This document shows positions 1-33,857 of a stretch of DNA of 33,857 nt, piece after piece. The notes below the pieces were generated by a model, which searched no databases, had not been told where the DNA came from, and was given only the letters and a program-made list of their open reading frames with translations. This DNA comes from a virus, in the IMG/VR virus record IMGVR_UViG_3300004369_000068, positions 1-33,857 of that record, one strand, 5' to 3'. The stretch's first letter is position 1, and every line of letters starts with the position of its first letter. The position numbers and the translations under genes are program-made.

Positions 1-44
1 CCTCTTTTCGCGCGTTTGCAGGTTTTTTTAGGGTGGGGTGAAAC

Positions 45-518
45 ATGGGACGACGCGGCCCGGCACCTGAGCCGACTGTGATCAAGATGGCACGCGGCAA
101 CCCTGGGCTACGCAAGCCCAACGCCCGCGAGCCGAAGCCAAAGGCTGGCAATATTAAGCCGCCCAAGTACCTGGCCGGTGAAAGCCTCAAGTGTTGGAAG
201 TCAATCACGCCCGGCCTGATCGCAACCGGCGTGATGACTGAGGCCGATGTGCCGACGCTTGCACGGTATTGCACCATGTATGAGCAGTGGCTCCGCTACT
301 TGGCTGAGGTTCGCGCTGGTAATGACATTCTCGTCATACTCAACGACGACGGAAGCGTGAAGTACCAGCAGAGTTCACCAGCCGCCACGATGCAACAGAA
401 GCTCGCCACCTCGATGCTCCGCATTGAGCAGGAGTTTGGATTGACCCCTTCCGCGAGGACCGGAATCGTTGCCAAGACGGACGAAGAAGACGACCCGCTC
501 GCCCGGTTCATCAGCTAA
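45..518 (+). CDS. terS: Terminase small subunit (P27 family)
   Basis: 157 aa. The small terminase recognises the viral genome and loads the large subunit for packaging into the prohead. The N-terminus is basic and Gly/Pro-rich (GRRGPAPEPT, then RGNPG and KP-rich stretches), followed by a helical body (LKCWKSITPGLIATGVMTEAD), which is the typical P27-family arrangement. It starts at ATG behind a G-rich leader (GGGTGGGGTG). The 3' end overlaps the next gene by 50 nt, and that gene is a clear large terminase, which supports the call. Assignment is by family resemblance and position. Confidence 0.88.
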   Translation: MGRRGPAPEPTVIKMARGNPGLRKPNAREPKPKAGNIKPPKYLAGESLKCWKSITPGLIATGVMTEADVPTLARYCTMYEQWLRYLAEVRAGNDILVILNDDGSVKYQQSSPAATMQQKLATSMLRIEQEFGLTPSARTGIVAKTDEEDDPLARFIS

Positions 519-2061
519 GCTGCCGCCGATCAACAAGCAGGCAGCGGCCAAGGTTTGTGATTTCTTTCCGGTTGTGCTCAGGCACAGCAAGGGTGCTATC
601 GCTGGCCAGCCTTTCGATCTGTTGCCCTGGCAGAAAACCGTTCTGTCTGAGTTGTTCGGTCGCCTCAATCCAGACGGCACGCGAGTGCGTCGGGTTGGCT
701 ATATCGAGGTGCCAAAGAAAAACGGCAAGAGTACGCTCCTGGCTGGAATCGCTTTGTATTTGCTAGTGGCTGACTCTGAGCCTGGTGCTGAGATTTACGG
801 TGCGGCTGCGGACCGCGAACAAGCAAGCATCATTTACCGCGAGGCCGCCGCGATGGTCAGGGCTTCGCCTAGTCTGTCGAAGCACTGCGAGGTCATCGAC
901 TCGCGGAAAACCATCTTTGTAAGGGCCACCAACAGCTTTTATCGGGTGCTGAGTGCTGACGCTTTTCGGGCGGAAGGTCTGAACATCCACGGCTTGCTGT
1001 TTGACGAGCTGCACGCCCAGCGTGACCGCCGCCTGTGGGACTGCCTTCGCTACGGAGGTGCATCTCGTAGGCAACCCGTTTTGCTGTCAATCAGCACAGC
1101 AGGCTATGACCGCAAAAGCATCTGCTGGGAACAGCACCAATACGCTGAGCGAGTCATTGCCGATCCGATGCTAGACCCTGGTTTTTACGGGTGCATCTAC
1201 GGATGCGATCACAACGCCAAAGACTTTGACATTTCAAAGAAAAAGTTTTGGTATCAGGCGAATCCTAGCCTTGGGCACACAATAACCGAAGAAAGTTTTG
1301 CCGCTGATGTGAAAGAGGCTCAGAACTCGCCAGCGAAGCTGTCATCTTTTCTTAGATATAGGATGGACTGCTGGCTGACCGCAGAAAGCCGGTTTTTCAA
1401 CCTGCAAAAATGGTCTGCTTGCCGTGTTGAGCCGCACGACATGACCGGCAGGGCCTGCTATCTGGGCCTTGACCTGGCCTCTACTACCGACCTGACGGCC
1501 GCCGTGATTGTCAGCGAGGACGACGACGGCGTGCTGGACGTTGTGCCGTTCTTCTGGTGTCCGTCAGAAAGCATTGAACAACGCAGCCTGCGGGACAAGG
1601 TTGACTATATTCAGTGGGCAAAAGACGGTCACATCAGGGTGACAGACGGCAACGCAACTGACTATGAGACAATAAAGCAGGACATTTTGTCATTTTGTGA
1701 CCAGTTCGGGGTCAAACAGATCGGCGTCGATCCGTGGAACGCTACTATGCTCAGCCAGAGCCTAGCGGCCGAGGGTGCCGACATCGTGAACGTGCGGCAA
1801 GGCTATGGCACGCTCTCTGCACCCATGAAACGGCTCGAGGCGTTGGTGCTTGATGGTAAACTCAGATGTAACCACCCGATTATGGACTGGTGCGCTGCGA
1901 ATTGTGCAGTTCAGAGCGATCATCAAGGCAATATAAAGCCAAGCAAGGCCAAAAGCACCGAGCGAATCGACGGCATTGCCGCACTTGTTACAGCTATGGC
2001 CGTGCAGGCCGCCGCTGAGACACCGCCGCCAGAACAGGACTGGAACATAATAAGCGTATGA
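469..2061 (+). CDS. terL: Terminase large subunit (ATPase/nuclease)
   Basis: 530 aa DNA-packaging motor. The N-terminal ATPase has a Walker A-like VPKKNGKST at about residues 81-89 and a Walker B LLFDE at about 176-180. The C-terminal RNase H-like nuclease shows the expected acidic triad context: GLDLAS (D335), GVDPWN (D421) and ERIDG (D501). Length and order fit the HK97-type Terminase_1 family. The start is a TTG inside the small-subunit gene; the first internal ATG would remove the Walker A, so a non-ATG start is needed. The stop overlaps the portal start as ATGA, implying translational coupling. Confidence 0.95.
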   Translation: MPRRTKKTTRSPGSSAKLPPINKQAAAKVCDFFPVVLRHSKGAIAGQPFDLLPWQKTVLSELFGRLNPDGTRVRRVGYIEVPKKNGKSTLLAGIALYLLVADSEPGAEIYGAAADREQASIIYREAAAMVRASPSLSKHCEVIDSRKTIFVRATNSFYRVLSADAFRAEGLNIHGLLFDELHAQRDRRLWDCLRYGGASRRQPVLLSISTAGYDRKSICWEQHQYAERVIADPMLDPGFYGCIYGCDHNAKDFDISKKKFWYQANPSLGHTITEESFAADVKEAQNSPAKLSSFLRYRMDCWLTAESRFFNLQKWSACRVEPHDMTGRACYLGLDLASTTDLTAAVIVSEDDDGVLDVVPFFWCPSESIEQRSLRDKVDYIQWAKDGHIRVTDGNATDYETIKQDILSFCDQFGVKQIGVDPWNATMLSQSLAAEGADIVNVRQGYGTLSAPMKRLEALVLDGKLRCNHPIMDWCAANCAVQSDHQGNIKPSKAKSTERIDGIAALVTAMAVQAAAETPPPEQDWNIISV

Positions 2062-3266
2062 GTACAGTCGAAGTCATCAAGAATCGGGACGAGAACCGCA
2101 TTCGCGAGCTGCGTTCCTTTGACTTTGCGGCCCTCGCACGGTCTGGCGGGATGAGGCGGGAGACGCCAGAGACGGCACCCGAGGTGCCAGCGGTCATTGC
2201 GTGCATCCGAGTGATTGCCGAGAGCGTCGGCAGCCTGCCGCTGCACATCTACCGCATGGATTCAAACGGTGCGAAGGTGCTGGCGACCGACTCGCCGCTC
2301 TACCGGCTGATGCGGTACGCACCGAATGACGAGCAGACGAGCCTAGAGCTACGCGAGCAATTATGCATGCTCTATTTGTTATATGGCGATGCCTACTGCG
2401 AGCTGGTACGCAACGACCGCGGCGTGATTACGGCGATGATGCCACTTCACCCGTCGCGGATGACCACAGAGCGGCTGACCGATGGCACGCTTCGCTACAT
2501 CTACCGCGAACCAAATGGTCGCCAGACCATCTACAACCAGCGGCAGCTCTGGCATCTGCGGATGCCGACCCTTGACGGCGTGCATGGGCTGAGTCTGCCG
2601 ACGCTTGTGCGTGACGCAATTGCACACGCTAGGGCACTTGAGAGCTACGGTCTGACCTATTTTGCCAATGGTGCCCGGCCCGGCGTTGTCTTGCAGAGCG
2701 ATAACCCGATTCCGCCCGAGGCTGCCGAGCGGATGCGGGAGCAATGGGAAAGGATGCACCGCGGCAGCGACCGAGCGCATAGAACAGCTGTGTTGCCTAA
2801 CGGTCTCAAAGTGCATGAGCTGAGCGGCTCCAACGAGTCAAGCCAGTTCATTGACGCCCGCAAGATGGCGGTCGTTGAGATTTGCAGAGCCTTCCGCGTG
2901 CCTCCGCACCTTGTGCAGTCGCTGGACGGTGCCACCTACAGCAACATTGAGCACCAGAGCCGCGAATTTCTGACCTATACGCTGCTTCCGCACCTTCGGC
3001 GTATTGAAGACAGCATCGCCCGCGATCTGATTGACGACCCGACGCTTTTCGCAGAGCACGACGTACACGCCTTCATGCGAGGCGACTCTGCCGCCCGTGC
3101 GGCTTGGTATCAGCAGGCATTGAACAGCGGAATCATGTCAATCAACGAGGTGAGGGCCGCCGAGGGCATGAATCCAATCGGCCCAGAGGGCGACGAAAGA
3201 TTCCTTCAGGTGAATATGACCACATTGCGGCGAATTGTCGCGGGAGAATCAAACGATGGAGCTTGA
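2058..3266 (+). CDS. Portal protein, HK97 family
   Basis: 402 aa. Forms the dodecameric ring at the unique head vertex through which DNA enters and leaves. Typical features are an early VIACIRVIAESVGSLPLHIYR segment, LMRYAPNDEQT, LLYGDAYCEL, and the C-terminal FRVPPHLVQSLDGATYSNIEHQ with SREFLTYTLLPHLRRIEDSI. These blocks are diagnostic of HK97/phage portal (pfam04860-like) proteins. It starts at ATGA on the terL stop and its end overlaps the protease gene. The C-terminal INEVRAAEGMNPIG is also typical of the family. Confidence 0.95.
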   Translation: MSTVEVIKNRDENRIRELRSFDFAALARSGGMRRETPETAPEVPAVIACIRVIAESVGSLPLHIYRMDSNGAKVLATDSPLYRLMRYAPNDEQTSLELREQLCMLYLLYGDAYCELVRNDRGVITAMMPLHPSRMTTERLTDGTLRYIYREPNGRQTIYNQRQLWHLRMPTLDGVHGLSLPTLVRDAIAHARALESYGLTYFANGARPGVVLQSDNPIPPEAAERMREQWERMHRGSDRAHRTAVLPNGLKVHELSGSNESSQFIDARKMAVVEICRAFRVPPHLVQSLDGATYSNIEHQSREFLTYTLLPHLRRIEDSIARDLIDDPTLFAEHDVHAFMRGDSAARAAWYQQALNSGIMSINEVRAAEGMNPIGPEGDERFLQVNMTTLRRIVAGESNDGA

Positions 3267-3873
3267 ACGACGCGGCCTGACTGAGCCGGTTGAGTTGCGA
3301 GAAGAGGCAGACGGCGTGCGAGTGGTGGGCTATGCGGCACTCTACAACAGTCGCAGCGTCATCCTGCCAGGCGGCTTCCAAGAGATGATCCGGCCGGGAG
3401 CGTTTGACGCTTCGCTGGAAAACCCAGAGACCGACGTTGTTGCCCTGTGGAATCACGACGACAACTTTCTGCTGGGCCGACAGTCGAGCGGCACGCTAAA
3501 GCTTTGGGCCGATGAGCGTGGGCTGATGTATTCGGTGCTGATGCCAGCCTCGCGGTCTGATGTCATAGAGGCCGTTCGGAGAAAAGATGCTAAAGGCAGC
3601 AGCTTCGCCTTCACGGTCGAGCGAGACGGCGAAGAGTACGAGCGGAATGCTGAAGGTGGCCCTCCTCTGCGGTACATCAACAAGGTCCGAGCACTCTACG
3701 ACGTCTCGGTGGTGGTGCATCCGGCCTACCCTGAGACCACCGCGGCCGTTCGCCAGCGAGCTGCGGAGCTGCTGGTCGAGCCGATTGCCGAGCAGTCTGA
3801 GCCCGCCCCGCTGCGGGTGAGCCCGCTGGCCCGAGCTGCACACGCTGCGAGGTGGCTGCGGCGTGTCAGCTGA
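3256..3873 (+). CDS. HK97-type prohead maturation protease
   Basis: 205 aa (S78-type). Cleaves the capsid scaffolding (delta) domain during head maturation. Seen: VRVVGYAALYNSRS near the N-terminus, IRPGAFDASLE, VALWNHDDNFLLGRQSSGTL (the His in the NHD context is the expected catalytic His), and KGSSFAFTV (the Ser is the likely nucleophile). I prefer the ATG at 3256, preceded by GGGAG about 9 nt upstream, over a TTG at 3235. It overlaps the portal end by 11 nt. The C-terminal 40 residues (VEPIAEQSEPAPLRV...) are a variable tail. Confidence 0.92.
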   Translation: MELERRGLTEPVELREEADGVRVVGYAALYNSRSVILPGGFQEMIRPGAFDASLENPETDVVALWNHDDNFLLGRQSSGTLKLWADERGLMYSVLMPASRSDVIEAVRRKDAKGSSFAFTVERDGEEYERNAEGGPPLRYINKVRALYDVSVVVHPAYPETTAAVRQRAAELLVEPIAEQSEPAPLRVSPLARAAHAARWLRRVS

Positions 3874-4033
3874 TCGCGTTTGCAAGCGTTGTGGCTCTCT
3901 CATGCGTTGCCGGGCTTCTAAGCGAGTCGGCAGCAGCCAGACGCAATATCTGGAGTGCCGGTCCTGCGGCAGCAAGCAGCGGGCAGTGGTTCCTGCCCAC
4001 ATGATTTTTCGCCGCAACGGTTCAAGGTTGTAA
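3863..4033 (+). CDS. Small zinc-ribbon protein
   Basis: 56 aa, GTG start overlapping the protease end by 11 nt. It carries two CxxC knuckles, CKRC at residues 7-10 and CRSC at 32-35, separated by basic sequence, and ends in a basic tail (IFRRNGSRL). This looks like a Com/Mu-type or generic phage zinc ribbon, likely nucleic-acid or metal binding. It sits between the protease and the major capsid gene, so a role in capsid gene expression or head assembly is possible, but that is inference. The paired knuckles in an otherwise empty 240-nt gap make it likely to be real. Confidence 0.7.
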   Translation: MSADRVCKRCGSLMRCRASKRVGSSQTQYLECRSCGSKQRAVVPAHMIFRRNGSRL

Positions 4034-4041
4034 CTTACAAC
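4027..4041. promoter_or_regulatory. 15-bp perfect palindrome upstream of the capsid gene
   Basis: GTTGTAA-C-TTACAAC is a perfect dyad with 7-bp arms. It covers the stop codon of the zinc-ribbon gene and lies about 75 nt before the capsid start. It could be an operator or a small RNA hairpin. No clear -10/-35 pair is visible next to it. Confidence 0.35.
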
Positions 4042-4115
4042 TAAACGGCCCCCGCTGTTTGCGAACTTGGAATGTAACGCCACTACCGGCGACAACTCCA
4101 AGGAGCAAACCGACC

Positions 4116-5462
4116 ATGAATCTTGCCGAGATCAAGAAGGAGAGCCGCGAAGTTGCGGACCAGATCGACAACCTGCGAGCCGTCGAGAGCGACGACGCCG
4201 CTGTGATCGAGCAGCGTGACGCCGACCTGGGCGAGCTGATGACCCGAGCCGAAGAGCTGGAGGCCGCCGCAGAGAAGGCTGCGAAGGTTGCCGAGGCCCG
4301 GCAGAAGCTCGACGCGATTGTAAACCGCTGCTCGGCCCTCGATGCCCCAGTGGTCCGCGAGGTCCGCGAGGTGGCAAAGCCTCGGGCAATCCAGCATCAC
4401 GGCCGCCTGCGTGCGTTTAAGGACGCTGAGGCCGCTTACCGCTGCGGCCAGTTCATCGCTGGCTATGTGCTGGGTGACAGCTCGGCGCGTGACTGGTGCG
4501 AGCGGAACGATGTTTACACCCGTGCCATGGGTGGCAACAACGACGGCAGCGGAGCCAGCACCACCAAGGGTGCTGCCTTCGTTGACGATATCCTGAGTGC
4601 CACGCTCATCAGGAACGTCGAGGAAAAGAACGAGATTTACACCTCTATGCAGCGGCAGCCGATGACGAGCGACACGCTCATCGTGCCGAAGCGGACGGCG
4701 GGATTCACCGGCTCATGGCTGGCTGAAAACGCCGAGATCAGCACCTCGGACGCAACCGCTGGACAGGTGACGCTCGTGGCCAACAAGTACGGCGTCGGCG
4801 TCAGGGTTTCCAACGAGTTGCTGGCCGATTCGGTCATCAATTTGAGCGAGATGGTGGTTCAAGAGTTCACCACCGCTTACACGGCCGCCTTGACCGAGGC
4901 GGTGACCAACGGTGACGGCTCGGCAAGCTATGGCAGCATCACGGGCATCCTCGACAGCACCGGCGGCATCTTGGCTGCTGGTTCTGCTGGTTGCCTGCAC
5001 ACCACCGACGTCGGCAACAACCTGCCGACAGAGGTGACCGTCGATGACATTACGGCCCTGCTGGCGAAGAGCAACCGCTACGCTCTTGATAACGCCAGCT
5101 GGATTGTCAGCCCCTATGTGTTCCACCAGATGATGCAGCGGCTTGACCTGGCTCAAGGCGTCAGCAACCTGCAAGGCGACATGGGTCCGACGTTCATGGG
5201 CTACCCTGTGACCCTCTCGACTGCCATGCCTGGCAGTTCTGCTGGTGCTGGCGCTGTGATTGCTCTCTTCGGTGACTTCAGCCGGGCGGGCATCTTCGGG
5301 CTGCGGCGAGACTTCGCCATCGTGGCGAGCACCGACCGCTATATCGAGTACGACCAGACGGCCCTCTTCGGGACCATCCGGGCGACTGCTGTCTGGCATG
5401 ACCTTGGCACCGCCAGCACTGCTGGCCCGGTTGTCGGCCTCAAGCTCGGTGCAGCCTCCTAG
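4116..5462 (+). CDS. Major capsid protein, HK97 fold
   Basis: 448 aa. Forms the icosahedral shell. Residues 1 to about 75 are a charged coiled coil (LAEIKKESREVADQIDNL, many E/A/K), matching the scaffolding delta domain removed by the upstream protease. The rest is the HK97-type shell domain: GGNNDGSG, AAFVDDILSATLIRNVEEKN, VPKRTAGFTGSWLAENAEIS, VRVSNELLADS, and the C-terminal GDFSRAGIFGLRRDFAIVAS / DQTALFGTIRATAVWHD. The ATG at 4116 has AAGGAG at 4100-4105 and is preferred over an upstream in-frame GTG/TTG-type start. Confidence 0.95.
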   Translation: MNLAEIKKESREVADQIDNLRAVESDDAAVIEQRDADLGELMTRAEELEAAAEKAAKVAEARQKLDAIVNRCSALDAPVVREVREVAKPRAIQHHGRLRAFKDAEAAYRCGQFIAGYVLGDSSARDWCERNDVYTRAMGGNNDGSGASTTKGAAFVDDILSATLIRNVEEKNEIYTSMQRQPMTSDTLIVPKRTAGFTGSWLAENAEISTSDATAGQVTLVANKYGVGVRVSNELLADSVINLSEMVVQEFTTAYTAALTEAVTNGDGSASYGSITGILDSTGGILAAGSAGCLHTTDVGNNLPTEVTVDDITALLAKSNRYALDNASWIVSPYVFHQMMQRLDLAQGVSNLQGDMGPTFMGYPVTLSTAMPGSSAGAGAVIALFGDFSRAGIFGLRRDFAIVASTDRYIEYDQTALFGTIRATAVWHDLGTASTAGPVVGLKLGAAS

Positions 5463-5483
5463 CACCTGAGCTGATCAGTAGGC

Positions 5484-5516
5484 GGCCGGGCCGTAGCTAA
5501 CCGCTGCGGCCCGGCC
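5484..5516 (+). terminator. Strong GC hairpin after the major capsid gene
   Basis: GGCCGGGCCG (5484-5493) and CGGCCCGGCC (5507-5516) are perfect 10-bp inverted repeats. Inner pairs (T-G, A-T, G-C, C-G) extend the stem to about 14 bp with a 5-nt loop. No T-tract follows, so it is not a classical intrinsic terminator. It may attenuate read-through or protect the 3' end of an abundant capsid mRNA. Confidence 0.6.
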
Positions 5517-5545
5517 TGCCGGTGGCTCACGAACAAGGAGGAATC

Positions 5546-5773
5546 ATGCGAGTTGAGTTTCTTAGAGATTGGAAGTGGTTCAAGCAGGGCCAGCACGCTG
5601 ACCTGACCAAGGGCCGCGCCGATCTGCTCATCAAGCGGAAGCTGTGCAAGCTCGCACCGCTGCCCGCAGTCAAGGCCAAGCCGGTGGCATCTGCCCCGGT
5701 CAAGGTTGAAGAAGCACCAAAGCCAAAGAGGAAGCGAAAAGATGCGATATCGCAGCCTCAAAAGGCTGACTGA
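5546..5773 (+). CDS. Small basic head-region protein
   Basis: 75 aa, ATG with a strong AAGGAGG at 5535-5541. The N-terminal half is compact (VEFLRDWKWFKQGQHADLTKGRADLLIKRKLCKL). The C-terminal half is a Pro/Lys/Ala-rich disordered tail (PVKVEEAPKPKRKRK). Small proteins of this shape (a short SH3-like or hydrophobic patch with the pattern G.ad.....a..L...g) commonly lie between capsid and connector genes. The function is not recognised; a minor head protein is likely. Its 3' end overlaps the next gene by 32 nt. Confidence 0.7.
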   Translation: MRVEFLRDWKWFKQGQHADLTKGRADLLIKRKLCKLAPLPAVKAKPVASAPVKVEEAPKPKRKRKDAISQPQKAD

Positions 5774-6347
5774 TCCTGCCGTTGAGCCGATCAGCGTGGC
5801 AGATGCGAAGGTGCACCTCCGCGTGGAGCACGACGCCGACGATGCTGTGATTGCTCGCTGCATCCAAGCTGCCCGCGAGTGGTGCGAGGAGTATTTAGAC
5901 GCAACGCTGATCCACACTCAGTGGCAGATGACTTTCGATATGTTTCCGCCGCATATCGAGCTGCCTCGGCCGCCGGTTGCGGTGGCCGAGGGCTACACGG
6001 GCGTGACGCTGACCTACACGACCGACACCCAGGCAAGCATCACGCTGCCGACTAACGAGTACCGCGTAGACAGGGACAGCCGCCCAGGCGTGCTGCGGCC
6101 GCTCTACGGCGACAGCTGGCCCGCTCACCTCGCAGACTACAACTCAATCACCGTTGTCTGGTGGGCAGGATACGGTGCCGATGGGACTGCCGTGCCGGTC
6201 AGAATTCAATCGGCCATGTATATGCTCCTGACGCACCTTTACGAGCAGCGGTCTGCCGTGCTTGTCGGCCAGGGCGTGGTCAGCAAACACATTGAGTACG
6301 GCGTGCGTACCCTTCTCGACTCTAGCCGCTGGGGAGCCTACGCATGA
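5742..6347 (+). CDS. Head-tail connector protein (gp6/phiE125 gp8-like)
   Basis: 201 aa. Belongs to the connector family that docks under the portal. The N-terminal part is diagnostic: PISVADAKVHLRVEHDADDAVIARCIQAAREWCEEYLDATLI, followed by WQMTFDMFPP and a beta-rich middle, ending with ITVVWWAGYG...VPVRIQSAMYMLLTHLYEQR. The ATG at 5742 is preferred, with GAGG about 10 nt upstream; an in-frame TTG at 5706 is less likely. Overlap with the previous gene and ATGA coupling to the next fit a head-neck operon. Confidence 0.88.
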   Translation: MRYRSLKRLTDPAVEPISVADAKVHLRVEHDADDAVIARCIQAAREWCEEYLDATLIHTQWQMTFDMFPPHIELPRPPVAVAEGYTGVTLTYTTDTQASITLPTNEYRVDRDSRPGVLRPLYGDSWPAHLADYNSITVVWWAGYGADGTAVPVRIQSAMYMLLTHLYEQRSAVLVGQGVVSKHIEYGVRTLLDSSRWGAYA

Positions 6348-6718
6348 GCTGGCTTGGACGCATCAACGTCGATGCCCTGGTACACGACGAGGACGGCAAC
6401 ACGCTCCGCGTGCTGGACGTCGAGAGCAGCGAGCCGGTCAACGGCAAAACCGCTCTGGTTACCGGCACAGCGACAATCGGCGGCGTTGACGTTGACCCGG
6501 CAGCGACCGGCTACATCGACGCTACGGGGGCTGAGGTGACGTTCTCCGAGGTGTCTGGCGTGGTGCTGCATGGTACGGCGGCCCTCGCCCTAGAGGCGGG
6601 AGACGTCGCGATAAAGACCGCCGCGGGCCAATGCGGCGTGACGGCGACCCCAGGCCACACCGGCAATCTGACGATCAGCGGCAGCGGCACGTTCACGCTC
6701 CTCATCACTGGGAGCTGA
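6344..6718 (+). CDS. Beta-rich structural protein of unknown role
   Basis: 124 aa, not recognised. The composition is Gly/Ala/Thr/Val-rich with short beta-like strands (RVLDVESSEPVNGKTALVTGTATIGGVDVD; LTISGSGTFTLLITGS), no Cys except one, and no membrane segment. It lies between the connector and the head-closure gene, with ATGA overlap upstream and a 1-nt gap downstream, so a virion decoration or neck-associated role is likely. Function is inferred from position only. Confidence 0.75.
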   Translation: MSWLGRINVDALVHDEDGNTLRVLDVESSEPVNGKTALVTGTATIGGVDVDPAATGYIDATGAEVTFSEVSGVVLHGTAALALEAGDVAIKTAAGQCGVTATPGHTGNLTISGSGTFTLLITGS

Positions 6719-6719
6719 C

Positions 6720-7034
6720 ATGCAGCCGGGGCTACTCCGCGAGCGTGTAGACATCCAGCGAGCCGCGGAGACGCGGAACGCACTGGGTGAGGTGACGCAG
6801 ACCTGGGCGACCTACGCGAGCCGCTACGCCTCGGTGATGACACTCCGAAGCCGCGAGGCCTTGAACGCACAGCAGGCAGGGCTGAGCGTGACGCACAAGG
6901 TAAAGCTGAGGCACGTCGCGGGCTTGAAGAGTTCGGATCGCCTGGTCTGGCGTGGGCGGACGCTGGAGATCGTGAGCGTGCTGGAATACGAGCAGTTTAG
7001 CGTCCACGAGTTGCTGTGCGAGGAGCAGGCATGA
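6720..7034 (+). CDS. Head-tail joining / head-closure protein
   Basis: 104 aa, matching the Phage_H_T_join (SPP1 gp16-like) family in length and pattern: an N-terminal LLRERVDIQRAAETRNALGEVTQTWATYASRYASVMTLRSRE, then the DRLVWRGRTLEIVSVLE block near the C-terminus. It seals the portal-connector channel after packaging. ATGA overlap to the following gene. Confidence 0.9.
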   Translation: MQPGLLRERVDIQRAAETRNALGEVTQTWATYASRYASVMTLRSREALNAQQAGLSVTHKVKLRHVAGLKSSDRLVWRGRTLEIVSVLEYEQFSVHELLCEEQA

Positions 7035-7519
7035 GCGGCGACATCAGTATTCAGGTTCAAAACAACCTGTGGGCTGCAATCGGGCAAGACCTGGTTCAGC
7101 AACAGATGAGCAAGAATGTGGTGTCGCAGGCTTACCGAGCAGCCTTTAATACGCTTACAGCTAAGGGGAAAAAGGCACTCGCGGCAGGCACTAATGTCCA
7201 CACTGGGTTTTTGCGTGCATCTGCTGGCAAAAAGGTCGACAGGTTTCCTGATCAGCTTGGCGTATATGGCCTAGTTGGCTATCTGCGGCCGAACTACAAC
7301 AAACACCAGTTTTGGTACGTCTTGGGCACAAAGAAGAGAACCACCAAGTCGGGCGCCAACCGCGGGGCGATGAAAAAAGCCTCTCCCGATCCTTTCATTG
7401 CAGTAAAAGCCGCCGTCTCTGATGCCGAGTCGCTTACAGTCAAAAGGATTGACACCATAAGCAAGGCGGCTGTCAACAAGATGAACGCCAAATACGGCAA
7501 CGCCTGGCGGACGCTATGA
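7031..7519 (+). CDS. HK97 gp10-like tail/neck completion protein
   Basis: 162 aa. Basic, with ALAAGTNVHTGFLRASAGKKV followed by GLVGYLRPNYNKHQFWYVLGTKKRTTKSG, a layout like HK97 gp10-type proteins: a helix, then a short beta domain containing a G....YA..lE.GT-like stretch. The ATG at 7031 overlaps the upstream stop (ATGA). Locally the DNA is less GC-rich than its neighbours. Assigned by gene order between the closure and terminator proteins; sequence support is moderate. Confidence 0.7.
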   Translation: MSGDISIQVQNNLWAAIGQDLVQQQMSKNVVSQAYRAAFNTLTAKGKKALAAGTNVHTGFLRASAGKKVDRFPDQLGVYGLVGYLRPNYNKHQFWYVLGTKKRTTKSGANRGAMKKASPDPFIAVKAAVSDAESLTVKRIDTISKAAVNKMNAKYGNAWRTL

Positions 7520-7929
7520 AGTACCCCGAGCAAATCATCTGCCGTCAGTTGTCGGCAACGCCAGCGGTGGCCCGCCACCTCGGCTTTCGTCTGTACCCGC
7601 TCATCGCTCCGACGTCGGCACCGTTGCCGTTTGCTGTCTACCGTCGAAACACCGTCACGCGGGAGCAGACTATTGGCCTTCCGCCGCAGATACCGAAAAC
7701 AGACCTGTCGCTGATGCTATTTGCGGCAAGCTACTCGCGGGTGCGAGAGATAGCGGACGCCTGCCGGGAAAAGCTCGACCATCTGAGGGTAACGTCGCAA
7801 GGCGTCGAGTTGGCGAATGTTACAATCGAGGATGAGACCGAAGACATCGTTCAGCTTGAGGGTGGCGACCTTCCGCCAGCGTGGCAAGTTACTTTGAGAT
7901 TGTCAATCCAGTGGAGTGAGGCCGACTAA
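7516..7929 (+). CDS. Tail completion/terminator protein (DUF3168/gp17-like)
   Basis: 137 aa. Pattern: short N-terminal helix (QIICRQLSATPAVARHLGFRLYPLIAPTSAPLPFAVYRR), then SLMLFAASYSRVREIADACREKLDHL and a C-terminal beta strand WQVTLRLSIQW. This matches the tail terminator family, which caps the tail tube before joining to the head. It is coupled by ATGA upstream and shares a single base with the next gene (TAATG). Confidence 0.75.
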   Translation: MKYPEQIICRQLSATPAVARHLGFRLYPLIAPTSAPLPFAVYRRNTVTREQTIGLPPQIPKTDLSLMLFAASYSRVREIADACREKLDHLRVTSQGVELANVTIEDETEDIVQLEGGDLPPAWQVTLRLSIQWSEAD

Positions 7930-8282
7930 TGCCAGCACCAGCAACAGCCAGCGGGCTGACGGTAAGCCTGCCGGGCAACATTACCAGCAGCGACATCGTA
8001 GATTTCTCGATCAGCACCAGCGGCGGCGGCACGATTGACGTGACGCCGATCACCCAGGCCGCTGACACGCTCAGAACCTATGTTGAGCAGCCAATGGGGC
8101 ACTCTTTTGAGGCTTCGGTCACCTACATGGGCACGGCCCGTGCTGACGTCGGTGCTACCGGCAACGTGACCATCGGCGGAACGACGTTCTACGGCGTCTG
8201 CACCAGCTCGGACGGCACCGCGGCCGTCAACGACGTGGCTCGATTCTCGGCAACATTCGCCCAAGTGGAGGTCGGCAGCTAA
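7929..8282 (+). CDS. Tail tube-like protein, copy A
   Basis: 117 aa, beta-rich and acidic, with no Lys. Key segments: SSDIVDFSISTSGGGTIDVTPI, SFEASVTYMGTARADVGATGNVTI and YGVCTSSDGTAAVNDVARFSATFAQVEVGS. Small tail tube proteins of siphoviruses share this shape. It shares a pattern with the next two genes (see findings). The position just before the chaperone/tape-measure block fits the tube subunit. Which of the three copies is the main tube protein cannot be told from sequence. Confidence 0.65.
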   Translation: MPAPATASGLTVSLPGNITSSDIVDFSISTSGGGTIDVTPITQAADTLRTYVEQPMGHSFEASVTYMGTARADVGATGNVTIGGTTFYGVCTSSDGTAAVNDVARFSATFAQVEVGS

Positions 8283-8629
8283 TGGCTACCAGTTCACATC
8301 AAAGCACGATCACCGCTCCTGGCGTCAGTGGCGGACTAATCACAAACATTCAAGTCAGCCAGAGCGGGGCAGACCCGCTCGACGCTTCGCACCTCGGACA
8401 GGCAGACGGTTCAGCGGCCAGCCGCTACCCGTCGCCCTTCCTTGGCACGCTTTCGGTCAGCGTCAGCTACATCGGGGACTCAATCCCGACGTCCGGCGAC
8501 ACCGGGGCCGTGACCGTCACCGGCCCGGTTGCCGTCTCACTGGCAAACGCCGTATGCACCTCGAGCAGCATCACCGGCACTGCTGGCGAACTGATTACCG
8601 CTGACGCTACGTTTGAACTAATCAGCTAG
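8282..8629 (+). CDS. Tail tube-like protein, copy B
   Basis: 115 aa, beginning on the stop codon of copy A (TAATG). It shares with copy A the blocks ITNIQVSQSG, LSVSVSYIGDSIPTSGDTGAVTV and AVCTSSSITGTAGELITADATFELIS, in the same order and spacing, so the two are likely ancient duplicates. The most probable roles are a second tube subunit or a decorated variant. No Lys residues. Confidence 0.62.
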   Translation: MATSSHQSTITAPGVSGGLITNIQVSQSGADPLDASHLGQADGSAASRYPSPFLGTLSVSVSYIGDSIPTSGDTGAVTVTGPVAVSLANAVCTSSSITGTAGELITADATFELIS

Positions 8630-8640
8630 CGGGGTGCCGC

Positions 8641-8958
8641 ATGGCTGGAGTAGCTACAGGCGTCACGATCACGTTGCCGAGCGGCAGCTTGTCTGAGGTT
8701 GCAAGCGTGCGGGCCAGTAAGGGCGGCCTGAGCATCGGCTATAGCTCGACTTACAATCCCAACGCTGGCACGCTCACGCTGACCAGCTATGACGACCCAG
8801 GAGCGACAATCGGCGTCCGCGGGCCAATCAGCATCACAGGGAACAACATTAACTTTTTCTTTCCGCAATCTTATGTCGAACGAGTTGACACGTCTGCGAA
8901 TACTAGAGGCGTGGTCACGTATACGACAACGGTCAAACTCATAGACATTGGAAGCTGA
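8641..8958 (+). CDS. Tail tube-like protein, copy C (diverged)
   Basis: 105 aa. Similar architecture to copies A and B (TGVTITLPSGSLSEVASVRASKGG at the start, beta strands in the middle, ending TTTVKLIDIGS as copy A ends VEVGS), but the central part is diverged and it lacks the VCTSS block. Probably a third paralogue rather than an unrelated gene. RBS-like GCGGGGTG lies just upstream. Confidence 0.58.
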   Translation: MAGVATGVTITLPSGSLSEVASVRASKGGLSIGYSSTYNPNAGTLTLTSYDDPGATIGVRGPISITGNNINFFFPQSYVERVDTSANTRGVVTYTTTVKLIDIGS

Positions 8959-8961
8959 CAA

Positions 8962-9312
8962 ATGAGCGAACTGCTGAAGAAGATCAAAGCCGCCGACAAG
9001 AAGAACCTACTGCCCGTTGAGGTGCCAGAGTGGGGGCTGACAGTTTACATAAAGCAGTTGACGGTTGGCGAGCGTGATTCGTTCGAGGCTGAAGCGTTTG
9101 CGGCTCGCAAAGGCGACGGGTTGATGGACAACCCTCGCAGCAAGTTTCTCGTTCGGACGCTGTGCGATGAGAAGGGGCAGCTGCTTTGCAAGCCAGAGGA
9201 GTTTGCTGAGCTTGCAGCCCTGAGCAGCAAGCCGATGGAGCGGCTTTTCGAGGAGGCGCAGAAGCACAATCGGCTGACTGATTCAGACGTCGAGGAGTTG
9301 GCAAAAAACTAA
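8962..9312 (+). CDS. Tail assembly chaperone, short form (gpG-like)
   Basis: 116 aa. N-terminal LLKKIKAADKKNLLPVEVPEWGLTVYIKQLTVGERDSFEAEAF, then FLVRTLCDEKGQLL and SKPMERLFEEAQKHNRLTDSDVEELAKN. This is the gpG-type layout (a beta domain resembling a tail chaperone, with a helical C-terminus). It ends exactly on a slippery sequence, so a fraction of ribosomes should shift to -1 and make a longer gpGT-like fusion. Gene order just before the tape measure is as in lambda-like tails. Confidence 0.9.
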   Translation: MSELLKKIKAADKKNLLPVEVPEWGLTVYIKQLTVGERDSFEAEAFAARKGDGLMDNPRSKFLVRTLCDEKGQLLCKPEEFAELAALSSKPMERLFEEAQKHNRLTDSDVEELAKN

Positions 9313-9354
9313 AAGCCCGGCCGACGAGATTGTTTCTTTTTCGCCTGGCCGGGC
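9303..9354 (+). promoter_or_regulatory. Programmed -1 frameshift signal (slippery heptamer plus hairpin)
   Basis: Heptamer A AAA AAC at 9303-9309, read in-frame as GCA AAA AAC with stop TAA immediately after (9310-9312). Five nt later there is a perfect 8-bp GC stem, GCCCGGCC (9315-9322) with GGCCGGGC (9347-9354), enclosing a 24-nt loop. The -1 frame is open through to 9620. Heptamer, spacer and stem match canonical -1 frameshift elements. Confidence 0.92.
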
Positions 9355-9620
9355 ACCTTGGGATGACAGTAGACGAGCTTTGCGACCGGATGACGTCAGC
9401 AGAGCTGGCAGAATGGATGGCACTTGATATGTATCACCAACCGCTGCCCAACTCTTGGTATCAGACCGGCGTGCTTGCTTCGGCGGCGTTGGCTCCTCAC
9501 TGCGGACGCGGCAAGGCACCCAAGGCTGAGGACTTTGTGCCGCGTGCCAGGCTTCCGCAATCGCCAGAGCAGATGATGGCCGAGCTGGCGAAGCTCAAGA
9601 CGCTGACAGGGGGCAAGTAA
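9309..9620 (+). CDS. Tail assembly chaperone, frameshift extension (gpT-like)
   Basis: Continuation of the chaperone after -1 slippage, to be read as join(8962..9309, 9309..9620), giving a fusion of about 219 aa (116 + 103). The extension reads LKARPTRLFLFRLAGHLGMTVDELCDRMTSAELAEWMALD and so on, ending KLKTLTGGK. The mostly helical C-terminal tail is typical of the gpGT/T-type extension that contacts the tape measure. It has no good start codon or RBS of its own. Stop overlaps the tape-measure start (TAATG). Confidence 0.9.
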   Translation, partial: LKARPTRLFLFRLAGHLGMTVDELCDRMTSAELAEWMALDMYHQPLPNSWYQTGVLASAALAPHCGRGKAPKAEDFVPRARLPQSPEQMMAELAKLKTLTGGK

Positions 9621-11605
9621 TGGCTACCAGCGTCGGGCTCAATTTTCGACTAACTGCTGCCGTCGATAAGTTTGAGGCGTCGATGCGTGACGTCGAAAAA
9701 CGTCTTGGCGGCATTGAAAAGGCCAGCGGGCAGACAGCTTCTGGCATGAAGCTGCTTGCCGGAATTGAGGTAGGCAAGCTGCTAGTAAGTGGCCTGTCAA
9801 CAGTGTTCAGCATCATGAAGTCTGGCGTCTCTACCGTGACGCAATTTGCCAGCCAGGCCGCTGCCGCAGCCGACGCGATTGGCAAGCTGTCGTCATCGAC
9901 CGGCATGGCCCATGAGCCGCTTCAAGTTTTTCAAAAGCTGGCAGCGGAAAACGGGATATCGGGCGACAAGTTAGGCGAAGCGGTCAAGAGGATGACCAAG
10001 CGGCTGGCCGAGGCCAAGATGGGATTCGGTGAGGCGTTGCCAGCCCTAGAGCGACTTGGGCTAAACGTCGAAGAGCTGGCGTCTATGAGGCCAGAGCAAG
10101 CATTCCTGAAGATCGGTGCGGCGATTGGTCAGCTGCCACAAAAGGGCGACCAAGCTGCGGCCGCCTTCAAGATATTCAGCGACCAGGGGCTGGCGATGGT
10201 TCCAATGTTCGCCAACCTTGAGGCCAACGTCAAAGACACTGCCGCTGAAATGCTGAGCTTAGGGCAAATCTTGAGCGGCACTCAGATCAAAAACATTGAG
10301 GCGATGAATGACGCCTTCAAAGATGTCAAACGCACGGCATTTCAAATTGGCACCCAAGTGCTGGCCAACTTCGCCCCGATGATAACAAAGGCCAACGAGC
10401 AGCTGCTGGAGTTCATCAAAAACTTTGAGTACAACGGTCTGACTGGCGGGCAGGGAATCGTGCAGTTTGCCTCTGACCAACTTGGAATTGTCGTCCAAGG
10501 CTTGGCGGAGGGGTTTGACAAGTTTATGAATATATTTACTAGTACAGTTAAAATGTTGCTAGAAGCCTTGGACAGCTTTTTGGCTGGTTTGAGTGTCGCG
10601 GTTGCTCCTTTCGTTTCCGCTGAAGCATCTGCGGGAATCTTAAATGCGGCAATGAAAGTCGATCATTTTGCGGCCAGCCTAGAGGGTGTCAGCTCTAACG
10701 TCAGCGGGTTCGTTGACGGAGCACTTAGGAACCTTCAGGATGCAGGCGGCGAGGCAGCTAAACAGCTCGAAATGCTTGGGATCGGGACGGAGTTAAGCAC
10801 GAAACAGATTAAAGAACTGTCAACGGGCGGAATGGACGCAACAAGTGCCATGAGCTCGCTTACAGCTGGGCTTATGGAATCCGCAAATGTAGTGCCGATC
10901 AGCTTAAAGGACTTAGGCTCTGCCACTCAGCGTGCAGTCGCATCGCTTGACATTAGCGGCCCTGCGAGCTTGGTGAAAGACGGACTTTCTGCTCTCATTG
11001 CAGCTCCAACGGTAGCTGCCTCTGGGCTTTCTGGGCTCGCGCAAGGATTTCTCGATGTGCTTGCTCCGCTGGGGTACACGAAGGAAAAGATTTTAGAGCT
11101 TGGCAAGGCCGCAAGCATAGCAAAGGACTTCAGGTCCGATCTATTTGACAAGCACATGGCGGCTTGGGATCAGCAGGCAACGATGGTGCGGGACAGGCTC
11201 ATATCAAATGGCATGAACGCATTCGAGGCGAACTATCTGATGATGCAAGAGCGTTCTAAAGAAACCGCTCTCGTGAACCAAGAACTCGACAGGTTGATGA
11301 ATGACCACCTGAAAAAGATCGGCGGTCTAAATGAAAACACTGACCAGGTAGGCCAAGCGGCTATTGTTCTTGGAGAAAAGCTTACCGGGGCAGCTAAGAC
11401 TGCATCGACCTGGCTGGAAGATTTGACATCTGGTGCTTCTAATTGGTGGGATGGTTTGTGGGGCGGTGAAGAAGGCAGCGGAGGCCCACAAATGCCAGAA
11501 TCTGAACAGACACTGCCAGAGCTTCAACGACAGACCGAAACGCTTGACGGCATTCTGGAAGCCGCGAAAGAATTTGGCGCAAGTTTCGTACTTGCGAGCT
11601 TTTAA
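9620..11605 (+). CDS. Tail tape measure protein
   Basis: 661 aa. Sets tail length and is ejected with DNA. Seen: an N-terminal coiled coil (ASMRDVEKRLGGIEKASGQ), hydrophobic and Ala/Gly-rich segments (ALDSFLAGLSVAVAPFVSAEASAGIL), long amphipathic helices, and the IGKLSSSTGMAHEPLQVFQKLAAENG block typical of phage tail tape measure domains. If the usual 1.5 angstroms per residue holds, the tail would be about 100 nm (established rule, rough). Position right after the chaperone pair supports the call. The mid-region near 10500-10700 is locally AT-richer. Confidence 0.9.
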   Translation: MATSVGLNFRLTAAVDKFEASMRDVEKRLGGIEKASGQTASGMKLLAGIEVGKLLVSGLSTVFSIMKSGVSTVTQFASQAAAAADAIGKLSSSTGMAHEPLQVFQKLAAENGISGDKLGEAVKRMTKRLAEAKMGFGEALPALERLGLNVEELASMRPEQAFLKIGAAIGQLPQKGDQAAAAFKIFSDQGLAMVPMFANLEANVKDTAAEMLSLGQILSGTQIKNIEAMNDAFKDVKRTAFQIGTQVLANFAPMITKANEQLLEFIKNFEYNGLTGGQGIVQFASDQLGIVVQGLAEGFDKFMNIFTSTVKMLLEALDSFLAGLSVAVAPFVSAEASAGILNAAMKVDHFAASLEGVSSNVSGFVDGALRNLQDAGGEAAKQLEMLGIGTELSTKQIKELSTGGMDATSAMSSLTAGLMESANVVPISLKDLGSATQRAVASLDISGPASLVKDGLSALIAAPTVAASGLSGLAQGFLDVLAPLGYTKEKILELGKAASIAKDFRSDLFDKHMAAWDQQATMVRDRLISNGMNAFEANYLMMQERSKETALVNQELDRLMNDHLKKIGGLNENTDQVGQAAIVLGEKLTGAAKTASTWLEDLTSGASNWWDGLWGGEEGSGGPQMPESEQTLPELQRQTETLDGILEAAKEFGASFVLASF

Positions 11606-11844
11606 TGGGCATGATCGAAATCCACCCCCGAACATTTACCCGCTCCCGCGGTTCTACGCCGACGGCAGAGCGGCGATTCGTGAAAACGCCTGACGTTACT
11701 GTAGAGGAGACGCTGCCAGCTCTTGGCGAAACTCATCCTGAGTTTGCCGCGATGACGTGTATAAGCGTGACTGCCAGAACAGGATACAACGGCGACCCGC
11801 AGCAGACTGAATACACGATCCGTTACGAAAACGTGGTGAGATGA
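11605..11844 (+). CDS. Small tail-region protein
   Basis: 79 aa, starting on the last base of the tape-measure stop (TAATG). Sequence outline: IEIHPRTFTRSRGSTPTAERRF, then VTVEETLPALGETHPEFAAMTCISVTARTG, ending YTIRYENVVR. No recognised motif. A small beta-rich tail accessory is the likely role, since it is coupled (ATGA) to the next tail gene. Confidence 0.65.
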   Translation: MGMIEIHPRTFTRSRGSTPTAERRFVKTPDVTVEETLPALGETHPEFAAMTCISVTARTGYNGDPQQTEYTIRYENVVR

Positions 11845-12338
11845 GCGTAAAAGACCCCAATCCGCTAAACCGGCCTTTTGTTTGGTCGCTCTCCGCGAGT
11901 GGAACGGTGATAGATACGAATTACTATTATGAGATAACCCCCGATGGCGAAGTACTGGCGCAAATCACCAATCACAGCGGCTCGCCGCTGGGCGGGTTCA
12001 AGCGGCGGCAGTCTGATATCACAATGAGTGTGAAGTGCAATCTTGCCGATTCGCCGTTTTTTATTGCCACAACTTTTGTGAATTTTACAAATGCTAATGT
12101 ATGGGCAAACGGCCCCCCGAGGACTTGGCTCTGCACCGGAGTTTCTGCTCAGCAACAAAGCGAAATCGTAGGGGATGAGGTGATTGAGTATTGGTCTGCC
12201 GGTTTTAATTTTGCATATCGTGCGGAAACATGGGCCGCCCAGTATGTTGACGTACAAAACCCGCACCTGCCTACACTTTACTTCAACCTCTACAGATCAA
12301 CCGACTTTGCCTCTCAATTCGGCAACCCGCCGACATAG
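11841..12338 (+). CDS. Beta-rich tail-tip protein of unknown family
   Basis: 165 aa. Rich in aromatic residues and Asn (YYYEITPDGEVLAQITNHSG, YWSAGFNFAYRAETWAAQYVDVQNP). No clear motif. It has local AT-rich coding unlike its neighbours. Its position after the tape measure suggests a distal tail or minor tail role. It is a candidate for the missing Dit-like component, but nothing in the sequence proves it. Confidence 0.62.
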   Translation: MSVKDPNPLNRPFVWSLSASGTVIDTNYYYEITPDGEVLAQITNHSGSPLGGFKRRQSDITMSVKCNLADSPFFIATTFVNFTNANVWANGPPRTWLCTGVSAQQQSEIVGDEVIEYWSAGFNFAYRAETWAAQYVDVQNPHLPTLYFNLYRSTDFASQFGNPPT

Positions 12339-12341
12339 AAC

Positions 12342-12707
12342 ATGCCAACACTCGAATTATTACCTGCCACGTTAGACTTGGTGGTCACCCAAGGCGATGA
12401 GATCGGCTTCTTGCTCGATTTTTCGATTGACCTGACTGCCTATAACTGGACCGCAGTTGTTTACGAAACTACACGCACGGTGAATATTCAGTATCCAGGC
12501 GGGCTCGACACAGCGGGTGACTCCGCGGCTACATTTACCATTACGGAGGTAAACGCCGCGGCCGGGCAGCTAAGCTTATCACTTCAAGAGAGCGTGACCT
12601 CTGGTCTCAGTGAGACGCAGACCTATCGCTGGTATCTCCGCGGAGTAGCACCCGGCACGGTAACGCGAACCTATGTATCGGGCAAATTCTCGGTAAAGGC
12701 CGCATGA
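12342..12707 (+). CDS. Ig/BppU-like tail protein (putative)
   Basis: 121 aa. A single beta-sandwich-like domain: TLDLVVTQGDEIGFLLDFSIDLTAYNWTAVVYET, then FTITEVNAAAGQLSLSLQES and TYRWYLRGVAPGTVTRTYVSGKFSVK. This pattern (q Gdd..f.l.f...lt.w.....) resembles the small N-terminal domain of phage baseplate/fibre BppU-type proteins. Overlaps the following fibre gene by ATGA, so it may be its attachment partner. Family call is tentative. Confidence 0.6.
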   Translation: MPTLELLPATLDLVVTQGDEIGFLLDFSIDLTAYNWTAVVYETTRTVNIQYPGGLDTAGDSAATFTITEVNAAAGQLSLSLQESVTSGLSETQTYRWYLRGVAPGTVTRTYVSGKFSVKAA

Positions 12708-14992
12708 GCATCAATATCAACATTACGCCGCTAAACAGCGGCACACTGTCAGTCGACGGCACCGCGCAGCCAAATATAACCGTAAGCGTCACGGGTGGCA
12801 TCGGCCCGCCCGGCACAGACGTCGCGTTGGCGGCTGGTTCTGGCATTTCGATCACCCAGGCGAACAACACTGCAACGATCAGCAGCACGCTTGCCATTCC
12901 CGACAACTTGGCTGACTTGTCCGACGTGGCGTTTGGCAACGTCACAAGCGGCCAAGTCCTCGCCTACAACGGCACCGCTTGGACGGCCGCGACTGATAAC
13001 GCTCTGACACTTTCAACGTCTGCCGGTTCTGATCTTGGAGCTGCTGCCATTGGCACATCGGGCGAAGCCGCTCGGGCCGATCACGTTCACAATCTGCCGA
13101 CGTTCGCTGAGATAACAAACGGCACGGCGACCGTCACTGGCAACCTGACGCTAAACGCCAGCACAGGCAGCGTCATCCTCAACGGTGGCACGGCAGGCAG
13201 TGCCAGCCTCACGCTCAACTGTGAACAGAACACGCACGGCGTCACGATCCAAGGCCCGCCACATTCCGCAGCGGCGACCTACACGCTGACGCTTCCAACG
13301 TCTGACGGTGCGGCCAATCAAGTGCTGCAAACTGACGGCAACGGCTCGCTCTCGTGGGCAGATCAGTCAGCCGGTGGCGTCACCTGGGCAGCCGAGCCAG
13401 CGGCCAGCAACTCCAACGGCACCGCCGGTCAGATCGCCTACGGCAGCGGTTTTTTCTACCTTCACGACGGCACGGAATGGCGGCGGGCCGCGTTGTCGAC
13501 GTTTGGGACAAGCACGCCGACGATCACGATCACGACGCAACCGCAAAACCTGACGTTGGCCGATGGTGGCAGCGGGAGTTTCACAATTGCGGCCACCGTC
13601 AGCGACGGCTCGACGCCGAGCTACCAGTGGCAGAACAGCGACGACAGCGGGGCGACCTGGGACACGCTCACAGGATCGACGGGCACGACATACTCGCTGT
13701 CTGGCGTTTCGACGCTGGACAACGGCACGCAATATCGGGCGATTGTCTCGGCCTCTGGTGCGTCTGATGTTATGAGCAGCGTGGCTACGCTGACGGTGAC
13801 GGCCGCCACCGAAACTTTCGATTTGCTCACCGAGGCCAGCGACCGTCTGATGACGGAAACCGGCGACTCGCTTGATCACGATGGGGTGGGTGGTGGCGGC
13901 AACCTTTCTGGCTGGGTGCAGGTCAACTCAATTATCCCAGGACCCGCCGCGGGCGATCTGTTGGGCGAGCATGTGACGCTTTCCCAAAACGGCAGCGAGG
14001 TGCTGGCGATCACAAATCGCTCTTCGGGGTCGCAAAATGCCGTTGTGTATGCAAACGCTGGCAGCGGCTGGTCATCGCTTTCGGTGCTGCCAGGAATTGG
14101 CCCTGGAGATGCGGCCATTTCAGCCGGTGGCGATGTGGTCGTCCTGGCCGACGCCACTACGCAGTCGTCCGACGGGATTCTTCGGTTCAAGGCGTTTGCG
14201 TTGACTGGCGGCCAGTGGTTGCAGAAGGGCACGACGGTTGATTTTTACCAGACAACCGAGGCTTTGGTTGATATTGGTGACAGCGGCAATCTGGCCGTCG
14301 TGCTAAAAGGGCACTCGGGGGGGGCTGAGAGACTCTCTACGCGGCGTTACCAGGAAGAGTTCGACGGGTTCGACTGGAGGGATGGATTATGGCACGACTA
14401 TAACGCGCTCGACGTTCGCCCCGCAGTCGCGTCAGGTGCTGCTGTGTTTGCTTATTGCACTTTGGAATATGTAAATGAAGGAGAGGGAACTGTTGTTTAT
14501 AACGCAATTCGCTGCCAAACCCTTTCTCCTTCGATTGCGCAGCTTGGCGGCTACATTCGACGTTCAGCCCTCGCGATTGGGATGAACAGCAATGGCACGC
14601 TGCTCGCTGTGGCTGCAAAGGCAAGCGCGGGGCAAACAACATCAAACGCCGTTGCCGTCTACGAGTACGACGGTACAGACTGGTCGCAGCGAGGGGCGGA
14701 TATTGGAATTTCTGGCGTAACCAGTGTATCGCTCAGTGACAGCGGACTTCTGGCGATCGGCAAACCAGCCGCCAGCGACGGCGGCACCGAGAACGGGCTG
14801 GCACAGGTGTATGAGTGGAACGGCACAGCATGGAATCAGTATGGCGGCAACATCACTGGGGACAGCAACTTTGACCTGCTCGGTATCTCAGTGGATATCT
14901 CTGGAGACGGGACAAGGCTTGCCGTTGGTGCGACCGGCGAGGACGCTGGCGGCTCAAACTCCGGCGGCGTGAAGGTTTACCAGTACTACTAA
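12704..14992 (+). CDS. Tail fibre / adhesin with Ig-like and FG-GAP-like repeats
   Basis: 762 aa. Order: Gly/Thr-rich N-terminal beta region; a shaft-like part (ISSTLAIPDNLADLSDVAFG; LTLPTSDGAANQVLQTDGNGSLSW, a motif common in fibre proteins); an Ig-like domain at about residues 270-365 (PTITITTQPQNLTLADGGSG...SYQWQNSDDSGATWDTL...ATLTVTAA); a TEASDRLMTETGD module at about 372-390; then about five beta-propeller-type repeats (e.g. GSGWSSLSVLPG; GDSNFDLLGISVDISGDGTRLAVGATGEDAGG) resembling FG-GAP. Likely host-recognition or tail decoration. Homopolymer G8 at 14317-14324 lies inside. Confidence 0.78.
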   Translation: MSININITPLNSGTLSVDGTAQPNITVSVTGGIGPPGTDVALAAGSGISITQANNTATISSTLAIPDNLADLSDVAFGNVTSGQVLAYNGTAWTAATDNALTLSTSAGSDLGAAAIGTSGEAARADHVHNLPTFAEITNGTATVTGNLTLNASTGSVILNGGTAGSASLTLNCEQNTHGVTIQGPPHSAAATYTLTLPTSDGAANQVLQTDGNGSLSWADQSAGGVTWAAEPAASNSNGTAGQIAYGSGFFYLHDGTEWRRAALSTFGTSTPTITITTQPQNLTLADGGSGSFTIAATVSDGSTPSYQWQNSDDSGATWDTLTGSTGTTYSLSGVSTLDNGTQYRAIVSASGASDVMSSVATLTVTAATETFDLLTEASDRLMTETGDSLDHDGVGGGGNLSGWVQVNSIIPGPAAGDLLGEHVTLSQNGSEVLAITNRSSGSQNAVVYANAGSGWSSLSVLPGIGPGDAAISAGGDVVVLADATTQSSDGILRFKAFALTGGQWLQKGTTVDFYQTTEALVDIGDSGNLAVVLKGHSGGAERLSTRRYQEEFDGFDWRDGLWHDYNALDVRPAVASGAAVFAYCTLEYVNEGEGTVVYNAIRCQTLSPSIAQLGGYIRRSALAIGMNSNGTLLAVAAKASAGQTTSNAVAVYEYDGTDWSQRGADIGISGVTSVSLSDSGLLAIGKPAASDGGTENGLAQVYEWNGTAWNQYGGNITGDSNFDLLGISVDISGDGTRLAVGATGEDAGGSNSGGVKVYQYY

Positions 14993-15039
14993 CGCCGCCT
15001 GAATGACTGTGATAAACTAAACCCAGAGGAGCACCGCAC

Positions 15040-15318
15040 ATGATTTCAGCCGTTACCGTAACAACGTCACCGACCGATGTGCTTGCCGCACCGACCGGCC
15101 GCCCGTATCAATTCGTCGCCCTCAGCAACAACGGCGCAGAAACCGTCTGGCTCAAGGTGGTCGCTGGCGGCGATGCTGTGAGCAGCTCAAACGGCATCCA
15201 GCTAGCCGCTGGTGCCTCGTTCGTGGTCGATCAGGACAATCAGGCACGCATGTTCAAAAGCGGCGTGACGGCCATTGTGGCGGCCAACACAACGACCCTC
15301 GGCGTGCAGGCCTTCTGA
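15040..15318 (+). CDS. Small structural protein, beta sandwich type
   Basis: 92 aa, ATG with GAGGAG about 8 nt upstream. TVTTSPTDVLAAPTGRPYQFVALSNNGAETVWLKVVAGG then IQLAAGASFVVDQDNQARMFKSGVTAIVAANTTTLGVQAF. This looks like the generic phage head/tail decoration type of small beta-barrel protein. Adjacent to fibre genes and coupled (TGATG) to the next. Confidence 0.68.
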   Translation: MISAVTVTTSPTDVLAAPTGRPYQFVALSNNGAETVWLKVVAGGDAVSSSNGIQLAAGASFVVDQDNQARMFKSGVTAIVAANTTTLGVQAF

Positions 15319-15551
15319 TGGCGATTGGATTTGTTGGCAAAGGTTTGGGCATGATGGCGGCAGTGGTGCCGCTTGGCGTTGTAACGCCCCCAGCGTTTTT
15401 TGCCGCTGGTGATACCTACCGGCTGACGACCGAAACCGGCGACCCGCTGAAAACCGAAACCGGCGACTACATCGAAAGACACTACTACATGCTCGCCACC
15501 GAGGCGGGCGACCGACTGCTGACCGAAGAATCTCAACTCTTGGAGGTGTGA
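15318..15551 (+). CDS. TETGD-repeat minor structural protein
   Basis: 77 aa. Short hydrophobic N-terminus (GFVGKGLGMMAAVVPLGVVTPPAFFAAG), then four imperfect copies of a degenerate unit: RLTTETGDPL, KTETGDYI, LATEAGDRL and LTEESQLL. The same unit (LLTEASDRLMTETGDSL) sits inside the large fibre protein upstream. Repeats of the form (L..E.GD.L) are frequent in phage minor structural proteins. The biochemical role is unknown. Confidence 0.65.
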   Translation: MAIGFVGKGLGMMAAVVPLGVVTPPAFFAAGDTYRLTTETGDPLKTETGDYIERHYYMLATEAGDRLLTEESQLLEV

Positions 15552-15554
15552 TAG

Positions 15555-15827
15555 ATGGCCGACGTGAAGATCAGTGAGCTGACGCTGGCGGCTGCCGCTG
15601 GCGACTCTGTGGTTCCCGCCAGTAATGCGGCTGGAAGCGCGACGAATAAGGTGACGCTTTTGGACGTGGCGAACCTTGCCACCCCGGCGAATATCGGGGC
15701 CGTAGCGACCGACACCAGCATCGATTCCGCCAACGCTACGACCGTGCCCAACATGGTCACGATGAATGCGTCGCAGTATGCAAACACCAGCGTGAGCAAT
15801 ACCACCCTCTACATCGTCACGGACTGA
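15555..15827 (+). CDS. Fibre-associated small protein (KISEL motif)
   Basis: 90 aa. N-terminal ADVKISELTLAAAAGDSVVPASNAAGSATNKVTLLDVANLATP is a common start of phage tail fibre or hinge proteins. The rest (TSIDSANATTVPNMVTMNASQYANTSVSNTTLYIVTD) is Thr/Ser-rich and likely beta. It is too short to be a full fibre and may be the N-terminal attachment part of a split fibre. Three bases separate it from the RCC1 gene. Confidence 0.62.
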   Translation: MADVKISELTLAAAAGDSVVPASNAAGSATNKVTLLDVANLATPANIGAVATDTSIDSANATTVPNMVTMNASQYANTSVSNTTLYIVTD

Positions 15828-15829
15828 TA

Positions 15830-16978
15830 ATGTCAATCAAGCTCGCAAACGCAGACATCTCCGCTTTATACCTCGGCTCGACTGCCGTCTCTGCGGCCTA
15901 CCTGGGGAGTACCAGCGTTTTTACCGCTGGCGGCGGTGGCGGCGGTAGTGCTGGCTCGCTATATGGCTGGGGCGTCAACAATATGTACCAGCTTGGCACC
16001 GGCAGCCTAGGGACAGTCTCGACTCCCACACAGATCGGATCGTCTCAGTGGTCCGACGTGTCCGGGTTCTGGGAGCACAGTTTAGGCATATCCAACGCCG
16101 GTCTCTACGCTTGGGGCACGGACAACGACGGCACGCTTGGTGGTGTCGGATTTAACGCCGCAACGCCGACGCAGATCGGCAGTGATAATTGGTCTAAGGT
16201 TGCTGCTGGGCAAACTCATTCGCTGGCCATCGACGCCGCAGGAAATCTTTTTGCGTGGGGGAGCAACGCATACGGTCAGCTTGGGGACGGCACGACGACT
16301 AATAGAGCCACACCAACGCAGATTGGCTCTGACACTTGGTCAGCCATCGCAGCGGGCACGCAGCATAGCTGCGGAATTAAAAGCAATGGCACGCTGTGGA
16401 ACTGGGGGCCGGGCACCAAGTTAGGCAGCGGCAACTCCGACAGCACAAGCCCTGTGCAGGTTGGCTCTGACACATGGTCAGAAATTAAAATCTCCAAGGG
16501 TGGGGCATTTACAGTCGGCATAACATCAGGCGGTGCTCTCTATTGCTGGGGCTATTTCGTTTACGGGCTCACAGGCGACACCAACACCTATCTTGCGGAG
16601 GCCTTTTCTCCTCAACTCGTAGACTCCGGGCCGTGGCTGACTGCATCAGCAGGAACTAATCACATTGTCGCGATAAAGACGAATGGGGATCTTTACGCAT
16701 GGGGGCTCGGCTCCTCTGGACAACTCGGAAATGGCGGCACCTCGGCTTCCTACGACATTAGCCAAATCGGATCTGCCCAATGGTCTGACGTGAGTTGTGG
16801 AGCGACTCACACAATAGCCATCGCCAGCGACTCGACACTTTACGGCTGGGGAAATAACAGCACCTCTCAGCTGGGCGACGGCACGACGACCAACAGGCTT
16901 TCACCGACGCAGATCGACTCGGGCACTTGGCTGAGTGTGGCGGCTGGTCAAAATTACTCGTTAGCGATCAAGCAGTGA
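15830..16978 (+). CDS. RCC1-repeat beta-propeller protein (probable receptor-binding)
   Basis: 382 aa. The N-terminus has two copies of a short fibre-attachment-like motif (YLGSTAVSAAYLGSTSV), then a Gly-rich hinge (GGGGGGSAG) and about seven RCC1-type blades, each about 47-50 residues: AGLYAWGTDNDGTLG...TPTQIGSDNWSKVAAGQTHSLAI, repeated as NLFAWGSNAYGQLGDGTTTNRATPTQIGSDTW and so on. The repeated W-G / Q-L-G / D-G-T core is characteristic. RCC1 propellers bind ligands, and here the hinge plus position suggest a distal adhesin. Function is inferred. Confidence 0.82.
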   Translation: MSIKLANADISALYLGSTAVSAAYLGSTSVFTAGGGGGGSAGSLYGWGVNNMYQLGTGSLGTVSTPTQIGSSQWSDVSGFWEHSLGISNAGLYAWGTDNDGTLGGVGFNAATPTQIGSDNWSKVAAGQTHSLAIDAAGNLFAWGSNAYGQLGDGTTTNRATPTQIGSDTWSAIAAGTQHSCGIKSNGTLWNWGPGTKLGSGNSDSTSPVQVGSDTWSEIKISKGGAFTVGITSGGALYCWGYFVYGLTGDTNTYLAEAFSPQLVDSGPWLTASAGTNHIVAIKTNGDLYAWGLGSSGQLGNGGTSASYDISQIGSAQWSDVSCGATHTIAIASDSTLYGWGNNSTSQLGDGTTTNRLSPTQIDSGTWLSVAAGQNYSLAIKQ

Positions 16979-17094
16979 TGAGGGCCTTGTGGATCATCGG
17001 TGCGACGATTGCCGCTTTCGTTGCGACGACAATGGTGCGGGACGAGGACCGCGACAAGCTCCCGCCGTGGGTGCTGAAGCTCCTCGGACGATGA
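16978..17094 (+). CDS. 38-aa single-pass membrane mini-protein
   Basis: MRALWIIGATIAAFVATTMV forms one hydrophobic segment, followed by a charged DEDRDK linker and LPPWVLKLLGR. Starts on the last base of the RCC1 stop (TGATG) and is coupled to the next ORF by ATGA. Too short for a family call. Possibly a holin-like or signal-anchor peptide; that is inference. Confidence 0.5.
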   Translation: MRALWIIGATIAAFVATTMVRDEDRDKLPPWVLKLLGR

Positions 17095-17174
17095 CACGAG
17101 AGCAGCTGCTGGCGAATGGCCGCTGCTGTCACCTTGGCTGCAAAGAGTGCCCGTATGGACAAAGTGGTTTTTGA
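17091..17174 (+). CDS. 27-aa Cys-rich mini-protein (CCxxGCxxCPYG)
   Basis: Reads TREQLLANGRCCHLGCKECPYGQ. The CCHLGCKECPYG core resembles the Cys cluster of DUF5522-type small proteins (GxCCGxGCxxCPY). ATGA overlap with the preceding mini-gene. It overlaps the start of the next ORF by 20 nt. The tight motif in so short an ORF supports it being real; the role is unknown. Confidence 0.5.
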   Translation: MTREQLLANGRCCHLGCKECPYGQSGF

Positions 17175-17496
17175 CGAGCAGTCAGCGGCCAGAATTGCGG
17201 CGGCTGTGAAATGGGTAGAGCAATTTTCACTAGACGAAACCACTGATGTTGCCTCATCCGCGGGGCCAGTCATTCGAGGGCAGTTTTCCGGGAAGTGGGA
17301 TATCGGCACTGATGTTGCAGTTGCGTTTATTGACAGCGACGGAAATTCAGGCAGTCAGACAGCTCACAACTATTTCGCAACAGTTGGGGCTCAAGATGAA
17401 ACAAATAACTGCTGCATTATCCAGGCTGGCAGCGAGTGGATTCTAGTCGCTGCTCAATGCGAGGAGATACCACCTCTTGAGAGTGAGGTGGATTGA
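17155..17496 (+). CDS. Unknown tail-region protein
   Basis: 113 aa from ATG 17155 (an in-frame upstream ATG at 17116 exists but lies inside the preceding mini-gene). KVVFDEQSAARIAAAVKWVEQ, then a small beta region (VIRGQFSGKWDIGTDVAVAFIDSDG) and AQDETNNCCIIQAGSEWILVAAQCEE. Not recognised. It probably belongs to the fibre cluster, since it is coupled by ATG/TGA to the next large ORF. Confidence 0.6.
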   Translation: MDKVVFDEQSAARIAAAVKWVEQFSLDETTDVASSAGPVIRGQFSGKWDIGTDVAVAFIDSDGNSGSQTAHNYFATVGAQDETNNCCIIQAGSEWILVAAQCEEIPPLESEVD

Positions 17497-18731
17497 TGTT
17501 TTTAGGTTGCTCGCCGTGCTGTGGTGGTGCGTGCCCGAATTACTACAACATTGTCGACGGTGCCGATCTGATCGAGTTGTGGGTCCAGCTGCTTTACCTT
17601 GATGGAAGCGGGACGACAACGCAAAAAAGCCTTTTTTCCGATCAAGGAATAATCGGCCCAAGTAAGGACGTTTTGCTTGATAGCGGCGTCAGCGACTTAG
17701 GCGGAAATGTTTTGCTTTTGCCGCAAAGCAAGTCAGCATCTAACGGCGTCATCACTCTTCGAGCATATAACCCAGACGGCACCGCATCTGCTGGAATCCT
17801 TTCAAACTATTTTGAGGTATCTGCGACCAGCTACGCCCTGTCAATTGGCGGCCACATACGCGAGGCTTCTTGCTGGCACGACTGGATAATCCGCGAGGAG
17901 CGTTGCTTGTTTCCTGATGTCGCGTGGACTTCAACGTACGACCTCGGAAACTTACCAGCAAAAACGGACCACGACACTGCGTTTAGCCAGGGCAATGGTC
18001 AGGAATACAAAACCAAAAAGGCTAATTGCCAGCGGCTCGTGATGTATAACTATTCTCGGTATGACTCACTCCCCGAATACCAAGACCAACAGTTGACACA
18101 TGGTGCCTATCAACCGCAAGACTGGTCCTTTATTTTTCCGATTGTAGACAGCTGGGAATACAATTCTTGGCTTTCGGGCCTTGACATGGGCGGGCCGCAA
18201 ACAAACTACCCGCAATACGGAGCACGGTACTTTACACACGCTAATGTTGGAAACGGCAGGAAAGCCAACACGCCAACGAATCCCGAGGATGGGGCTTACC
18301 GCTTGCAGCAGTGCGTTTGCGTGCGGCCTTGGGAATCACAAGGTTTTGCGGATGTTTACAACACGCATCAAACAAGGGAGCTTGTGAAAAGGTTATACAC
18401 TGGCATTCCTGCAACAGCACGGCCAGATAGAGCAGCCGAGTCATTTCAGATACAAGCGGCGTGGGCGTGGAGAAACGGGCAGCGCACATCACTAATGCAA
18501 ACGCAGCCATCTTTTGGCAGCAAAGAGTTGGCGTGGCAACTGCACTACAGCTCAGACGCGGCAATTGAAACGGCAGATTGGGGCAGTGCAATACCATACT
18601 TTTCTCCCACTAGGTCAACAAAAACAAACAGAAATTTCCTGTCTCTAAACAGTTTGCCAGACTTCCCGTTTTCAGGAAGTTCCTACGACGTCTGCCAATC
18701 AATGGGTGCCCCTTATGGCTGGCCTGAATAA
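17496..18731 (+). CDS. Unknown Cys-rich-headed protein of the fibre cluster
   Basis: 411 aa. N-terminus MFLGCSPCCGGACPNYYN (five Cys in 11 residues) then a long Trp/Tyr-rich, Asn/Gln-rich body: VWQLL-type strands, DQGIIGPSKDVLLDSGVSDLGG, WHDWIIREERCLFPD, DWSFIFPIVDSWEYNSWLSG. Less GC-rich than its neighbours. No recognised catalytic motif. The Cys knot could bind metal. Possible roles are a tail-tip enzyme or adhesin; I cannot assign one. Confidence 0.65.
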   Translation: MFLGCSPCCGGACPNYYNIVDGADLIELWVQLLYLDGSGTTTQKSLFSDQGIIGPSKDVLLDSGVSDLGGNVLLLPQSKSASNGVITLRAYNPDGTASAGILSNYFEVSATSYALSIGGHIREASCWHDWIIREERCLFPDVAWTSTYDLGNLPAKTDHDTAFSQGNGQEYKTKKANCQRLVMYNYSRYDSLPEYQDQQLTHGAYQPQDWSFIFPIVDSWEYNSWLSGLDMGGPQTNYPQYGARYFTHANVGNGRKANTPTNPEDGAYRLQQCVCVRPWESQGFADVYNTHQTRELVKRLYTGIPATARPDRAAESFQIQAAWAWRNGQRTSLMQTQPSFGSKELAWQLHYSSDAAIETADWGSAIPYFSPTRSTKTNRNFLSLNSLPDFPFSGSSYDVCQSMGAPYGWPE

Positions 18732-18954
18732 CACTGGGCCGACGCCACCCTTGGGTGACCGTCTAGCATCCGTGCTTTCCGCCGTCGGCATTACAAAGCA
18801 GCGAGTATCTCGCCTGCTTGGCAGGACGTGTAAATGTAAAGAACGGCAGCGACGACTCAACGAGCTGGGCCAGCAGGCGGCCGCGGCGGTGCGAAAGCTA
18901 ACCGGACAGGAGAGCCCAGCGGATGGCAAAAAACTGGACGATCAAGCGGATTGA
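18715..18954 (+). CDS. Small Cys protein (CKCKxRQ motif)
   Basis: 79 aa from ATG 18715 (a GTG at 18706 is an alternative start), overlapping the previous gene. PPLGDRLASVLSAVGITKQRVSRLLGRTCKCKERQRRLNELGQQAAAAVRKLTGQ. The segment TCKCKERQRRLNELG (Cys-x-Cys followed by a basic helix) is like a small family whose motif is CxCxxRxxxLN. Likely a small DNA- or metal-binding protein. It overlaps the next gene by 32 nt. Confidence 0.58.
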   Translation: MAGLNNTGPTPPLGDRLASVLSAVGITKQRVSRLLGRTCKCKERQRRLNELGQQAAAAVRKLTGQESPADGKKLDDQAD

Positions 18955-19939
18955 GCCTGGCGTGCATCGCGTTGAGTTCGGCGGTGCTCATTACCCGCAG
19001 CTGTGGGCCTTCCTTTCATCCGACTGGCACTGGGACAATCCTAAAGCCCGGCTCGATCTGATCGAGCGCGATCTGCGGCAAGCCAAGAAAGTCGGCGGGT
19101 GTGTTATCTCGGCGGGCGACTTTTTTTGTGCGATGCAAGGGAAGTACGACAAGCGAAGCAGCAAAGACGACCTGCGGCCCGAGCACGCTGGCGGCAGCTA
19201 CCTTGATCGGCTCGTTGACACCGCCGCGGAGTTCCTGACGCCCTATGCTGACGTCATGGGCCTGATGACTTTGGGCAACCATGAAACGTCGATCTATGGC
19301 AGACACGAGACGTGCCTAATCACTCGCCTAGTGGAGCGGCTGCGGCTCGCGGGCAGCGATTGCAAAGTGGGCGGCTACAACGGGTGGGTTCAGTTCATGG
19401 GCCGCAGCAAGAGCGGCGTAGCCTCAGCTCAATGGAAGCTCTACTACCATCATGGCAGCGGCGGCGATTCGCCCGTGACCCAAGGCTTGCTCGGGATGAA
19501 TCGGGTCAGCCAATACGTTGACGCAGACGGCATCCTGAGCGGGCACATTCACGCCAAGAACATCAGCAAGGTCTGCCGTGAGCGGCTCAGCCCCAACGGG
19601 CAGCGGCGAGTTGGCGAGATCTCGCTGATCCGCACATCGACGTACAAGGACGAGTACGCACCGCTGGCTGGCTTTCATATCGAAAAGGGGCGCGGCCCAC
19701 GTCCGGTGATGCAGCCCGGCTACTGGCTGTCGCTGAAACTTGACCGCACGAAGACATTCTTAGAAACGAGCTTCCATGATGTGCCCCCAGGAGTGACCGA
19801 TGAGCGAGACAGTGACAGTGACCGAGACGCCAAGCCAAGACCAGTACGCAGCCGACCTAGAAACAGCAAACAACGATCTACGAAGAGCGGTAGCCGAAAG
19901 ACACGCAAGGCAGGCAGTCGCACCGCCGCCGGTCGCTGA
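18923..19939 (+). CDS. Calcineurin-like metallophosphoesterase
   Basis: 338 aa. Motif order fits the family: SSDWHWDNP (D34, H36), SAGDFF (D66), GNHE (N119, H120), HHGSGG (176-181) and GHIHAKN (H208, H210). Probably a phosphodiesterase or nuclease acting on nucleic acid; phage members are often of uncertain substrate. From about residue 290 the tail is low-complexity, basic and Ser/Arg/Lys-rich (RDSDSDRDAKPRPVRSRPRNSKQRSTKSG), because it is overprinted by the next gene for 140 nt. Confidence 0.85.
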   Translation: MAKNWTIKRIEPGVHRVEFGGAHYPQLWAFLSSDWHWDNPKARLDLIERDLRQAKKVGGCVISAGDFFCAMQGKYDKRSSKDDLRPEHAGGSYLDRLVDTAAEFLTPYADVMGLMTLGNHETSIYGRHETCLITRLVERLRLAGSDCKVGGYNGWVQFMGRSKSGVASAQWKLYYHHGSGGDSPVTQGLLGMNRVSQYVDADGILSGHIHAKNISKVCRERLSPNGQRRVGEISLIRTSTYKDEYAPLAGFHIEKGRGPRPVMQPGYWLSLKLDRTKTFLETSFHDVPPGVTDERDSDSDRDAKPRPVRSRPRNSKQRSTKSGSRKTRKAGSRTAAGR

Positions 19940-20315
19940 AGCGGCCTGTGACGTCACAGCACAGGATTGCTGCCAGGGTGCCCGGCTGCCGACATTGACC
20001 AAAACTGACCAAGCAACCCGGCCCGGCTCTGGCGAGTTCCTGGCGGTGCTGGACGAGGTGGCACAGTTGCATCACCGTAAAACGCTCGACTACGGCACCG
20101 ACGAGGATGCCCTGAGCAATATCCGGCAGTCAGCCGACGTCATCGGCTCGCCTGCCTGGGCCGGTGCGATCCTCCGCATCAGCGACAAGATGCACCGGCT
20201 CAGGAGCTTTTTCCACCGCGGGGCGGTCGAGTTCGACGGCGTGGAGGATACGCTGCTGGACATCACCGCGTATGCGGCGATTGCTCTTGTGCTGTACCGG
20301 GAATCTCAAGGCTAG
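19800..20315 (+). CDS. MazG-like / DUF1599 nucleotide pyrophosphohydrolase
   Basis: 171 aa. The conserved helical core is in the second half: LDEVAQLHHRKTLDYGTDEDALSNIRQSADVIGS..AGAILRISDKMHRLRSF, then VEFDGVEDTLLDITAYAAIALVLYRE. The E/D residues in EDTLLDITAYA match the metal-binding acidic positions of all-alpha NTP pyrophosphohydrolases. Likely cleans or shifts nucleotide pools (e.g. to protect modified DNA). Start ATG 19800 has CAGGAG at 19789-19794. Its first about 46 codons overlap the previous gene, and its last 53 nt overlap the convergent integrase. Confidence 0.75.
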   Translation: MSETVTVTETPSQDQYAADLETANNDLRRAVAERHARQAVAPPPVAEAACDVTAQDCCQGARLPTLTKTDQATRPGSGEFLAVLDEVAQLHHRKTLDYGTDEDALSNIRQSADVIGSPAWAGAILRISDKMHRLRSFFHRGAVEFDGVEDTLLDITAYAAIALVLYRESQG

Positions 20316-21180
20316 GCAAAATCTCGATTGCGGCTGGGCCGGTTCCGGCAATCCGCTGATCCCGATAGTGCTGCTGGTAGAGCTCGCCGCCGTCGGAGTG
20401 GTCGAGCAGGTCAACAGGATTGCCGCCAGCCGCCGCGTAATAGCTCGCCGCTGATTTGCGGATGGAGTGGAAACCGCGAGGCTGCACGTCTGCCCGCTTG
20501 CAGATTTGTCCGAAAGCCAGCCACAAAGACTCCTTAGGGCGATCCCAAGGCCAGACCCGTCCTGATGCCTCCTGACGGCCTCTGAGTCGATCTGCGAGGG
20601 CAGGGCTGATCTGCCGCACTAAGTCTCTGGTTTTTAGTTTGCGGGTCTCAGATGGCAACAGGACACGCCTGCCGTCTAGATCGACGTTCTGCCACTCGAC
20701 GGCAAGAGTCTCGCCAATCCGGCACGCGGTCTCCCAGAGGAATCTGAGCAGCGTGCCGTGCCATTCGCCCGCGGGGATGCCAGCCACTCGCCCTCTGGTG
20801 ACATCAGCCTCAGAAATCATCCGCCCTAGCTCCTCCTTTGTGTAGGCAACCGGAAGCCGACCAGCTGCCCGGAATGGCGGCAAAACCACATCTTCAGTGA
20901 TAAGGCCTTTTCGGAACGCGAGGCCAGCCAGAGAGAGCAACTGAGCCCGATCCTTCCTGACGGTCGTCCTGCGGACGATCTTGCCACGGTGCGGCGTCTC
21001 AAGCCGCCAAGCGATGAACTGGCTCACTGCCAGGTCGTTTAGGTCGTCCAGAGTTGGCTCCCTGCCGAGGCAATCGGCAAAGCGGTCAATAGAGTGGCAA
21101 TACAGCGTCACAGACCGCGTAGAGAGCTGCTTCAGTGGCCCATATGTATCGAGCAGAAAACGCTTCAAAGTGGTTGGCAT
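20263..21180 (-). CDS. int: Tyrosine recombinase / integrase
   Basis: 305 aa, the only gene on the - strand. Catalyses site-specific integration and excision. The catalytic set is visible: R154 (ETACRIGETL), K181/K183 (TRKLKTRDL), H238 and R241 (GFHSIRKSAA), H261 (LLDHSD) and a C-terminal Tyr, most likely Y272 (YQQHYRDQRI). N-terminal SAM-like core-binding domain at residues 1-100. Start chosen at ATG 21180, which on the - strand follows GGAG about 9 nt upstream. Its 3' end overlaps the convergent MazG-like gene by 53 nt. Confidence 0.93.
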   Translation of the reverse strand: MPTTLKRFLLDTYGPLKQLSTRSVTLYCHSIDRFADCLGREPTLDDLNDLAVSQFIAWRLETPHRGKIVRRTTVRKDRAQLLSLAGLAFRKGLITEDVVLPPFRAAGRLPVAYTKEELGRMISEADVTRGRVAGIPAGEWHGTLLRFLWETACRIGETLAVEWQNVDLDGRRVLLPSETRKLKTRDLVRQISPALADRLRGRQEASGRVWPWDRPKESLWLAFGQICKRADVQPRGFHSIRKSAASYYAAAGGNPVDLLDHSDGGELYQQHYRDQRIAGTGPAAIEILPSLEIPGTAQEQSPHTR

Positions 21181-21263
21181 CGTTGGATTCTCCGAGTTGG
21201 TGGCATCCATGCCAGAAGGCACGGGCGGGCATCCTACCCACTCGGTGAACGACTGTCCACTAA

Positions 21264-21307
21264 TCCTCAATAGGGGAATCCCACCCCGTCCGTTAAAGGT
21301 TTGAGGA
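21264..21307. repeat. 7-bp inverted repeat near the integrase gene
   Basis: TCCTCAA (21264-21270) and TTGAGGA (21301-21307) are perfectly inverted, 30 bp apart, in the intergenic region upstream of int. Possibly a recombinase or regulator site. Short enough to be chance. Confidence 0.25.
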
Positions 21308-21361
21308 CTGAAGGAAGTTTACTCAATGAAGTCAGCCTGGTCACCTTCAATCCCCACGGCT

Positions 21362-21389
21362 TTGACTTCGCTTCCCCTATCGGTATCAT
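21362..21389 (+). promoter_or_regulatory. Candidate promoter for the HTH gene
   Basis: TTGACT at 21362-21367, 16-nt spacer, TATCAT at 21384-21389, overlapping an operator-like CTATCGGTATCATT. A start about 7 nt downstream would be near 21396, right at the first ATG (21397), so transcripts from here would be almost leaderless and the GGAGGG at 21391-21396 would not be in the message. Confidence 0.5.
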
Positions 21390-21405
21390 TGGAGGGATGA
21401 TTGCG

Positions 21406-21636
21406 ATGCCACCACTCACCGATGAAACCGGCCGCGTGCTGATTTCTTGCCGCGAAGCTGCCGAAATCTACGGCTGTGGGATGCGGTACATCCGCCGCCT
21501 GGTGACTGACGGCAGGCTGCACTGCGTCGAGGTGGGGCGTACCTACATGGTGGATGCTGCCGAGGTCGAAGAGCTGGCCAGCCGGAAGGCCGAGGGCCGC
21601 CAGCGAAAGCGATCCGAGGGATTCCGCCCAGGCTGA
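21406..21636 (+). CDS. Excisionase-like helix-turn-helix protein
   Basis: 76 aa from ATG 21406, with GGAGGG at 21391-21396 (9 nt spacing); ATG at 21397 is an alternative. VLISCREAAEIYGCGMRYIRRLVTDGRLHCVEVGRTYMVDAAEVEELASRKAEG fits the MerR/excisionase-type HTH_17 pattern (s..EAA...g...r.ir..v.dGrl....vGr...v....ve.l). Divergent from the integrase and under an operator, so it may be Xis, a Cro-like regulator or the repressor itself. No larger CI-like protein is present. Confidence 0.8.
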   Translation: MPPLTDETGRVLISCREAAEIYGCGMRYIRRLVTDGRLHCVEVGRTYMVDAAEVEELASRKAEGRQRKRSEGFRPG

Positions 21637-21700
21637 AACCCGCGTTTTCCCGCTGAAAACCGGCCTCCAGAAAAAAACCGAAAAAATTTCTCATCCTCGC

Positions 21701-21728
21701 TTGACAATGGTACCGATAGCGGTATCAT
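21701..21728 (+). promoter_or_regulatory. Strong candidate early promoter with internal operator
   Basis: TTGACA (21701-21706), 16-nt spacer, TATCAT (21723-21728). The spacer holds a near-perfect dyad GGTACCGATAGCGGTATC (21709-21726; arms GGTACCG and CGGTATC). The architecture is the same as at 21362-21389. It sits upstream of the mini-genes from 21781 and the early operon. Confidence 0.75.
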
Positions 21729-21780
21729 TAGGGCAGACGCGGGCAACTGAGACCCGCAAACGCAAACCGGAGACAAGACG

Positions 21781-21930
21781 ATGGACGCCAAAACAATCGA
21801 GCAAATCAAGACCTGGATCGAAATGGACGGCGGAGACGCAGAAAAGACCGCCCGCTGGATGGCCCGCAAGCTGAAGATCGCCGGAATCAAGGACTGCCGG
21901 GCAATCATCGCCGAGGCCCTGAGCAACTGA
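21781..21930 (+). CDS. Small helical protein
   Basis: 49 aa: DAKTIEQIKTWIEMDGGDAEKTARWMARKLKIAGIKDCRAIIAEALSN. Helical, weakly charged. ATG with GGAG at 21769-21772, 8 nt away, just downstream of the strong promoter, so probably the first early gene. No family match. May be a small regulator. Confidence 0.68.
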   Translation: MDAKTIEQIKTWIEMDGGDAEKTARWMARKLKIAGIKDCRAIIAEALSN

Positions 21931-21992
21931 ACCACCAACTGCCCGGCGGCACTGGGCCGCTGGGCAACAACACCAGCCAGGGAGGGCTACCG

Positions 21993-22073
21993 ATGACCGC
22001 TGAAACCTTTGAAATGATTCTGCAAGTTTTTGTTCTGGTCGCTCGCATCATCGCGGCCGGGCAATGGGGTTGA
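21993..22073 (+). CDS. 26-aa hydrophobic mini-protein
   Basis: TAETFEMILQVFVLVARIIAAGQWG, one hydrophobic helix, with a good GGGAGGG RBS about 8 nt upstream of ATG 21993. Could be a membrane-active leader or small toxin-like peptide. Evidence is the RBS and ORF only. Confidence 0.42.
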   Translation: MTAETFEMILQVFVLVARIIAAGQWG

Positions 22074-22077
22074 CGAC

Positions 22078-22185
22078 ATGGCCCGCAATCGGTACCAATT
22101 GGGCCGCCTTAACCGGCTTTTTTATTTCCCTAAATGGTACCGCTACCGGCCCCAGTCCAATCCCCTCGATTTCACCCCCCCTTGA
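22078..22185 (+). CDS. Possible 35-aa basic/aromatic peptide
   Basis: ARNRYQLGRLNRLFYFPKWYRYRP...; ATG 22078 lies 4 nt after the previous stop. It has no separate RBS, and its codons coincide with the operator sites at 22087-22104 and 22128-22149, so the open frame may be accidental. Listed as possible only. Confidence 0.2.
   Translation: MARNRYQLGRLNRLFYFPKWYRYRPQSNPLDFTPP
22087..22104 (+). promoter_or_regulatory. Operator-like site AATCGGTACCAATTGGGC
   Basis: Resembles CTATCGGTATCATTGGAGGG (21377-21396) and GATAGCGGTATCATTAGGG (21715-21733), sharing CGGTAYCA and a G-triplet at the same spacing. Probably a binding site of the same regulator. Confidence 0.5.
22101..22123 (+). terminator. 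Weak intrinsic terminator candidate
   Basis: A short stem GCCG-CCTTAAC-CGGC (with G-U pairs outside) precedes a TTTTTT run. The stem is short, so termination is uncertain. It would end the transcript of the mini-genes. Confidence 0.35.
22128..22149 (-). promoter_or_regulatory. Operator-like site in reverse orientation
   Basis: The - strand reads CCGGTAGCGGTACCATTTAG followed by GG, closely matching the + strand site at 21713-21733 (CCGATAGCGGTATCATTAGG then G). The dyad core is GGTACCGCTACC (22136-22147). A weak leftward promoter may overlap it. Confidence 0.5.
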
Positions 22186-22208
22186 TCGTTTTTTTTTTTC
22201 AATACGGT
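22182..22208 (+). promoter_or_regulatory. Candidate promoter module 1
   Basis: AATCCCCTCG (22159-22168), TTGATC (22182-22187), then a T-rich spacer of 15 nt and TACGGT (22203-22208), continuing TACGGTACGCC. The same set occurs again at 22290-22340. It may be a promoter or a paired operator; no gene with a good RBS starts directly after it. Confidence 0.4.
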
Positions 22209-22307
22209 ACGCCTGACCATGCCCCCAACAGGCGACCCCCGAATGGGAGAGAACCCCAGGAGTAATGAGGCCGCATCACCGACCCTTCTAATCCCCTCGC
22301 TTTTGAT

Positions 22308-22335
22308 TTGACGAGTTTGATTTTCCCAGTACGGT
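22308..22335 (+). promoter_or_regulatory. Candidate promoter module 2 for the early operon
   Basis: TTGACG (22308-22313), 16-nt spacer, TACGGT (22330-22335), inside TACGGTACGCC, with AATCCCCTCG upstream (22290-22299). It lies about 33 nt before the ATG at 22368, with an RBS in between, so it is suited to drive the early operon. Confidence 0.45.
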
Positions 22336-22367
22336 ACGCCCGTACACCATCACGAAGGAGACCCCAA

Positions 22368-22622
22368 ATGGAATGGATGCCAGGAGACAACGAGGCCGCC
22401 GCGGCGATCAGCGGCATGACCGACACCTACGGCAGGCCAGCAATACCGACCGGCCTAATGATCGGCCAGCGGGCGACCTGGCGGCCCAACGATGACGAGT
22501 GGGCAACCGGCATCGTCATCGACCGCGACGAGACCGCGGGCAGCTATTTGATCTCGATCCATGTTCCCGGCAGCGGCCGGGTGATCCGCGAGGCACAGGC
22601 GGACGACCTGAGCCCATTCTGA
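22368..22622 (+). CDS. Unknown small protein (KOW/SH3-like?)
   Basis: 84 aa, ATG with AAGGAG at 22355-22360. Second half: GQRATWRPNDDEWATGIVIDRDETAGSYLISIHVPGSGRVIREAQADDLSPF looks like a small beta-barrel. The N-terminus is acidic and disordered. First gene of the long early operon. Function unknown. Confidence 0.72.
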   Translation: MEWMPGDNEAAAAISGMTDTYGRPAIPTGLMIGQRATWRPNDDEWATGIVIDRDETAGSYLISIHVPGSGRVIREAQADDLSPF

Positions 22623-22731
22623 CCACTAGGAGGCCCGGCAGGGAGGCCGGGAGCAGCAAGGACGCACCACCGGCTGACGCTAAGGAGGGCCGAGGCCGGT
22701 TTTCATTTTCCAGAAATCGAAAGGACATCGA

Positions 22732-23526
22732 ATGAGCACAGCACTATCGACAACCCAGCAAAACCAGCAGCTCCAAGCAGCACCAGAGGCCAGCTTTGGG
22801 CAGCTTGTGGCAATGGGCGTCAGCCTTCGCAAGACCGGATTCCTGCCCGCTCACATCAAAAGCGGCGAGGACTTCGCGGCGATTGTCTTGATCGGGCGAG
22901 AGCTAGGCATGAGCACGATGGCGGCTTGCCGACATCTGCGGTGCATAAAGGGAACGGTCACCGAGGCTGCCGATAGCCAGTTGGCTCGGTACAAGACGGC
23001 TGGCGGCCGGGCACGGTTTGAGCACTTAGACGACACCAAGGCAGTGCTTTGGCTTCGCCATCCCAACGGCGATGAGCACACCGAGACCTTCACAATGGAG
23101 GACGCACAGCGGGCAGGCCTTGGCAGTAACGACAACTACAAGAAGCACCCCAAAGCGATGCTCCGCAGTAGAGCAATCACTGCTGGGCTCAAGTCAATCG
23201 GGTGGGATGGTGCCGTTGGCCTCTACGATCCAGAGGAGATCGTGGACGTCGAGCCGATCCGCCCCGAGCCACGACAGACTCCCGAGGTGCGGCCGAAGTT
23301 TGATCGTGAAGACCCGACGCCGCGGCCGCTGGAGGAGACCGATCCTCTTGCCCGTGCCCGCCTAGCGGTAAGCAACGCGAAGACCATCGCTGACTGTGAC
23401 CGCATCAGGGCCAGGGCTATCGAGCTTGCCGAAAGCGGCGAGTGGACCGAGGAGCAGGCCGACGAGATCAAGAAGCTGCTTTTTCATAAGGCCGAGATGT
23501 TGATCGGTGAGGAGGTGCCAGCATGA
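22732..23526 (+). CDS. RecT-like ssDNA-annealing recombinase (putative)
   Basis: 264 aa. Opening: FGQLVAMGVSLRKTGFLPAHIKSGEDFAAIVLIGRELGMSTMAACRHL, then VTEAADSQLARYKTAGG, DDTKAVLWLRHPNGDEHTETFTMEDAQRAGLGS and NYKKHPKAMLRSRAITAGLKSIG. This arrangement is the typical RecT/Bet-like phage pattern (I.TGRELG, ETFTMEDAKRAGL, YPKAMLRAR). The C-terminus from about residue 150 (EPIRPEPRQTPEVRPKFDRED) is a disordered acidic linker and a helical tail. Supports homologous recombination and replication of phage DNA. RBS GAAAGGA just upstream. Confidence 0.68.
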   Translation: MSTALSTTQQNQQLQAAPEASFGQLVAMGVSLRKTGFLPAHIKSGEDFAAIVLIGRELGMSTMAACRHLRCIKGTVTEAADSQLARYKTAGGRARFEHLDDTKAVLWLRHPNGDEHTETFTMEDAQRAGLGSNDNYKKHPKAMLRSRAITAGLKSIGWDGAVGLYDPEEIVDVEPIRPEPRQTPEVRPKFDREDPTPRPLEETDPLARARLAVSNAKTIADCDRIRARAIELAESGEWTEEQADEIKKLLFHKAEMLIGEEVPA

Positions 23527-23783
23527 ACGGGATCACCTACACCGAGCCGGGGTTCGTCCGCGTCTACAACGAAGCCCGAGGCTGCCACGATTGGGAAGCA
23601 GTCACGGCCTTGGAGACCATCGACCGGCAGCTTCGCTACGCACGCGAGGATGCTCAGAAGTATTGCCGCCTCTGGGAATCGACCGCCGAGTACCGAGCAC
23701 AAAAGGCTGCTGCGGCAGAGGCCGCGGCAGCGATGCGGACACGGCCAGTAGACCACCGGGCACCACCGGAAAGCGACGGTTGA
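23523..23783 (+). CDS. Unknown small protein
   Basis: 86 aa, coupled by ATGA to the RecT-like gene. GITYTEPGFVRVYNEARGCHDWEAVTALETIDRQLRYAREDAQKYCRLWEST, then Ala-rich helix and a disordered tail. Coiled-coil type; likely early accessory. Not recognised. Confidence 0.65.
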   Translation: MNGITYTEPGFVRVYNEARGCHDWEAVTALETIDRQLRYAREDAQKYCRLWESTAEYRAQKAAAAEAAAAMRTRPVDHRAPPESDG

Positions 23784-23938
23784 CCAACCGCACCCCAGCG
23801 GCCGCCTTGAGCCTCGCGGAACGGGGAGCTGTGCGGGTAGTGGCTGACAACACCCGCAGCAGCGGCCGACCTGTCTCCCTTGATGTCGGTGACGCTGCCG
23901 GATGCCGCACGACACGCGGCCAATACACACGGAGGTGA
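23780..23938 (+). CDS. Possible 52-aa protein with TTG start
   Basis: TTG at 23780 overlaps the previous stop (TTGA). The frame is open to a TGA at 23936-23938, just 1 nt before the methyltransferase ATG. Reads TNRTPAAALSLAERGAVRVVADNTRSSG...; basic, Arg/Ala-rich. It fills an otherwise empty 156-nt gap, but it could also be a leader region. RBS GGAAAG is weak. Confidence 0.4.
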   Translation: MTNRTPAAALSLAERGAVRVVADNTRSSGRPVSLDVGDAAGCRTTRGQYTRR

Positions 23939-23939
23939 G

Positions 23940-24935
23940 ATGGCAACCAAGCAACGAATAATTCCGGGCGATTGCATCGCAGGGCTTAGGACTCTGTCCG
24001 ACGCCAGCGTTCACTGCTGCGTGACATCGCCGCCCTACTGGGGTCTGCGGGACTACGGCCATGATGGGCAGATTGGACTAGAGGCCACGCCAGACGCCTA
24101 CGTTGCCCGCATGGTGGAGGTGTTCCGCGAGGTCCGGCGGGTGCTGCGCGAGGATGGGACGTGCTGGATGAATTTGGGGGATGCTTACGCTCACAGCGGC
24201 GCATGCGGCGGTGGAAGCCCTTTGTCGAATCCAAAGGACGGAAGAAAAGGCGACCAAAGTCCGCGTGGAAGAAAAGATGACAGAGTGGCACAAATAAAGA
24301 CGAAAGGAACGCTCGCGCCCGGCCTAAAACCCAAAGACCTCGTTGGCATCCCGTGGCGTGTCGCCTTCGCCTTGCAGGCTGACGGCTGGTGGTTGCGGCA
24401 GGACATCATCTGGCACAAGCCCAACCCGATGCCCGAGAGCGTGCGGGATCGCTGCACCAAGGCTCACGAGTACGTTTTCCTGCTCACCAAAAGCGAGCGG
24501 TATTTCTATGACGCGGAGGCGGTGAGCGAGGCGGCAAACACAAAGTGGCTATCTCGTGGCGGGTCTTTGCTTAACCAGACCGGATGGCATGAGTCTGCAC
24601 GCGGGCACGACACCACGCGCAGAGTAGATCGCAGCGATTGCGACGAATCGCGCCGCAACCGCCGCTCCGTCTGGACCGTCACGACTAAGCCCTACAGCGG
24701 CGCACACTTCGCGGTTATGCCTGCCGATCTGGTCGAGCCTTGCATCAAGGCGGGCTGCCCCGAAGGCGGCACCGTTCTTGACCCATTCGCAGGCAGCGGC
24801 ACGACGCTGGCCGTGGCGGCTGAGTTGGGCCGCAACGCTATCGGGTGCGAATTAAACCCGGACTACATCGAACTGGCTGAGCGGCGGATTCTCGACGCCC
24901 GGCAATCAGTGGCGTTGTTTGAGGCGATTCCATGA
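23940..24935 (+). CDS. DNA methyltransferase, beta class (N4-C or N6-A)
   Basis: 331 aa. The amino-methyltransferase motif IV TSPPYWGLRDY lies at the N-terminus and motif I DPFAGSGTT near the C-terminus, the order that defines beta-class enzymes. Also MNLGDAY, VGIPWRVAFALQADGWWLRQDIIWHKPNPMPES (target/SAM binding neighbours) and GRNAIGCELNPDYIELAERR. Methylates phage DNA, probably against host restriction. Start ATG 23940 with GGAGG at 23931-23935 is favoured over an ATG at 23880. Specificity cannot be predicted. Confidence 0.93.
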   Translation: MATKQRIIPGDCIAGLRTLSDASVHCCVTSPPYWGLRDYGHDGQIGLEATPDAYVARMVEVFREVRRVLREDGTCWMNLGDAYAHSGACGGGSPLSNPKDGRKGDQSPRGRKDDRVAQIKTKGTLAPGLKPKDLVGIPWRVAFALQADGWWLRQDIIWHKPNPMPESVRDRCTKAHEYVFLLTKSERYFYDAEAVSEAANTKWLSRGGSLLNQTGWHESARGHDTTRRVDRSDCDESRRNRRSVWTVTTKPYSGAHFAVMPADLVEPCIKAGCPEGGTVLDPFAGSGTTLAVAAELGRNAIGCELNPDYIELAERRILDARQSVALFEAIP

Positions 24936-25102
24936 CACCCGCAGAACGCATCGAGGCCGAGCAGATCGCACGACGGTACGGCAGTGCCAACTGCTGGACC
25001 GGAACCAGCGGGACGCTGGCGGCCTGGTTGCTTCGAGCACTCAAAGAGATTGACCGACTACGAGAGGCCAAGGATGGCAACCATCACGCTGACGCTACCT
25101 GA
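24932..25102 (+). CDS. Small helical protein after the methyltransferase
   Basis: 56 aa: TPAERIEAEQIARRYGSANCWTGTSGTLAAWLLRALKEIDRLREAKDG. ATGA overlap with the methyltransferase stop and 29-nt overlap with the next ORF. Helical, may be a subunit or simply an early small protein. Not recognised. Confidence 0.55.
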   Translation: MTPAERIEAEQIARRYGSANCWTGTSGTLAAWLLRALKEIDRLREAKDGNHHADAT

Positions 25103-25547
25103 GTGGTCCGCAATCGTTGACGCGGCCTGGCTGCGGATCGTGGCATCCGCCGCCCAGCGGCTGGACGCTGCGACTACCTACCGCCGGTCGATGGTGGAGC
25201 GAGTCACAGAGGAGATCACCGGGGCCGCGGGCGAGATGGCCGTGGCGAAGTGGTCAGGCCGGTTTTTCGTTCCATCGGTGAACACCTACCACCGCGTACC
25301 CGACTGCCTGGGCAATGTCGAGGTCCGCAGCACCAGGCACAGCGACGGGCACCTGATCGTCAGGGACAACGACGCACCAGACCGCCGCTATGTGCTGGCC
25401 ATCGTTGGCGACGACAGCGTGAGGCTGGCGGGCTGGATAGTCGGCACCGAGGCCCGGCGGCAGGAGTGGCGAAGGGCAAGCCAGCGGAGCGACCGTCTGG
25501 CGTGGTGGGTGCCGCAGAGTGAGCTGAGAAGCATGGAGGAGTGGTAG
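25074..25547 (+). CDS. Possible PD-(D/E)XK-type nuclease-like protein
   Basis: 157 aa from ATG 25074 (MATITLTLPEW). AAGEMAVAKWSGRFFVPSVNTYHRVPDCLGNVEVRSTRHSDGHLIVRDNDAPDRRYVLAIVGDD has a layout like a PD-(D/E)XK core (GE..va.w.g, then D..G..EVR, then strand), with Arg in place of the usual Lys. The C-terminus (SDRLAWWVPQSELRSMEEW) matches a phage protein type often found near replication genes. Nuclease activity is hypothetical. Beside the methyltransferase, so a modification/restriction link is worth testing. Confidence 0.5.
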   Translation: MATITLTLPEWSAIVDAAWLRIVASAAQRLDAATTYRRSMVERVTEEITGAAGEMAVAKWSGRFFVPSVNTYHRVPDCLGNVEVRSTRHSDGHLIVRDNDAPDRRYVLAIVGDDSVRLAGWIVGTEARRQEWRRASQRSDRLAWWVPQSELRSMEEW

Positions 25548-25781
25548 ATGGCAAAAGGCTATGGCGAGACCGTTGTTGAGCTGATTGTTGAGCATTTGAA
25601 ACTGCGTGCAGGTGATCCTTGGTCTGACGAATTATGGCCCGCCGCAAACGTCGTCCTTTTGCAAATTGCTGAAGAGTTGCGGCTGGAAAAAAAGGCATTG
25701 CAGGCCGAGGCGTGGGGCAAGTTTGGAAGGAACAAAAAACGGCGTGAAAAAGCAAAGGACAACTCAAATGGCAACCAATGA
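25548..25781 (+). CDS. Small protein of unknown function
   Basis: 77 aa, starts right after the previous stop with GGAGG about 9 nt upstream. KGYGETVVELIVEHLKLRAGDPWSDELWPAANVVLLQIAEELRLEKKALQAEAWGK then Lys-rich tail. Helical. Overlaps the next gene by 14 nt. Confidence 0.65.
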   Translation: MAKGYGETVVELIVEHLKLRAGDPWSDELWPAANVVLLQIAEELRLEKKALQAEAWGKFGRNKKRREKAKDNSNGNQ

Positions 25782-26613
25782 CGATCTTCGGGTAGACGTT
25801 TTCATGCCGCTTTACTGCCGCGACTTCCTCGCCTCAACGCTGGGATGGTCAGCGGAGGAAAAGGGCCACTATCTCACGCTGCTGATGGTTCAGTGGGACC
25901 GCGGCGGCCTGCCAGCCGACCGGGCGAAGCTGGAACGCATCTCGCCAGGCCTCGCGGACTGCTGGGAACTAATCGAAGAGAAGTTTCCCGTCTGCCAAGA
26001 CGGCCAGCGGCGAAACGGGCGGATGGAGACTCATCGGGAGAAGTGCCTAGAGCTGAAGAAACGACGCGCCGAGGCAGGCAAAAAGGGTGGGCGGCCTCGG
26101 TCTGACGAAGAGCCGGAAAAGCAAAACGAAAGCAAAACGAAAGCAAACGGAAAGCAAACGGAAAGCAAAACCCAAAGCAAACCGGAAGCAAATGGTGAAG
26201 CAAAACAAAAGCCACCAACACCAACACCAACACCAACTCCATATCCACCTTCAACCCCAGAAAAAATCACACACACACACACACACGAGGCGGAAAACGA
26301 TTTTCCGCAAAGGGGCGGGGGCTGGGCTGCGGACGAGTGGGGCCGCTTTGCATCCCGCTGGAACACCACCAGCAGGGCCAGGCCGTGGACAGCTCTAGTG
26401 CCGCCGGATGGCTGGGTCGACTACGCGGCCCGGCCGGGCTGGCTGGACAAGGCCGCCGAGGCACTCGACCGGCTACCGGGCTGCGAGTTCTTTGAGCAGC
26501 CGCTTGCCGTCACCAAGTTTCTTGACTTCGTTGACAGGATTTTGGCTGGCGAGTTTGACCATGCCAAATCAAACGGGCGACCGCGGCGGCAACTAGCGAA
26601 AGGAAGGCTATGA
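25768..26613 (+). CDS. DUF1376-type phage replication protein (YdaU-like)
   Basis: 281 aa. N-terminal DUF1376 core (DVFMPLYCRDFLASTLGWSAEEKGHYLTLLMVQWDRGGLPAD..LERI.......WELIEEKFPVCQDGQRRNGRMETHREKCLELKKRRAEAGKKGG) is typical. Then a low-complexity linker (EKQNESKTKANGKQTESKTQS..., PTPTPTPTPYPP, THTHTH) and a C-terminal helical domain with WTALVPPDGWVDYAARPGWLDKAAEALDRLPGCEFFEQPLAVTKFLDFVDRILAG. Likely a replication initiator or ssDNA/helicase-recruiting protein. ATG 25768 is used; the ORF extends further upstream in frame. Confidence 0.8.
   Translation: MATNDDLRVDVFMPLYCRDFLASTLGWSAEEKGHYLTLLMVQWDRGGLPADRAKLERISPGLADCWELIEEKFPVCQDGQRRNGRMETHREKCLELKKRRAEAGKKGGRPRSDEEPEKQNESKTKANGKQTESKTQSKPEANGEAKQKPPTPTPTPTPYPPSTPEKITHTHTHEAENDFPQRGGGWAADEWGRFASRWNTTSRARPWTALVPPDGWVDYAARPGWLDKAAEALDRLPGCEFFEQPLAVTKFLDFVDRILAGEFDHAKSNGRPRRQLAKGRL
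26117..26286 (+). repeat. Stacked microsatellites in the DUF1376 linker
   Basis: A run of AAAGCAAACGG-like units (about 26117-26215), ACCAAC hexamers (about 26213-26240) and a CA dinucleotide run of 19 nt (26268-26286). The base composition (A/C-rich) contrasts with GC-rich neighbours. Confidence 0.85.
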
Positions 26614-27107
26614 GAACCTGGGAACAAAACAAGCAGGCGATCAACGAACTGTGGCCGCAACATGACTTCACCGACGAGCAGGCAAAGCTTTGGCGTGAAG
26701 ACATGGAAGGACTTGACCAAGACATGCTTTACGACGCGATTAAGAATGCGAGCAGAAAGCATGACACACCATGGGTGCATTCTCTTTGGATTCGCAATGA
26801 ATACCGCGAACTCAAGCAGGCAAAAAAAAGACAAACAAGCTGCTTAGAGAAAGGCGAAAAACTCAACCTGCGGATCAACAAAGAAAAAGAAAAAGGAATC
26901 TACGAGCAGTTAATTGCTTTGATAGACGTATCAAGGCCAAGCGACTACGCATCAATTGAAAAAAGCATCTTATATCGCTTTTTTGAGTCGCTGAGTTCAG
27001 AAACAGCAAGACGTTTGCTTATTTACGCCAAGAAACGGTTTTGCCTTCAGGATTACCCAGGTTTCGGCAAGGTCAGCGGCGATGGCGACGTCGAGCCGAT
27101 TGGATGA
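26610..27107 (+). CDS. Helicase loader-like protein (G39P type, putative)
   Basis: 165 aa. AINELWPQHDFTDEQAKLWREDMEGLDQDMLYDAIKNASRKHDTPWVHSLWIRNEYREL resembles the N-terminal helical domain of helicase loader/inhibitor proteins (W/Y at regular spacing, W.ed...ld.d....ai). The C-terminus is Lys-rich then a helical segment. ATGA overlap with the DUF1376 gene suggests a joint replication-initiation module. AT-richer than its neighbours, a sign of separate origin. Family call tentative. Confidence 0.5.
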   Translation: MRTWEQNKQAINELWPQHDFTDEQAKLWREDMEGLDQDMLYDAIKNASRKHDTPWVHSLWIRNEYRELKQAKKRQTSCLEKGEKLNLRINKEKEKGIYEQLIALIDVSRPSDYASIEKSILYRFFESLSSETARRLLIYAKKRFCLQDYPGFGKVSGDGDVEPIG

Positions 27108-27122
27108 CATTGGAGACAAACC

Positions 27123-27320
27123 GTGCGAATTGACACGCTGACCCGCCAACTGCTGCGGCGGGCATGGGACGACGAGATAAGCGACGGCGACCGGCTTCTG
27201 CTTGAGCAGGCCGCCACGATGATCGACCGATTGGCAAGACGCTGCCTGAGAGTTGCTCAGGAGCTTGAACGTGTGGAGTTTCTTAACAAGGAGGGTAGAG
27301 AACATGACAGCGGTCTGTGA
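27123..27320 (+). CDS. Small helical protein before the clamp
   Basis: 65 aa with GTG start at 27123. RIDTLTRQLLRRAWDDEISDGDRLLLEQAATMIDRLARRCLRVAQELERVEFLNKEG. Fully helical. Overlaps the clamp gene start by 17 nt. The GTG has a moderate RBS (TTGGAGACAAACC). Not recognised. Confidence 0.6.
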   Translation: MRIDTLTRQLLRRAWDDEISDGDRLLLEQAATMIDRLARRCLRVAQELERVEFLNKEGREHDSGL

Positions 27321-28389
27321 ACAAATCAGCCGCCGCGACTTGGCGGCGGCCCTGAGCATCTGCGGGCGAGTGGTGCCACGGCGGGCACTGGCCGAGGTGT
27401 ACCAGAGCGTCAGCCTGGCGGCCGGGGCCGCCGAGGCAACAGACGGCGAGCTGCGGGTGAGCGTGCCGATTCCCTACGACGGCGAGCCGATCCTGCTGCC
27501 GTATGCTCGCCTAGAAGCCCTGACGCGGGCCTGTACGGGCGAACAGTTGGAAATCGACTCCGAGGACGGCCAGGCGACGATACGGGCTGGAGGGGGCCGC
27601 TGGCGGCTTCCTACGGTGGCCCATTCTGAGTGGCCCGAGGCGGCAGATGTGCAGGCCGTGCCGGTGGCCCGCATCCCAGGCGACCAGCTGCGGCGTGCCC
27701 TCGATGCCGTTTTGGATGCTGCTGACAGCGAGTCAAGCCGGTACGCACTGGCTGGCGTGCGGGTGGAGGTCGAAGACGGCGTGGTGCATGTAGTGGCCAC
27801 CGATGGCCGACGCCTGCACGTCTGCGAAGTGGAGATCGACCAGGCCGTAGATGACTGCCAGCTGTTGATCCCGGTGAGGGCCGCGGGGCTGATCGCTACG
27901 CTTTGCCGCCAGACCGAAGAGGAGGTGCAGCTGGAGCGTTCCGGCGAAGAGGTCCGAGCGACCTGGGGCGAAAGCGGCCTGTGGTTGCGATGCCGTCAGC
28001 TGGCTGGCAACTACCCGGCTTGGCGTGCCGCCATCCCAGAGCGGCCCGAAGCAACCCGTGTGGTTGTGCGAGCCGACCATCTTGCCCAGGCACTGCGGCA
28101 AGCGGCGATCTGCACCAGCGAGACGTCGCGGGCAATCACGCTGACGATTGGCGAGCAGATCACAGCCACCGCGGAATCGTCAGAGGCCGGGGCAAGCACG
28201 GTCACGCTTGAGGCTATCGAGGCCACCGGCACGGTGAGCGTCAAAGTCGATCCGACCTATTGTGTGGCTTGGCTGCGGACGTGCGATCAGGTCGAGCCGA
28301 TCACCGTCGAGGCGTCAGACAGCGGCTCAGCCCTTGTGTTCCGTAGCGAGGACGCAACCGGGGTGGTGATGCCGATGGGGGACGACTGA
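27304..28389 (+). CDS. dnaN-like: DNA polymerase III beta sliding clamp (DnaN-like)
   Basis: 361 aa. Three-domain DNA clamp tethering the polymerase to DNA. Features: N-terminal ISRRDLAAALSICGRVVPRR and LRVSVPIPYDGEPILLPYARLEALTRA; ALAGVRVEVEDGVVHVVATDGRRLHVCEVEI (the classic DnaN second-domain block); and the third domain ending DQVEPITVEASDSGSALVFRSEDATGVVMPMG, which resembles the bacterial MPMR C-terminus. ATG 27304 with AAGGAGGG about 9 nt upstream. No phage DNA polymerase is present, so it presumably acts with host Pol III or a translesion enzyme. Confidence 0.9.
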   Translation: MTAVCEQISRRDLAAALSICGRVVPRRALAEVYQSVSLAAGAAEATDGELRVSVPIPYDGEPILLPYARLEALTRACTGEQLEIDSEDGQATIRAGGGRWRLPTVAHSEWPEAADVQAVPVARIPGDQLRRALDAVLDAADSESSRYALAGVRVEVEDGVVHVVATDGRRLHVCEVEIDQAVDDCQLLIPVRAAGLIATLCRQTEEEVQLERSGEEVRATWGESGLWLRCRQLAGNYPAWRAAIPERPEATRVVVRADHLAQALRQAAICTSETSRAITLTIGEQITATAESSEAGASTVTLEAIEATGTVSVKVDPTYCVAWLRTCDQVEPITVEASDSGSALVFRSEDATGVVMPMGDD

Positions 28390-28754
28390 TGCAAGAAAGA
28401 AAAACCGCCGTCAGGGTCATCGACTGGTCAGCGGTGGACATTGCAAAGCTCCGCCGCTGGTACGCGGACCCCAGCAAAAAGCCTGAGGATTTCTTGACCG
28501 AGTTCGGTATTAGCTATGCGAAGATTTGCGCCAAACGGCGAAGGCTCAATCTGCCACCACGGCCGAGGATATGGCGCAACTTCGTGGACGATCCGACACC
28601 AGAGCAAATCGCAGAGCGGGCCGCCGATTGCCGCCGTAGGCACTTTGAGCAAGTCAGGATCTACGGTCAGCCCGAGCCGCAGCCAAGCAAGATCATGTGC
28701 GAGGAAGACACGCCCGACCTAACGCCGCGGATCTTTTGCGGAGGGATGCTCTGA
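28389..28754 (+). CDS. Putative DNA-binding protein (GcrA/HTH-like)
   Basis: 121 aa. VDIAKLRRWYADPSKKPEDFLTEFGISYAKICAKRRRLNLPPRPRIWRNF looks like a GcrA-type helix-turn-helix (lrrwya...k....la..fgis...i..kr.rlnLp.rp). The acidic C-terminus is disordered. ATG starts on the clamp stop (TGATG). May regulate the early operon or a later switch. Confidence 0.6.
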   Translation: MQERKTAVRVIDWSAVDIAKLRRWYADPSKKPEDFLTEFGISYAKICAKRRRLNLPPRPRIWRNFVDDPTPEQIAERAADCRRRHFEQVRIYGQPEPQPSKIMCEEDTPDLTPRIFCGGML

Positions 28755-28782
28755 GCTTGACCCGAACGGTAATACAAGCGGC

Positions 28783-29640
28783 ATGGATGCCAAGCGAATA
28801 CTAAACCTCGGTGCCGGAGTGCAAAGCACAGCTTTGTACCTGATGGCCCTCGATGGCGAGATTGAGCCCATTGACGTCGCAATTTTTGCCGACGTCCAAG
28901 AGGAGCCGGGGGACGTTTACAAGCACCTTGACTGGCTCGACAGTCTGGGCGGGCCGCCAATCCTGCGAGTGACCGCTGGTCGTCTCGGTGATGCTCTGGA
29001 CAAAGGCTGTGATGCTCTTGGCAATCAACGCAGCGACGGTGGTCACTATATCGCGATTCCGGCGTTCACGCTGCACCCAGACGGGCGAGCCGGGCGGATA
29101 CAAAGGCAATGCACAAAAGACTTCAAGATCGTTCCGGTCGAGAAGGCAATAAGGCAGCAAGTCTTTGGCTGCGAGCCAGGCAGGCCAGTGCCCAAAGAAT
29201 CACAAGTAGTCCAGTTGATGGGCCTAAGTTATGACGAACCTAAGCGAGTCATTCGAGTTAAACAGCGGTTTTTAGCGAAGCCTAAAAACTGGACGATTGA
29301 GTTTCCGCTGTTTGAGTTGGAAATGACACGCGGCGACTGTATCTCGTATTTGCGGGAGCGTGTGCCGCATGAGGTGCCACGATCTGCTTGCGTGTTCTGT
29401 CCATTCAAAAGCGACAGCGAATGGAGACGGTTGCGCGACAATGACCCGGCCGGTTGGCAGCGGGCACTGCATGTTGACGAGACGTGCAGAACTGGAACAG
29501 GGCTTGATGCTCAGCGATTCCTACACAGATCGTGCCTGCCGCTTGCTGAAGTAGACCTAAGGCCAGCGGACGAAAAAACAGGGCAGCGGCATTTGTTCAG
29601 CGGTTGGCAGGACGAGTGCGAGGGTTACTGTGGAAACTGA
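28783..29640 (+). CDS. PP-loop protein, PAPS reductase/DndC-like family
   Basis: 285 aa. RILNLGAGVQSTALYLMALDG is a PP-loop (SGGxxS-like, here GAGVQST), followed by IDVAIFADVQEEPGDVYKHLDWL. Also GRAGRIQRQCTKDFKIVPVEKAIRQ, LMGLSYDEPKRV, FPLFELEMTRGDCISYLRERVPHEVPRSACVFCPFKSDSEWRRLRDNDP (CxxC at about residues 204-207) and W-rich tail. Family members activate a substrate with ATP; in phages the substrate is unknown. Possibly linked to DNA or nucleotide modification, inferred from the methyltransferase and DUF1599-like genes. Confidence 0.78.
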   Translation: MDAKRILNLGAGVQSTALYLMALDGEIEPIDVAIFADVQEEPGDVYKHLDWLDSLGGPPILRVTAGRLGDALDKGCDALGNQRSDGGHYIAIPAFTLHPDGRAGRIQRQCTKDFKIVPVEKAIRQQVFGCEPGRPVPKESQVVQLMGLSYDEPKRVIRVKQRFLAKPKNWTIEFPLFELEMTRGDCISYLRERVPHEVPRSACVFCPFKSDSEWRRLRDNDPAGWQRALHVDETCRTGTGLDAQRFLHRSCLPLAEVDLRPADEKTGQRHLFSGWQDECEGYCGN

Positions 29641-30223
29641 CCCCTACCAGAGCGAGTTCACTGTGCCCGGCGACCCCGTGCCGCAATCGCGGCCGAGGGT
29701 CACACGCTCAGGGAATGTGTACTACGCCGACCGCATTGTGAGATACCGCCGCGAGGTGGTACTGGCGGCCCGTGCTGCCAGACTGCCGCTGCGGGAGGGT
29801 CCAGTCTGGCTTGGCATCGAGGCAGTGTTCCAAAGGCCCAAGTCCCATATTAAAAAACGGGGGGGGGTGGGGGTGCGACCCGATGCCGCCGCCTTCCCGT
29901 TTAGTCGAGGCGATTGCAGCAACCTAGCGAAAGGCATTGAGGACGCACTTCTCGGCGTTGCTTACAAGGACGACTCGCAAGTGGTGGAGCTGACAGTCAG
30001 GAAACGCTGGGCAAAGCCCGGCGAGGATGCCGCGGCAATTGTCACCATCTGTGACATTGAACCGCTTCCAGACGTTGCCGAGAAGAGGCGTGATGCAGTG
30101 AAAAGAAGCTGGACAGTAGCCGAGCGAGAAGAGCGGCGAGTGCACAAGCCGAGGACGCTGCAAGAAGAGCGAATGTTACAATGGGGTGACATTCTGCGCG
30201 ATGAGGATTTGGATGCCGGATGA
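29630..30223 (+). CDS. rusA-like: RusA-like Holliday junction resolvase
   Basis: 197 aa, GTG start overlapping the PP-loop gene by 11 nt. FTVPGDPVPQSRPRVTRSGNVYYAD..., GDCSNLAKGIEDALLGVAYKDDSQVVELTVRKRW with acidic D95, D105 and D114/D115 (motif D..N..K...DAL......DD.QV) is typical of RusA. Resolves recombination intermediates or trims branched DNA before packaging. Contains the G9-T-G5 tract (29859-29873), encoding KKRGGVGV. C-terminal tail of about 60 residues is a charged extension not found in short RusA proteins. Confidence 0.9.
   Translation: METDPYQSEFTVPGDPVPQSRPRVTRSGNVYYADRIVRYRREVVLAARAARLPLREGPVWLGIEAVFQRPKSHIKKRGGVGVRPDAAAFPFSRGDCSNLAKGIEDALLGVAYKDDSQVVELTVRKRWAKPGEDAAAIVTICDIEPLPDVAEKRRDAVKRSWTVAEREERRVHKPRTLQEERMLQWGDILRDEDLDAG
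29859..29873 (+). repeat. G9-T-G5 tract in the RusA-like gene
   Basis: One of several G7-9 runs in coding sequence. It follows an A-run (TAAAAAAC) and is in the RusA-like reading frame. Compare 31585-31597 (G8-T-G4) and 32349-32360 (G8-T-G3). Confidence 0.7.
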
Positions 30224-30437
30224 AGAAGTCAGCAATATGGGCGATCCAATCGCAACTGTCATATTGCAGAGCGATGGCAAGGGCTATGAGCTGATATTGG
30301 CCGGGGGCGGTGGCGTCGTCAGAAAGCACGAGTTTTTCGGCCCGTTCAAAAGTAACAAAAAGAAAGCCAGGGCGACGTTGCGGTTGCTCTGGCACATTGC
30401 CTACCAAACAATTCAGGACGAGGTGCTTGATGATTAG
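30213..30437 (+). CDS. Small unknown protein
   Basis: 74 aa from ATG 30213 (GAGG about 7 nt upstream); ATG 30237 is another option. ATVILQSDGKGYELILAGGGGVVRKHEFFGPFKSNKKKARATLRLLWHIAYQTIQDEVLDD: an alpha/beta mini-domain with a basic patch. Overlaps RusA by 11 nt and the next gene by 8 nt. No family call. Confidence 0.58.
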   Translation: MPDEEVSNMGDPIATVILQSDGKGYELILAGGGGVVRKHEFFGPFKSNKKKARATLRLLWHIAYQTIQDEVLDD

Positions 30438-30804
30438 CAGCAAGCCTCTGATGATCGCCTCGCAGAAATTAAATCTGCACGACAAAGTGACGGCATACAT
30501 TGCCCAGGCACGAACGGCGGCCGCCGATGGTCTAACGATTGCCGAGCTGGCCGAGCTCATCGTGGCAGCGATGCGGCTCGCCATCGCGGCAGTCGATCAC
30601 CTAGAGCTGGCCGGTGACACGAAGCGGCAGATTGTGGCTGACTTGGCGGCAACGCTGTTCGATGAGTTCGCTGATCTGCTTGTGCCGACCGTGCTGCGGC
30701 CGATGTGGTGGCTGGTCAAGCCAACGCTTCGCACGTTCGTACACGCTGCCGCCGCTGGTGCTGTTGATGCCCTTCTTCCTCTCGTAAGGATTGCCGACGA
30801 ATGA
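30430..30804 (+). CDS. Amphipathic helical protein (possibly membrane-associated)
   Basis: 124 aa from ATG 30430. VTAYIAQARTAAADGLTIAELAELIVAAMRLAIAAVDHLELAGDTKRQIVADLAATLFDEFADLLVPTVLRPMWWLVKPTLRTFVHAAAAGAVDALLPLVR. The layout (long helix, conserved-looking TKRQIV, then a Trp/Ala-rich hydrophobic stretch) might suit a holin-like protein. No clear transmembrane count; the call is speculative. Confidence 0.6.
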   Translation: MISSKPLMIASQKLNLHDKVTAYIAQARTAAADGLTIAELAELIVAAMRLAIAAVDHLELAGDTKRQIVADLAATLFDEFADLLVPTVLRPMWWLVKPTLRTFVHAAAAGAVDALLPLVRIADE

Positions 30805-31061
30805 TGACCTGGTTGCTCGCGGTTGCGGCCGCTGCTGTTGCGTTATGGCCGACCGGCAAAAAGGCTGCACCCTCGGCCTATGTGCCGAGCACGCTTGAGA
30901 TTGACCCGCCGAAGCGTCAGACAACGTACCTCGATGCGGTTGCTTGTTTGCAAAAAGTCAGACAGCGACTCACGCACACAAATCATCTTGAGGACGAGCA
31001 GACCGAAGCCTTAGACGTCCTGACGCTGGCACTGTCAGCAGGGAGCGACGTCGAAGAATGA
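30801..31061 (+). CDS. Small N-terminally anchored membrane protein
   Basis: 86 aa: TWLLAVAAAAVALWPTGKK is one hydrophobic segment, then a Pro-rich linker and a helical cytoplasmic or periplasmic tail (LDAVACLQKVRQRLTHTNHLEDEQTEALDVLTLALSAG). ATGA coupled on both sides. First of several membrane-anchored genes. No family assigned. Confidence 0.65.
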   Translation: MMTWLLAVAAAAVALWPTGKKAAPSAYVPSTLEIDPPKRQTTYLDAVACLQKVRQRLTHTNHLEDEQTEALDVLTLALSAGSDVEE

Positions 31062-31504
31062 GAGCCAGGCTGCTAATCATCGCCGTGATGTTTGCGTTGT
31101 ACTGGCTGAGCCGCCCAGGCCCGGCTGAGCCGACACCGGCACCGCCGCCGCCCGGCGAGCTAGACCTGGCGGGAGCGTTCAGCGGCGAGACTGCCGCCGA
31201 CGATGCGGCAATCGTTGCGGCCCTAGCTGGTGAGCTGGCCGATTGCATCGAGTTCGACCGGATGACTGCCGATCCTGTGCTGACCAGCGGCGTTGCACTC
31301 GACCAGCTACGCACCCGCTCGCGGGAGTTCCGCTGCGACGGCCGGATTTTGGGCGAGCAGCATCCCGAGCTGGCCCGACGAGTTGGCGACTACCTCGACC
31401 GCAAGCTCGGCAACGCTGGCGGGCCTGTCACGCCCGAGCAGCTGAGCAAGTGGGTGAGCTGCTACCGCGAGATTGAGAGGGCCGCCACCAGTGCCATACG
31501 ATAG
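31058..31504 (+). CDS. Membrane-anchored protein with Pro-rich linker and helical domain
   Basis: 148 aa. RARLLIIAVMFALYWLSRPG is an anchor; PAEPTPAPPPPG a linker; then AGELADCIEFDRMTADPVLTSGVALDQLRTRSREFRCDGRILG and LARRVGDYLDRKLGN..VTPEQLSKWVSCYREIERAATSA. I associate this layout with planctomycete prophages, but cannot verify. Overlaps the next gene by 14 nt. Confidence 0.65.
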   Translation: MRARLLIIAVMFALYWLSRPGPAEPTPAPPPPGELDLAGAFSGETAADDAAIVAALAGELADCIEFDRMTADPVLTSGVALDQLRTRSREFRCDGRILGEQHPELARRVGDYLDRKLGNAGGPVTPEQLSKWVSCYREIERAATSAIR

Positions 31505-32570
31505 GCCAGGCTGGCGGCTCGCAGTCGCTGGCATGCTCATCACGCTGTATGCCCTTGCGTTGTGGAACGCCCCCGAAAGAAACAGGGGGGGGTGGGGTGC
31601 CGACTCAAACTTCGGTTACCAGCCAGACCCGGCCGGAGCCGCTGAGTTTCTTGAATCGCTTGATGTGCGATTTTTCTCTGATGCCGCACCGGACGCGATG
31701 GAGAAGGCCGAGGAGGTCGATACCTTCCTGTGGCGGCAGCTCAACGACGCCTGCCTAGCACGTTACGGCGAGCCATTCACGCCAGGCCGCCAGCTAAACG
31801 GTTCCTGCGTTGCCTGGGGAGCAATGCACGCTGTCTGGATTGCCGAGGCTATCGAGTGGAAGCTAGGCAACCGCAGCGAGCCACCCGTCATGCCAAGCAC
31901 GGAAAGCATCTATGGCGGCAGTAGGGTAGAAGCGAGAGGTAAGCCGGGCGACGGTGCCAGGCCAGTCGGCGGCTGGAGCGATGGCAGCACCGGATACGCT
32001 GCTGCCAAGTGGCTCAGAGATTGGGGCGTCATCTACCGGCGAGACTACGGCGACGGCCTCGACCTTCGCACCTACAGCAAAGATGTCGAGAAGCGTTGGG
32101 GCGCATACGGTAACGGTGGCGAAGGCGACGGCGGCCGCTTCGATAAGGTTGCATCCGAGACACCATGCCGCCACGTTGTCGCGGTGAAGACCTGGGCCGA
32201 GCTGGTCGCAGCGATCACCAGCGGTTTCCCGGTCACGATTGCAAGCAGCCAAGGCTTTAACAAGACGCGAGACGCTGACGGATTCTGCAAAGCGAGCGGA
32301 ACATGGATGCACCAGATGTGCATTGCCGGAATCCGTTTCAAAAAAAATGGGGGGGGTGGGTTGCCCCGCGACGGTGCTCTGATCGTCAACAGTTGGGGGG
32401 ACTACGTTCAAGGCGGCAAGTGGCCCGACGATCAGCCCGATGGCACCTTCTGGGCAGAGCGTGAGACTGTCGAGCGAATACTAAGCCAGGGCGATTGCTG
32501 GGCGATTGCCGAGGTGGAGTTCAAGTGGCGTGACATTCGACATGACAAGTGGTTGGGAGTTGAGCAGTGA
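31491..32570 (+). CDS. Membrane-anchored papain-like cysteine protease (C1-type)
   Basis: 359 aa from GTG 31491. One N-terminal hydrophobic segment (RLAVAGMLITLYALALW), then an extracytoplasmic region. Catalytic-type residues in papain order: C106 in RQLNGSCVAWGAMHA, H274 in GTWMHQMCIAGI, N300 in LIVNSWGDY. Also STESIYGGSRVEARG and DGSTGYAAAKWLRDWGVIYRRDYGD. Could cleave host or phage proteins, or act as an unusual lysis enzyme; substrate unknown. Two G-tracts lie in the gene (31585-31597, 32349-32360). Coupled by ATGA-like overlap to the next membrane gene. Confidence 0.78.
   Translation: MPYDRPGWRLAVAGMLITLYALALWNAPERNRGGWGADSNFGYQPDPAGAAEFLESLDVRFFSDAAPDAMEKAEEVDTFLWRQLNDACLARYGEPFTPGRQLNGSCVAWGAMHAVWIAEAIEWKLGNRSEPPVMPSTESIYGGSRVEARGKPGDGARPVGGWSDGSTGYAAAKWLRDWGVIYRRDYGDGLDLRTYSKDVEKRWGAYGNGGEGDGGRFDKVASETPCRHVVAVKTWAELVAAITSGFPVTIASSQGFNKTRDADGFCKASGTWMHQMCIAGIRFKKNGGGGLPRDGALIVNSWGDYVQGGKWPDDQPDGTFWAERETVERILSQGDCWAIAEVEFKWRDIRHDKWLGVEQ
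31585..31597 (+). repeat. G8-T-G4 tract in the papain-like gene
   Basis: Run of 8 G, T, then 4 G, following GAAAGAAACA. It codes for RGGWG in the linker after the membrane segment, so the length could be tuned by slippage. Confidence 0.7.
32349..32360 (+). repeat. G8-T-G3 tract in the papain-like gene
   Basis: Follows seven A (AAAAAAAT). It encodes NGGGG just before the catalytic Asn segment. Same pattern as the other G-tracts. Confidence 0.7.
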
Positions 32571-32815
32571 AACTTCTTGAGCGTTACAAGGTTTTTGTAG
32601 TGGTGGCCCTTCTGGCGTTTGCCCTCGGCTCATACGTTGCCAACGAGACTGGGCGACGATCAGAGCGGCCCATGCTGCGGTGGATCAGCACCGCGGCGAA
32701 GTGGGGCTTGCGTGCGATGGTATTCCTTGATCCACCGCCGCCCGTCGAGCAGCAATACCAGACGTGCATCGGTGCCGATGGTTACCGGCAGCTCGACCAT
32801 CAGCGGAGCCTGTAG
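32567..32815 (+). CDS. Small membrane protein
   Basis: 82 aa. LLERYKVFVVVALLAFALGSYVANETGRRSERPMLRWISTAAKWGLRAMVFL contains one N-terminal transmembrane segment and an amphipathic one, then a Pro-rich tail with a single Cys (TCIGADGYRQLDHQ). Fourth membrane protein in a row, so a candidate component of the lysis or superinfection cassette. Family not recognised. Confidence 0.62.
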   Translation: MKLLERYKVFVVVALLAFALGSYVANETGRRSERPMLRWISTAAKWGLRAMVFLDPPPPVEQQYQTCIGADGYRQLDHQRSL

Positions 32816-33136
32816 ATGAACTGGCTGGCAGCGATCCTGACGTGGTTTGCGGCTGACCCGCACGCCATCGACACCGAGCGACCGCGGGCCGCCGCGTGCG
32901 TGATGGCGGCACATGCCAGCATGGCAAAACAAGGGGGTCAGGATGCCGCAGAAGATACCAACACTGAGGCCTCCTTGGTTGTGCCAGGTGGAGGCATCGC
33001 AAAAGCGGGACGAAACGAACCGGCTGACAGCAGCGGAGCGAGGATATTGCAGCAAACGCCACAAGGCGTGGCGTCAGGCTGTACTGACGGCAAGTGCGTG
33101 GCAGTGCCGCGAGTGCGGCAAAGTGTGCGCCGGTGA
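32816..33136 (+). CDS. Small protein overlapping the HNH gene
   Basis: 106 aa. MNWLAAILTWFAADPHAIDTERPRAAACVMAAHASM is its own sequence; the remainder (SLVVPGGGIAKAGRNEPADSS...SGCTDGKCVAVPRVR) is read in another frame of the HNH gene for 194 nt. The first about 42 codons fill a stretch with no other gene. The Cys-xxx-GKC C-terminus resembles small-protein tails. Confidence is moderate. Confidence 0.48.
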   Translation: MNWLAAILTWFAADPHAIDTERPRAAACVMAAHASMAKQGGQDAAEDTNTEASLVVPGGGIAKAGRNEPADSSGARILQQTPQGVASGCTDGKCVAVPRVRQSVRR

Positions 33137-33830
33137 GAGAGACGCGCACGCTGACCACACCAGCCCAGTCGTTGTGGGTACTGAATACTGCGAGAACGGG
33201 CTGAGCAGATACGACCCAGCGGCCGGGCAGTGCCTGTGTGCATCGTGCCACGGAAGGAAAACAGCGAGAGAGCAAAATGGCGCTAGCGATAAAGGCTCTT
33301 GGTCGCCTCACCCCAAATGGTTACCAAAAAGCAAAATCCCGCTGATCGTGGTTTGCGGCCCCCCAGCATCAGGCAAAAACGCATACGTCGAAGCTAAAAT
33401 GAAACCGGGAGACCTTGTGATTGACCTAGACGAAATAGGTTCTCGGATGGCAAACACCGCGACGCATTGCTGGGACAGGCGATTGCTGCCGCGTGCCATG
33501 CGGCACAGAAACAAAATGCTTGCGGACCTTGGCACTAAGGCCGCGAGCCACTACAAGCGAGCCTGGTTGATAGTTTGTGAGCCGTTGCCCGAGTACCGCC
33601 AGTATTGGGTTGACAAGCTAGGGGCGAAAGAGGTGGTTGTGATAGAAACACCAGAGCGAGCTTGCGAGTCTCGCATACTATCAGCGAAGGATCGTAGGCA
33701 GCAGAGCGGCACTGCTAGAGACTGGTGGCGTGAGTATGTGCCGAGGCACGGCGATAAGGTTGTGCGGCCCGCAAAACGCCGCAGCGGGCCTGTTATGGGC
33801 AAGATTGAGCAAGTGGATGGGGGGGAGTAA
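32943..33830 (+). CDS. HNH endonuclease fused to a P-loop kinase-like domain
   Basis: 295 aa from ATG 32943. The N-terminal HNH has ERGYCSKRHKAWR, zinc knuckle CRECG (C55, C58), DAHADHTSP (H69, D71, H72) and CLCASCHGRKTARE (C99, C102, H103). From residue about 130 there is a P-loop domain: IPLIVVCGPPASGKNAYVE (Walker A with Asn in the Ser/Thr position), LVIDLDEIGSRM, and arginine-rich segments. HNH proteins flanking terminase are known parts of HK97-type packaging (established), so it likely cuts or matures DNA. The fused kinase-like half is unusual. Confidence 0.85.
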   Translation: MPQKIPTLRPPWLCQVEASQKRDETNRLTAAERGYCSKRHKAWRQAVLTASAWQCRECGKVCAGERDAHADHTSPVVVGTEYCENGLSRYDPAAGQCLCASCHGRKTAREQNGASDKGSWSPHPKWLPKSKIPLIVVCGPPASGKNAYVEAKMKPGDLVIDLDEIGSRMANTATHCWDRRLLPRAMRHRNKMLADLGTKAASHYKRAWLIVCEPLPEYRQYWVDKLGAKEVVVIETPERACESRILSAKDRRQQSGTARDWWREYVPRHGDKVVRPAKRRSGPVMGKIEQVDGGE

Positions 33831-33849
33831 GTCACGGGGAGGCCGTTTT

Positions 33850-33857
33850 ATGAAAAC
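33850..33857 (+). CDS. Possible start of a gene cut by the window end
   Basis: ATGAAAAC at 33850, preceded by GGGGAGG (33836-33842) with 7 nt spacing, which is a good RBS. If the window ends join, the frame would close after only 12 codons (at position 31), just before terS. Otherwise the gene continues outside the window. Confidence 0.3.

Follow-up and report, generated by a model that had tools for sequence, protein, structure and literature searches.

We identified a conserved cassette of six co-directional, mostly overlapping genes, in the order A-B-C-PROT-E-F, that is probably a lysis module in which a papain-type peptidase, PROT, replaces the canonical endolysin. It lies in a viral record of 33,857 bases, which was analyzed over its whole length and is called the window here. 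The original prediction from this DNA had named lysis, superinfection exclusion, and a host-surface protease as possible roles. Among these, the evidence favors lysis because the cassette occupies the lysis position of phage lambda, PROT is distributed like a core gene, and searches of these records turned up no known peptidoglycan hydrolase.

The peptidase PROT and its family

PROT (31491..32570, plus strand) starts with GTG, stops at 32570, and encodes 359 amino acids that comprise an N-terminal transmembrane (TM) anchor and a papain-like (C1-type) cysteine peptidase domain with Q101, C106, H274, and N300. The original prediction had read C106, H274, and N300 in papain order from this frame, behind a transmembrane segment. 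Both the coordinates and the residues were verified, and a hydrophobic segment at about residues 7 to 28, the predicted anchor, precedes the catalytic residues. Such a segment is likewise predicted ahead of an FGY motif in all 75 distinct near relatives. Q101, which we take to be the counterpart of papain's oxyanion-hole Gln, is unchanged together with C106, H274, and N300 in 33 of 33 aligned relatives (39 to 96% identical), where these residues lie in Q..GxC and NSWG motifs; the relatives thus keep all three residues on which the original prediction depended. Among 18 much more divergent homologues, the Gln, Cys, and His are invariant, and two have Gln in place of the Asn. As judged from these alignments, the conservation of the active site is far beyond chance. 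All of the cassette genes that were compared with loci L001 and L003 gave dN/dS values of 0.06 to 0.25; the comparison of gene A with L002, which gave about 1, was left out because the L002 stretch used has an internal stop.

An AlphaFold2 model built from the 33-sequence alignment (pLDDT 85.7, pTM 0.83) gave 163 Foldseek matches in the PDB at E values up to 0.001. The best was xylellain (3ois; E = 5.2e-11), followed by cathepsins B and L, with a Foldseek probability of 1.00 for xylellain and the cathepsins and a TM-score by target of up to 0.68. PROT is therefore modeled with a papain fold, in line with the original prediction. It has in common with xylellain and other C1 papain/cathepsin peptidases the Gln-Cys...His...Asn arrangement and the GxC and NSWG motifs; however, it is only 10 to 19% identical to the listed PDB matches, is TM anchored, belongs to a phage cassette, and is missed by Pfam Peptidase_C1 (PF00112), for which the window protein was unmatched and the best of the 33 members reached only an E value of 0.085. 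No Pfam, PHROG, or NCBIfam model named the window protein in single-protein searches, and phmmer found no relative among PDB sequences, whereas a profile of the family matched cathepsins across the His-Asn region (E = 0.0084 to 0.46). On the model and these searches, PROT represents a distinct family with a predicted papain fold, outside PF00112.

A degenerate-pattern scan of IMG/VR returned 46 relatives from a single sequence and at least 580 stretches from an alignment query, whereas no relative was encoded by any of 50,697 phage genome records, and tblastn searches of GenBank phages with five different family members were negative. In BFVD, papain-fold proteins from uncultured tailed phages, such as the Caudovirales Peptidase_C1 protein A0A6J5TCZ4, match PROT at 13 to 20% identity; we know of no cassette around those proteins. 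The CHAP and NlpC/P60 endolysins (clan CA) share the papain-like superfamily with PROT, but the fold matches of PROT are C1 peptidases. Papain-superfamily lysins (CHAP, NlpC/P60) and phage C1 peptidases as annotations are already known, and phage CHAP endolysins lyse with a Cys/His hydrolase (PMC10318531).

Genes of the cassette

A search for the neighborhood in other phages, as the original prediction had proposed, was carried out with tblastn and iterated profiles and yielded 129 loci, which come from the window and about 120 other distinct contigs. In nearly all of them, the order A-(B)-C-PROT-E-F is kept on one strand. In the window, all six genes are on the plus strand, and adjacent genes share 4 to 14 bases, except that E and F abut. 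The three flanking membrane proteins that had been named at the outset (30801-31061, 31058-31504, and 32567-32815) are real, but the count was too low, since a hydrophobic protein (30430-30804) and a small protein (32816-33136) also belong to the cassette.

Gene A (30430..30804) encodes a helical hydrophobic protein of 124 amino acids beginning MISSKPL and has a homologue upstream of PROT in 111 loci. Of 89 distinct members, 87 have a strongest hydrophobic segment of 1.6 KD or higher, and in diverged prophages the slot holds small two-TM proteins. We infer that gene A is a candidate holin or releasin. Gene B (30801..31061; 86 amino acids, an N-terminal TM segment and a short helical domain) is optional, being present in 43 loci, and in many loci without it gene C bears an additional N-terminal TM segment. 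Gene C (31058..31504; 148 amino acids) is the most constant partner of PROT (122 loci) and is predicted, with a pLDDT of 93, to have one N-terminal TM helix, which a Pro-rich linker connects to a helical domain of about 100 amino acids. The predicted fold had no match in the PDB, and the confidently predicted helical domain is a candidate new fold. In the divergent prophage L194, gene C is a lipoprotein (10827-11294, lipobox LLPGC).

Downstream of PROT, gene E (32567..32815; 82 amino acids; 117 loci) has an N-terminal TM segment, an amphipathic helix, and a conserved C-terminal tail. Gene F (32816..33136; 106 amino acids; 113 loci) has a short hydrophobic N terminus, and its relatives bear a zinc-ribbon-like CxxCxGxG motif. 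In several planctomycete prophages, the F slot is taken by a thioredoxin-like protein (loci L049, L051, and L195-L197), and a single protein in that slot of L194 combines the motif with a thioredoxin-like part. Searches of the partners against Pfam and PHROG gave no significant holin or spanin match, the PHROG spanin matches being weak (E = 0.019 to 0.093), which counts against a lysis module.

Genome position and hosts

The genome runs end-TerS-TerL-portal-...-integrase-...-beta clamp-RusA-cassette-HNH-end. TerS (45-518) and TerL (469-2061) lie on the plus strand at the left end. TerL-relative contigs share one start, which lies some 460 bases ahead of TerL; the motif conserved there before TerS (L221, L226, L227, L236, L244, and L275, and positions 1-60 of the window) reads like GCGTGCG..GCAGAAATC..CGCCGTTTT. 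The window (examined at 33800-33857), L275, and L165 all end in ...AAAC. These shared starts and AAAC ends are probable physical (cos) ends, and therefore the 33,857-base record is probably a complete, lambda-like cos-ended genome. Elsewhere on the map, the window encodes an RCC1-repeat (beta-propeller) protein of 382 amino acids downstream of the tail genes (15830-16978; best Pfam RCC1 E value, 2e-51) and a phage DNA polymerase III beta clamp (27253-28389) that is also retained in several relatives.

The left neighbor of the cassette is a RusA Holliday-junction resolvase (29630..30223, plus strand; Pfam RusA, 2.4e-21), and an HNH/AAA protein (32913..33830, plus strand) lies between it and the right genome end; the true start of the latter is probably downstream of the listed one because the listed start overlaps gene F. 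The cassette thus sits between rusA and the genome end adjoining TerS. In phage lambda, S-R-Rz likewise forms the final block ahead of the TerS-side genome end, and the cassette therefore occupies a known lysis position, just before TerS on the circular map. Beyond this shared map place, no protein homology with S-R-Rz/Rz1 was found; the cassette has more genes and a protease instead of lambda's transglycosylase.

The structural genes around the cassette vary from genome to genome. In G018 it is flanked by portal and capsid genes, and in L189 and L191 it separates head from tail genes; these placements count against a lysis function. They, and the closeness of the cassette to packaging genes, would suit a role in the virion or in DNA entry, in which a tail or capsid protease aids envelope crossing at infection or matures virion proteins. 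We consider such a role very improbable because PROT and its partners carry TM anchors, the position of the cassette relative to head and tail genes varies, and the window has a separate S78 prohead protease. Because the S78 protease is separately encoded, prohead maturation by PROT was rejected.

Of the TerL-relative contigs that extend 5 kb or more upstream of TerL, all 14 encode a PROT homologue, which is kept even when diverged to an E value of about 1e-32. On this evidence, PROT appears to be a core gene in these phages. The contigs bear on whether the cassette serves superinfection exclusion or lysogenic conversion, with the membrane proteins and a protease at the cell surface changing the host envelope so that other phages are kept out. 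The integrase in the window marks the phage as temperate, small membrane proteins with a periplasmic enzyme would suit exclusion morons, and homologues persist in cellular genomes, including two from Mucilaginibacter without evident prophage genes. Morons are optional, yet PROT is found in every testable contig at a fixed place, the cassette genes overlap as one operon, and this explanation would leave the phages without any recognizable lysis system; we regard it as quite improbable.

Four of eight cellular genome matches to PROT are Planctomycetota (L048, L050, L054, and L051, which is Blastopirellula marina DSM 3645); the others are one further bacterium, two Mucilaginibacter, and one small alphaproteobacterial MAG contig. 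Matches occurred in 13 of 392 Planctomycetota genomes versus 2 of 395 Bacteroidota genomes, one of the 2 being broken and weak, and several planctomycete copies adjoin apparent terminase, portal, or tail genes as read from the sequence. Because the cellular relatives are mainly Planctomycetota, the host of the window phage is presumably a planctomycete. The two Mucilaginibacter homologues (L053 and L055, both at about 10,000) lack the anchor and are located in Bacteroidota chromosomes with no evident prophage around them, which counts against lysis; the active site is kept in L053, and a domesticated copy is possible.

Diverged relatives differ in how PROT is deployed. In L185, L188, L194, L275, and L277, it has no anchor and would be soluble, and these copies adjoin small TM proteins that resemble holins by topology only. 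In one TerL-relative subgroup, PROT is about 30% identical and anchor-less, gene A and mostly gene C are not recognized, and small TM proteins surround PROT. Lipoproteins precede PROT in L186, L188-L192, and L194; in all of these except L188, the genes directly before PROT encode a lipoprotein, with a lipobox such as LAGC or LLPGC, and a small two-TM protein, the two being fused in one open reading frame (ORF) in L189-L192. These small proteins were assigned by topology, as Pfam and PHROG searches did not name them. In L185 (6709-8383), PROT is followed by two paralogous TM and coiled-coil proteins, a TM and coil protein, and a small hydrophobic protein, a candidate lysis set. Several loci among L275-L279 and L281 carry, upstream of PROT, a glycosyltransferase (L275, 492-1262; Pfam Glycos_transf_2) and an uncharacterized ORF family (homologous to G002 L146:19077-19949), which are possible envelope-modifying neighbors.

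A candidate route to lysis

Seven peptidoglycan-hydrolase families, Amidase_2, Phage_lysozyme (GH24), Peptidase_M15_3, SLT, NLPC_P60, Peptidase_M23, and CHAP, were each found in 0 of 30 cassette-bearing records, some of which may be fragments, while control genomes were positive. Pfam scanning of 57 ORFs of the window gave no lysin among the best 25 of 35 families, and the complete Pfam list for 43 of these ORFs (20 families) also contained none. The original statement that no classical endolysin is visible holds for these scans; a hydrolase family that they do not recognize may be encoded elsewhere in these genomes, which counts against PROT as the lysin. Nor was a standard spanin pair recognized in the window, which would agree with an accessory role in lysis, whereby PROT cuts envelope proteins (outer-membrane or S-layer-like proteins or lipoprotein tethers) in a spanin-like manner and an unrecognized enzyme cuts the peptidoglycan. 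C1 peptidases normally cut proteins, which counts against PROT as the lysin, and the peptidoglycan-cutting papain-fold enzymes known to us belong to the CHAP, NlpC/P60, or amidase families. Furthermore, the partners are anchored and predicted to be periplasmic, and lipoproteins lie beside PROT in several prophages. The accessory role nevertheless calls for a peptidoglycan hydrolase, for which there was no candidate by Pfam in the window or by the seven families in the 30 records, and we think it unlikely.

With PROT itself as the lysin, which we consider probable, the cassette would be the late lysis module of a temperate tailed phage lineage of Planctomycetota, and the peptidase would be a muralytic or envelope-degrading enzyme that replaces lysozyme, amidase, transglycosylase, NlpC/P60, CHAP, M15, and M23 enzymes. 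PROT would be made with an N-terminal signal anchor, its positive N terminus inside and its catalytic domain outside, and be held at the inner membrane until triggered, like a SAR endolysin. Gene A, with B, would be the likely membrane-permeabilizing or releasing partner; C and E would be periplasmic envelope partners, possibly with spanin-like roles; and F, or the thioredoxin-like replacements in relatives, may maintain or generate the reduced form of the catalytic Cys in the periplasm. An anchor-less peptidase beside small TM proteins, as found in diverged relatives, would act as in soluble-endolysin systems. Planctomycete sacculi contain lysozyme-sensitive peptidoglycan (PMC4432640); either its stem peptides or an envelope protein could therefore be the substrate. 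Given this sensitivity, an ordinary lysin would also have been possible, which counts against lysis by a protease.

Among the closest precedents are the SAR-endolysin systems, namely, Lyz of P1 and gp22 of Mu with its releasin gp25; in Mu, no holin is needed, as a partner tethered to the membrane can free the anchored enzyme (PMC9239132). PROT likewise has a predicted N-terminal anchor and adjacent small TM partners, and the alternation of anchored and soluble forms beside small TM proteins in its relatives recalls holin/endolysin and SAR-endolysin systems. The catalytic domain of PROT, however, is of the papain peptidase type, the likeness appears to be one of topology rather than of sequence, and SAR-type release is putative.

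Literature searches found no described lysis system of a planctomycete phage and no account of a conserved C1-type cassette at the lysis position of such phages; a chronic, non-lysing planctomycete phage has been reported (PMC10945688). Because no known cell-wall-cutting enzyme was found and the protease cassette is conserved, temperate phages of planctomycetes may burst their hosts in an as yet undescribed way. A broader proposal, which we put forward tentatively and with some doubt, is that the whole planctomycete phage lineage lyses without a canonical peptidoglycan hydrolase, through an anchored papain-type protease activated by membrane and thiol-redox partners. Such protease-based lysis would perhaps be fitted to the unusual planctomycete envelope. 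Defined genes and active-site residues, together with a prophage host that can be cultured (Blastopirellula marina), make the cassette accessible to experiment. If true, the lysis function would introduce an enzyme class that is new to phage lysis, would bear on what holds the planctomycete envelope together, and would make many uncultured viral contigs annotatable.
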